Assembly (NCBI GenBank): GCA_033182465.1
Contig: CP137321.1
Coordinates: 868,001-932,000, forward strand
Origin: Sanghuangporus weigelae
Taxonomy: Eukaryota > Basidiomycota > Agaricomycetes > Hymenochaetales > Hymenochaetaceae
Reading direction: 5' to 3'
Length of the DNA: 64,000 nt
Positions 1 to 64,000 of the stretch are shown here, piece by piece. A program made the translations under genes and the position numbers. Position 1 is the stretch's first letter; each line of letters opens with the position of its first letter. Under the pieces are notes generated by a model. It ran no database searches and was not told where the DNA came from. It saw only the letters and a list, made by a program, of their open reading frames with translations.

Positions 1-1003
1 CACCAGCTCCTCCGGCGCCGCCGTCTCTGCCGCTTGCGCGACCTGCACCTCCTACACCGAATCGGCTTGTTCCCTCGCCGACTGTAGTCCGCACTCCATT
101 TCGACCTGTCCCAGCGCGTCCACAAATTGACAGGGTAAATGCAGAAGAAGCTCAGTTCTTGCGACGTAACTCGCCCTCTCCGCCTCCCCGTCCGTCATCT
201 GCTGGTCCTCCTAGTCGAACTGTCCCTCCGCCTCCAGTCTTACCGTCGAGACCGCATCATGCTCCTCCAGCTCCACCTCCACGCAAAACAGCGCACTCGA
301 CTGCTGGATCAGGCAGGTTAGCTCCTCCCAAACCACCGCCTCGTCCGGCGTCTGTTGCCCTTGGAGCCACAGCATCAGCTCCTCCAGCGCCTGCACGGGC
401 GCCTCCAAAGTTACCAACCAGAAAGCCAGTGACCAGCTCTCCGAGCGAGAGAAGCTCCAGCCCCGTTCGTCCTGTTCGTCCTCGTGGACATTCGCAGAGC
501 GAGGTACCTATTCCTCCTCGAGGTCCATCTCCTGCTGCGCGCTCTAATCTATCTCGACCATCGGCTCCGCCTCCTCTTCCTCCTGGCCCGTCTCCTGCTC
601 GGACTGCCCCGCCGCCACCTCCTCCGCCAGGTGGACCTCCTCGAAGTAGGATAGCATCCGGACCAAGCAGTCTAGCGGCACCAGCGCCTCCTGCGCCTCC
701 TCCCGGACGCCGTACTCCTTCTCTTGGCAACGTGCCGACGATAGGGAAAATCCCTAACGGGGGCGCGCTAGAAATTCGGGCAAACTCCAAAAGTAAGTCC
801 ATGCGGACTTTTTCCATGCGAGTCGATTCGAAAAATTCACTCATGTCATCTTACTTTACTCAGTTCCACCACCGCCAGCGGAATCAGGTTCTCATAAATT
901 CCCGATCAACGGGTTTCCTATACCACGTACCACGGACAAAAGCGAAAAGAAGTACGCGAGTGGGAAGACACGAGGATGCGACTTTGATCTGGACCAACTG
1001 TGA
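1..1003 (+). CDS. Verprolin/WIP-type actin regulator, 3' part
   Basis: The frame is open from the first base of the window, so the 5' end, where WH2 actin-binding motifs normally sit, lies outside. Exon 1-792 is joined to 864-1003 by a GTAAGT...CAG intron. The visible protein is almost entirely proline-rich, with many PPPP and PAPP runs of the kind bound by SH3 domains and profilin. After the intron the C-terminus reads PPPPAESGSHKFPI, then GFPIPR, then KKYASGK. This resembles the WASP-WH1-binding tail of WIP/verprolin proteins (aromatic/FP...PPR...K.YPSG). Family members stabilise WASP/Las17 and drive Arp2/3-dependent actin patches at endocytic sites. The call rests on the tail motif plus composition; another proline-rich actin adaptor is possible. 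Reading on without the intron gives a tail of unrelated hydrophobic residues, which supports splicing. Confidence 0.62.
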
Positions 1004-1249
1004 TTCATTTCATTTACTGAGATTTTTGATTTTCTTTCTTGCCAACTTTTTCTGCGCTACGAGTACGGTATCGATTTATCTATGGGGTGTATTGTAGGAC
1101 AATAATAATATTGGAGAGTAGTGAATTGATATTCTTGCGATGCTTCCCCTGAGACCAAGCTCTGCCAGCGGACGTACGGGCTAATGTAATGTAATAATGC
1201 GAGCCGAATACGAATACCGGTGGATTACAAGTAACAAGTTTCACATAAG

Positions 1250-1281
1250 TGACACGTCAGAACACGTCGCGCGTTTATATA
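1250..1281 (+). promoter_or_regulatory. PDI promoter: UPRE-like palindrome and TATA box
   Basis: TGACACGTCA lies at 1250-1259; its minus strand contains TGACGTG, the core of the unfolded-protein-response element. A TATA-like TTTATATA follows at 1274-1281, about 65 bases before the ATG of the disulfide isomerase gene. The spacing and target gene fit control by a Hac1/XBP1-type factor. That link is inferred, since fungal UPR elements vary. Confidence 0.4.
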
Positions 1282-1344
1282 CCGCGCCAGTCATCAATCA
1301 TCCCTTCTTGTCTCCCGACGACCATCTCACCCAACAAAAAAATT

Positions 1345-3154
1345 ATGCGCCTGTCGTCGTTCGCTCCCTTCGCTGCACTGCTCGCAGTAGCGGGCTTTGC
1401 TTCCGCAGCAGATGAATCCTCTGATGTCATCAATCTGACTGCTTCAAACTTCATCTCGGTCGTTAACAAGGAACCTCTCATCCTCGTAGAATTCTTCGCG
1501 CCTTGGTCAGTCCACATGTCATGCTTTCTAGATAGAATAGTTCCGCCGTTGCTAACCGTTGCGATTATCACTCTAGGTGCGGGCACTGCAAGGCACTAGC
1601 ACCTCATTACGAGGAAGCTGCAACTGAGCTCAAGGAGAAGGGCATCAAAATTGCCAAGGTCGATTGTGTCGACCAAGCTGATCTTTGCCAGCAACACGAT
1701 GTCAGAGGCTATCCGTAAGCCATTCAATTTTCTTTGGTGACACTTGACTTTGATGCCCAATGTAGCACCTTGAAGGTATTCAAGAATGGCGAGCCCTCTG
1801 ACTACACCGGTCCCCGCAAAGCAGACGGTATTGTCAGCTACATGATCAAGTACGTCCTTTTGGCTGCCCACATCAATAGAGACTCCAACGAAAATCTCTC
1901 GCAGACAATCCCTCCCCGCCGTCGCCGAAGTAAAAGCCAACAACCACTCCGAATTCCAACAAGCCGACCGACTCGTTCTCATCGCCTATCTTTCCAGCGA
2001 AACCCAGGCACCCGGGCCAGAATTCACCAAAACCGCCGAAAAACATCGTGATGACTACCTCTTCGGGTTCACCACGGACGAGGAGGCCATCAAGGAAGCA
2101 GGCGTCGAACCACCTGCCATCGTCCTCTACAGGAAATTCGACGAACCTCGTATTGACTTTGTTCTGCACGCACCTTCTGCGACAGTCAAGGAAATCCAAG
2201 CTTTCGCCCTGGAAAACTCGATCCCATACATCGACGAAGTGGGCGGCGAGAACTATCAGCGCTACGTAACCAGTGGACTTCCGCTCGGCTATCTCTTCGT
2301 CGACCCGACGGATGAGAAAAAGGAGGAGCAGATCGCTGCTGTCCGTCCCATCGCGCAAAAGCATAAGGGCAAGATCAACTTCGTATGGATCGATGCAATC
2401 AAATTCGGTGACCACGCCAAGGCTCTCAACCTCCCCGAAGCGAAATGGCCTAGTTTCGTCCTCCAGGATCTCAGCAAGCAGCTCAAGTACCCGCTTAGTC
2501 AATCCGAAGAACTCACTCCCGAAATGGTCGACGTTCTGCTAGAGAAATACCTCGCTGGCGATCTCCAGCCTGAGCTGAAGAGTGAAGCGATCCCGGCGGA
2601 GCAGAACGAGGCTGTATACACCATCGTGGGCAAGACATTTGAGGACGTTGTTTTTGACGACTCCAAAGATGTATTCATTGAATTCTACGCGCCATGGTGC
2701 GGACACTGCAAGCGACTCAAGCCGACATGGGACTCTCTCGGCGAGCGATACGCTAACGTCAAGGACAGACTCATAATGTACGTCTCTTCTAACTACTTCG
2801 TTCCAACTATCATACTTATCATACTCTTACCCTTTCTTCAGCGCAAAGATGGACGCAACAGAGAACGACCTCCCTCCGTCAGTCGACTTCCGCATCCAAG
2901 GCTTCCCCACCCTCAAATTCAAGCCCGCCGGCGCAAGAGAATTCATCGACTTCAACGGCGACCGGTCGCTCGAGTCCCTCATCGAGTTCGTCGAGGAGAA
3001 CGCAAAGAACAATCTCGAATACGTGGCCCCTCCTGCCGAAGAAGTCGTCTCGGAAGAGTCGACTGAGAAGATTGACGTTGAGGGTGTTGAACATGATGCT
3101 ACCCAAGCTCCGTTGCATGCTGAGACGCAGACGCAGGGACATGATGAGCTTTAG
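1345..3154 (+). CDS. PDI1: Protein disulfide isomerase (ER, HDEL)
   Basis: Oxidises and isomerises disulfides of client proteins in the ER lumen. Five exons are supported: 1345-1505, 1577-1714, 1766-1849, 1905-2777 and 2842-3154, all in phase, giving about 520 residues, the usual PDI length. The protein starts with a signal peptide ([13 protein letters not shown]...ASA). It has an N-terminal thioredoxin domain with active site APWCGHC, split by intron 1 inside the Trp codon. Two non-catalytic thioredoxin-like domains follow, then a second catalytic domain with [13 protein letters not shown]. The tail is acidic and ends in HDEL, the ER retrieval signal. The layout a-b-b'-a' is therefore complete. 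A UPR-like element sits just upstream. The gene converges with the minus-strand membrane protein gene beginning at 8218. Confidence 0.95.
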
Positions 3155-3902
3155 AGCTAATCGGATCTATTCGTCTATTCGCATACGTACTTACTTGCAT
3201 ATACTCATATCTTATGTGACTCTTATATTCGGACTGGATCATCCCTCACCTCTCACATCATCTTCCAAGGCGAGTACTTAGCCTCGCAACCAAAAGCGCC
3301 TGTATTTTCTGCTTTGGAATACATATATGTATACCCAGAGCATCATGATGGAACAAGAAGTGTCTGTCCACGTTCGAAGGCGTGCTGGTTAAATCACAAA
3401 CATTGCTATGAGTAAATCATTTCAATATGTTGGTGGTCCTGGTAATGGTTTGTATGTAAGAAACTCTCGCCTTTTCTGAGTTGCAAATCTCTGCTTTAAA
3501 TTTTTGATACATACATGCAAGCAAGTCGTGTATCAATCATACATGTATACGTACCAATACTAGTACATATTTTACATTCTTTCAAGAATACGCTGATACA
3601 AAGAGCATATAGCACAGCACAGCCAGTCTATAAAAAGAAAAAGAGTAAAGGAAAGACAATAACGAGGGGAGAGAAAAGGAAAGTTGTCTAGAGCACGGAG
3701 CTCGAAACTGGATATTCAACGAATGGCGCACATCCAAATTCAGTCGCAATCAGATCTGGCTGAGTAGCAGGATCGTCGTGTACTCCTGGAAGTGGGAAGT
3801 TAAACAGAAACGAAAGTTACTGTGGTTAGGGATCAGAGCATCAATCACCACACCACCATATCCTCGCTACATCTCCGGCATTCAAGCTGAAGAATAAACG
3901 AA
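3155..3902. other. Intergenic, convergent 3' ends
   Basis: This stretch lies between the stop codons of the PDI gene and the minus-strand MHYT-like gene. It is AT-rich with scattered TACATA-like runs, as expected for two untranslated 3' regions. I see no convincing coding frame, RNA gene or repeat. Confidence 0.5.
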
Positions 3903-6900
3903 TCAAAAGAATCCCTTCGTGTTCACAACGTCCGGCGTACTTCTAAAGGCCGCCGTCGTTACTGAACGATGGCGACCTACACCAGTGCCGGAACTAGGGA
4001 TCACCGAGCGACGTGGTGGCTTCCCGGCGGACAACTCGTGCAACGGTATCGGAGAAGCTCCTCTCGGAGCAGTAACAAGAAGGGACAGAGGAATTGGCAT
4101 GGGCACGGAGACGCTCTCCGGGATGCCCAACCATCCTGATCTACAGGTACGACTCCGACTCCGACTATGGCTTCGACTTCGACCCCGGTCAGGATTTTCC
4201 GACTTCGATTTTGATGCTGATTCTGGTTTCATCAACTCTGGTCGAGAGGACGAGCGGAGTGCGGAGTGACCGTTGTCGGAGTACGGGTATCTAGATGGCA
4301 TGGGAGCACCGGCCTTCAAGACAGTGTTCCTAGTTGCGGTCGTAGTAGTTGTAGCGAAGTTGGAGGTGCTGTTCGTCGCAATACGCGAGACGTGTCCGAG
4401 CTCAACTGCCGATTTCGAATGTGGATACAGATGTCCCTGCAGATACGGACTCGAATTCGAATTCGTATGCGAATCTGCAGGCACTGTTGGCTGCGGCTCC
4501 GAGATCGGGATAGAGTAAAATGTCCCCTCGCTCGGCCTCATCTTCGCCGAGGTATTCGTCGCGGTAGTAGTCGTAGCAGTAGTCACAGAAGTAGACGATG
4601 AGCCCGTATGCGAATGCGAGAGCAAATGCGTTCGGGACGCGCTCTGCGAAAAGGATGAAGAAAGTGGGATTTGACTCCCCATCTCAATATTCTGATGATG
4701 GCGATCATAATGTCTAGCTTTCCTACGAGAAAGCGACAGCGCTCTAGCGCGCGTCTTCACAGCCGCCCAGCTCTTCTTTACCCGGACTGTAATAGCTCCT
4801 GCGCCCGCACTGCGATGCGTCCCTCTCTCCTCATCGCTCAGCGAATCAATGCTGAACGACGATACGAGTGCGCGGGAAAGTCGGCCTGGAGCACGGCCAC
4901 CGGTACGAAGGTCATTACTACTCGCAGCCACTGCTGCGAATCGACCCCGAGCTCGCGAATGCGGCATGGTATAGCTGCGGTCATCCGAAGTAAGCCAGTC
5001 AAGCTCCTTCGTTGCCTCGATGCGGAACACCTCTCGAGCAGGCTGTGACACCGCAAGTGCATGCATGACGTCAAAAAGCGTCCTCGGGATAAACTCAAAT
5101 ACAGAGGGCATCTGTTGACTGTGCGTATTTCGACTTGCACTCGCACTCGACGTGGAGAGATGCGTAAAGTCCGATCCGCCTTCCAATAGGTCAATGTCCA
5201 ACGGATCAGGTATCTCTGCATGAAAGACAATCATATGAGCTCCCGGTGGTGGTGATGGACCCAGCTCCCCGTCGGAACTGGAATTCGAGGAACCGTCATC
5301 GACTCGAACGGAAGGAACGTCTAGAATATGTCGAGTGAGGTAGGTCCAAGTCTCCAAGCTCTCCCCAACGAAGCACATATCGCACATCAGTTGCGACAAA
5401 GCCTTTGCCAGCGCTTCCTTAAAATTAATAAGCTCGGCTTCAACTTGCTGCTGCTGCTCCCAATCGCATGCAAAGATGTGACTCCGCGAGAATCGAGAGG
5501 ATAACAATCTACCTTGCTCGACTTCATCCTTGCAGATCTGGATGATATCGGAAGCTGTGAAGCCAGACATATTGTACAACCAATCGCGCATCTCCTTCGT
5601 CAAAGCGGGTAAGTGCAATCGGTACGAGGGGAGCTAGCATTCCAGATGTCAATCGCGATCCATTAACAACGAAGAACCATGAATGAAGAAAAACAAACAA
5701 ATATGCATACATACCTGATGCTTCGCAAAGTCATACACAATTACTTCCGACGACCCATCGCAAGAAACTTGCTCCACAAACAGCGAGACATACGTACACC
5801 CCGGCTCAAGCACAGACCCATACTTTCCAGTAGCATTATTCTTGCATCCATTAAAGACCTTGTCCACATCATCATGCTTAGCACCCGTCGTTTCGGCAAG
5901 CACGTCGCGGAAGCGTCCCATAAATCGCATCTTGAACCCGTTTGTTAACGTTACGCGCGATGTTTGTTCCTGTCGGTAGAAGCTTCGTGGGCCCGTAGCT
6001 CCGTTATCCCTACCCCTACGGTTCTCCTGGGACGTCCCTTTAAAGCCTATCCGTCCCTGGGAGTCAGAACGCAGAACAGCTTCTGACGAATTCTGTTGCT
6101 GTTGCTGGTGCTGCGGAAGGACGCGGACAAAGAGCAGCATCAGATACCTTCCATTCTCTGCATAGGCCTTAAATGCCTCTTCCGCATCTCGCCCATCTCG
6201 AACACGGGAAGCCCGCTCAGAAAGCCTAAGGAACTCCTCAATCCCAATCCGCGACCCGGTCTCAAGCGCAACGTCGTGCAGCGTGCCCAGCTTCTCGAGC
6301 GGCAAATCGAGCTGCGCAGCAAGTTGAGCGGACGCCTCGAGCAGCCGTAATCGCAATTTACCCTGTGCCTGTGCTTGCATGACTACTGCTTTTGCTTCTT
6401 CTGTTGTTGTCCGAGAAGCTGTTGGCGGCACAGCATCTGATGATGCCAATGATCGTGATTTACCGCCAATTCGAAGGAAAGGTGGGAGAAGACGATGAGT
6501 CAGATAGGAAGTAGTTGAGAAGATGGAGTGCCAAAGAGAACGTAGTTCTTTACCAGAAGAAGATAAAGAAGACGGCGAATCATCAATGCGGACCTGAGAG
6601 GAAGTGATTCGACATAAAAAAGGTGAGATGATGGACCAGTCGAAGGAGATCGCAAGTAACCAATGGAACGTTGATGAACTCCGGGATGAGTCGAGTTCAT
6701 CAAGAATATCCTGTATACAGCACACACCAAGCAAGCCAGATTCGGAATATTTTCCATCGTTCAGCAGATGCTCTTTGTCTCGGAGCCTTTAGAAGTATTC
6801 TCACCTCAGGCAAGCCGTCGAGATTGACGCTCTGCACAGGCAGCATGCCCTTTTGATTAACGAGAATTCGCCCATCAGCACCGAAGGCGATGCTAGCGAG

Positions 6901-8218
6901 AGTGAGGCGCGGAGTAACTCGGGAGGGACATGAGTCCGAATATGCATTCGACCCCCTAGGACTGTGCTTCGACCTGCTCCTGGTAGAGATAAGGAGCACA
7001 GCCGAACAGGCGAGTATGATTGAAATAATCGCAGGAACAACTGTCCGAAGTCGGAACCAAGTACAGTGTAGTATAAATAGATATAGATTAGGACAGGATT
7101 ATGATGATCAAGAAGCAATCCACCCACCAAGAGTCAATACGTCCCTCTGCTTCCGATCTTCTTCGCTCGGTTCGCTAACATGTACTGTATCGCCCTTCGG
7201 CTCGAATTTCATTCCAGAGAGCACGAGCATTCCCGCTCCTATTATACAGGACCCGAAGATTAGGGAGACGAACGCGTGTAGCATATATGCGAGCTTCGTG
7301 CTTGTTTTACACTTGTCGGTAAGGAAATTTAAGACGAGAAGGGAAAAGAGTGATCCTGAGATGACGAGAAGAAGAACCAGACAAATTTGAGCTGGCATGA
7401 AAGTCGCCTTGAAAGACGGTAAGGAAATGAAAGGTAGGTACTAAAAAAGAGAATCAGCAAATACAATCCTGACTTGGCCAAACTCTAGTGATACGTACGT
7501 GCATGAAACCGACTGCATCAACACAACAAAATTAGAGTCGAATAAATTTAACAATGATTGCATCACCGACCAGAAAGTCCGACCAGCAGACTGCATGCAC
7601 AAGACTGCCATATGTCCGATCTCCTGAAACTTTCTCGACCTAGTCGTCGATCTAAGAGAGAGAAAGCCGAGACGACCAGAAGCGTTGCAACCAAGACAGA
7701 AAGAATGATGAAGCCGAAATTGAAGCTAATAAAAGCTCCCATGTCGCCTTCTTCCAGCGGCTGTAAGTGGATCCGTGCGGTGGACACTTGAATGGATTAG
7801 GTTGTTAGTACGGGATTAGAGAGCGGATAGGGAGAAGTTCAAGAAGCAATTTACATTGACAAGCACAACATCCAAACGTCAAGGCAAAAGCTGCGAGCAC
7901 AATCCAAATGATTCTGCATTTCAAGGATATATCGTGCTCTCTGGAGCGGGGTAGAAGACCAAACGCAATGTATGCCCCGAGAGACGCGTTTGTCTAAAAT
8001 CCATTAGCAAACTTAAGGCAGCACCAGGATAATGTAGGACGCGTACCAGAGCCCAGAAAACAGTGGCAGCGCTGTTGTCTGCCTTGAATGGTATAACATG
8101 TGGTACCTCCGAAGGAAGAAAACGCTCTGATGACCGAGTAAACAGGAACAAATATCATCCAGCGCGACACTTCGATGAGAAAAAATGACGACATACCATA
8201 GTGAAGGAGAAGGTTCAT
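3903..8218 (-). CDS. Seven-helix MHYT-like membrane protein, long cytoplasmic tail
   Basis: Nine exons join in phase: 8218-8197, 8078-8047, 7993-7855, 7786-7571, 7512-7499, 7440-7128, 7040-6805, 6710-5715 and 5633-3903, giving about 1230 residues. The first ~290 residues hold seven hydrophobic helices. Helix 4 contains VGLSVGFMHYLPF, which resembles the Met-His-Tyr core of an MHYT sensor repeat. Helices 2 and 6 occupy the positions of the other repeats but lack MH. Beyond residue ~325 lies a soluble region with a conserved-looking part (FKMRFMGRFRDVLAE, then a Cys-containing stretch), followed by a Ser/Thr-rich tail with SRSRSHSRSRS low complexity. MHYT proteins are thought to sense gases or redox state through bound metal; with a single intact motif, sensing here is unproven. 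The 14-nt fifth exon encodes the motif's MH. An in-frame upstream exon before 8218 cannot be excluded. Confidence 0.55.
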
Positions 8219-8790
8219 ATCAGCTAGCGATACAACAAGGGAAATGATCGATACGGAGGCACATAGAACAGCAAGTTACTAGGTATACTCCAGGACTTTT
8301 GAAGAGCAAGCTTTCAAGGAGCAGGGAGGAGAGAGGAGCGATGCCCGTGCAGAGGGCCCCATCTTTTGTAACAAATTGACGGAAGCAATTCGAAATTGAG
8401 CGATGAGCATCCGCACTTGCATACCATTCAATAAGACTACAATCCGAGGCCGGGGGGACGAAGAATGACCGTCCGAATGGCTTAAGGATACCTGATCAAG
8501 ACAAAATAAATCAGACTCTCGGTGGACGCAACGCGCTCCCGAATTCTAATTTCCTTCCGTGCCTGATTCAGAATCAAAACAGATATGTCAATTGCTAGAA
8601 TAAGATCGAAAAAGATCAGAATTTGAAGAAATGCAAGATTGTTTGACGTATGTCTGACAGATGCTGGAGAAAGACGGAAGCAACCATCAAGTCTAAGCCG
8701 TGTCTGATCCGCGGTCACGTTCCTCCTCGATCTTCCATGCCTCTTCTGTTTCATACGCATAAATACTGAAATAAACGATACATAGGATAG
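8219..8790. other. Gap between MHYT-like gene and RING gene 1
   Basis: This should hold the MHYT-like promoter and the RING 3' region. Minus-strand open stretches occur, one with a hydrophobic run (AFLQILIFFDLILAI, about 8580-8640). I could not join them to either neighbour with good phase and splice sites. They may be untranslated or an alternative 3' exon of the RING gene. Confidence 0.3.
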
Positions 8791-9591
8791 TCATGAATAC
8801 ATTCCGACAGATTCATTCGCGTTCTCGTCATTCGTTCGAGCTTGGCGAGTCCGTCGTGCTTGTTCACCATTTGTCTCTTGTGGAGCCGGTACCACAAATT
8901 CCAATACATGTTGCAAATGCGGGAACATTTCTTCATCAACCAGCACTTCTTCGGGCAATATACTCAAGTCAAAGTCAAAGGTTCCCAGTCTACCCTCATC
9001 ATTCTGAAGAGCCTCGCCGCTGCTCGTAGTTGTGCTCCTCGTTATAAATGGTCGTCTGCACGTCGGGCAGGTATCGTGCTGAAATCACGGGAAAAAAGGT
9101 GTCAATACTAATTCTCCTAACTCATGCAGGATTGCATCTACCTGCCGGATCCACGTAGCGATACTTCCGAGGAAAATTAGTATTCCATATCAACGAAGAA
9201 AGGTGATACAACATTTTCTAATACTCACTCTTTGCGGCAGAATACATGACCACAAGTCTCGGCTAATCGAGTGACACCCAAGTCTTCTACCGAGAGAGCT
9301 GGACTCTCCATCGCACTTGCCATTTCCTCGGACGCAAGTATCGCGAGGAAAGGTGTGAAGCATATCGGACAAGAAGAGTCTGGAACGTCAATCAGCATAA
9401 GCAATGTAAGACCATCTCCGAATACTGGGAGCATTTAATGGAATACGGGTTTCCCGCGAACCTTTCTCATCCAGGGCGATTAGATCATTTTCCGTCAGCG
9501 AAGGAAGTTTCTCAATGAATTCTTTTCTCTGGCTATTTGTTTTTCGGAGGCGCAGCGGCTTAGCTACGACGTTCGGTTCAACACAAGACAT
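8791..9591 (-). CDS. RING-finger protein 1 of a tandem pair
   Basis: Begins MSCVEPNVV at 9591. Introns fall after K of DEKG, after CRK, and before HDTCPTC, and all phases close. The RING reads CPIC, about 36 residues, then CGHVFC-RKD, IATWIRQ, CPTC. The sixth metal ligand is Asp (CRKD) rather than Cys, a substitution that can still bind zinc in some RINGs. RING proteins usually act as E3 ubiquitin ligases by binding an E2; substrate and location cannot be read from the sequence. The rest is acidic with no other domain I recognise. The stop at 8791 ends ...ESVGMYS. A downstream frame (YAYETEEAWKIEEERDR) resembles a stretch of the neighbouring copy (TDADEAWRIRHW) and could be a spliced alternative tail, but the intron needed would be only ~35 nt. 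Confidence 0.6.
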
Positions 9592-9701
9592 ATGGAACGT
9601 ACTGGTCTGCGAGACGATGTCCAGAGAAGCGAGAAAAAAGGTTCAGAGCCGTTATTCCATCCAGATCCATTTAGCCTCGGCCGAGTAAGCAGAGGAGAAT
9701 C

Positions 9702-9959
9702 TCACAGAACGAGCTTTTGCAGTGTGCACGGTTGGTAGTTTGGGTTGAAGAGAGTACGTACGCCGCAGGAGTAAAGTGAATCACGTGCACAGCATTGATC
9801 CCGACCAAACAGAGTTGAGTATATGCGCCTGCAAGTAAATAAGTTACGTAGGCCTAAAGACTTGACTTGGAAGAAGTTCCGAATTGAGACCAAAGAGGGC
9901 CGACAACATGTATCTAGGTGGCTCACGCCGTGGGAATCAATAGATTCTGGGGTTTCCAT
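9702..9959 (-). pseudogene. Decayed third RING copy (fragment)
   Basis: Between the two RING genes, a minus-strand frame begins METPESIDSHGVSHLDTC. This lines up with MESPALSVEDLGVTRLAETC in RING 1 and METPALWALGVTQLGC in RING 2, the segment just before CGH.FC. Here the CGH.FC block is lost (CCRPS follows) and no partner CPIC or CPTC exon is visible at the expected distance. The simplest reading is a degenerate copy left from tandem duplication. The match is short, so chance similarity remains possible. The rest of 9592-10232 shows no other gene. Confidence 0.4.
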
Positions 9960-10232
9960 TGATCAAAGCAGAAAGCTACAGTAGCTGGAAGGTACACACA
10001 ATGCCTACAGGATGCAAGGCGTGATCGCTGAGCAAAATACATACTTGACTACAATATGAATATCAACGAGAATAAAGAAGATTGCGGGAGAACCTCGTGA
10101 AAAACGTTACAATTGTTCTGCGTAAACCTCGTTAAAGCGAATAATTCGAGCTTGATCGGTAAAATCGACCCTTTCAGGAGGCGGAGGACTCCAGCAAAGT
10201 TGAAATACTTGGTGTTGCCACGGGTGGAAGCT

Positions 10233-11010
10233 TCACCAAAGTCGAATGAGGCGTCTTGTAACCTTCTTAATTTGCTCCAGGGTCCGTTGGCGGAAATTTA
10301 ACGGTCGCTCTGGTGGACTCAGAGAATCGATCCAATGCCTAATCCTCCACGCTTCATCGGCATCTGTCAGCCAGCCGAAGGGTGACGAACTGTATCCAGC
10401 AGTATGAAACCCTGGAGTGTGCTGGTGATCCCGGAGTATCTCGAAGTCCGTAGAATGTAAATAGTCGAGAACAATGCTAACAGATTCTACCTCGGTGTAG
10501 CGCTCATCAGTGTTTGGTGTCGTATATATCGTAGGAGTGGTTGTTCCGCTGGTAGCACACGGCTGTCGACACGTCGGGCACGTATCATTCTGAATCAATC
10601 CTAAATGTTAAGATAGATTAAATCCATCAAACATTCGTTCTCACCTCCAGGATCCAAGTAGTGATGCTTCAAGACGAGTCGGTATCCAGGATATAAACAG
10701 AAAAACCAAGTGTATTCCTAAGTATGACTCACTCTTTCCGACAGAATATATGTCCACAGCCTAACTGGGTGACTCCCAAGGCCCAGAGAGCTGGAGTCTC
10801 CATTGCAAGTGCGATCACTTCGGCTTCAAGTATGACAGTAAAAGAATTGAGACATATGGGACAGCAGGAATCTAGAAAAGATCTGAATATTTAGGCTATC
10901 CTTGAGCATGCGACATGTGAGCCTCCACCAACCTTTCTGACCCAAGGTATTCAGATTATCCTCCGTGAGGGACGGTAGTCTATCGATTAGCCTCTTCTTT
11001 CGACTGATTG
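10233..11010 (-). CDS. RING-finger protein 2 of a tandem pair (start unresolved)
   Basis: Paralogue of the gene at 8791-9591: both have LPSLTE(N/D)(D/N)L before the RING, introns at matching points and the same RING order. Here it reads CCPIC, then LGCGHIFCRKD, ITTWILEN, DTCPTC, again with Asp in place of the sixth Cys. The last exon (10600-10233) ends ...RLIRLW and includes TDADEAWRIRHW. The frame can be followed upstream to SRKKRLIDRLPSLTE near 10990-11010, but no ATG joins it: the upstream frame hits a stop and the nearest ATG-led exon (about 11128-11065, MDFNEITTLHRF) ends in the wrong phase. The 5' end may be decayed, or an exon was missed. Likely E3 ligase type if intact. Confidence 0.5.
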
Positions 11011-11568
11011 AAGGACTACGGCATGAGCTGAAGCGTTTAAAAAGTGATCAAAAAGACTAACTAAGAAACAGTACCATATCCAACAAATCGAGAGAATCGA
11101 TGCAAAGTAGTTATTTCATTGAAATCCATTTCAGATTTAAGTCGGAAATGAGGAAGGTGAAGCCGCAAAAGTCAAGCCTCAGGTTGAGTACAGGTGAAGG
11201 ACGACCTGAGTAATCTCTGAAAGCGACGCGCGGCCATCCTTCTATGTGCTGCACCCTAATGCGTGTAGAAGACGGTAACGCGTAACGGAACGAACATTGA
11301 TTTCGTTTCTTATAAGTTCTTTTTCGATCATCAATCATGATATAAGTCACGTGTGCCGCATGCAAATTTATGGGAGAACGACAGTCAAATTGGCCAGCAA
11401 CGACAAGCGAAGGCAGCAAACTGTAGGTGGTACATGAGTAAGCATCTAAAGAACACGAATGGCAGTACAGATAATCAAACACTTCTTTCTGGGTGGATAT
11501 CAAAGCAGAGCAAGACATTGTTACATGGTGGAGGCGAAGACGGCGAAATCGAATGGTACGGCGAAGAA
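11011..11568. other. Gap upstream of RING gene 2
   Basis: Contains the possible but phase-incompatible first exon of RING 2 (about 11065-11128) and the 3' region of the Spo12-like gene. The other frames are short and look non-coding. Confidence 0.35.
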
Positions 11569-12101
11569 TCAGAATGGGTTCTCTGGGTCTTCTTTGGTCA
11601 CATTGTCCCCCTTCTTGTCCTCCGATTCACTGGCTTCTTCGTCAGAGCCAGATTCTTTGTTGTCCTCAGTAACGACCTGTTGGAACAGGCCGCCCTGCGG
11701 AGGCTGGCCACCCCTTGTTGAGGATGAGCATGTGATCAAGATTTTCAGAAATAAGTGAGGACTCACTTGTTGAAGCGTTTCTTCTTCGCTGCATTGATCT
11801 TGCTCGAGACAGGCGTTTGGAAGCTATCGGTCGGAGAGATAAACTTCGGATTGCTACAGTTCCCAAGGAGTCAGTTACCATGTAGTCGGCAACCAAGAAG
11901 CAGAAATAAGCCGGACCTGCTCTTCGCCATCGTCTTAGCCAGAAGTGCCTTCGCGCCCATTCCCGGCTGTTGGTTTACCGTCCTGCCATTTGTTGCGTTC
12001 CCGAGCGGAGCCTGAGGAACTACGACCTTGGCAGCTCTTTCGGGATGGTGAAGTGGCTCAGCGTGAATAGGCGAGTCTGTGGGAGTTGATACAGCCGACA
12101 T
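11569..12101 (-). CDS. Small Spo12-like protein
   Basis: Three exons in phase (12101-11917, 11853-11767, 11713-11569) give 138 residues. The centre reads NPKFISPTDSFQTP, then SKINAAKKKRF. This matches the pattern I know for Spo12-family mitotic-exit proteins: a short SPTD motif followed by a TP or SP phosphosite, K(L/I) and a basic patch. Budding yeast Spo12 is phosphorylated at this motif and helps release Cdc14 from the nucleolus in anaphase. The N-terminus is Pro/Ala-rich, and the C-terminus is strongly acidic (EESDEEASESEDKK-like) with a final NPF. No other domain is visible. The assignment depends on one short motif, so a different small nuclear phosphoprotein is possible. Confidence 0.5.
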
Positions 12102-12354
12102 AGTTGCACAGTGACGAAATGTACAAGCAAATGTAGGAAACGAACGGAGAGGACGGCTGACTGCAAGACCCGAACTGGAGGCTGGTGAAACTGAACTCGC
12201 CTTCAACAGTCACGCGTCGTCGGTTATGGTCACGTGGACGCACCTTCAAACTCTAATTTAATTTTGAATGACCGAGACTTCAAGATTTTTACCACTCATC
12301 AATTGATCACAATTCTTAGCGGTGCAATCTTCTATCAGCATCTTGAGTATTTTT

Positions 12355-12901
12355 ACTAGCTAGTACTGTCCGATTCGGCTCCTTTACAATGGTGTGGATC
12401 TATTGGCGCCGATATATTTTGGACATTGGACAAAACTTGGGCGTTCATCGCCAAGGATAGATTGTGCGTGTCTCGGTTGGTCTGCCAGCAGTGCCATCCC
12501 CCCTATCGCTCAAACTTTCGCATCTCATCTACGTCGTCTTCTAAGTAAAAAGTGTGCAGTGAAAGTGCTCCTCCTATACTATATCTACCAACCAAATTAG
12601 TAATCCGTTACCTGATTCTCAGCTACTGGTTTCGGTCTATCGGGAGTTGCTCGCTGCAAGCGCATGCGATTCATTTTCGAGGATATCGGTCGCTGAGTTC
12701 GTCAGATGTATTGATACAGTCTGTCAGATATGATGCATTTATGATGTACGGGCGAGAGATGAGCCGTGCAGCAAATAAGATTGTTGCTATTCGGAGACGG
12801 CTGGTTTCTTCCTTTATGTTTAGGGATATCTGGAACAGTATGCGAGGAAGGAATGGTACGTGCGCAACCTTGAGAAAACGGAGAAATATTACGTGGAATG
12901 A
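12355..12901 (+). CDS. Unrecognised small gene or gene remnant
   Basis: Three plus-strand pieces join in phase: about 12355-12463 (GADIFWTLDKTWAFIAKDR), 12601-12718 (NPLPDSQLLVSVYRELL, then AEFVRCIDT) and 12824-12901 (GYLEQYARKEWYVRNLEK...YYVE, stop). The introns use GTGCGT/TAG and GTCTGT/TAG. The composition looks like real protein, unlike neighbouring frames. I found no start codon: an in-frame stop lies just upstream of the first piece and no ATG exon could be attached. It is either a gene whose first exon I missed or a truncated copy. I do not recognise the family. The rest of 12102-13326 shows nothing else apart from the Rheb promoter. Confidence 0.3.
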
Positions 12902-13326
12902 GGACTAGAGTTAGGCCTCGCACCCTTTTTTCCACTCCACGGGTCGAGGCGACCCTTTAGACCGATAATGATGAACTGGATGCAGAAGGAATGTGAAAGA
13001 AAAGAAAAGAAATGGAGAGTCATATGATGAGGGTCGAATGGAATAAAACTACAAGAGATCATCTTGTAAGCCTCTCTTTGCGGAGCTCTTGGAACGTGCA
13101 ACAGCGAGTGGAAGCGACGAATAGCATAGTAGTGATCTGGTATACGCGTAGTATTTAATACGGAGTGTGGTAGCAATTAGTAGGAGGGTATAAGCCAACG
13201 CCGCGACACAGATCGGCATCGCATAACTAAACCTCCCAACCCCACGTTCTGCCTTTCCCTCTCTTTCTCTTTCCCCCCTCACGCTCTCTCTCCTCTCCTC
13301 CTCATCGCTCCTTCCTTGTCTCATTC

Positions 13327-14194
13327 ATGCCTGCCGACGCTCTCAGGAAGAGAAAGATTGCCGTACTCGGCTCTCGTTCGGTTGGTACGTAACTCTCTGT
13401 CACAGTCGGTGACGCGCACACGCTCATCACTACGCCTCCAACGCCTACCAGGCAAGTCATCCCTCGTCATTCAGTTCGTCGAGGATCACTTTGTCGAATC
13501 CTACTACCCGACTATCGAGAGTACCTTTCACAAGGACATCAAGCACAATGGAGTTGTCTATGAGTGCGACATCATTGATACTGCAGGCCAGGTAATTGTG
13601 TTCGCCGCATTTCTCCGTGGCAATTCATTCCCTCATCTGCTTTTCCCTCCTAGGACGAATATTCAATTTTGAATGCGAAGCACGCTGTTGGAATCCACGG
13701 CTTTGTGCTCGTCTACTCTGTCGTCTCGCGCAACTCGTTTGACATGGTTCAGATAATTCACGAGAAGATAGTGACCTTCACTGGGAACCAGGCTATTCCT
13801 TGCGTCATCGTAGGCTCGAAATCGGACTTGGAACAAAGGTGAGTCTTTCTATCGATCTTCGACCCCACCATCTCCACCTGCATTTGCAATGATTTTCCAC
13901 TCTGCTTATCTCATTTTCATGTCTTTCTGACTTCGGATTATCATTCAGACAAGTATCTAAGGAAGAGGCCGAGGAGTTTGCAAAGTCCATCGGCGCTTCG
14001 AGCGTCGAGACTAGTGCAAAGAAGAACATCAACGTCTGTGCGTATCATTACGTCTCATGAGAACATCTTTGAAACACCGTAGTTAATCTGTTCGCACTTT
14101 AGCCTTGGTTTTTGACTTGGTGCTCGGCGAGATTGAGAAGCGTGCCCCACATAACCAGAATCAACCTGCAACCAAGGGTTGCTTTATTCAGTGA
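13327..14194 (+). CDS. rhb1: Rheb small GTPase
   Basis: Five exons (13327-13384, 13452-13591, 13654-13838, 13949-14037, 14103-14194) give 187 residues, the normal Rheb size. G1 is GSRSVGKSS, with Arg-Ser where Ras has Gly-Gly, a Rheb hallmark. Switch I is YYPTIEST, G3 is DTAGQDEYS, the fourth motif is GSKSD (usually NK.D) and G5 is ETSAK. The C-terminus is CFIQ, a CaaX-type box for farnesylation, so endomembrane attachment is expected. Rheb bound to GTP activates TORC1 and is switched off by the TSC complex. The first intron splits the P-loop. The GSKSD variant replaces the usual Asn of the guanine-specificity motif; Rheb proteins commonly have NK.D, so this is slightly unusual. Confidence 0.93.
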
Positions 14195-14976
14195 CATGCT
14201 TAGCTGCATGTCTTTCTATCTTGCCCCCGTACATCACGGACTGTTTATTTGTCCGCTTATAGATGCCGTTCTACGTGTCGTGTCGGCTGCATCACCACTA
14301 CAATAGGTTATGCATTCAGGTCGTGCATATGCCACCATTCATGCTTATGTACTCGGTCTTGCCTCCATGTTGAACCCATTTCCTACTCTATGCGTTTTCC
14401 CGTTCTGAATCCCGCTATCGTCGTTTTTGCATAAGTAATAATTTTCCATTTCTGTGGCTCTGCGTGGTAATTTATTCTTCGTCTTCTGTTCGCCGCCAGC
14501 GCGCTCTATTTCTCCTGCATGTTCGCTATTTTTATCAACTTCGCAGGTGATCAGCGCCCGCTCCAATCCTCTGCTCCTATAGTACGTAGTGCTTCCCATG
14601 GCCATAGACGCCATAATCCATGTATCGTATGTAAATTTGCGTGCTTACTTTTCGATACATTCTTTCCAATACGTTTCTGATCGATGGTGTTTCTTGCGTT
14701 CCAAGAATTCTACGGGCAATTTCCGGGGGGCAATAAGCTTTCCTGGCCACTGGATTTCAAGCCCTATTTAATTAACATCTGGTACCTCAACGGCTTCTCC
14801 CTTGATTATCCTACCTTATCATTCTCCCATCAATCAAAGTAAGCACCGAAAATCTCATTTCCTATAGATGCTATCTGAACAAGTGGATTCTTGAATACAA
14901 AACTTTCCTTCCTTTCTGTTTTACTTACACAAATTACACAGCAGGCAAGAACTCGTGGAGCAGACAAGATTTCAGG
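14195..14976. other. Intergenic between Rheb and beta-mannosidase
   Basis: Convergent 3' regions of the Rheb and beta-mannosidase genes. Pyrimidine-rich on the plus strand; short frames on both strands lack any family signature. I see no RNA gene or repeat. Confidence 0.4.
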
Positions 14977-17900
14977 TCAGGCTGTGCCATCGCCAAGGTA
15001 TCGCGCCTGGATCTTCCTGCCTTTCAATCCCTTCGCCGTGATGGCCTGGTTATCGCTTGGGATAAGGTCGATTGCTTGGTCGCTCCATCTAACATCCTCG
15101 CCCTCGACGTCAAGCACGATTCCTTTGATCGGCTTCTTACACGAAAGCTCAACCGTCTCGCCGTCTTCATGGACCTTAATTTCCAATCCGGCCTCTTCTA
15201 CAGTGGGAAAGTGGATGTACTTGAAAGGTTCCGGCCTAAGAGAAGAGATATCATGCTAGGTCTGCGCTCTACTATCGGATAAACTCACCAGTTTGAATAG
15301 CGAGCAAGAACCTTATCTCCGTCAAGCAGCCTTGCGGAGACAACGATGGGCTTTGGCACCTCACTAAGTTTTGTACGCGTCGGCTGACCAGGCAATGGAC
15401 CCTTCCAGAGCTCCGTACTGGCGTTTGGAGCGAGAATAACATCCTTTGACCACGAGTCTGTCCAATTCGAATCGTATATGTCGAAACTCTGGACCAAAAG
15501 TTTTACGCATTTCTCTTCGAGGCGACTGTTCGTACCCCAAATCTCGAGCTCCGTATCGATTTTGAAGTCAGCTGCCTTGTACTCGTTCGAATAGATCTTC
15601 TTCTCCTTGCGCGTCATCCCGACTGTGTACGGCCGAAGCTCCCGAGCGATAGCAAAGTATGCAGGTTTGGGCCTTAGGAAGTAATCTACAATAGCCCATG
15701 AAGTCACGGGCCAGCAGTCGTTGATCTAGAAGCTATGTCAGAGACTATTATGATGAACAATATGGTTCTAAATTTACCTGCCAAACTAGAGCCCCAGCAG
15801 TATATTCCTTTCCCCTGCCCTTCCAGTTTCGTCTCCAGAGTCGATACGCAGAGGCCAACGTTTCAGCCTGCATGATCTGCGTATAGTATACATAGCTGAA
15901 TATATGGGTAAAAATACAATGTTAAACTTCGAAACTGTAGATTCACCTTTCCATGTCGAAAGCGTGCTTGAAATTTTCCATGAGGTACAGCTCAAGGCGA
16001 CGTTCGAATCCATCGGCCTTGTTATGGTTGCAGTTAATCCTGGTTGATGTCAAATTCGATGAACTACCGATTACAAGACCGGCAAACCTACCTTGATTGC
16101 GGATACCTCTCACTCTTGTCACCTCCAAGCCAATAATCGACTGTACGAATATTCGGATACGCTTCCCTAGACTTTTGATGTAGTAGTGTTTAGAATCAAA
16201 TGCCGATTCTTGCTTACATTCCAAACTCCGAAACGAAGCGGCCCGCAAGGATGTCCCAGTTGTGCCATGGTTCCTGGGATCCATGCCATACGTTCCCTAT
16301 ACGCAGGCTCAGACGCTTTAACCGTACACTAATGTCAAACAAGTACTTACATTGATGCAAATCACCGTTTGTACGATCCGTTGTCTTTTGTCTGAAACCA
16401 CTGTAAGGAGATCCGCGATGATAATATATCTCGCAATTGTCTGCGACTATTCCTGGTAGCAACTTCTCGTATGTGTAGCGCGCAGGGAAATTCGTCTTGC
16501 GGAAGTCTGATTGCTCGTCATTGTAGTCTAGGTCCAGGCCGCAGCTTTCTGCGATCTGATAATCTGGGTTTTGCTTTGTAAGGGCGTGAAGTACAAAGAA
16601 AGATAAAGAATGCAGACCTTCATTGTTACCGGCTGTAGAGGCGGATTTAGCAACGTAACACTGACGGGTAGAAACATGCAGCATGACGTACCAAAGATCA
16701 CCATGGACGGGTGGTGTCTGAGTCTCTTCACGTTTTGTTCGGCCTCAATCTTGATGGTCTTCAAGAAACTGTCGTATGCAGGATACTGTGGGGCAGAATA
16801 ATTGATCAGTGCCATATTCTGATCCCATTTCTAGTAAATTATATACCTGACCACAGCCGAACATGAAATCCTGCCAGACTAAAATGCCGAGCTCTAGAAT
16901 GCGAAGGAGAGATAAGCAATCAGAACATACTGTATTTCACACAGAACAAGAGAGCAGAATTACCATCGCAGATATCGTAAAAGCTGTCAGCCTCGTAGAT
17001 CCCACCACCCCAGACGCGTATCATGTTTTGATTCCCATCGACCAATAATTGCAACCAATCATGGTATCTCTCTCGAGTCATGCTGCAAGATGACTGTTCA
17101 GACCTGAGAACATCCCGTCGAGGTAACGTACGCACGTCGTAAGGAAACTATCAGCCGGAATCCAGTTGGACCCTATTAAACATTGTCTCTTTAGGAGTAA
17201 CACTGGGAGAGAAGAGGTTCATGCTTACCTCCACAGAAGATGCGAACATTGTTGATCTCAAATAAGAAGGTATGACCCCCGTCGAGTTCGTCTTGGACCA
17301 CTCGGACGCGACGGAACCCTACTCGTTTTTCTTGCACATCGCGGTCGCCTTCCTAAAGTAATGTCACATTAAAAGTCGAAACCAAAGAAAATGATTGCTC
17401 CCTTACCGAGTCGCTCAGGATAACTCGGACAGTATATAGTGACTGCTGACCGTATCCAACTGGATACCACAGACTGAAATCGCCTGATTTGCCTTCGAAT
17501 TCAAATTCGCCGATGGCATCACCCGGAATAATAGTTTTGCTCGCGACTTCCTTTCCATCCTCTGATAAAATTAAGCACTTGGCCTTAAGACCGGTGTTTT
17601 CTCCCGTGATTTGGAACGAGACGTTCATATAAACACTGAGATCTTCCTTGACGTCAATGCTGGCCCGTAGATCATCGATGCGAGATTGATACATATGGAG
17701 CGAAATGGGCCGCCACGGACCGACAGTCATAAGAACCGGGCCTGTGGTGAAATCAACACCGTAGCAAGCATGCGTATAGATATGAGAAGATAAAATGAAG
17801 AACGAACCCCAGTCCCAGCCGTAACTTGAAAACGACATGGTAAATTAATGATAAGTGCTTGAGCCTTTTATGTGTCTTACTTATATTGAGCCTTGCGAAC

Positions 17901-18697
17901 ATGTAAACGACTGGAGTCGCCATTCCAAAGGTTGAATTTACCACGCTGTTTCTCGAGTTCTCGGCCCTAATGTAAATTCAACAACAAGTACCCAGCAACT
18001 CATGAATGATTGTTTTCCCCAAGAAACCGAGCTCACCTTGACGAACGTAGAAGGGAAAGAGATCGTGAGCTCATTCTCACCCTCGACCAGCCACTGTTTG
18101 ATCGACGCGCGATAAGCAGTAAACTGATTATTTGGGTCGGACTCGAAGATATTGTAGTTATTCTGGCAGAAGGTCACTCAGCGTCCTACAGAAATGGATA
18201 CTGGGGAAAATCGTACTAGCTTCACAGTGCATAATGTATCAAGTCCCTCGAAAAGAAGATCAGCTCGGATAGAACTACCTTCTCCTACATGGAATGGCTT
18301 GAGAGTCGACTCTGTTGATTCAAGGGAAGGATCCTTTGAGATTCCGAATTTTGTTTTGAACTCCCAATCAGATTCGCCGATCCCTGGCGACACATTAGCT
18401 GAACAACCACTGCAGATCAGGATAATACAATGTACACTGGACATCCCATTCTTGCAAGCCAATAAACTGCCATGGACCGGATGGGATGAGTGAAATCGGA
18501 CGGACAATAAGAAGCAAGATTTGACTGACGGGGTCTGGAATTGCACACTTAGAATGGTCGCCGTCCGTGTCGCGCAGTTCGACATGCACAGACGTAGGAA
18601 AATACTTGCAGGGAATCCATTCATCAATCTTCTTTTCACCGTCTCCAGTCTGTGTGAAATTCCAGTTCTTGTTCAAAGGGTGGATGATCGACTTCAT
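14977..18697 (-). CDS. Beta-mannosidase, glycoside hydrolase family 2
   Basis: Removes terminal beta-1,4-linked mannose from manno-oligosaccharides. More than ten exons run from [14 protein letters not shown] (18697) to RYLGDGTA (14977), about 850-900 residues, typical of the family. There is an N-terminal sugar-binding sandwich ([17 protein letters not shown]), then [18 protein letters not shown], the immunoglobulin-like domain, and a barrel with [10 protein letters not shown] and WQDFMF. The acid/base motif AGNNED sits on a 15-nt exon (16618-16632); the nucleophile motif is FVSEFGM. No signal peptide is visible and an in-frame stop precedes the ATG, so the enzyme looks intracellular. It is divergent from a sugar transporter with 527 bases between the start codons, fitting import of mannobiose or similar sugars followed by cleavage inside the cell. 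Confidence 0.9.
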
Positions 18698-19224
18698 CCC
18701 GAGAGCGATACAAGAACGGGAACAGCACTAGCGGCGATATCTGTATGAGAATTAACGCCGTCTTCACAGTTTATAACTCAGGTGGTTCGGACACAGTGAG
18801 AGTGAATGACTAAGTACATTGCGGTAGTATAAAGATGTATATGGTTCACGAAACAAACCGTGTGGATCGCGATCGTCGCGCGGGGAAATGCCGGAGTCGG
18901 GATCTGATGTTTCGGCGAGGTTTTACCTTAGCGTGGCAAATTTCTATTTCTCCTTCTCATTGAATCTCAACCCCAAGATATATGGACATACAATTGCTCG
19001 GCGAATTGCTACCGTATTTGCCTGTTTTTTGTGGCTTAGATCCTGCACGTTTTCCCGAAGCTTGTCACTCGATTGATTGAAGGATCCCATCACGGCGGGA
19101 GCCACGGATTGGATTTATATTGCTATCATGGCACGCGCCATGAATGCTTCTGCGGTATAAGAAGTCCACCTGGTGCATAAGTTCCGCTTCAACCGCGTCT
19201 TCATCTCACGCTCGTATCAGCACT
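18698..19224. promoter_or_regulatory. Divergent promoter of beta-mannosidase and sugar transporter
   Basis: All control sequences for both genes must lie here. GCGGGG (18880-18885) and CCGGAG (18891-18896) both match SYGGRG, the site of the carbon-catabolite repressor Cre1/CreA. They are five bases apart; paired sites are the form usually functional in ascomycetes. Both may be chance matches in a GC-rich patch. Confidence 0.4.
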
Positions 19225-21486
19225 ATGTCTCGTACCTCCGACGAGAAGCAAAGTGCAGAAGAACAACAAGGAGTCCTGGTATGTCAAAATCCAGATGATC
19301 CGTTTCGTCATTGTCTATTTCTCAACTTGCATATAATACAGGAGCTACCAAAAGATGGATCGGTCACTAAAGAAGGAAAAAAAGTGGTTGAGGTCAAGTC
19401 GGGTATACTCGCAACTGCCTGCTTGCTATGCACACATAAGCACTGAATCAGCTCCTTTCTTTCATTAAGCTGCTCTGACCGCTGCGAAGGCTCGTGCGAT
19501 CGATCCATGGTCGAGAGATTCCTTGCTGCTTTATTTCTGTTGTTTTGTTAGTAACATTATTTCATTTTCTGTATACTGCAAACTCACGTCTCTTCGAACC
19601 AGATAAGTTTGTACGCACGAACTTCAGACATGTTCCTTGCTTGGTTCCATATGTTAATTTGTATCTAGCCTTTGCTCATGTGCAAACGGATATGATGGTT
19701 CACTCATGACGGCTATCAATATCGTAAGTGATGTTTCATGTCGATTATTCATTTCATAGAAACATTCATGCATCTCAAAGATGCCATACTATCAAGACCG
19801 CTTCAACGCTGGAACTGTTGGCTCGACGACTGGAATTATATTTTCTATCTGTACGAACTCCTTGATCAGCGTTATCGGCAGGATGCCCATGTGACATTTC
19901 AGATACAATTGGCGGTCTAACGAGTCCTTGGATTGCCGGGCCGATTACAGACAGATTGGGCCGGCGTGCAGGCATGTTCATTGGCTCTATAATTATCTGC
20001 ATCGGTGGGTACTTATCAGGAAGCATCTTCGTTAGGCCTCAAGGTTGACAGTTGTTTCCTTGTACAGGTGCTGCTGTAGTTGCGTCGTCAAATAAGAAGC
20101 CACAACTTATCGCCGGGCGCTTTGTCCTTGGTTTCGGTGTCAGCATCTTGACTTGTGCCGCACCGTCGTACATTGTCGAAGTGTCCCCTCCACAATGGCG
20201 CGGACGCATGACCGGACTTTATAATTGCGGGTGAGGTATCTTTTGTTTGTTTGATATCCGGCAAATTGACATGTAGAGGACAGATGGTTTGGAGGCTCTA
20301 TCCCAGCAGCAGCCATCACACTAGGAACTCAGAATATCAAGTCGGATATCTCTTGGCGCCTTCCTTTAATTCTGCAATGTGTTCCAGCCGCCATTGTTAT
20401 CTGCTGTGTTTGGTTTTTACCAGAGTCGCCACGTTGGCTTCTTGCCAATAAGCGTGATGACGAAGCTCGAGCATTCCTCACCCGATTTCACGGTGGAGGA
20501 GATCCTAAGCATCCCGTTGTCGAGGTGCAGTGGCTGGAATTTAAGGAGGCAATCTCCACTAGTGGTGCCGATAAGCGATGGTGGGACTACTCCGAGATGT
20601 TTAAGACTTCCAATGCTCGCTGGCGCTTCCTCATGGTTATTTTCATGGTAAGAATTCACGCTGTACTTTGCTTTACTAGATAAGTGACGTCGCCATTGTC
20701 AGGCAGTATTCGGTCAATTTTCCGGTAATGGACTTGGCTATTTCAATACCGAGATCTACAGAAGTGTCGGCTACGATAACTACGAGCAGTTCGTTCTCAA
20801 TCTTGCCAATTCGATCACATCTTGTATCGGAGCCCTCGGCGGTGTTGCACTTGCGGACAAGATGCCTCGTCGAAAGGTGCTCATATGGGGAACATTGGTC
20901 TGTGCTGTAATGCTGGCGATCAACGGAGGACTCTCGGCGAAATGGGCAGATATGCCTGTCGACGATAAAGATCTCAAGGTTGGACAGGGTGCTGTGGCGG
21001 CATACTTTTTCTTCAACATCATCTACTCGTTCGCCTACACGCCAATGCAAGCCATCTATCCAGTCGAGTGCTTGACTACCAATGGTCGTGCTAAAGGTGA
21101 GCGCTTATAAATTCGACACTCCGTCATAACGGCTAACGATTGATATTTTTAAGGCATGGCGATGTACGGAGTCATTGTCAACGTCTTCGGGTTCATTAAC
21201 ATGTTCGCTGGCCCTGTCGCTCTCGAGAATATACAATACAACTACGTATTTGTGAGTATCCTCTTTCCACGTGGTTGTCTGCTATCTTTATCAACATACT
21301 TAGATTTTTGTCGGATGGGATGCCATCGAGTCTTTTCTCTGGTATTTGTTCGGCGTGGAGACGGTCGGAAAGACTCTCGAGGAGCTCGAAGATGTTTTCA
21401 GCTCCCCATATCCACCTCGCGCGAGGGTCACGAAAGCTGTCGCGATCAAAGGAGATGGACATATCGATCTTGTCCAGGGTGTTTAG
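19225..21486 (+). CDS. MFS sugar transporter (hexose/disaccharide type)
   Basis: Twelve-helix permease of the fungal sugar-porter group. Exons are clear at 19225-19278, 19342-19402 and 19470 onward, and from CANGYDGSLM (about 19680) to the stop at 21486. Family signatures: NGYDGSLM in helix 1, then RLGRRAGMF (the D/R-GRR loop), GRFVLGFGVSI, PSYIVEVSP with RGRMTG, FLPESPRWL at the end of helix 6, and later PVECLTTNGRAKGMA. The junction between YFCCFV (about 19550) and LCSCANGYD could not be closed in phase, so a very short exon or an unusual splice site lies at 19550-19680. The GC-rich gap upstream is shared with the beta-mannosidase gene, which suggests a manno-oligosaccharide or related substrate; the sequence alone does not fix the sugar. 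Confidence 0.85.
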
Positions 21487-21730
21487 TGATCTGGTTCGGA
21501 TACACGGGGCGGTGCCTATGACATTCACCATTGCACATTGTATCTTTTTTTATTTAGGGGTGTTTCGGGATCTTCTCCTTTCTCAGAAATGAACTTTGAG
21601 TGCTTGATACATAAGAGCGGCTCTTACAAGACGAGAAAAATTTAACAATGATGAATAACGTTTTCTATGTTTGCTTTTCCCCCATACGAGACGAATCAGT
21701 ACTGAACAGATCTATGTGGTCAGTAAAATA

Positions 21731-22132
21731 TCACATACACAGCAGGCAAACTGTTATTTAGACCCGGACTAAATCCATAACTAGATGACAAATGAAATTT
21801 GAAATGTAGTAATGCATTTAGTCGCATAATATATTTGATGTTTGTTCTTTGACTAAATGATAAACTATATTTGAAATAACAAAAAGGATTTAGATTCGGA
21901 TTTTGCAAACAAAGAAATAACTATAATTACTTAAACTAGAAAGTATAGTTATTTCTTTGTTTACCAAATCCGAATCTAAATCCCTTTTGTTATTTCAAAT
22001 ATAGTTTAGCATTTAGCTAAGGAAAAGACATCAAATATATTATGCGACTAAATGCATTATTATATTTCAAATTTCATTTGTCATCTAGTAATGGATTTAG
22101 TCCGTGTCTAAATAACTGTTTGCCCGCTGTGA
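21731..22132. mobile_element. Foldback MITE, about 400 bp
   Basis: Two arms of about 190 bases (roughly 21731-21925 and 21944-22132) are inverted copies around an ~18-base loop, with scattered mismatches and one small indel near the outer end. The ends read TCACA...GCAGGCAAAC and its inverted partner GTTTGCCCGCTGTGA, both next to TA (21729-21730 and 22133-22134). This suggests a TA target duplication as made by Tc1/mariner-type transposases. It is AT-rich and non-coding; apparent frames on the two strands mirror each other. It sits about 150 bases upstream of the Rrn5-like start. The flanks 21487-21730 and 22133-22284 show nothing else. Confidence 0.8.
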
Positions 22133-22284
22133 TAATCTCTAATTTGGGACGATCACGATCAGCGAAATTACCACATTTGGCAAAGCCGATGAAGATGAGA
22201 TTTCCACCATCTCTTTGGATTGTTGTACTCAACTTATACGCACTTTAATCAAAGCAGTGATGCCGAGCTGCTCATGAGGTCTCA

Positions 22285-24760
22285 ATGGAAAATGCAGACA
22301 ATGCTCACCTCAACGACATCTACGTGAAGCACTTCCAAAGGCACGTTGAGGAAGCGGTTTCACACCTTAATGGTACTCACCACTTATGTGGATCCTTGCA
22401 TCCATCGCATTTTCCTCCGTGCGGCTATTGGTCTGAAGAAGACAAAACCCGCTTCTTTCATGCGCTAAGCGTACACTCGCGCTTCCGTCCTGACCTCATT
22501 GCTGAGGACATACCAGGAAAGACGACAGCCGACGTCTGTGTCTATCTTGACTCGCTTGACGACGCAGCTGCAAAGACGCCGAAGAAATTCAAGAGGGCAG
22601 CATTACCGCGAGCATTAGAAGTCTCGGATAGCTGGATTGCCTTTGAGGAGAACCGGGCGCGTGGGTTGGCGGATTTGGAATCGACCTGGGAGACTCACCA
22701 ACGTAACAGTCGACGAGGTGCAGAGCTCCGTTCCGAGAAACGCCACTTGCTGAGCGAAGGAGTGGAACTGTCGGGAGACGTAGCAGGCAAAGATAACGCA
22801 AAACATATTGATACGATATTCGGAGAACTACGCGCGAGGCGGGAAACTGAATGGGAGAAGGAGGACTATATAGCTGACTTGGGCACAGCTCACCTCGAAG
22901 CTATCGACAACATTCTTCGCAAAGCAGAAGAAACTTGTACGGATCCAACGATTGAGGATGACTCAAGACAGGATGGAGAATATAACAACGCCATTTCAGC
23001 AGAAACTCGAAATAATTCCGCAGACAATCCTATCACCGCACCTCTCACTGCCCGCGCAACTCCTTTATTGGCTTTGAACTCCGCTGGGGACGATCTAAAT
23101 CAACCAGCAGATGCGAACAGGAATTATATCTCCGAGGTTGTGATTCTAGATCCCCAGCTCCAAACCAATAACGCAGAAGTATCGTTTGAAACAGACATTC
23201 ACGCCAACACTGAGGGATCCTTAATCGGATTGGTTAATCTTTCTCCAAGGTCGCGTCGCCGTCATCAGAAGCGTCTGTACATGCGCCGTAAGCGCGCAGC
23301 TCATTCTGGAAAGGAAGTGTGTATGGCTGTGACGCGCCTTAAGCCTGGACGCAAAACGAACAAGAAACTCCTTCGTGAACTATCGCAGCAAAAGGAGCAA
23401 CAAGGTGAACGGGATAGTAGTGCAGCAGCGGGCGAGGAAATAAATCTGGATGATGCTACTTTCACTAGTCCGATTCAGGAAGAGCAGAGGGAAGAGTTGG
23501 TTGACGTCTTCGGAGGAAAGGAAGAGATAGAAATTACAATTGGGACCGAGCGAGAGGATGTATTAAGACAGTCTGGTTCTCCTACTACAGACGAATTGCG
23601 AGCCAGACTTGCGGATTTTCATCCTCATGTTGGTGGGCTTACTCTACCATACAAAGTCAAAGAAGACCTTCTCGCTCTGGGATTCGATAGCCAAACACTT
23701 GGAAGAGAGGGTCTCGGTTTATTTCATCTGGCAAGGCTTGCAGATCTTATGAGGTGCGTTTACATTATTGTCTCATTGAGAAGGACGAGATTGAGCACTT
23801 TTGTGTAGCCTATACTCGTCTCTACAGGAAGCTGGTCCGGACATAGTGACTCGATTGTCTGGTAATTTGATCAAGTTGCTGCACGCTGAAGTCGTGCATT
23901 TCATAACAGATCTAGTGCATCGGTGTATCGCCATACACGAACAAGAGCGGCTATTGAAAGAACACACTAAAGTCTGGAGACTACGAGGTGAACGAGTCAG
24001 TCGAGCTTGAGTCTCTTCATCTCGTTCAGCAGACTGATGGCATTCCTAGATTAAAGTCTTAACAATCCACCAGGCTCTGAAAACAATGGGTGCTGCGACA
24101 GAGAAGAAAGGTCGCTTTGCCTCACTGATCGATAGGTTGTCATCTGTAAACCAAGGCGTGGAGCGCTTGGATAAAGGAGAAGAAACTACTTATGCTGATC
24201 GGGGTGAAACTGGATCCAGTGAAAATTCGAACGAGAGTGCTGATGAATATAGCACGGGTGGAGACAGTGTTATCAATGGGGATGAATTAAGCATGGACGA
24301 AAGCGAAGACGAAGATCAAACGACGTCAATCCGTAAATCTGAGCCTCTGCATCGGCAAATATACGCTCCCTTCTTGTGGCACGCATCACTTGATCACCTT
24401 GATCCAAGCCCCTTTGTTCCAGGGAAGGCATCACATACCTACGACACAAGTGTCGACGACGATATATTGGATGTCTTAGACGCATCTGAGCTTGTTGACG
24501 AACTCGCTGAAGAACAGGACTTGGACAGTGCAGATGTGGCCGCCGCCGAGAAAGCAGAGAAGGACTTGTGGGCGGAGTTTGGTCTTCGCGAGAGGGATGA
24601 AGAAATAACATCTGAGGCCAAACAACTTCAGGAGCCTGCGCAGACAGACGATAATACGAGTCCTGTGCAATCGCCTACACCGCGGAAGCGTCGTTTTGGT
24701 CTGAGATATGGGTCGTCAAAGCGATTCAAAAGCAGTGTATATATTGAGGATAGTGAATGA
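22285..24760 (+). CDS. Rrn5-like RNA polymerase I upstream activating factor subunit
   Basis: Three exons (22285-23753, 23809-23995, 24074-24760) close in phase and give about 780 residues. Residues ~40-95 read FPPCGYWSEEDKTRFFHAL, then SRFRPDLIAED and DVCVYLD, a SANT/Myb-type domain in the form seen in Rrn5 proteins. In yeast Rrn5 belongs to the UAF complex that binds the rDNA promoter and recruits RNA polymerase I. The middle has a basic patch (SPRSRRRHQKR) and the C-terminus is strongly acidic, ending in KRRFGLRYGSS basic clusters, consistent with a nuclear or nucleolar factor. The second donor is GTCAGT at 23996; the earlier GTGAAC would break the frame. Length exceeds yeast Rrn5, as in other filamentous fungi. 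A MITE lies just upstream. Confidence 0.72.
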
Positions 24761-25546
24761 TAACAATGTTATTATAAACACCGGTACGTATATTCTTCAA
24801 TGTACGGAGAGATTGCTACTGATCACATCCCTAGTTTAATTCGGATCGGGGAGATTACTGCATTATAGACCTATGGCAATAAAGCTTATTGAATTCTGAT
24901 GTGAATAGGTGCTTCATTCTCCGTGCGAAGATTGAAATTAGTTCTGATCACTCGATCACTCGTTCCTAGATAGTCCGGCTGAAAGCAAACGCCTGATACT
25001 ATATCCATGAGGCGTCTAAATTTAGACTCGACTCGAAGTTGCGAGGGGACCGATAGTTCGGAATGATCTGAAAACAGGTGCAAATGCACATGATCCCCGC
25101 GACTGAGGCCGGCTTGTTTCGTTGTTTCACCTGCTGCGGAGAGCGGTGCATTGTTGCTGTACTTTAGAACGAATTCACCAAGAGATGCCGCGCCTTTGTT
25201 CTGAAATTAGAGCGAAGTTCAAGAAGGGCAGATTGGGAAGCCGAAGGAAGTCCATCTGCGTGTACCGCCGCGGTATAAACAATGGCGGAATGCAACGAAT
25301 CTGGATATCGATAGGGCCGGCTGCCTGAAATCGATGAACCACAACACTAATGGAAATGGTGCAATCTCTATGGAAATGAGATTGGGGGGACATCTCCTGT
25401 GTCTATTTATGGATCAGACGTCATTTCAGTCTATATAAACATCCATCCATCCCTTCCCGCGTCTATACCACACCGACTGATCCCCTGCTCGTCTTGATAA
25501 CTACTCAGCACACCTTCGACACTCGCTTCCTAGACATTTAAGCACT
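24761..25546. other. Intergenic with the cipC promoter
   Basis: TATATAAA at 25432-25439 lies about 110 bases before the cipC ATG. AGACGTCA, one base from the CRE/ATF palindrome, is at 25416-25423. Both would suit a strongly inducible stress gene. The remainder is unremarkable. Confidence 0.4.
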
Positions 25547-26152
25547 ATGGGTTGGTTTGGCGACGATTCTAACGAGGCTCAGGCTTACCAGGAGGTAAGT
25601 ATACCATGACTCTTTACTCGTTTAATCATTATCGATGAATCGCTGCTGACTATTTCGTCTACTTCCTCTCACGCCGCTTGGTCCGGCTACACACTATGGT
25701 CCTGTCTTCAGTATCAGAACACTCCTGACGAGCACAAGGCCAAGCTCAGCCACGAGCTCATCGCTGGTGCTGCTTGTATGTTTATTCGCCATGCTCCAGC
25801 TCGTTCATATTTCTGATTGTACTGCGCTTTAGCCTTCGAGGCTGCGAAAGCCTACGAAGATCACGTCGCGAAGAACGGCAAGCCCACCTCTCACGAAAAG
25901 GTGAAGGAGCTCCTGTACGCATTCATTAATGGATATTGTATCACATCAATTTCTCTGATCTGAATCATAGCGCTGGTTTCGCGGGAGCCTTCATTGACCG
26001 TGAATTTGAGACTCGCGGCGTAAGTGACTTGATGTTCAGGTCCAGCACGGATACTGACGGTTAATTTCCTCTAGCTCAATACAATCGACAGAGAGCGTGC
26101 TAAGTACGAAGCGCACAAGAATCTCCATGAGCAGGTTGCTCAGGACTATTGA
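25547..26152 (+). CDS. cipC: CipC-like stress protein (DUF3759)
   Basis: Five short exons (25547-25594, 25712-25775, 25833-25914, 25971-26019, 26075-26152) give 106 residues. The protein starts MGWFGDDSNEAQAYQ and continues ELIAGAASFEAAKAYEDH, EKVKELLAGFAGAF and ETRGLNTIDRERAK, the conserved order of the CipC family. CipC was first found as a protein induced by the antibiotic concanamycin in Aspergillus and is abundant under stress and during host or wood colonisation; its biochemical role is unknown. It is small, helical and has no signal peptide, so a cytosolic protein is expected. A clear TATA box precedes it. Four introns in a 321-base coding sequence is dense, but normal for this genome. 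Confidence 0.9.
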
Positions 26153-26360
26153 TTAAGTCGGACTGGTACCGGAAATGACTATAAATATGCTGTGTATTTT
26201 AAAGAACTGGAAATCATAGTGTTTTGTTTGCTCAGAAAGCGCTTCTAGTGCAGTGCAAGAGGTGACTGATGATAATGTAGCGAGCGTCACGTGCAGATTC
26301 GTCTTGTGAGTGAGGAAATTCAAGTTGCGGCAAAATCTTCTTTGTCCTGGGACAATTACC

Positions 26361-27142
26361 ATGGCAAAGTCCGAGAAGAAAGAGCACAAGAAGAGGAAAG
26401 AACGGTCGGATGACGCTGGAGATACCACGGCTGGTGATATCTCAATGGCGGTATCTGACGTGCTTCAAGAGCGAGTTCGTACAATCTCTGTTTATTTGTT
26501 CCTTCTGGGTCTGTATTTACTTGCATTGCAACAGCCAGCCAAAAAGAGCAAGAAGGAGAAGGATGAGGTCGTTATTGATGTGAAAGAGCTGTCACCGATT
26601 GCGCGACCTCTGGCCGACAGGAAGTTGCTCAAGAAACTGCACAAAGTTATAAAAAAAGGTGCGCTCATTCCTGTCACTCAAATTCGGTTTTTGCATTTAC
26701 TTATGTGCATGTGTATTAGCCTCAAAACAGAGGCAAGTGAAGCGTGGAGTGAAGGAGGTAGTAAAGGGCATCAGGAAAGGCGAGAAAGGGCGAGTTTTCC
26801 GAGCTGGTTATCACAGAAGTGTTGCGCTCAACTCCATCTTATTTCAGTTTACTTGTCCTTGCAGCAGACATCACACCTATCGACATTATCTCGCACCTCC
26901 CCGTATTCGCCGAAGACGAACGAGTACCCTACGTCTTCATTCCCTCGAAAGAAGAGCTTGGTCGCGCGAGCGCGACGAAACGTCCTACAAGCTGCGTTAT
27001 GGTGTGCCCAGACGCGAAGAAACGGAAGCGAAAGGAGAAAGAGAAGGACGGTGAAGAAGAGGAAAAGGACGAGGATTATAGGGAGTTGTATGATGAATGC
27101 TGCAAGGAGGCTGCGAAGCTACAAGAAAAGATCTTTTTCTAG
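26361..27142 (+). CDS. NHP2: Nhp2, H/ACA snoRNP core protein
   Basis: L7Ae-family RNA-binding protein of H/ACA ribonucleoproteins, which pseudouridylate rRNA and snRNA and help process pre-rRNA in the nucleolus. Exons 26361-26474, 26535-26658, 26720-26789 and 26848-27142. The N-terminus is a Lys-rich patch, followed by LADRKLLKKLHKVIKKA and VKRGVKEVVKGIRKGEKG, then LVLAADITPIDIISHLP, the kink-turn binding fold, and VPYVFIPSKEELG. The C-terminal ~45 residues are an acidic and basic extension (KKRKRKEKEK...EEEEKDED) that is longer than in yeast. The third intron only works with a GC donor (GCGAGT at 26790), which restores KGEKG-LLVLAAD exactly. A GT donor in the same region breaks the reading frame. 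Confidence 0.93.
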
Positions 27143-27510
27143 GTGTTTTCTTAAACGCTAAATCTTCTTTCTCCCGGACCGCAGCAGAACTTCTTGTTGT
27201 ACGTTTCCCTTCACGCTGTCGACACCCTTTTGATTTCAATGCAACGCAACGGCAATTAAGCGATGAGTGAAATAGTATTGGAAAAGGGACGAATGTAAAC
27301 TGAATTTACCCACGGGTTACCACGTCAAATTCACACAATTTCCTCGACTCGAGCACAAGCGCAGCTTCCACTCGCAAGACTCACTCATCGTCCCTTCCCT
27401 CTCTCGCTCTCTCCCCGCACCTCCTTCTTATTACCCCCACCTATCATTTCTGAGCAATTAGCTCGTCCTGCTTCTTGAATATTAGCTAGAATAGGAAAAA
27501 AAAGGTGATA

Positions 27511-29431
27511 ATGGCTGCAGGTGCAAAAGCTAAAACGGCTGGCAGTGCGAATGGTGCTGGTCCCAAGGGCGGTGCGGCGCGAAAGCCCAAGACTTCGCCG
27601 ATACCTTCGCCCAGTGTGAGCGGCGCAGCCACGCCTTTGAGCGAGGACGCGCCGAAAGGTGCCTTCAGCAAGGCCACCAAGCCGGACAAGAAGGAGTACG
27701 ACGCCGAGCAGGAGGCGTTCAAAGCTAAGATTGCGGGACTTCAGGAAAAGATGGTGCGCACTCAATCTTTCCTTCTAGCACCTGTTTTTGATACTAACTT
27801 CCCATTTTCTTCTTCATTCCATCGCTTTGATTGGCGTCTTTTAGAGCGCCGTCCAGAACAAACTTAATGCAGGTTCGAACTCGGGTCCTGGCGCCGAACG
27901 AAGAGCGGAGTTGCGTGCTGAGCTGGACAAAATAAAAGAAGAACAGGGGAAATTCAAGAATTCGCGTGGACAGCTTATGGCTCAGCTCAAGGCTTTGGAT
28001 GACGGTATAGCTAAGAAGGTATGAGTTATATCCGTCTACGGCTGTTAGGAATGCATTTAAAATTGGATGTTATTAAGATCAAGGACTTGCAGGCTGCCAA
28101 GAGCAAAACTCAGTTCAAGTCTGTGGCAGAGATTGATGCTCACATAAGGTATTCTCTCTTCGTAACTACGTATCACTGTTCTAAATCGAGTCCTCAGGCA
28201 ACTCGAGAAGCAAGTCGACTCGGGCACTATGAAGCTTGTCGACGAAAAGCGTGCGTTGGCTGAAATCTCCACTTGCAAGCGACTCCGAAGAACCGTCGAA
28301 AGCTTCCAAGCTGAACAGGATTCAATTGAACGGGACCGAGCTCAGGTGGAAGAGCTTCGAAAGCAGTTTGAAGATCCAGAAGCGAAAGCCCTCTCCGATC
28401 GTGCCGAAGCTATCAAGGAGGAACTTGGCCAAATTAGAAAAGAAGGTGATGAGTTCTACGCGAACCGCAACAAGTTGTTCGACGAGCGGAATGAAATCAA
28501 AGAGCAACTGGACGAGATTTTCAATCAGAAACGTGAATCCACGCAAAAGTATCGCGAAGAGAATGACCACTATTGGGCGAAGGTCCACGAAGATCGTGCT
28601 CGGCGCGCCGAACGCGCTCGTGAGCAGCGCCAGGCGGAGGAAGAAGCGAAACGGAAGGAGGTAGCACAACGTTTGCGTGAAGAGGCTGCCATGCCTGCCT
28701 ACCAATTACAGATTGAGGATTGCCAAACGCTGATTGATTACTTTTCTGGAAAGACCACGGGCCACATCCGACTTTCGACGTCCGAACAACCTTCGAAGGG
28801 AGAACTCGCGGGTGTGCCGAAGTTGGAGATTCGCCAGGTTGGGGCAGATACTGCTGGTCTCGTCGCGCGTAAAAAGAAGAGCGAGGAAGAGGATGCGTAC
28901 TTCGTTGGTGGGAAGGCCAAGAAGGGCGGGAAGAAAGGGAAGGGTGGTGCGAAAGCTGCTGCGAACGGAAGCGGTGACGGAGATACCACACCGACTGCTT
29001 CCTCCGGCTCTTTGAACGTTCCTCTCTCAACACTCACAGCACTCCTCTCACTCTCAATCCCTCCACCCGCATCTGCAGCGGACATCCCACGCGTAGTCTC
29101 GGATCTGCAAAAGAAAAAAGCATGGTTCGAAGCAAATCAAGCTCGCGTCACCCAGGAGAACATCGTTAAAGCTGAAGCGGAGATCCAACGACTTCTCGGC
29201 TCTTCTGGTGGTAGCAGGAAGGGTGTGGTAGAAAGTAACGCCGCGAGCAGCAGCAGCAGCGTCAAAGGCGTAGACATAGACACACCGCGGAACGACATAG
29301 GCGAGAGTCCACCCGAGCCAACTCCTACTCCCGCCGACGCAGCCGAACTTGAGCGTGCTGTGTCGCCCGAGGAGGTCAGCGCAGAGTTGGAGGAGGAAGC
29401 GGTGAAAAACAGTATCGAGATTACTGCTTAG
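27511..29431 (+). CDS. BFR1: Bfr1-type coiled-coil mRNP protein
   Basis: Four exons (27511-27753, 27845-28018, 28078-28148, 28198-29431), about 573 residues. The N-terminus is Ala/Pro/Ser-rich. From residue ~65 to ~360 there is near-continuous coiled coil with long KE repeats, including LKALDDGIAKKIKDLQAAKS, HIRQLEKQVDSGTMKLVDEK and AMPAYQLQIEDCQTLIDYF, the last a strongly conserved block of Bfr1 proteins. Then comes a Lys/Gly-rich stretch (KAKKGGKKGKGG) and an acidic tail. Yeast Bfr1 suppresses brefeldin A sensitivity, binds mRNA and polysomes, and localises to the ER surface and P-bodies. Composition and the conserved block make the family call firm; the function in this fungus is carried over from yeast. 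Confidence 0.88.
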
Positions 29432-30607
29432 CCTTCTGTCGCCGAACGTACCTCTGGCGGGCCGGTTGGATGAGCGTGGCGGATAGGAAGGCTCCGGCCT
29501 ATTGGTGATAGGCTGGGCGTCGACGAGCTTGCTTTGCTATTTCTCTTCTAGCTATTCTCTTTCCTTCTCTGTTCCTTTCTATTTCAGTCCTTATTTAAGC
29601 CAAGCACCACGCAGAACAGTGACCCCTTGCTTGCATTCCTCAAGACCAGTGTCAGTACCGCTAACATCCGTACCTATAAGTATAAGGAGGATGATTATCT
29701 CTTTTTTGTCGTATCTCGTACGTATCCTTACACATCGCTTCCCAACATCCATATATCTACATTCCCAATCAATAATGTTAATGACCAAGACATGCACACA
29801 CACAGAATAACAAGTATCACACCAAACACCTCTCAGTACTACTACTACTCTTTCTCTCTTTCAATTGCTCAATATCAAATATCCTCACAAACTCTATCCT
29901 TTTCCTCTCCCTTATAGTCTGCAGTAGCAAAGGTATGCATTTACAAGTCATGTAGGGTTTTTCATTCAGATATAAAAATATGAGTACTCGAGGAGCTAAA
30001 TACGGAGAAAAGCAAAGCACGAAAAGGGTTAATCATAACACATTTCCGCCTCAGTCAGTCAGTCAGTCAGTCAAAACAAAAGCGGGCACACAGGTAGGTG
30101 GTAGAACGAAAGCAGGCTTATATACACAGGAGCTTTTTAAAAAAGCAAAAGAAATAAGAAAGGTAGAGGGAAAAAATTGTCTGGGGGGAAGTTGTACAAA
30201 CGAGTAGAACGGAAGAAAGAAATCCGAGAGGAGAGAAAGAAGAGATTATATCTGCCAGTGACCACGGCACATTTTCGCAAGTCACTCGCAGCCGTACAAG
30301 ATGGTGTAACAGCTTACGACGTAGGAACAGGGAATAAAAAAACGAAAATCAGAAGCAGAAAAAAAATTACAAAAGAAATTTGAAGCAAGAAAAAAAACCA
30401 GAAATACGGAAGAACCCCTGATTATAGATCACCCTCGAAAATAGATTACTACGAAGGGCAGATAGTGCGTGGCAACTGGTTTGACAGAACATGATGGTCG
30501 ACTACAGATGTAATGGTACTTTCCGATGGAAGAAACCCCGTGAAGCTCTCCTGGCTGTGCTCACTCTCTTTCATACTCTCTCTCTGAGGCCAGCAAGGAC
30601 CATTTAT
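29432..30607. other. Intergenic, convergent 3' regions; CAGT microsatellite
   Basis: About 1.2 kb between the stops of BFR1 and the RFX gene. It holds a (CAGT) run at about 30052-30072 and a purine-rich, A-rich stretch on the plus strand from 30100 to 30400. No coding frame with family features and no RNA gene seen. Confidence 0.4.
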
Positions 30608-33600
30608 CTACGGCCCTGTCTCATCCTTCACTGGAGCAGCAAAATTCGTCTCGGGCGACGAATGCTGTGAATGCTCTGACGCATTCGAGTGAACGCTCGC
30701 AGCGTCGCTGTTGAGCCCCAGATCCTGCGGCGTGAACGCAGGAACATCAAAAGCATTTCCGGAGCCGTAGTCGCCGAACATGCCAGCATCATGGGACACC
30801 CCAGAAGAGTCGACAAAGCTCATCGACATACCCGAGTCGAACGCACCCGTTCCATCCAGTCCGTTACCGCCAAACGAGTCGTGCAGAGCTGCAAGCATGC
30901 TTGACGTCGTCGGTGTATCGTTCAAGATCGAAGCACCGGTAGGTCCAGTAGCTCCTGTGACATACTGCTCTTGACCCTGCATCGGCGACATTGTGAAGAG
31001 CTGCTGTTGAATAACTGGTTCCACGGACGCAGCAACGGAGTTTGTCGACAATGCAACACTCCGAAGAACATTCAACCCGATCCAGTCACTATCAGGTACA
31101 GAAAGGTAAATGAGGAAGAAAGGAGCCGAAGTTAGTAATTAACGTATATTGAAAGGAGTCGGAGAGAAAGATGCCGTACTCAAGGAATAACTTCAGGATC
31201 TGGAATGCGCCAAACGCCGGGTCACTACGAATAGTCTGCAAAGGCAAGATCCCGCGTTAGCAACGACGGAAGTAGATCGCAAGTCAACTGAGACCACGCA
31301 CCAAGTCACGCATAATCTGGCTGGTCACATAACCCCAGCGGATCAGAATACTCCGGGACGAAAGTGTCGAACGCTCTTCAACGCCCGTGACCGGGCCGCG
31401 AGGAGCACCCATGAGACGAACACAGACATTGTCCGCCCACGCCATGACCTCACCAACAGGCTCCGTGCTCTTCGAGATGTTGTTAAGGAGCGCAACGAAG
31501 TCCACCTCGAGCAGCTGCACAAGATCTTCATGCCGACAGTTGCACACAAGTGCAGACTGATTCCGAACGGACTCGAAATCGATGAGTTGCCAAGAGCGGC
31601 GCATATCCGCCAGCTGCTTCTGATTCGTAAGTACAGTCGAAAGCGCCTGCGTCACTTGGAAGATGTCTAGGAAACGTACTACAATAGGAAGGACGAAGAG
31701 AATCAGTTAAGCTAAACCTGGTGTAGTAAAATCAAACCATAAACTTACAAACAAGGTGCCCAAAACGAGCGCCAAGTTCCACTTTAGGCTCTACAAAGGT
31801 ATTTCCATAATTCTCAAGTGCAAGAAGAAGGATCTTCTCCATTTTATCAGCCAGTTGTCTAAGGCTAGTCAAAGCCTGTGGCGGGATGGGAGACAACATC
31901 TGCGAACGCAGAATCTCAAGGATTTCCTGAAACAGAGAGAATGAATTAGCACATTTGTCCTTTTGTTGAATCAAGAACAAAAAAAAATGAAACATACATT
32001 ATAAACAAGGGCATCGGCCTTTGCCATCAAACCAGCCACGGCCGGAGCATGTACAACCTCTCTGTGATCGCCGCTCAGGCTCGACCAGAAAGAACGCAAA
32101 TTCATCTCAAATTGATCAAAACGATAGTTCCGTACGCTATCAAGCAGCGCGTTCAGATGATCTTCAAACCAACGCCACACGTCCCTTGCGGCGATACCGT
32201 GGGGGGAAGAAGGATCTGGTCCGAGCGCCTCTTCAATATCGGGGAAGCCGGGAAGCTCTCTCACAGACCGAATTGAAACGGGACCCATGAAGGCCGCAGC
32301 AGATGCCGTGGGAGGCGAATGTGCATGCGAGCCGGGTACAATTGCCACCCCGGTAAGTGGGTCTGTTCCCAACGTATGCCTACGAATCGTCGCATGAGGA
32401 GGGAAACTCGCGCGTTGAGATGCCTGTGCCTGTGAAAGCAGTGTGTTCGTCGTCGGCGTCTTGTCAGTGTCCATATGAATAAGTGACGGGCTCTTCATGC
32501 CGTTATTGATCGTGAGCGAATTGCGTTTCGATCCAGATGTGGAGGGCGCAGCGCCTTCACTTCCGTCCTCATCCTCATCATCCTCCGAGTGATCTTCACC
32601 AGCCTTGGCGCCCTGGCCGGAACCAGTAGCACCATGTTTGTTGACCGCTGCAGTGCTATTCGACTTGCGTACATAATCCTGCAACCATTCGATCTCAGTT
32701 GCCGTCGTTGGACGGATGCCACAATCTGTTCGTCCCCATCACCAACAGTATCAGGTCGATCAGGATCAGAAGAAGTCAAAGAGAATGAAAAACAAGATCA
32801 GCGGAGTGAGTAAGATGGCTAGGCAGACGAGTCAGAACATGAGATCAACGTACAGTGATACTTGCTGTTGCCCCGAACACCGAGTCGGCGTGTCTTTATC
32901 GCGGGAAAACACAGGCGAATTGCCTTCCCCAGCGTCGCAGTATTGATGTGAGGAATTCCGTACTGATCACAGACGCGACGGTAGGACAAGTAGAGTCCCT
33001 GTCGCGGTACGTTTCCATCTGGGTAGGGCGCGTAGTTTGCATTGAGCCTAGAACCCGTAAAAGGAGTAGTAGAAGTCGATCGACGACGATCAGATCAGCA
33101 CGAAAAAAAAAATCACAGAAAAAGAGAAAAAAACATACCAAGCCTGCACGAAAATCTGTTTTGCTCTGTCTGATGCACTGGTGGTAGTAGCCGCACGGAC
33201 GTTGGCAGCAAGCTGCTCAAGGGCATGATCAGGGCCTAGGGTCATGCGACCAAATTGGCCGATAGTGGAGATGTGCTCATGCTGGTGCTGATGCGGATGG
33301 ACAGAGGAGCCGTGCTGGCTCTGGATGTACATCTGCGTGTAGTCCGGCGGGGACGGGTTGCTGAAAAATAAAGACATGTCCTCGTTTTCGCTCGAGGACG
33401 AGTAGACGCTCTCTGCATCCCTCGGGTAGGGCGACGTGGCGGCGCGGGCGGCACGGATGTGGGTCTGGCGAAGGCCACTTGTACTCGACTTAAGTGAGCC
33501 TGGATGGCCTGCTGCGACTGAGGACGCCAGGACGTGGGCGGAAGGCGGGGAGTCGGCAGGCGAAGCGAGGTCAGTAGAGAAAGCGGTAGACGAAGAGGAG

Positions 33601-33830
33601 TGCCTTGTGTGGGTATAAGCGCTCCTATATAAGTCAATATTTACTCCTCCGTTCAAATCGTGGACCGCGCTATGTACAGGCAACAACGGATGACCCTGAG
33701 ACGACTGAGGGCGAGAGCTTGAATGGGAGGAGACAGAAGAGACCGAGCCAGAACGAGAGTGGGGATGATGGGGTAGAAAATCGAGCGAGACTGCTGACGG
33801 TAGCATGGACATCTGAACCGCGCCGTTCAT
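30608..33830 (-). CDS. RFX-family transcription factor
   Basis: Seven exons (33830-33139, 33047-32854, 32725-31998, 31926-31749, 31678-31302, 31235-31180, 31088-30608) close in phase, about 901 residues. The first ~200 residues are Ser/His/Pro-rich. The winged-helix DNA-binding domain spans about residues 220-300: NANYAPYPDGNVPRQGLY, then LSYRRVC, NTATLGKAIR, FPAIKTRRLGVRGNSKYHY and CGIRP, the RFX signature. The C-terminal half carries the extended dimerisation-type region (EILEILRSQML, DFESVRNQSALVCNCRHEDLV, ISKSTEPVGEVMAWAD, RSILIRWGYVTSQIMRDL), as in fungal Crt1/RfxA factors. RFX proteins bind X-box motifs; fungal members control DNA-damage genes or cell-cycle and morphogenesis. The tail is Ser/Asp-rich. 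Which target set applies here cannot be read from the sequence. Confidence 0.93.
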
Positions 33831-34246
33831 GTGAGCGACGGCGCCGTGTATCGGGCGACTTTACGACAACGACAGAGGCGAGAAATGCTTTGTAAAATAC
33901 GACGAAGCGAAGGCTATAGCGAGTGCAATGAACGGACAAGATTGGGCACGATTAGGCGAGAATGAACCTTTCTTTTTTGACAGACAATAAAAAGGGGAAA
34001 AAAAGGATGGATGCGGGCCAGCCGGACTAGTGAGAGATGGAGGAACGAAGGTGAAGATGGGGACGGAAATAGAGAGAATCAGAGATGGATAGTGGCCCTT
34101 TGAATAAGTAAGAGGAGAGTGAGGAGGAGAGCACAGACTTAAGATGAGCGGACTACTGGAGAGTGTTGGCTGCTACCAAGGCAACCGGCCCTCCCTTTTA
34201 TTCTCACATACCAACCCCCGGTCACTCCCTCTACTTCTACATTACA
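33831..34246. other. RFX promoter region
   Basis: About 400 bases upstream of the RFX start and downstream of the endopolyphosphatase stop. Purine-rich on the plus strand (GAGAGA/GGAGGA runs), so pyrimidine-rich in the direction of RFX transcription, common for fungal promoters. No other feature seen. Confidence 0.4.
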
Positions 34247-37200
34247 TTACATTTCTTGATACATATACCGCCGGAACAATGCCCTCACCCGCCCCTCCTT
34301 CGAATCTCCCAGCCGTCGCGCCAGTGAGAGGTATGACCCGATAGTCAGATCGCTCAGTCCATACGGTGTGTACTTCCTCCCCTTCTTCGCAACCTCCGCT
34401 CCATCATCATTTCGCAATGACTTAGGCAGCTCCTTCATCGGATATAGCTGTCGTGCATCCCTCTTGCTCATCGTCGTGTATTCTAGCTTGAACTTGGGCT
34501 TCGTGTTCTTGCTGATATCTGCCAATCCCGGCAGCCAGTACTATTTTGCGTGTTTTCTGATCAGTATTTCTATTTCTCTCAAGAAGAGTGAGGTGGAAGT
34601 GACACGTGCCTGTGCATAGCCGAGCGGCGTCCAACGAGTGTTGCGCCGGCTTGGCGAGTTCTTGCTTGCGTAATGAGGCTTCTGCGGACGGCATGCCCAT
34701 GTGCTCCGGTTCGCCTTCTTCTTGCAGTCAATCTTCGTCTCCCGCCCGGGATGCCGATGTCCGTGTTTCCGCTTCGGCTCCTTCTTTTTCTTCTTCATTT
34801 CGTCCATCCCTTCGTCCCACGTATCCGCCTTTCCTGTCGCGTTATACGCATACACTCGGAACGTCGGTAGATACGGGTTCGGCACAACAGAAGGTCCAAC
34901 GTTAATTACCGCGTACTCGTCCAGGTCCGTCTTCGCTTTCTTCGGTAGTGCGCTAAAGTCCTCGAACAGCACCTCTGCGAGCGATGAATGACTCTGTTCG
35001 TCGATTTCATCCTTCCGCCTCGTCGCGCTCAGATCTTCGTCGAGTAGTATTGTATCTTCACTCTCCAAGAAGAAAAACTGCCGCCGGATCCGCATATAAA
35101 GACAAAGTTGAGTTAGACTCATCCCGAAATTGCGAAGGCCACATCCTAAAATTACTCACGTGGTCCACATTCATGTGCTAAAAATTAAAGCAAGGCTAAA
35201 GTCAGTATTCCGTCTCCAATCAGAGTAAAGAGTTCTCGAGTTCTCTGGGTTCTCTCGTTGCGAAGGAGTCTTTAACTCCGAAGTGATGATGTCGGATTGG
35301 TATGAACGCTCTATGCAGACCCCGAAGGATAGGCGCGAACGCATGGAGAAATGAAGAAACATTCAAATCGCGACCAGGGCGGGCCTAAGGGGGCTAATCC
35401 AGAATCGCAAAATACGAATGATATTGTCGATTGACCCGGATGCACCCAAATGAAGCAAGAAGGGAAGAGAAGGAAAGGGCACAGAATCAGTACTTACGCC
35501 GAATAGATGTCCGAGTATCGTGTCCTGATATCGTAGCGCTAAATCCGCGTACCGAACGAACTTCAAACATATGAAAAAAAAGTAACAAGAAAATGAAGCG
35601 AGTAAGAAAAATATTGCATGGCATGGAAAGTGAAACTTACACATCCCGGGAAGTAATTCCCTGGTGAGGGCGGGACATGCCCGGACACCCATACCTGCTC
35701 ATGACCAAGATTGCCACCGGTGCGGGGAAAGCCCACACAGCCATCCGTTGCCGCCGTCACAGTTAATCGTCGCGCGGAAACCAAGCATAGAGTAACCATG
35801 CACCCAAGCCGGCAACCAACCGTGCATTTCCGGACGGAATGTATTCAAAACGGATGCAATCATCCAGCCAGGTGAAAACGGAGTCAATTGGAATAGAAAT
35901 AATAAATTTAAGGAAGAAATAAACTTTTGATTAGTTCCCGTAAAACATGTAGTATGGTGGCCGACGCACCTGTAGACCGCGTTCACGGTACCGATCCAGC
36001 TGGACTTCAAGCCAGTCAAACTGGAGATTTCCTGGGTCATCATCATCACCGTATTCGCATCCTCCCACGGCTGGTTCGCGCAAATTCCCAAAATGGAATA
36101 AATGGAAATCCACGATGTTCCGAAGAGGCGGCGTATCGTGCGAGTAAAAACCAATAGACGCGCAAGATCGGGTTCGTGAGGTGGGAAGAGATTGAAGTTA
36201 ATGCGTCAGGTCATCAGACGATTAGCATTCATCAGCACCATCAAGGCGCACGACGTCGCGATGATGGAACGGTTCGGATTGAATTGTCCGAAAGGGAAAA
36301 GGTAATTTCACGTCATGACGAATCAGAACGTTCCGGTGGTGAAGACATTCCCATGACGATGCCGGGTGCAGACAAGTAGAGTCCAGGTCGTAGAAGATGA
36401 ATAAAAAATCTAGTCAGTCAAAAGGCTATGAAATGGTCGCGGCAACAGAACGATGATCATAAACAGAAGAAGACGAAGCTTAAGCAACGACGTCAAATTC
36501 CGCCAATAGCGGGAGGAAAACGTCCACTAGAAGCCAATTGCTATGTACGCATCATGATGCAGAATGGTGGGTCGACTTTTCAAACGACGAAGGCGATGAC
36601 AAAGGGACAGAAAGCACGGGAATTGGCAACAAAATAACAGAGCGATCACACACCTTTGTTGGAATCATAAAAGTACATCGTATTCAAGCTAATCACGGCT
36701 ACTTCATTGGAGATGACTTCCACCGAGTAGTAGCCACCCCGTTGAAACACTTGAAAGCTCTCAAACGGAATGAAGGTCCTCCAGATGCTGTTCGGGAGAA
36801 TCAACATTTGAAGGAAAATCCCGACGTTGCATTAGGAAGTACAAGCCACCATAGAGAACGCGCGTACAGAGGCAAAGAAACAGCAAAGTCAGCATCATGA
36901 AATAACAGATGAAGATAATCAATGTAGATCTGATATTGAACGTCCTACTGAGGCACAAAGCGTTCTTTGCTACTGTGCTCAGTGGGATATAGCAAATGCG
37001 GAGCCCAATTTCAGAAGACCTTAACGCCATACGGGCATAAGGGCATAAGGGCATAAATGGAAACATGCGAGCGATGTGGTCAACATCAGCATCATGATGG
37101 AGATGCTGGACCAGATACCCATGTTCGATATTTGATTGGTCCTAGGATGGGCACAGTGACGACGAGGAAACCCGGTCTCACCTTGAAAACTCGTTCGTGA

Positions 37201-38354
37201 TGCTGTTCGGACCTGAAAGACGTTTGATACGGGAAATCCACAGATAATGTTAGGTAGACCTACCAGCAGCCATAATATTCTAATCGTGTGTGAGTTAGAC
37301 CGATGAGATCTCATGACTAGGAAAGATCAACTCACATGTGCTGTGTTGAGGAAAATATTAGACAAAAAATAAGAAATGATAATATCATGATTCTGCATAG
37401 GATACTTGCGCCAAACATCATTATTGCCTGAGCCACACGGAAGCGAAGTCGTTCTGTCAGGAAGGCGCATATCATCAAGAACGTGCTGAATCACTCACCT
37501 AAAGTCGGTACTACGGGTATACCACGCGAGGTGAAGACCTCGTTCATTCTACGCACCATAGCGCGATTAAGTTCGTAAATCTCATCAGGAGTTCGAGGGA
37601 TCTCCCGGTCATTATCATGTCTGCTCCAATGTATCCGTTGGAATTCATTTCCGTTCTTAAATGAAAACGGGACCAAAAAGTATCCACCTTGCGCTGTCTC
37701 CGGTCCCTGGAACACGTGTAACATTTAGAAGAGTGGAGAACGACAATGAGTACCGGTGCGACTCGTCCGTGAATCTCAGAGCGGAAAACTTACAAATAAC
37801 GAAGTCCAACTCCTTTGCCCAGTGTTTCTCCAGGAAATCGAGCGTGAAGTTTGTCAGAGCAAACGGCGAATCGCAGTCCCTATTTGAGACACACCAAGGA
37901 CACACTTCAGAGGCGTCCGAGCAAATAGTTAGGAGTAGAAGACCCACCCGTATGGCAGCCCGTAAAGCCCGCCCCGCTCTTTCTCTTTCTTCGGCTTTCG
38001 CCTATGGCAAGCAGTTGATTCCGCGGAACCGGGACGATAGTACATGTCTGGATGCATGTCCGTGAGATGTAAGAAACGACCCTTGAGGCTCGTTTCTCCA
38101 TAGGAAGCTATTGGAGACACAGACGAAATGTTGGAGCAGCATCAAGTCGGACATAGTGCGCAAGCAGACAAAAGCAGAAACGAATACCTCGGTCAGTATA
38201 AACTCGAACGCATAGCCCACGAAAATAGGTATAAACTATGCTCACCCGACTGTCTAGTCCCGGGAGAAAGAGCAAGAGGAAACTGGACCGGGGAAGTCTT
38301 CCCTACGCTGCAGAGCGAGGATAACACGAAAAGCACTAGACCTACTGGTAGCAT
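34247..38354 (-). CDS. PPN1: Endopolyphosphatase (vacuolar)
   Basis: Cuts long inorganic polyphosphate chains inside the vacuole. The protein begins with a hydrophobic signal-anchor (MLPVGLVLFVLSSLC). An intron leads in phase to ETSLKGRFLHLTDMHPD, the first metal-binding motif of the calcineurin-like phosphoesterase fold. Next come FVIWTGDSARHD (GD...H), PTLGNND-VWRKYP (the GN[ND] motif, split by an intron), DPGNLQFDWLEVQL and the His motif SGHVPPSPGNYFPGC. The typical C-terminal region follows: KPHYASKNSPS, TRWTPLGYAQ, WLPGLADISKN-KPKFKLEY, then YGLSDLTI and FRRYMY. All expected blocks are present over about 4.1 kb with many short introns. A Lys/Arg-rich insert (KKKKKEPKRKHGHRH) lies in a loop before the final block, as in other fungal Ppn1 proteins. 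A tetranucleotide repeat lies 180 bases upstream of the start. Confidence 0.92.
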
Positions 38355-38531
38355 AGTGGTTTGAGACGAAGAGAAAGAGGATGGCTCGAGAGACGAGCCA
38401 GGATCTATTATAGCTATAGGAGGGAGCACGATAAGTTCATTTGCAATCCAGGCGGGAGGGCTGGTCACCGGAGCCAGGAAGTTGAGGAGCCAGTGGATCC
38501 CGTTCAGGAAGTTGGCACGTTTTCTGACACA

Positions 38532-38558
38532 CGTTCGTTCGTTCGTTCGTTCGTTCGT
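38532..38558. repeat. (CGTT) microsatellite, about 6.5 copies
   Basis: CGTT repeated without interruption, about 180 bases upstream of the endopolyphosphatase start codon on that gene's promoter side. The rest of 38355-38924 holds no visible gene. Confidence 0.9.
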
Positions 38559-38924
38559 GTCGATCATCGTTCAACGATTCTCATCTCAAATCAATTCACA
38601 GAATGGTTTTCATTTCATCAAGTCTGAATTGATTCTTCTTTCTTCTAGATAAATACATACATAGCAAGATACTTGCAACTGGTATGACTGCGTGGCATAG
38701 AATATGAACAATTGCTTCCTGAAGAGCGCGATAATAAAACAGAGCGAATTAATAGCAGCAGCCCGAGAGGCGTGGCGTCGTAGCGTAAATCACCCTTTCC
38801 AGCCGCGTGGATTACCTGTACAGACTGCTTGGAGTGGTGCTGCAATGCCGAAGTATAGTACACGGTGAGCGGCCATAATAATGATAGGCAGAGTCGGTAG
38901 ACGTAAGGCATCCCGTACGATGCT

Positions 38925-39541
38925 CTACTTGGTCACGATCGTTCTGTTGGGGGACTGTGGCAGCTCGTAATCGTGGGGTTGTATGTTCGAGCTTGGCTCA
39001 TCGCGCTTGACATGCATGTGTAACAAATCAGCGGTGTTATTGCCGGTGGCGAGGACAGTGCGGATAGAACGGTGGGCAAGGGCCAATATCTGTGTAAGCG
39101 AGGATTAGTCTCGAGAAGTAGATACGGGGTAGTAAGCAGACTCACCCTTCCATATCCTCCTTCCCGTATCGGTTGTCTTGACTGTGCGATCATGTTGTGG
39201 ATCGCATCTGCAGCATATCGCTTCCTAGGAGTGGCATTAGCATAAGCTGTGCATGTAGTCTATGTTATCTGGAACGTACAATTTCTCAAGAAGATCTTGT
39301 TGAGAGCGTGGCATCAGATAGATGTCTGCGCCGCTGATATATCGAGCAAGGGCCTGGTAGGCGGCACTGAGGGCAATGAGTGTCTCATTGAGGGAGCCTT
39401 GGTCATCCTCCCAAAGATAAGTCTCTCTGCGACAAACAATTAGCACTGCGGCCGTTGATGGATTAAAAAGTGCAAAGGTACGTACTGGACGCGACTGTGG
39501 GCTCTATACTCGGGGGTATGAGGTGCGTAGTATTTGTCCAT
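38925..39541 (-). CDS. Small helical protein of unknown family
   Basis: Four exons (39541-39486, 39426-39280, 39224-39146, 39089-38925) join in phase with good GT/AG sites and give 148 residues, beginning MDKYYAPHTPEYRAH. A central helical block reads SLNETLIALSAAYQALARY, then YLMPRSQQDLLEKLKRY and IREGGYGRILALAHRSIRTVL; the C-terminus is polar. There is no signal peptide, membrane helix or catalytic motif I recognise. The regular exon structure and coding-like composition make it a real gene. It is followed closely (570 bases) by the endopolyphosphatase gene on the same strand. It may be specific to basidiomycetes. Confidence 0.6.
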
Positions 39542-40992
39542 TTCGGATTGTACCAAAGAGTAGGCTGGATTCACAAAGGCTGGTGAGGGAGGCAGAGGTA
39601 GTAGGTGAGGTTGTGGATCTGAGTTGACAGGTTGCGGCGACAGATTTATAGCTTCGGTGTAGAGGCAATGCAATGCTTAGTGAGCGGTTATAAGGGGGCA
39701 GTGGACAAAAGCGAAACGAAACGAGACCCGAGGATGGAAGGAAGTGACGCAGGGAGAACTTGAAAAAGAAGACAAAGGCGAAGGCCAAGCCTTTTCATTT
39801 TATGTGGCTTTGGTCGCACGTTCCTTCCTCATTCGATCGATGACTCAGTTCTCTTCGGCCGGCTATCATCATCCCCCGGCCGGGCCGTCGCCCGTCCCGC
39901 TCCACATTTCGGCTCGTATTTTATTCTGCCTCACTCATCGTCGTCGGCCTCAAGGAAAACTGCTTGTCTCGCACACTATTTCCTTTCTTGGGGCATACTA
40001 GGCAGAGGCTGTTCTCGAATATGCGCCAGAGCCCCATGGTCCCGTCCCATCCCATATTCGGTCTGTCTGTCTGTATCGTGTTGATGTCACGTCCATTCAC
40101 TTCTCCCCACACGTTTCTCATGCGTGCCTAATCTCCGCAACTCTCGCATAGGAAAGCCTTCATGACGCCCACATAGCAAACATCTCGTTCGCATCGATGT
40201 TCTCGTACTGCTCGTTCAAGTTGGGCAATTCCCAAACGCTCCTTCAGACACCGACGAACGTTGGAGCCTGGATGTACATAAATGCATATCGTCTCCTATC
40301 TTCATGATCATCACCACTGCTGGCACTTCCTTTTTTGCCATCGAATCAAGGGCAAGAGACGTTTTCGTCCACCTTTGGACGCGGCAATCTGCCATGTACG
40401 TATATAAGTACCTCTGCAGACTCAAAGTTCGCCCAGAGCCTTGGTCTTGAAATTTGTTTCTCCCCTCTCTTCTGGTTGACTGGACGGAGTTAGCATTAAG
40501 TGGCGCCTCTTCCAAACGCCTCATTCTTCTCTTTTCGCTTCTCTTACTTCACTCCGTTATCTCATGACTGTGTCAAGTGCTATCTTAACGTCAGCATTTG
40601 CTATTACAGCCGGTGAATTACAGATGCAAATATGTCCTGTAGGATGTAAACTGGTTTTTAGAACTACCTCGGAGGTTCACTTTCTAGTTGAGACTAAAAA
40701 GGCCGGCGCCCAAGATACTAATACTTTAGCACGATTGTTTTTCAAATAACCTAGACAGTAAATATTTAGCGCGGCAGTACAATCTATAATTGTTTTAGCC
40801 TTTTCACAGTCACTATTAATCTGATTAATATTACTGGGTCCTTGACCGGCCGGCCTATCCGCCGCCTTCCCGCGAAAACAAGAATTTGTCAGGCGCGCGG
40901 GGATCAATATGAGGCTATCACCTGCATGTGCTCTTGTCCATGGCCATGGAACCAAATCCTTCAGTTACTTTCACGAGCACTGTCCCCTTACC
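39542..40992. other. Long intergenic region upstream of acetoacetyl-CoA synthetase
   Basis: About 1.45 kb between two divergent starts. A CCGGCCGGG-rich patch lies at 39860-39890 and a GGCCGGCC palindrome at about 40846-40853. Between 40560 and 40840 the sequence is AT-rich, with a short plus-strand frame (40564-40749) lacking any family signature. An in-frame ATG at 40909 would lengthen the downstream enzyme by 28 residues. Confidence 0.35.
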
Positions 40993-43900
40993 ATGACAAA
41001 CGCCGCTCTATCTCAGACACCTAATGCAAATTCTCAAGAAACTGAACCAGAGGTCAAGCCACTCTGGGAACCGTCTAATCCAGAGGACACACCAACGTTT
41101 GCTCTGCTCAGAAAACTTAACCAAAAGTACGCGATCAACCCGCCACTTGAGACTTATGAAGACCTCTGGCGTTTTTCTGTGACGCGTCAATCAGATTTCT
41201 GGGGTACTGTATGGGATGCCGTCGGTATCATAGGAGATAGAGGACAGCATGTAGTCGATGAAGAGTGCTGCCCGAAGGATAATCCGGATTGGTTCAAGGA
41301 CGAACAGACAAAGCTCAACTGGGCAGAGAATATGCTCAGATGGAGAGACGATGAAGAAGGAAAGCGAGTTGCTCTCGTTCAAGTTGGTATGACTATTTAC
41401 AGCTTGATTCAAATATTGAATACATTGGGAGTTAACTATATCTTACTCTCGCTAAGTTGAGCCTCTTCTTGGGCAAGAGTTCGATCCTGCAAGCCTGAAG
41501 AGGATCACCTACACTGAATTGTTCGCGCTCGTCGCCGATTTGGTCTCTGCTTTGCTCGATCTTGGATTACAGCCTGGCGATCGCATCGGTTCATATTGCT
41601 CGAACTGTATCGTACGCGCTCATTCTTGCTTGAAGAATAAAATTCATAATAACAGTTCCGAAGGAAAATGTTGCTGCTTGTCTGGCAACGACCGCCATTG
41701 GTAGGAAGCCGCGCTACATCTTGTGGTTTATTGGAACAAAGCGTTTCTGAACGAACTTGCGATAGGCTGCATCTGGGTTAGTGCGGCCGCGGACTTTGGT
41801 CCTGACGGCGTCCGGGAACGGTACGTGCCATTTAACGAACATGATGGCTCAATTATTCATCCTAGCCTTAGGTTTGATCAAGTCCAGCCAAAAGTTGTGT
41901 TCAGTGTGAACGGCGTCATGTAGGTTCTTGAGAGTAGATTTTAAAAGGAATCCTTCTAATGTAATTTTCCGCTAGTTACAATGGCAAAGTGCATCCACAT
42001 TTGCCGAAGTTATTGACGTTGCTGGACGTCATGACCAAAGCAAATTGTGCACCTGAGAAAGTCGTCGTTATTGATTCTCTCGAAATCTCTTCCGATAGAT
42101 GGAGAGATGACTGGGAACATTGGGATAATTTCGTCAGCAGAGGGAGATCCAGGAAGCTTGGACAGGACCGTCATGGCACGATATTATGGAAACGAATGGG
42201 ATTCAATTGGCCGCTTTGGATTTTGTTCAGCTCTGGAACGACCGGTAAATCTGTTTATACGTTCGAAATCGTTCTTTTCTAAAGTTTCATTTGCTTAGGA
42301 AGACCGAAGTGAGTACTCGTTCCTGTCTATGAAAGGAGAATAGGTATTAATATCGATCAAGACCGATTGTTCATCGTGCAGGAGGCATGCTTTTGCAATT
42401 ATTGAAAGAATTCAAGATCTGCGCGGACCTCCGTCCGGAGGATGTTTTCTTCTACTATACAACCACGTAAGCGTATTGGTCATGGTTTTATTCTTCTCTC
42501 TCAAATTTCTTCAAATGCATCGTCCTTGCTCAAATGTGCTTAACTGACTATGTGCGGTTTCTTATCTCCCGTTCGGCATGCCGTCAGCGGCTGGATGATG
42601 TGGAATTTCTTAGTCTCCGGTCTTGCGTGTGGTAGTACTCTGGTGCTTTACGATGGTAGTCCGCTCCGCGATCCGGCGTTCTTATGGAATCTTGTCGATG
42701 AGCTAGGGATCACAATATTTGGTACCAGCGCAAAATACATTGATCAGCTGTCTGTAAGTAAATCTAATTGTTTGCCGCGAATATGAGCTTTAATGACAGG
42801 CATGTTCTTGAATTTAGAAAGTGTATAAACCTAGAAAACACCATAATCTGTCTACATTAAAACATATCTATTCTACTGGTTCACCTCTCCCTGGAGCGTC
42901 TTATGATTACGTCTACGAGCACATTCATCCTAATGTGCTTCTCGCATCAATCACGGGTGAGTGACTTGCCCTTAAGTATACAGAAATCTCTCGTCTGACT
43001 TGTTCGCCGTGACTACCGCATTACTTCGATATGGTCAGGTGGAACAGACATCTGTTCCCTCTTCGCGGGTATGAACACCGCTTTGCCCGTATACCGTGGC
43101 GAAATCCAGTGTCGCGAGCTCGGTATGGCAATCGAGACTTTCACTGAGGGTGCTTCAGTCTGTTGCCCCGGAGAGGCCGGGGAGTTGGTGTGCGTGCGCC
43201 CATTCCCGTGCCAACCTGCAGGTTTCTGGCCATTGAAGGGTTTTCCTGGCACATATCCGAGTCTTGCATTCGACGCAGAGTCAAGACATAATGCTGCCTA
43301 CTTCTCCAGATTCAAGAATGTGTGGTGTAGGTGCTTGTTTGACTTTCATTGTGCCTCAACACTTCTCTTCGAGTTGCTCTTCGGACAAAAGAGAATTTTT
43401 GATTCATTCTATCGTCAACTATCTCGCGTGCCAGCTCCAATTCTTCCGTGAAATTAATGAAACCGGACTCATGCGATATTTATTTGTTTGCCTAGATCAT
43501 GGCGATCACGTTCTTATTACACCTCCCAGACGCGGAAATGGAGGTGGGCTTGTCATGCTGGGACGAAGCGATGGTGTTTTGTGCGTGCTCTCAGCTGACT
43601 TCATTTAACTTTGATTTTGTTTTGGACTTATATTCTCGTCTAGAAATCCAGGAGGCGTCCGCTTCGGATCGGTTGAAATCTACGATGTGATAGACACGTG
43701 TTTTATACCCGGACCCACAACGCCCCCAGAACATGTTATTCTTGATTGCCTTGCCGTAGGGCAATACATTAACGGCGGATCAGATGAGCGCGTCATCTTG
43801 TTCGTCAAGCTGCAGGAAGGGTGTATTTGCACGCCAGAGTTGGAGAAGCGCATCAAGGCGGAAGTGCGCACACGAAGAACTGCGCGCCATGTGCCCGAGA

Positions 43901-44317
43901 GGGTGAGCACAGCGTTCTTGTTTTATTCTCGCGTAAACTTTGTGTCCCCGTTCTTTTCACGCGTTTTCACCTCTATTCCGTGAACGAGTCACGGAACCAA
44001 ATCAGCTGAAATATGAATACGATATAGATCATCCAGGTCAATGACATTCCATATACATTAAATGGGAAGCGAGTCGAGGTTCCCGTGAAGAAAGTGAGTC
44101 TGGTCCGATCATCTCATTGGCCCTGTAACTAGGTTCCCCGCAATGAGTAGACAACGTGTTACTGACAAAGACCTTCTTTGTACTCAGATAATCAACGGTT
44201 CTTCGATAGCGTTGATTAACACTTCTACTTTAAGGAATCCGGAGTGCCTCGGTGAATATCTCTCCCTCGGATGTATATTGCGGGCCGAGGTGGGGCTGAC
44301 TAGTGTTCGCGGTTAAT
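40993..44317 (+). CDS. Acetoacetyl-CoA synthetase
   Basis: ATP-dependent ligase joining acetoacetate to CoA through an acyl-AMP intermediate, in the cytosol. Roughly 14 short exons, about 680 residues, all joined in phase where checked. The N-terminus has PLWEPSNPEDTPTFALLRKLNQKY and DLWRFSVTRQSDFW, typical of this subgroup. The core is YCSNCIENVAACLATTAIGCIWVS, the AMP-binding P-loop LFSSGTTGRPKPIVH, FYYTTTGWMMW, STGSPLPG, GGTDIC, MLGRSDGVLNPGGVRFGS and the catalytic-Lys region PYTLNGKRVEVPVKK. The GTDI and WMMWN forms mark acetoacetyl-CoA rather than acetyl-CoA synthetase. A short tail follows NPECLGEYL. I take the ATG at 40993 because MTNAALSQ begins the usual polar N-terminus; the in-frame ATG at 40909 is the alternative. 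The gene would let the fungus reuse ketone bodies from fatty-acid or leucine breakdown. Confidence 0.92.
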
Positions 44318-44917
44318 TTTGGGTAAAAGGGTAAAGGTGTACGATAGTGCAAAGTGAAATGTATAATAGTGCTATCGACATCCTCAAAGCACTCTATCTG
44401 CTGAAAATTTCTCTGTTTCACATTGTCCGTTTCTCCGAATGTATCTCTGAGGCTTATTCCAGTCCAGAGCGGACTGAATAGGTGACTAACGATGACTAAG
44501 CTACACGAGGCTTATGAGCGGCTATGCCGGACCTATTTCCTTCGGCTCATAGAAGCACCCTCTTGCGCAAATTGCAAGCCTCGAGGCACGAGCAAGTCTC
44601 TCAGGCAGTCGCATGCCCGCGTCGCCGTGCTGATATCTTGACATTGAGACCTTCTATCGGATCTTTGTTGGCACACGAAAAATGTACAAAAGCCGCGTTC
44701 CCCTTGCGAGCCGGAATGCTCGTGGATCTGGCTCTCCTCCCCAGGCCGCCCGCCCTCCCCTCCTCCTGGTGTTTGCCCGCCGTCTGCCACGCTGTTTCCT
44801 CGCTTTTCCATCCCAACCATCAGTTGCGGGATAAGAAGACTTTGTCATTGTGGCAGCACATTCATATTCACTCTTTGCTTTCTCTTTCTTCTTGAGCGCT
44901 AGTCAGAGGCAGCAGCC
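44318..44917. other. Intergenic upstream of the membrane-protein trio
   Basis: Contains pyrimidine-rich runs from about 44840 to 44895 just before the ATG at 44918, as in many fungal core promoters. The open frames on both strands overlap each other and show no family signal. Confidence 0.4.
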
Positions 44918-46260
44918 ATGCCGATGCCTTCAAGTATGAAGCTGTTTGGCGGTCAATCTCGTGTCAGAAGATTGTCTACATCTTCAAGCTTAGCGCCTAA
45001 GAGGTCATGCATGCCTCCAATGTTTAATGCAATTCGACTAGGGGTGTTTAGTGAGTAATAGCGAGCGTTTACTCGGGCAACCTGCATCCATATTGATCAT
45101 CTTTTCTTTCTGTTAGTCGGGATCCTTGTGTGCACGACTATCTGCTTAGCGATAGCGATACATTTTCAACGAATTTTGGTTTCCTCCGATCTTAGTGCGT
45201 ATTTTGTTCGTGACGACCGGCAATGGGGATAGGAGTACTGACTTTATTTAATTTCATTAACAGCTCATTTCGTGCCCTTCGCAAGTTTTGTGGCGGCCGC
45301 CACTCTCGTGGTCATCCTTTCTTTGTATGTTTTATATTATTTTGGGGTCTGAAAAAAATTTGCTCAACTGAGATTGCAGGCTTGTGTCTACTCTGTTCAA
45401 GCAAAGAAGTCCAATCACGACGCGCATAGAGCTTGCTTGCCTCGGACTACTTGCTGTCCTCTGGCTGGCCCTCGGGAGTTTCCTTGCGGCTTCTGAGTCA
45501 GCTGAAGCAGACGTGGAATGCTTTTCTTCCGATTCGACTCTTGAAGATCCCGTTGAATTCCCCGGATGTAAGTAATCTTGCGCGAAGTCACAAGTTCTGT
45601 GAATTAAGAACCTCCTTTTAGTTACGACGGATATCTTCCATGCCCAATATCGGGTTTTAGAAGCCTTCTCTATATTTAATCTTATTTTAGGTGAGCACAT
45701 CCGCTTCAGTTCAAGATCACCAATATATGTTCTGATGACGGATGTTTGACACAGCCTGGGGTTTCTTGCTATTTTTATTGTTTCTGGCACTCCGGGAGCA
45801 CCGAAACGGTCACAGGAAGGTCTGGCTGTATCCAGTACCTGTCTATCCGTGGTTCGGCAAGGGTTCCAAGTCGGGCCCATACATGCATAATTCACGCAGT
45901 AAGACCCTGCCGGCGCCGGTGACGGCTATGCCCAGTCGCCGCAAGGGCAGCACGCGCAGACCGAACGCAGCAGGTGCGGCGGAGAAGACGGAGAAGCCCA
46001 AGATGGCTGAATACCGTAAATCAGCGTTCTGGGTGTGGGTAGAGCGGCCCAGGATGGTGCCTACCGCACACACGCGTGCAGATACGCGCGATCGCAATAG
46101 GGATCGTGCTGCTCGCGACCGTGATCGCGAGCGAGAACGGCAACGCGAACGCGAACGACAACGTGAACGGGATCGTGAGCGTGAGCGGAGGAAAGCCGAG
46201 CCCTCGAGTTCCAGGAGAACACATACGACACCGCGACCGCCTCCACCACCGCGAAAATGA
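44918..46260 (+). CDS. MARVEL-like four-helix membrane protein 1, Arg-rich tail
   Basis: Six exons (44918-45050, 45117-45194, 45264-45324, 45380-45567, 45622-45690, 45755-46260) give 344 residues. Four hydrophobic helices are visible: GILVCTTICLAIAI, FVPFASFVAAATLVVILSLL, IELACLGLLAVLWLALGSFLAA and AWGFLLFLLFLAL. A Cys-bearing loop (EADVECFSSDS) lies between helices 3 and 4. The pattern TRIELACLGLLAVLWL is typical of fungal MARVEL-type proteins, which sit at membrane contact or fusion sites. The tail is basic and extremely repetitive (RDRNRDRAARDRDRERERQRE-type), ending in PPPPPRK. The first of three consecutive genes of similar topology. No enzymatic motif is present; a tetraspan scaffold role is inferred from topology only. 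Confidence 0.65.
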
Positions 46261-46791
46261 AATAATACGCACCCACGACCGATGAGATATACCCTGCACA
46301 TTTTGGGATTTTATGATGATAACTTATGGGGGGAACACGTTGATAGGATTATAACGGAATTATCAGAAGTTACTACCTACAAACTATGTAGACAAAAGAA
46401 ATGAAGATAGATTGTATTTTACGATATACATAATCTATTACTTAGTTCGGCCGAAGGGGTGTACAATTATCCAAACACGAGGCAGGGTCCAGAGGCAGGG
46501 CAGCAAAGCTCATCTACGACGGGGATGGATCAAAATGGAGGAATTGCTTAGTAAGCAATTCAATGCCTCGCGTTGACGTCATGTGATCTTTGTTGGAACG
46601 CGCGTTCTGAATTTGTACACAACTCCATGCATGAGTAAATAAATAAATAAACAAATAAATTCAAATTCAACGCCTCGCCTCTTCCTCGAGGACCACTAGT
46701 GTGACGATTTGCCGAGCATCTTGAACTTACAGTTTACCTTTAACTGACCAACGACTAGTATCCACGAATATTATCTTCACGATTATCACCC
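46261..46791. other. Intergenic, AAAT microsatellite
   Basis: An (AAAT) run lies at about 46635-46660. The rest appears to be the 3' region of membrane protein 1 and the promoter of membrane protein 2. No gene seen. Confidence 0.45.
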
Positions 46792-47873
46792 ATGCCTAGT
46801 CTACGGATCTCGCGGTACTTCGAGCTCGGTGCGCCGGTGTTTTGACATTCGCATTCGTCTCCCAATTTGATACTTACCCATCCTCTACGTCCGACGTGCA
46901 GGTATTGTCTTCATCGTCTCGGCTGTAGTCCTCGGCCTTGCTGCGAACTTTGCCAGCCTTTTCCTGCCGAACATCCATCGTGCGTATCTTTCACCTAGAT
47001 AACTGCCCAGACGCACTACTCACAGATCGCAATAGGCGACTACACAATATATGCTGTCATTGTACCCTCCTTGACAATTCTCGTTTGCATCTTCATGTAC
47101 GGATATCTCATCTGCGCGTGGTACCCGTATCTTGCTGATTACTGCCTATTCTGAAGCTTCCAACGTTCCGCCCTTCTGTACGATTTAATAATCCTGTTCG
47201 TGTTGGATGTCCTCTGGTTGGGTGAGCTACCATGTTATACAGAAAGATATTTCATCGTGCTCAAATTTCCCCAATTGTAGCGTTGGCGGCCTGGTCAGCG
47301 TAAGCAAGGCTCTGTCATTGCATGGACGTCTTGACCCACAATTGATCCATTTCCAGCGATGTCATCGGACACATCGAATGCTTCTCTCTTACCGGAAGGC
47401 AGGAGACCAAGAACGGGTCCAGTGGGTCCATTAAACTACTTCGTTTACATCTGGCCTGACCGCAGGTACAGTGTCTGCGAGACAATACTGTTATGAGATG
47501 AAATCTATCATGGCTTTCTCATGGTTCAACTTCGGCATTCGTGCGTCCCGCCAGTCTTTACTTATTGATCCTTGATCATTCAAACTTAATTTTTTCAGTC
47601 CTCATTGCACTGCTCTTGACCTTCAAATTGGGCAGCACACTTTCAGCGATGAATCCCCGAGCATGGTATGAGGATACAGCAATCTTGCCCGGCTTCGGTG
47701 CTTCGGGTGGACATGGCTATGGAGGCTTCGGCTACGGTGGACAACCCATGATGTACGGGAACGGACAGATGCCCTATGTCATTCAACAGGCTCCAGGGCA
47801 TTCTGTCGTCATCCAGCCTAACCCTGGAGGAATGCCAACGGTTCAGCAGGTACCGGGCGTATTAAATGCGTAA
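46792..47873 (+). CDS. MARVEL-like four-helix membrane protein 2
   Basis: Eight exons (46792-46828, 46902-46979, 47036-47096, 47157-47221, 47281-47299, 47357-47421, 47466-47540, 47599-47873) close in phase, 224 residues. The 19-nt fifth exon is required. Helices are IVFIVSAVVLGLAANFASLF, YAVIVPSLTILVCIFM, LLYDLIILFVLDVLWLALAAW and MAFSWFNFGILLIALLLTF. A loop with IECFSLTG carries a Cys, as in protein 1, and RQYCYEMK precedes helix 4. FELG...VVLGLAAN in helix 1 and DVLWLALAAW in helix 3 match the MARVEL-like pattern in fungi. The C-terminus is Gly/Tyr/Pro-rich (GGHGYGGFGYGG), probably disordered. The second of the trio; local duplication of the first gene is likely but the two have diverged strongly. 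Confidence 0.68.
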
Positions 47874-48501
47874 TTGATACGTGTAATAGAAGGGGCGGAG
47901 GGAACAATGCGGATTTCGGACTGGCCGAGATGCTTCGGTGGATCGTCATTGGAGATTGGATGATCTATTTTATGAACGGAGGAAAAGAACAGTTCAACTC
48001 ATAGACTTACATGTCTACCTTTACAAGTGTATACCTGATTGTTGTTATTTCTGTAACGATATTTAAGGCGTGGATACATTACACGATTCAGAGGATGTTG
48101 TATTTGTATTCTAAACTGAGATCAAAAGAATACATAAATACGGGGGAAGCATTGGTACTTTGGGCTGCCCTTGTCAACAACCACGGCGATACCACGTTCT
48201 TTGATCTGATCGCGATGTCAATAAGCACTTCTTTTGTGTGTGCATATCGCCTGATTTTGATGGGCCTCGTGTCCGCAGCGTTGTCGATGCAAGATAAAGC
48301 ACCAATCTCGAAATCTTAACTCAGACGAATTCTCTGTTTGTTTGTTCATAGTCGCACAGGGGATCTCAATAGCTCACAGGACCCCGGAATCCTCGCAATT
48401 TGGCCCTGTCTATTTTCCTACTCGAATAACTTCTTCCGCATTTTTTGTCTTCTTCCTTCTGTACTGTACTTCTTGTCTTGGGTAGCTTCAAGCTCACCGT
48501 A
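47874..48501. other. Intergenic with an open frame on both strands
   Basis: 48088-48315 is open on the minus strand with a coding-like composition (DNAADTRPIKIRRYAH, then IAIRSKNVVSPWLL) but no start and no joined exon. The plus strand is also open over 48011-48319. Neither matches a family I know. It may be a fragment of a degraded gene. Confidence 0.3.
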
Positions 48502-49371
48502 ATGGCGCTATTTCGCGGGCATATGCTGCGCTCTATTTTCATCGGTAAATGAATATTCTTCCTTAGATGATCATATTCTCTTCTCAATCTCACTCAACCT
48601 TCTGATTCCGCTGGTATCAACGTATACCTATGTGCTACTCTTGTGTCGACCTCCGATTAACACGATGTAGCTGGACTGCTGTTCTTGACGGCGCGATACA
48701 TCAACAAGAAGATGCCTGATTCATTGTGTAAGTTGACTTTTGTGTATTTATTTCCTTCTTTTCTATTTGGGAACTTAGAGAATATATGGTTCACAGACAC
48801 ATTCACAGTGACACAGACCTCGATTGCCATTATAGCTATATCGACATTGATGCTTTTGTGGGTGCATGATTTTGAACGTTTTGAGATCAAGAGGCTGACG
48901 ACGCTCGAATGTGTGCAGGGTAATTCAACACCATCGACGACAAGGGCGAGTTTTGACACAGACTCAGGAGGAAATGCTTCTCCTAGGTGGATTTGCTCTC
49001 TTTTCTCTGGGTCGGTGTCTACTCCGTGTTGCGCCCGTCCGATGTTCTAACCATCAAAACGGTCAATTACAATTGCAGCTGCGTTCGTTGCGCACCGGGC
49101 CTACGGACAGCGAGATGTACACCATAACGTCCACGATGGCACCGTGCCGCTCCACGAAATGAGCGAAGCACCCAGTGCTCGGACGACCTTGAGTCCATTT
49201 GGTCACGGATATGGAGGACTCGAACCGCACAGGGTACCGAGATCGCCAGTGCCCAGACCGCCGCAGCGCGTCGGCGTCCAGTCCGAGGGTCCTGGAGGTG
49301 GTCTTCGAAGTACACCTTGGACATGCCCTGAGGACGCCGTGAGATGTGTCGTGGAGGAATGGTATTATTAG
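48502..49371 (+). CDS. Small multi-spanning membrane protein 3 of the trio
   Basis: Five exons (48502-48544, 48671-48727, 48797-48857, 48919-49010, 49079-49371) close in phase, 181 residues. Hydrophobic segments are MLRSIFIGAGLLFLTARYI, SIAIIAISTLMLLVI and LLLGGFALFSLAAFVAHRAYG. The C-terminal half is soluble, Pro/Arg-rich (SPFGHGYGGLEPHR, RPPQRVGV), with a late Cys pair. It has one helix fewer than its two neighbours under this model. A strongly hydrophobic stretch inside intron 1 (about 48590-48650, LFSISLNLLIPLVSTYTYV) could be a missed exon carrying the fourth helix. Same strand and size class as the two upstream genes; relatedness is by topology and position rather than clear identity. 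Confidence 0.5.
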
Positions 49372-49763
49372 GGCTTCCGGGTTCGAATGACCGGGTGTCC
49401 AGACCGACAATATTAATGGTGGTGTAAGGGATTAGAACGGACGATAACACATAGGACGGTGCAATAATTGATTTCTGTATTCTTTCGTGCTTCTTGTTGT
49501 AAACTTGTCTCATGTACGGTACGAGCATTCTTGTTTGAATACAAGTCGAGTAACGGAAAGATTGTAATCAAGATGTAATGAAAATGAAGTAATGATGTAT
49601 TTCTTACGCGATCGGCAGATTCCGAGCGATCACCGCACCAGGACGGGTACTTAAGCTGACCACAGCTCGAACCGCGCCTCCTCCTTTCTAATCTGTAATC
49701 ACCCCCCTCGTCGTCCTTCGCCCTGTTTCTTGCTTCCTCAAACCTCATTGAGCGTTCAGCACC
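49372..49763. other. Promoter region of UBC8
   Basis: Downstream of membrane protein 3 and upstream of the UBC8 start. Pyrimidine-rich from 49670 to 49740 just before the ATG. No gene or repeat seen. Confidence 0.4.
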
Positions 49764-50714
49764 ATGATAAGTATTTCTGTTATATATATTTCATTAGTGG
49801 TCCTTTGACTGATGCGTAATCGTCGCCTATACAGCAATCCCAGCAAGCGTCGCATCGAGACGGATGTTATGAAGCTGTATGCCCTATCTTTGATGCATAT
49901 TAACATCCTTTGTGGCGAGCTGGACTCTGATATGTCTATAATATTGCCACAGACTTATGTCCGATTACGAAGTGACCCTCGTGAACGATAACATCCAGGA
50001 ATTCTATGTGCGCTTTCACGGCCCAGAAGAGAGTGCGTCAAGTTCAACGTATCTGTCATCATTTGCTCGTTTATCTGACCAAATACTTGCGCTTTCAGCC
50101 CCCTTCGCTGGAGGAGTGTGGAAGATCCATGTCGAGCTCCCCGATCAATATCCGTACAAGTCCCCGTCCATCGGTTTCATGAACAAGATATTCCATCCGA
50201 ACATCGATGAGCTGTATGTCCACGCGCCGCCTTCTTCATATACATCTGTTCAAGCAGCTGACCTCCTGCGATAGCAGTGGTTCAGTATGCCTAGACGTGA
50301 TCAATCAGACATGGTCGCCAATGTTCGGTATGACCTTCCGTAATTATTATACTGCGTCCGGGATTAATGAACTATTGCATTGGTTAGATATGATCAATAT
50401 CTTTGAGGTCTTCCTCCCACAACTCCTGCGATACCCTAATCCCAACGACCCTCTAAATGGCGATGCTGCTGCCCTCCTGATGCGCCACCCGAAAGACTAC
50501 GACGCGAAGGTCAAAGGTGAGAATGACTCATGCCCACTTTTGAGATAGTCCAACTCACAGGAATGCGCTAACGATTTTAGACTATGTACAACGCTATGCT
50601 ACGAAAGAGGCGGCCGATGCCGCTGATGGGAAGCCTTCCGCGAATGATGAAGAGCAAGAAGAAGACGCTGAGATGAGTGACATTGGGAGCTTCAGTGATC
50701 CCGATGAGGATTGA
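49764..50714 (+). CDS. UBC8: Ubc8/UBE2H-type ubiquitin-conjugating enzyme (E2)
   Basis: Carries activated ubiquitin to substrates; yeast Ubc8 acts with the GID/CTLH E3 in glucose-induced degradation of gluconeogenic enzymes. Seven exons (49764-49766, 49833-49876, 49953-50032, 50099-50213, 50275-50327, 50388-50516, 50581-50714) give 185 residues. The core starts [20 protein letters not shown], with [38 protein letters not shown], then [15 protein letters not shown] with the catalytic Cys, and [17 protein letters not shown]. The tail is acidic ([12 protein letters not shown]), as in UBE2H. The first exon is just ATG, and the only in-phase link to exon 2 is an intron with ATAAGT at its 5' end and ...TATAC at its 3' end. 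Without it, the next ATG would drop the conserved N-terminal helix. Confidence 0.92.
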
Positions 50715-51059
50715 GTGCTGCGCCCTTCCTTTATTCTTGTCTTGCCGGGTTCTTTTTTGAATTGACAATGAACTTGCGCGTTCTATACCACTCTCGCTCC
50801 TTGGTGCATTCATCCACTTTATCGACCTCATTCCGTTTTGTGTATTAGTTGTTTTTTATCCTCTTTGCTCGTTGCTATCTCTGGTTCTACAATCGTGTCA
50901 TCGAAATGGATTGTATTATCATCTGTGCTAAAGTGTCCAATATAAAGTCATACAGAGTAACATTGCCGGTTTGCGTGAATCCTTGCATTCGTCGGCCGAG
51001 CACCAGTTTAAGGCGCAATGAAATCGGTGGCTCAATAATAAATGGCGCGCCGATTCGAT
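50715..51059. other. Convergent 3' regions of UBC8 and THOC5
   Basis: About 345 bases between two stop codons facing each other. Pyrimidine-rich after UBC8, as expected for a 3' untranslated region. No gene seen. Confidence 0.45.
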
Positions 51060-51916
51060 TCATGACGTCTCCGGTATAGTCTTGACCATGTCGTCCACCT
51101 TCTTCTGAATGTCTGACGCAGTCTAGAGGAAGATAATCAGTGTGATGAGTTACACCACGGACAAGAGCTCCAACAAACCTTCATCAAGTGGTCTACCTGC
51201 CCCCTCACATTATCCAATGTCGCCGTTTTGGCTTTACTCTGTTTTAGTAGCTCTTCTTTTTGTTGCGTCAGTTCCTTCTTCTTCTGGTCCAATCTACGCA
51301 TGCCAATGCATCGAAATATGAGCCTGTATTTTCATTGTAGGGAAATGTGATTATGCATACCGTTGTCTCTCGGCAAGCTCGAAACTGAGCCTGTTTAACA
51401 TGAGCTGGTGCTCGTTCTGTATGACCTCTTCTGTTCGTGCATCTTCCGAGGCGAGTTCAAGGAATTCTTCAATGGAGTGAAGCGTTATATCTTGGTATAT
51501 AGATCTTCAGTTCACAAGAGAAATAACAACGCATCAGACACTTCCTGCTTGACCAACAGAAAACATGAAAGAAGTCCCACTCACGCAAACTGCCTACACT
51601 TCTCAATCTCCCGCTCTAGATGTCTCTTTTCGTACAGGAAGTTCTGCAGCCCAAGATGCGTATGGTCCATCTCCGTCCTCGAATCGGCAGTAGCCTGCTT
51701 GTGCGCGCGCACGGCAGCATTGGCGGCGCGGTTGAGGGCCTTGAGGCGAGCGAAGAGGGCGGCCGCGCGGACTTGGATAGTGCTTGGGTCGGAGTTGAGC
51801 GTGGATGAGCCGACGAGGGCTTGAATTTGATCTATGACTGCATCGGAGGGAGGTGGAAGTGGGAGAGACGTGTCGGTGTCTGTGGAAAGAGATTCGAGTT
51901 TGACGGCTACGGTCAT
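51060..51916 (-). CDS. THOC5: THO complex subunit 5 (THOC5/Fmip-like)
   Basis: Four exons (51916-51585, 51504-51361, 51293-51179, 51122-51060) give 217 residues. Residues ~85-115 read HLGLQNFLYEKRHLEREIEKCRQF, the most conserved block of THOC5, which forms coiled coil with THOC7 in the THO/TREX mRNA-export complex. It continues YQDITLHSIEEFLELA, then coiled coil MLNRLSFELAERQRLDQKKKEL. The protein lacks the larger C-terminal half of animal THOC5, which is usual for fungi. THO couples transcription elongation to mRNP packaging in the nucleus. The 5' region is Thr/Ser/Pro-rich. The short size and single block leave some room for another coiled-coil protein, but FLYEK..L..EI..C is distinctive. 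Confidence 0.8.
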
Positions 51917-52154
51917 GGTATTGATATTCGATAAACAAGGATTCGCGCGTCAAGTTGAAGAGATACGGTACGCCGATCACGTCGATCACATCGATCATCG
52001 ATCATCATTAATCAATTCAAAAAAAAAAAAAAAAACTCGTTACAAATGTGCGGCAGGCATACACGCACTTCAGCATAATAAGTTACCAAACACAATTACG
52101 CAAAGTCTGTGGATACATGTATGAAGATTAAGTGAAAATAAAAGAAGTTCAGAT

Positions 52155-55100
52155 TCAAAGCGGCATAGGTCGTAACTGAGGTTTCATCTGCGCAAAAAAA
52201 ACTCGTTAGTCGAGGCAAGCACAAAGGAGAAATTGAGGAATCTTACAATCTCTACGAACAACGGCAGCAGTTTTGGTATTTCCTTTAGTTCTGGCGATTG
52301 CAAGACCATAGCACCTTTCCTCTTTCTGACACGCGGCGGAGGTGTTCGTCGGCGTGCAGGCTGTCTCGGAGCCCCTGCAGAAAGCGGACTTGGTGGGAGA
52401 GGCTTTGACTGTGAAGACTGCGGAAGGTACGAGGGTAATGGAGGGACAGGAGGAGCGTCTGGATTAGGTCCGGACCGCGAAAACATGGACTTAAGTGCGC
52501 CTATGGATCGTGAACGAGACCGAACCTTGCGCACGGGAGATCCTTGTTCCGAAATCCTGCCACGCTGCTCTTGCGGGTAGGATGAGTGATTTGAGTGGTG
52601 TGGACCAAGGGTATCAGAGAGCGGCTGGACAAACTGGTGAGAGTGAGATTGTGACGGCGGCGAATGATCGTAAGTGGATGATCTAGAGATTGGCTTGGGA
52701 GGGGGTACGGGCGGTGCATCCTCCGGTGTTGACTCGCTCTCCGAAGTGGTCTCCTCATTTGAAGTTTCGTCCTCTTCGTCCAAGTCATCACTATCGTCAC
52801 TATCATCGCTGCTATCATCCTCATCGCTCATCGCGGCACCCATCTCTTCCGCGTCTCCACGAACAAGTTCTCCGAAACTAAGATCGTGCACAACACCGTC
52901 GACTAGTTGTTGTGCGAATTCATCCTCAGCATCTGCCTCGGATTGTCCCTGTGCTCGACCAAATCGGCGCCTGAGCTTCTCCTCGTGCGCAAGCTTAAGC
53001 TTGTAATGATAAAGCGCGACCTCGTCAACCTCTTTCATTAATGCAACGCGTTCCGGCCCGGAGTGCGGGAGAAGGAACTCCAAGCTAATTTTCTCGCCAA
53101 ATCCATCTCGAAAGACTGAAATGAAAAGCTGTATCCACTTCATTAAGCTATCAAACAAGCCTTCCCCTTTCGAGTGCACTTTATGGACGAAGCTGTAGAA
53201 AGCCTGTTCGTGTCTCCCGACGAGGTCGATGAAGGTCTGCACGACAACATTTGGATTGTCTTGAGAAGCTGGGACGAAAATAAGTTAATATCCTACACAG
53301 GAGTCAAGGTCCGGACAGACCTTCATCTACCGCTTCTACGGTACGGATTAGATCGTCAATGAATGTTTGCAGGTCGCTCAAGGAATCGCCTATACTAGCA
53401 GCCTTGTAGACTTGAGCTAGTGGTGAGTAGAATATAGTTATTATGTCTTTGAAGAAGTTTGAAGTCGTCGACTGTAATCAATCATCAATCAGCTCATTCC
53501 GACGACAAGAACTAATCGATAACATACTTCAAAAATTAAATCTATTATTTCTTCCTTATCCCGCAGTTGAGAATATAGTTTCGCCAAAATCGTAAGATCT
53601 TCGTATAACCAAGCGTCGTCATCTTGAGGTCCGTCATCATCGTCAGAATCAGCAAGATCAGAACGGTGCCGCATATATTCGGCATGTGCTCGATGAGCTC
53701 TCATCACTCGGTAAAGTTGAGGTCTTGTCAAATAAGGTGCCTCTCCCGATCGAAGAACAACTGTCAAGAGGTTTACACCCTCCGTTGCTGTAAAGACGGC
53801 TTGTGTGAGAGCAATCTTAGAGAGGGTGAATACAATGTACGTACACGCATCGAATTTGTAGATGTTCTGGATTTCTCGAGGAGCGTAAACAAACTGGCGA
53901 ATCTTCTCGCAGATGACGTCATCCTCAATCTTATCCTTGACAGCCTCAATGTCCTCTTCTAGCGCCTTCACGCTTTCCTGGAAGGAGCTCGCAAACATCC
54001 TGTTGAACGAAATTTAGAACTACTGAAAGAGCAGGGTCTCAATGCCAAATCAGGTACCTCTGTAACAAGCTTCTTCCACCGAACGGTTGAGCTAGGAAAA
54101 GGTCAAGCACGCCTCGGACCATCGCCACAGGATTGCTGATCTTGAGGATGCCTCTAAGCATGAGATAAGGCATAAGACCGTGGAGGCGCTTCAGAGTGGC
54201 GAAGCTTTCAGATGCGTCATCCGCAGCGACAAAGCGCTGAAAGAGAATGGAAGCCAGACTAAGGCCAAAAGTCAATAGATTTTTGGTCTGTATACCGGTG
54301 GACATACGATATTCGGCCCCATTCAAAAACCGCCTGGAATTCTTCAGGTAGGTTGCGCACATTCTCCGTGGCACGTATAATCGCAAAGACGTGCGATAAA
54401 CCATCTGGGAAGATGTTAGACATGCAAAAGATGACCGAGTAGACAACCCACCCTTTTGCATTATATCGCCCTTCACACTCTTGATGGCATTGCGCAAGCC
54501 CTCGACCCGCGCAGCGATCTCGTGTGCAAATTGAATGCGACCTTCGTCTCGCTTCCGATCCGCCTCTTCTCTCCTGCGAGCGTCATCCAATTCGTCCCTG
54601 CTCAGTATTGTTGGATCTGACGCGAGGAAATGCAGCAAAACAGGCGAGGAACCCAGCTCCGAGTTATTGAGGAGAGTATGAAGGTAAGCCCTCAGGGTTA
54701 GGCGATTCTTCTCGCGTGCTAGACGTATATTCTGAACTGCCTGCTGCGTGTTAAAGGATAATACAGATTCTTGACTGTCATTCGCTTGACGATTGAAGGA
54801 GCCTGGCATCATCGATGCCGTTGAACTCGCAGCCACCGTCGCTGGTGCGGACGCTGCTGCTGATACTGTCGATTTGTCCTTCGCCGGAGGCGAGGGGACT
54901 TCCTCATCTGGATATCGTTTCCGAAGCTGGGGAGGCAGCAATGAGCTTAATCAAAATAATAATCCAGAGCATAGATATTCACCTCTTCCGCCAATGATCT
55001 GAAGTCGCCGTACCGCCTAGAAACAAAGACATCGGGAAAATTCGATCGTCGTGTTCTGATGATAAATTCCTATTGCATACCATTAAACTTCTACATACTG

Positions 55101-55907
55101 TGCATAGAAGCTGAAAACACCGACCTCATGCACTTTGCTTCGCATCCGACCCTTGTCGACGACGGCGCGTATGCAAACAATGTTAACCTCAAATACGTCT
55201 TCCCTCCTTGATTGCTTGGCTCGTCGTTTCTTGGCAAGCGTCTCAAGCCGGTTCAAGTCCGCTTGCGTCAGACGTACAATCTCTTCTCGTTCCACCAGTT
55301 TGGTAGCGGATCCAATCACAAGAGAAAACTGCTTCTCCGCCTTTGACAGTATCTTTCTTCGCGTCTCCTCCTCTACTTTCTCTGAATCCTCTTCCAAAAA
55401 ATTGACTGTAGTGAAGTTGCGCGACAGTACGCTCGCTATGAATGGTTGGAGCTTTTCTGGGAAGAAATCCTTCGGAGCAGTAGAAAGGAAAGGAAATGTC
55501 AGGATGAATTGTCGAAATATATACTTCAAGAAGGGTAGATCAAGTGGAGGAGCCTCCTTGGGTGGAGGATTAAAGGGCGGACCAAGATAGGACAGAGTCG
55601 AGACATTTGGAACAGACGAGCCAGTAGATATCCCGTCCAGTTCGCGATGAAATTGCGATGAGATGAGCGTCTTCTTGAGATAATGAGCCCTGAGAGGCGT
55701 CAGCTCCGTCGCCTTCTGATCAAGTTCATCCTTGTAATCGACGTCCTCGGTGGGTGATGTGACGACATGCACGTCACCATTAGCATGAACTTGTGCTGCA
55801 GCATCGATATCCAAGGGTGCTGGAGGTAGAGTACGTGTCGGCCTTGGACAATGAGACGATGAAGAGGAGAAATCAGCGAAAGAGTCTGCGTCTGCGACGG
55901 CAGACAT
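52155..55907 (-). CDS. PX-domain protein of the YPR097W type
   Basis: Starts MSAVADADSF at 55907 (the frame extends upstream only through a TTG) and ends MKPQLRPMPL at 52155; about 1050-1100 residues over roughly ten exons. Residues ~65-240 hold the PX-associated domain (LTPLRAHYLKKTLISSQF, DLPFLKYIFRQFI). The PX domain follows with DVFEVNIV...RAVVDKGR, SRRYGDFR-type residues and RKRYPDEEVPSPP, binding phosphoinositides. A long helical domain comes next (QESVLSFNTQQAVQNIRLAREKNR, FVAADDASESFATLKRLHGLMPY, LLTVVLRSGEAP, VVVQTFIDLVGRHEQAFYSFV). The last third is disordered: an Asp/Ser-rich block and PPVPP motifs. The architecture matches the yeast YPR097W (Lec1) family linked to lipid transfer and endosome-mitochondria membranes. 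Function in this fungus is inferred. Confidence 0.82.
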
Positions 55908-56091
55908 CGAGGCAGGGATCAAGACGAATTTGCAACTGGGCCTGCCGCTGTGCCGGGGCGGATGGCTTTAATTCTGAATACATGTGTGGCGATGCCTAAA
56001 ACCGCTGACGTAGTGCAGTGCGATATTAACGATTGGATCAATCAATTACATTATTGCAAGTAGACAACTACATCGCTGCGTCGCTGCATCG

Positions 56092-56814
56092 CTACATCGT
56101 AGGCGTGTATATCTGTTGGCCTTGAAACGTCCGTCCGTTGGCGTCGAGTAATGTCTTCAGCTTCCCCGCCACCTCTCTGATCGTCTCTTTACATTCATCC
56201 AATCCGCGCCAGGATCCTGAAATCCCCCAGCATTCGGAACATGCCTTTGATGCTGCATTCACTGTTTCCAGCTCCAGCTCTCCACGCTTGTGCAACGCGG
56301 TAAGAACGTCTACCAGCCGTATAAAGCCAGTTCGCCAGCTCGCGAGCCCGCCTTCTGAATTCATGCTGGTATCCATTACGAGGTACGACGGCGTCATAGT
56401 GAGATACATTCGCAATAGGCGCTGGTCGATGGCCCCTTCGTTTTTTGTCATTGCAGCGAGGGCGTCAACTACGATCTTCCCGAAGTTGGTCGGTTCGGTC
56501 ATCGCGGCCCCCTATGACGATGACGATAGTTTCGGATGCTGTCAGACATCAACATGCGCAAACAGAAGCAAATATGTCCTAACCTCCATGTCTGCTTCTC
56601 TGTAGGTATTATTTATGATGCGATAATGTCTCTGATAGCCACGTCGATGGACCCGGGTACGGTGACAACGTGAGATAGAGTTGCGAACATCACACAAGGC
56701 ATTATCCGAAGAAATCAGCACTTAAATAGCAAGTCACGGCGACAGAATGGAATGGTTACTGACTAGGAAGTCCGGCACGGAGAAGAAGCTCTGGCTTTGG
56801 CTCGGCTGGGACAT
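56092..56814 (-). CDS. Small protein of unknown family
   Basis: Three exons (56814-56760, 56720-56584, 56511-56092) give 203 residues in phase. The N-terminus is MSQPSQSQSFFSVPDF, followed by an Arg/His-rich stretch (CHRTRVHRRGYQRHY). From residue ~65 there is a helical part, TNFGKIVVDALAAMTKNEG, YLTMTPSYLVMDTSMN, LTALHKRGELELETVN, CWGISGSWRGLDECKE, ending QQIYTPTM. There is no signal peptide or membrane helix. I do not recognise the family. The first intron is short (39 nt), so the true N-terminus may be MEGAAMTEP or MTEPTNF within the same frame. Divergent from the CCDC47-family gene, sharing a promoter of about 290 bases. Confidence 0.55.
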
Positions 56815-57104
56815 TATGGATGAGGCAAAATATTACCGAGAGAGAAAGTATGGGGTCGATGAGAGAGGAAGGGTTGAGCTCTGGGGCTATAAGAGAGACA
56901 TAAGGCGCGTTAATACCGAGTGAAGAGGCGAGAGTGTTTGAATCGGGCTGGTGCTCGATCCCCAGCTCATCGGCCCATTTTCAGACGTGAGGAGCTGTTT
57001 GAACTTGTTAATGAACTATTACCATACTCGGAATAAGGTTTCACTGATGTGATCTGCGTCTTTCGCGCGTCGAGGCTTCGCTGGTCACGTTCACCCGTTT
57101 CATC

Positions 57105-58496
57105 ATGTCCATCCTTTCTGAATTCTCAAAGGCTTTGACGGCTTTGACCCCGGCTCCTCCGTTCACCTCTTGGGAATATGACGGTCTTCAATATAGGTGG
57201 AAAAACTTCGTTTTCAGGCCAGCTCGTGCGTTTTCTCCTTCATGCATGTTCAATCCGTTTTGAAAATTCTACCTCATGTTACAGTCTTCAAGCGAGAGGC
57301 TGTTCTCTTCGCTACTGTATTGATTTATATCATCTGGCACTTTGTCGGAAAGTCTATCAGCAAAAGTCGTGTTGAAGCATGGTAAGCGCCAGTTTTCTCA
57401 TGTCTTTTGACAGACAGCTCAAACCCCGATTAGGCTCAACGCACATTACGCGCTGCTGGAGCAGCAATTCTCTAAGCCATCGGCTGCAGGAGGCCTCATT
57501 CCCGATGGCCATGCGGAGTTCTTCAACTTCTCAACGGGCCGTCGCAACATTGAATCACTTCATTCTGTGTTCACGCTTCTACCGCGTCATGATGGACTGA
57601 AGATGTTGTATCAATTTTGCTGGGGCTTGGCCGACATGACGGCCACTGCAGAGGACGAAATCGAATTGGATTTCAAGCTTCATCCAAGTTCTACCCTTCC
57701 GAGTTTCGTCTGGGGTGCCGTGTCGAAGGAATGCTTGAGGACTATCAAGCGGAACAGATGGGATTTGGTGCGCTTGTTTCGCGTACATTGTGCTGTCACT
57801 ATTTACGAACCGATTCCCTAGACTCTGACTCGGACCACGGAAAGTCCACTCCTAAGTGGAGGTTATTGCGTCATGTCAGGTTAGCCGCTGTCATTTTCCC
57901 TCTTTGATTATTTGCTCACGGTCGGCCGGTGCAGAATATGCGGACGTGACTGAGGCATTGCTCAAGTCTGGCTCATTGAACTTCGGTGCAGCCCTGAATG
58001 ATCCTTCCGTTAGACCCTACGTCAAGTCACTGACAGTAAGCCGATCCTCTTCCTTCACCCTGTGTTTGATACTAGACTCTTGTCGCAGATTACCGACCAG
58101 CCGAGAGAACGTCCAAGCCAACCTATACCCGCAGATCAGCGCGAGCGGCACGTCATCCTCACCCTGCGCGCTCCTCCCGCCTCGCAGTCAGGCGCAACTC
58201 TCCCGCTAGTCAAGTCCATCTTCTCCTTCATCGACGCTCTCGAAGCAGGCAAGTTCTCCCTCCGCCCCGAGACACGCACGAAATTGCGCAAGACCCGCGA
58301 AGAGCTCGACGAGCAGATTCGCAAAGACGCCGAGGCGGAGAGGAAGGAAGAGGAGGAGCAGGATAAGGCTGCCGCGAGGAAGAAAGCTGAGGAAGAGAGG
58401 ATCTCGAAGTTGAGTGCTGCGGAGCAGCAGAAGGAGTTAGAGCGCGGGCGAAAACGACAACTCCGCAAGGCACAGGGAAAGGTCATCAAAAAATAG
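57105..58496 (+). CDS. CCDC47-family ER membrane protein (DUF1682)
   Basis: Six exons (57105-57225, 57285-57381, 57434-57767, 57822-57879, 57935-58035, 58089-58496), 372 residues, all in phase. A short lumenal or cytosolic head (SWEYDGLQYRWKNFVFRPA) leads to one membrane helix, EAVLFATVLIYIIWHFVG. The cytosolic domain follows with ALLEQQF, FFNFSTGRRNIESLHSVFTLLPRHDGLKMLYQF, VWGAVSK and ITDQP. The last ~80 residues are charged coiled coil (AEAERKEEEEQDKAAARKKAEEE) ending KAQGKVIKK. This is the CCDC47 layout. In animals CCDC47 pairs with Asterix in the PAT complex, which shields polar helices of nascent membrane proteins at the ER translocon; fungal relatives are little studied. Family assignment is firm, role inferred. 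Confidence 0.85.
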
Positions 58497-58767
58497 AGCA
58501 GATGATTCTACCTAGCTCTTATTCTGATTTTCGGATCCGGGAATATTGCATAGTTAGGTGGAGGTCATAGCTTCTACTCTTCGGATTTGTTCTGCCACAT
58601 GCTATGCTACCTCTAACCAGACAAATACATAAACTTATTAATGTTGGATGCGTATTGTGCAGAAATAGTAAGTAGAGTGTGCGATCATGGATACAAATGT
58701 TGCGACGAGGAAAGCAAAATAAGACATAAAGTTACATATCAGGAATATCTGGGTGGGAAAATTATGG

Positions 58768-61700
58768 TTAATGCCCATTTAAGAGCGAAGGCAAGCCCGA
58801 AATCGTAGGAGTATTAGGACCAGTAGAAGGCTCGTCCTCTTCTCCAACAGTACTCAAACGCTGAGGGTGGCCATTGCCGGGAAACGCAGGTCGCCGAAAA
58901 CTTGTCGGTCGCTTATATATGACTTCATGTGAGCCGAACTCTGGGCTGCTCGATACATGAGTACTTGACTCCTCGTGATTGGACTCGTCTTTCTCCGGCT
59001 GAATCGTGTCTGAAGTCGCTTCTGTAGATGCCGAAGGCTCAGCGCCGCCCACGCCCAAGACCCGGCCCCATTTCGTGAATAAGGTGAGAAGCCAGTCGTT
59101 CATCGCTTGGAACCTGCCCTCGTGGACAGTCTCAGCCTCAGGATGTCCGTACATCTCGACTTCTTCTTCGCTATCTTCCTCACTCTCAAAATGCACATTC
59201 TCCGGCAATTCGCCCTCCTCTTCTACATCACTTTCTGTTCGCCCGAGAAAGTCCACAAGGCGCTCGCGCCCATCGATACGCTTTTGGACTCTATTAAATT
59301 GTCCATGCGTTTGAACTCGATCCCGGCTGTCTCCAGAAAGTCCAAACCGACGTCGACTGCGTACGCCAAATACTCGGTCTCGGATTGCGAAAACACGAAG
59401 CCGTGGAGCTTGTGCCATTCGCCATAAGCTGACAGTATCAAGGAAGCTCGCTTCGTACATCAAAGCCTCCGTGTCTGCAGATATGGAGTCGGCAACAGAC
59501 ACGTTTTCTTCTATGTTCCCCGCTATCTGACATTTTTCTTCTAGTTCTTTAAGGATGGCGGCATGTTCTTCATGGCACTTCATAAGCATCTCGTTGCTTG
59601 AGGAGCTGCTTTGGATGAGTGCCTTTAAAGAAAGTGATATATCTAAGTAATCGATGGACAGTGCAAAGATGATTGATGATTCACCTGCAGAAGGACAATA
59701 GAAGCTTGAATATAGGCTTTGCGTCGATGCATGATAAGACACTGGATGCATAGATCTACGTCTGTCTTCATGTGCTCTCTTGATAGGATATTATTTGGAT
59801 CCAGAAGCTCTCGATCATCAAAGCTATGTGATCTAAGGATCGTGAATATCAAAACTGTGTTCCGGACCAGAAAAGATCAGCGACAAACCTTTTCCTCTTG
59901 AGTACGAACGGCTCCTTCGGTTTCTTCACTCTCGGCTGTTTTGTGCCAGCAGGTGCCGGGTCCTGGCGTGTCCAAGGGAAGACATTCGGATCATATTGAA
60001 TACCAAAAGGAAACACGGTTGCTTCCATCGCCTTCACATCAACCTCCACTTCGTCTCGCAGGTTATTTGCGCTTAGCTGATCTGCCCAACTATATACTCG
60101 CTTTCGCACGGGGACTACAGGGCTCGGCCATACCTTGTTGAACTGGGCGACTCGCTGATTATACTCTAGGTCATCAATCGCAAGACCAGATGTGTGTGCG
60201 GAAGAGAAAGCACCGAGATTCTGGCAGGAAGCTGAAGGCGCTGAAAACAAAGTTTGAGCATTCATGAAGAGCAGGACATATGGAACCGAACGTACAAACG
60301 GGCGATGCTTGGCCGCTGCTTGGTCCTGACATAGCACCGTCAGGATCCCTTATAGATATGATGAGCCCACTTCGAGCGTTAGGGAAGACTGAGCTAACCT
60401 CGAGATGATAACCGATGGTATTGCGACTGAGCTTCCGCGCAAGCTTTCTGGGCTCTTGTCCTTCGACAAGTCCACACTGGTCCTCTTCAGCTTGTTCCTG
60501 CCAAATTCGCAGTATTAAAAAGTCAAGACGTCTACATCTCTGGTAAGTTGCAAACTCACCCTGCCCAATTCTCGATTTTCTTCGTTACTTTGTTGGACCA
60601 AGGAAGGACACCTAGGACGTCACCGTCGTAATCCGAGTCACTTCTTTCACGTTCTCTTTCCTTATCCTCGTCCATGTCGTCCTGCAGAGATTCCTGTCTC
60701 TTCCTCTCCAGCTGATCGAACTTCCCGGTCCACAGGTATCTGACGCTCGCCCCGTAGTCTTTCTTGTGCAGCAAGTCAATTCTATTAACAAAGTTGGCTA
60801 GGTCCGACGTGCATTCCACCAATACTTCTGTCTCGCGATCTTTCGAAAAGGACAGAGACATGGGCCTGCTGTGAGATGCATCTCTCGAGCTAGACATCGC
60901 AGATTGTGTTACTGAAGTAAAATCATCAATCTTGTTGAGCACGACACGATGTAGCTTGTACGGTTCTGTTGCGCGGTACTTGTCATATGCTGAATCGATG
61001 ACTTTGATGAGCGTCAAATTAAGATAGGCGTGATTGACTGCAGGATATGGAGTACTCGTGGGAGATGGTGCTTGAGCGAGCCGTTGATTGACAAAGGCAG
61101 CAAGGCAGCGCGTGAATTGACGCGGTTGATAGAAGGGGTCCTTAGGAACCGCTTGAAATCCGATTGCACTGAGCTTGTTTCGCATCGAAAGGGATAGGGT
61201 GATAAGTGCCGTAACGATCGAAGGGTCTGCAACTCTTTCAGTAGGCTATAGAAAACATTCGGTTCAGATCGAAATATACCTGCAATGGCGGTGAAAGCTC
61301 ACCTCGACTTTCATGTATTGCTCTCCAATCTCGGCTACCCATTTCTGTATCCCAGTCACCGTCTCGTCACAAAGGAGACCATCTTGCTCCTGGAAATCAA
61401 TAGGAAACATTTCGAAAAGCGACAAACCGCATTGAATTATCCTAACGAGCTCGAGAACCGTCTGACCAAAGCGATCACCACCGGTTCGCGTCACATCACC
61501 GAAGTGAAACATTGAAATGAAGCGGTCTTTGGTCGCATCACTGTAACGAAGTCGTGAGTCTAAATATAGACGCGTCGGACCTCCTAAAAGAATGACCTTG
61601 GCTCTTGAAGCGTAAGCGCACTTCTGCCGCTGCATCCCAATCGTAGTAAATTGATGTTCACATAGAGCTGCTGTCGATGCGTAAGGAAGTCACCATCTGG

Positions 61701-62518
61701 AATGTATACCACGGTATAGTCGGATCGAAAGTTGGCGAGAGAAGTAATCATGATGATGCCTTTATCCGTCTATATGATTGGGCAAGCCAATTCAATTAAG
61801 AAAAGATGACAAAAAGTTCGCGCGATACGGACCTCACGAGGCCGAGCACCATCTTTACGAAGTTCGTGGATGACCTTCTCCCATTCTTGGTGAGCTTCGC
61901 CGTTTGAAAGACAGGATGAAGGTGCGAGTGCTATAACTGTAATCTGCATCGAATTCAACGACTGCCACCTGACGTTGTTTCGCTGTTACGACGTACGACA
62001 TCTTTTGGGTCACCAGTGTATACTGTAAGTAGAATGGTTGCTCTCCTTCGCTCGACAATCCTACCAGAATAAACAATACGTAATGTATCACTACACATAG
62101 ACGACAGGCCATGACTCCTGACGCACCATTTCTCTACCGCAAAAATCTGGTACCCAGCTATTTTCACGTCCTCTTCCACTACTTCAAAGCGACTGTCACA
62201 GTTGAACCAACGTCTTTGATCTCTCACTTCCGTTTGTGCAATTTCCGGAGGCGCCGAATCTGCTCGTGATCTTGTCAGCCTGTTACTGCTGGTTTTGCTC
62301 TTTACCGGTCGAAGTTGCAAATCTGGTACGACGCGTTTGGGGCATGACGCGGGCACGAGCAGGCGTCTTGGAAGGCTAGGGATTTGAGACTTTGGCGGCT
62401 GGGTGCGACGGTGAACGGGAGAATGGCGAGAGACGGAAGAGCTAGAAACTGTCGGCGAAAGTGGCGGGGAGATGGGAGGCGTGTTAGCAGTATCAGAGCG
62501 TAAGCGCGGCTTGTCCAT
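58768..62518 (-). CDS. STB6-like protein (STB6-like N-terminal domain)
   Basis: Starts MDKPRLRSDTANTPPISPP at 62518 and ends SGLPSLLNGH at 58768; roughly 950-1000 residues. After a Ser/Pro/Arg-rich head, residues ~100-180 read RRWFNCDSRFEVVEEDVKIAGYQIFAVEKW and then LLTVYTGDPKD, the pattern I associate with the N-terminal domain of yeast Stb2/Stb6, proteins found through binding to Sin3. Further on are MITSLANFRSDYTVVYIPDGDF, RSALTL, RFISMFHFGDV, LVRIIQCGLSLFEMF and GIQKWVAEIGEQY, then RFVADLFW-type residues and a Glu-rich C-terminus (EEEGELPENVHFESEEDSEEE). One junction near 61980-62010 is uncertain because the obvious intron would be only ~30 nt. The molecular role of this family is largely unknown. 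Confidence 0.6.
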
Positions 62519-63026
62519 AGGGAAGATGAGATGTTGCGCGAGGGGTCAATTGCCATGCCATGAGAATCATCTCGTTCCGACGCGTGACTTGAGACGCGAC
62601 TGGTCAATAGTTACGTAATAAACATGTTTCACGTTATTTGATCTGGTTTGGCTGCACAATGGATCGGCAAAATGCTGTATGGGGACTCGGAGAAGTCTTA
62701 AATAGAGCCTGTCGCTTTATTACCTAAGAAACGGAAGCGCCTCGCCGCCGACGCCGGCCGGGGCATCACAATCAATGATATCCAGACAAGATGTGCGAAA
62801 TGCTCGGAAGATATGCCTTCATTCTAGCTGCAGACGACTGCAAACACGACATAAAACTGCCAATTGTAGAAAAGTCGAATCCATCCAGATTGGTATCCTC
62901 AGGCTTATATAATCTTCGATGAGCACTCACGACTGTAGAGGTATCCACCATTTCTCAATTCATCTTGCGCTCTTCCAAGCTCGCCATGGCGCTCGAATAC
63001 CCTAGTTCCCCTCTCCGACCCCTCTC
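62519..63026. other. Divergent promoter region
   Basis: About 500 bases between the STB6-like start on the minus strand and the RING gene start on the plus strand. A GC-rich patch CGCCGCCGACGCCGGCCGGGG lies at about 62740-62762, and CTTATATAA at about 62905 could serve as a TATA box for the plus-strand gene. No gene seen. Confidence 0.4.
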
Positions 63027-64000
63027 ATGACCACTCAGACGCTTGTCGACAGCGACATCTTCCAAAACATTGTCATCCAAGAAGACGCCGGACTGACATC
63101 CGAGACGACGGTGGCCACACAACCTGCAAATCGAGACGGCACAGCCCGAGCGGCATCTGCCGGCGATGAGCAGCTCCCTGGGACAGCCATCGGCCGCAGT
63201 GCGCACGATGGCCGGCGCTTGTCTTCTGGTGATCGCAGACAGCAGGCACAAGAGCCCGAGCCAGACCATGGCCACTCGCCTCCTCGACCTGCCCACGGGC
63301 TCCTAGATAATTCGTCTACTTCCTCTCACGAACTTCCTACCACCATGCGCGACCTTCTTAGTTCGTATGCACCTCTGCTATCCTGTCCGGCGTGTTCGCC
63401 GCCTTCCTTTTTGGTCTCACCGACAACTCTGCATTGTGGGCATACAGTTTGTGCGAGGCACGTCCGGACAGAAGAATTCACTCGACCTTCCTCTTCCTCC
63501 TCGGCCTGTGCCTCTTCCTTTGCGGCATCATTTTTGCCATTGACAACCGGCTCGCATGCATCCTCGAGCAACTCAAGTCCCGGGACACTTCCGAATGCGT
63601 CTTCCTCTGTTCCTGTATTACCTACCTGTCCACTCTTGACTTGTCGCCCCCGAGCCCGCCGTCAGGTAATCACTCCCAACATCCCTCCAGAGTCTACCGT
63701 AGCATATTATCCTCCCATTCTTCAACCAAACGCTCCGGAGCTTGGTGAAACTAATCGAATTACGGTTTCGGATCCGCGCCTGGACGTATCCTTGGGCCGT
63801 GTTCTGCATCTACTTGAGAAGGCAAGAAGTTGGCAAACTCGAGAGAACATTGAACAGAGGCTGACGGAGGAGAGTGACGGGTCCGCCGATGAATCACAAG
63901 AGGAAGAAGAGAACGGTGAAGATGCCGTACCTGAGTCTGGATCACGTCCGTCTACTAACAGGACAAGGCGAAGGAGTAGGCCCGCTTCGAGGTCGCGGAA
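63027..64000 (+). CDS. RING-finger protein, 5' part (runs off the window)
   Basis: The frame from ATG at 63027 stays open to the last base, about 324 codons with no stop. An acidic and Ala/Gln-rich head (MTTQTLVDSDIFQNIVIQED) leads to a RING at about residues 125-210: LLSCPACSPPSF, TLHCGHTVCARHV, then a long Ser-rich insert and CPLLTCRPRARR. His follows the CGH.VC block where the sixth Cys would be. After it, residues ~250 onward hold DPRLDVSLGRVLHLLEKA and an acidic/Arg-rich stretch. This arrangement is reminiscent of LON-domain RING E3 ligases (LONRF type), but any LON domain would lie beyond the window. A GTAATC site at about 63665 could be a splice donor; reading through is equally open. 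Confidence 0.6.
   Translation, partial: MTTQTLVDSDIFQNIVIQEDAGLTSETTVATQPANRDGTARAASAGDEQLPGTAIGRSAHDGRRLSSGDRRQQAQEPEPDHGHSPPRPAHGLLDNSSTSSHELPTTMRDLLSSYAPLLSCPACSPPSFLVSPTTLHCGHTVCARHVRTEEFTRPSSSSSACASSFAASFLPLTTGSHASSSNSSPGTLPNASSSVPVLPTCPLLTCRPRARRQVITPNIPPESTVAYYPPILQPNAPELGETNRITVSDPRLDVSLGRVLHLLEKARSWQTRENIEQRLTEESDGSADESQEEEENGEDAVPESGSRPSTNRTRRRSRPASRSR

Follow-up and report, generated by a model that had tools for sequence, protein, structure and literature searches.

A candidate AT-AC intron directly after the start codon of a Ubc8/UBE2H-class gene in Sanghuangporus weigelae

According to the part of PMC7072748 consulted here, introns with AT-AC ends occur at a much lower frequency in fungi than in either animals or plants. 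They account for 0.03% of the introns predicted by SnowyOwl in A. niger, P. chrysosporium and T. lanuginosus (excerpt of PMC4084796), and for 69 of 14,305 junctions (0.5%) in Trichoderma (excerpt of PMC4324775). In a mutated yeast intron, AT-AC was the most efficient junction after GT-AG, and one AT-AC protointron is spliced in yeast, where no standard intron is normally AT-AC (sections used of PMC6726248). The U2-type AT-AC introns of sodium-channel genes are described, in the passages available from PMC2831892, as derived by a rare U12-to-U2 conversion, with the switching of the ends taken to require simultaneous mutations. As regards position within the gene, the accessible text of PMC13309789 gives 42 introns of Yarrowia lipolytica with donors placed right behind the first, second or third base of the start codon.

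In the window, by which we mean the whole stretch of 64,000 nucleotides analysed, a gene for a Ubc8/UBE2H-class ubiquitin-conjugating enzyme of this intron-rich fungus was located at positions 49764-50714 of the forward strand; with six introns, it would encode 185 amino acids. Judging from the sequence, an AT-AC intron directly after a lone ATG (intron 1) is probably the correct structure of its 5' end, being the best supported of those considered, and we put the probability of this reading at roughly 0.7.

The gene, its product and its neighbours

The genome around the window comprises 33.9 Mb in 13 contigs, and a DNA search for a second copy of the locus matched one place, the locus itself. 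The first-pass annotation had placed the start codon at 49764-49766, followed by an intron with ATAAGT from 49767 and TATAC to 49832, and the letters read exactly so: CACC-ATG precedes ATAAGTATTT from 49767, the intron ends in CTATAC at 49832, and AGCAATCCC begins at 49833. Exon 2 (AGC AAT CCC), which had been taken for the conserved E2 N-terminus in phase with this ATG, indeed aligns with Ubc8/UBE2H. Introns 2-6, placed by protein homology, are all five GT-AG (Table 1). We take the cysteine of exon 5 to be the E2 active site. Intron 5 (50328-50387) lacks an in-frame stop, and its retention would insert 20 in-frame residues.

Table 1. Features of the Ubc8/UBE2H-class gene, in window coordinates.
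Feature	Position	Strand	Basis or remark
Exon 1 (coding), start codon ATG alone	49764..49766	+	context GCACC-ATG-A
Intron 1, 66 nt, AT-AC ends (ATAAGT ... TATAC), candidate	49767..49832	+	sequence and frame
Donor of intron 1, ATAAGTAT	49767..49774	+	+1 mismatched; +2 to +8 predicted to pair with the 5' end of U1
Branch motif CTGAT (predicted), with 49812 as its branch A	49809..49813	+	motif score
Rival in-frame ATG, unspliced start	49812..49814	+	open reading frame
Exon 2	49833..49876	+	protein homology
Intron 2, GT-AG	49877..49952	+	placed by protein homology
Exon 3	49953..50032	+	
Intron 3, GT-AG	50033..50098	+	homology; also recovered by gene finder
Exon 4	50099..50213	+	
Intron 4, GT-AG	50214..50274	+	homology; gene finder picked another acceptor
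Exon 5, with putative active-site Cys	50275..50327	+	
Intron 5, GT-AG, 60 nt	50328..50387	+	homology; gene finder read through
Exon 6	50388..50516	+	
Intron 6, GT-AG	50517..50580	+	homology; also recovered by gene finder
Exon 7, ends with stop codon TGA	50581..50714	+	

The product of the AT-AC-spliced gene contains a UQ_con domain (1.1e-39), and among solved structures it is closest to UBE2H (2z5d, 1.6e-69; 8pjn, 7.6e-69) and yeast Ubc8 (8pmq, 6.5e-68, an entry that carries the name E2-24 kDa); NCBIfam assigned no family to it. Residue 4 of the query aligns with residue 3 of 8pmq, and residue 3 with residue 5 of 8pjn, so the predicted start lies at most 1-2 residues from the yeast and human starts, if those chains begin at Met. 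The yeast and human proteins have Ser at position 2. By its domain, closest similarity and N-terminus, the product belongs to the Ubc8/UBE2H E2 enzymes, with which it shares the whole E2 domain and the N-terminus KRR(I/M)(E/D)TDV, and from which it shows no protein-level difference of note.

Several neighbouring genes were also predicted. A THOC5 homologue (FmiP_Thoc5, 3e-37) lies at 51060-51916 on the reverse strand and a homologue of CCDC47, a PAT complex subunit, at 57105-58496 on the forward strand (2.9e-85). Two adjacent forward-strand genes at 45011-46260 and 46792-47873, both with hydrophobic stretches at the start and the string ECFS, are possibly a tandem pair.

Splice signals and competing links

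The yardstick for the splice signals was a gene finder trained on 264 kb, made up of the window plus 200 kb next to it. It was seeded with GT-AG-like motifs and allowed GT-AG ends only, with intron lengths of 42-120 nt. The output comprised 108 genes and 527 GT-AG introns with a median of 56 nt, all of them predictions and no census; their consensus is GT(A/G)(A/C)GT at the donor, (C/T)TNA(T/C) at the branch and YAG at the acceptor. Within the Ubc8/UBE2H gene, the finder reproduced exactly two of the five GT-AG introns placed by homology (introns 3 and 6) and put the start of the gene at 49957, so that on the preferred reading the 5' end was lost. Gene finders restricted to GT-AG would drop the starts of such genes. 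A first coding exon of 3 nt, in combination with GT-AG ends, occurs in 2 of the 100 intron-bearing genes predicted in the 264 kb. An earlier splice filter was dropped, as it returned 54 GT-AG cases against 41-59 for ten control end pairs and so showed no excess.

Outside +1 and -1, intron 1 has signals of the kind usual in this genome. Its donor has the joint top score at +3 to +6 (AAGT, common to 44 of the 527 predicted introns) and, taken whole without +1, exceeds 97.5% of them. With the letters that we assumed for the U1 5' end, the donor pairs at 8 of 11 positions (-1 and +2 to +8), and at least 8 pairs are found in 88/527 predicted introns. The branch CTGAT shares the top score with 70/527, at a distance of 21 from the intron end by the script's count (median 18; 5% and 95% quantiles 11 and 33; n=527). 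The acceptor without -1 lies above 66.8% of the set, and the length of 66 nt corresponds to its 88th percentile. Intron 1 has the sequence properties of a U2-type AT-AC intron, namely AT and AC ends in frame, a U1-matching donor (TAAGT at +2 to +6) and a U2-type branch.

From these letters, the reading frame and the protein homology, we infer that the 66 nt after the ATG would be removed by the major (U2) spliceosome. U1 would pair with the donor at +2 to +8, and CTGATG would be paired by U2. When the exons are joined, +1A and -1C would act together where two G normally do; such a pairing of +1A with -1C was reportedly described by Parker and Siliciano in 1993 (cited in PMC6726248). The joining of ATG to AGC would then yield the conserved Ubc8/UBE2H N-terminus.

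In the genome, U6 snRNA was found in two places with equal scores, both with ACAGAGA. The two U6 genes (L030 and L031, contig C3) are about 206 kb apart and have the same 40 letters around this motif. The same genome search found neither U6atac nor U12, but these are weak negatives, since it also missed U1 and had no positive control. The Rfam U1 model gave no U1 match, and U1 may be divergent here or have been missed. Cutaneotrichosporon oleaginosum is a basidiomycete. It is the one fungus for which minor snRNA genes are given in the consulted part of PMC7072748, a point in favour of a U12-type reading.

We asked how often sites of this quality occur by chance. Among 13,511 YAC sites on both strands of the 264 kb, a single one has an ATG/AT donor and an equally good branch 45-90 nt upstream, and that one is intron 1; ATG/AT donors with the top +3 to +6 score number only 3 in the 264 kb. 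When 24 end pairs were compared at the same criteria, AT-AG gave 2 matches, AT-AT 1 and AT-AC 1 (intron 1), and the other 21, including GT-AG, none. All AT-AG and AT-AT control matches lie on the donor of intron 1 itself. The rarity thus resides mostly in the donor, and what the AC end contributes is the frame. Dinucleotide shuffles of 49701-49832 produced no equally good in-phase AT-AC link in 20,000 attempts, and 4/20,000 when any of eight end pairs was allowed.

Competing links from the ATGs upstream were also scored. Over distances of up to 400 nt, there are 24 in-phase links with GT-AG, GC-AG or AT-AC ends, of which intron 1 is the best at 14.3, followed by another AT-AC link at 8.2, with the best GT-AG link at 0.58; this score omits the end dinucleotides. 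Once the class frequencies of 0.03% for AT-AC and 99% for GT-AG are taken into account as a prior, about 11.7 bits are lost, and the lead of 13.8 bits over the best GT-AG link shrinks to about 2 bits. This remaining lead is widened by the Ser at position 2 and by the start context. The proposal of the first-pass annotation, namely a first coding exon of 3 nt followed by a U2-type AT-AC intron, is thus borne out as the best of the 24 links as scored, with splicing as the predicted outcome.

Other ways of reading these ends were rejected. The visible GT-AG pair at 49771-49834 shifts the frame and meets a stop at codon 15, as the first-pass annotation had pointed out, and a donor so low outside its GT is found in only 2/527 predicted introns. 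Among the remaining in-phase links up to 400 nt away, those with GT-AG or GC-AG ends score poorly; the best of them is taken up below as a rival. Sliding the ends by one A gives a TA-CA reading (ATGA/TAAGT...TATACA/GC) with the same mRNA and an end pair that appears less plausible.

Alternative structures of the 5' end

The alternative that survives best, although we regard it as unlikely, is a start without splicing, in which translation would begin at the in-frame ATG at 49812 and the ATG at 49764 would open a 14-codon uORF. The frame of exon 2 is open upstream to 49809 and contains this ATG, nothing non-canonical is required, and the strict need for an intron is gone; the AT-AC junction had been called the only in-phase link, which was too strong. 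However, the start context of ATG 49812 scores -0.90 against 0.79 for ATG 49764 (the matrix, built from 58 predicted starts, is weak), and the uORF would stop (TGA, 49806-49808) just 3 nt before it. Seven extra residues would have no match in the aligned yeast and human chains, and 49809-49832 has a codon score of -0.79 bits compared with 2.65 for 49833-49874, a short and weak comparison. The ATG is moreover accounted for by the branch motif CTGATG, its A being the predicted branch A, and may be a by-product of it, and an unspliced start leaves the match of the donor without explanation. None of these arguments is decisive.

It is improbable that the 5' end has some other structure, with a GT-AG intron further upstream or a start at an ATG in exon 2 or 3. 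Within the search range of 400 nt, the best upstream link runs from ATG 49592 with a donor at 49597 to the acceptor at 49834 and is in phase with canonical ends (238 nt; MINPSKRR...), which also tells against the AT-AC junction as the sole in-phase solution. Its donor, GTATTT, lacks G at +5 and is matched or undercut by 10/527 predicted donors, its length greatly exceeds the median of 56 nt (from a finder limited to introns of at most 120 nt), and it places Ile instead of the Ser that the yeast and human proteins have at position 2. The GT-AG-only gene finder did begin the gene elsewhere, at 49957, but translation beginning in exon 2 or 3 would lose SKRRIETDV or more.

An assembly or base-calling error, behind which the true intron would be an ordinary GT-AG one with, for example, two donor bases lost, seems improbable as well. 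The same protein would result from a phase-2 GT-AG intron ending at the CAG acceptor that now stands at 49834, and this acceptor is an ordinary one, with 323/527 introns scoring no higher outside AG. Yet substitutions would have to strike both ends of the intron, and an indel would have to remove exactly two bases at the donor to leave ATGATAAGT. A U12-type intron is barely credible: it is the minor spliceosome that recognises the majority of AT-AC introns (part consulted of PMC7072748), but the donor is ATAAGT and not ATATCC, no CCTTAAC-like branch was seen (consensus as given in the excerpt of PMC3033335), and the available text of PMC10639083 gives no convincing minor introns for Basidiomycota and Ascomycota.

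Possible origin and relation to described introns

For the preferred AT-AC intron, the first-pass annotation had suggested a canonical ancestor, ATG/GTAAGT...TAG/AGC, two substitutions away. This is possible, but it is rivalled by a single 2-nt deletion that leads to the same sequence and mRNA. In this tentative scheme, which we hold to be possible rather than probable, the loss of GG at the donor of an AG/GT...ACAG/ intron would create AT-AC ends shifted by two bases and leave the mRNA unchanged. The ancestor would have been the phase-2 GT-AG intron ATGAG/GTAAGT...TATACAG/C, the loss of two G would have produced ATGATAAGT, and the AG of codon 2 (AGC) would be the old acceptor, now part of the exon. 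Among the predicted introns, 20/527 combine an exon end AG with an ACAG acceptor, and removing GG gave AT-AC ends and an identical mRNA in 20/20, as the letters themselves dictate. By the same letter arithmetic, a 2-base assembly error could mimic the site.

The first coding exon of yeast UBC8 has 5 nt, which would favour the deletion ancestor. On the position of the intron in yeast UBC8, the literature searched, including the portions consulted of PMC8394074 and PMC3507789, held nothing usable, and a limited search of partly accessible literature met no deletion route in print. A search for orthologues confirmed 0 of 41 pattern matches in genome_contigs (prokaryotes) and 0 of 3 in viral_contigs, collections that have no bearing on fungi. 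If the deletion route is true, many U2-type AT-AC introns would have a 3' end of the form AC/AG, and GT-AG orthologues would be displaced by two bases. Should orthologues agree, the route would provide an origin for U2-type AT-AC introns that requires neither a U12 ancestor nor a double mutation, and would so avoid both the ancestry and the simultaneous mutations considered for the sodium-channel introns.

Intron 1 is a clean natural candidate for the compensation of +1A by -1C in the major spliceosome, and it lies in a conserved gene. The usual Ubc8/UBE2H N-terminus would depend on it, and signs of the minor spliceosome were not found, with the weak negatives noted above. At the density of the predicted set (527 introns per 264 kb), the genome would contain about 67,600 introns, of which, at 0.03%, about 20 would have AT-AC ends, so that intron 1 is unsurprising as a member of its class.

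SCN4A intron 21 and the other sodium-channel introns of the U2-type (AT-AC II) share with intron 1 the AT-AC ends, A at +4, G at +5, T at +6 and a U2-like branch (passages available from PMC2831892). Intron 1 differs from them in its length of 66 nt, its position right after the start codon, its fungal host and in that its splicing is predicted; the sodium-channel introns are thought, in the same passages, to come from U12 introns. The yeast SUT635 protointron and the use of AT-AC in RPL30 indicate that a major spliceosome without a minor one handles such ends (sections used of PMC6726248), but of the yeast cases one concerns an RNA that is non-coding and the other a junction that is used as an alternative, whereas intron 1 would supply a conserved gene with its main junction. 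The start-codon introns of Yarrowia lipolytica are alike in their first coding exon and, unlike intron 1, are not given as AT-AC in the accessible text of PMC13309789. U2-type AT-AC introns are already known in fungi, and intron 1 adds a candidate of a known rare kind.
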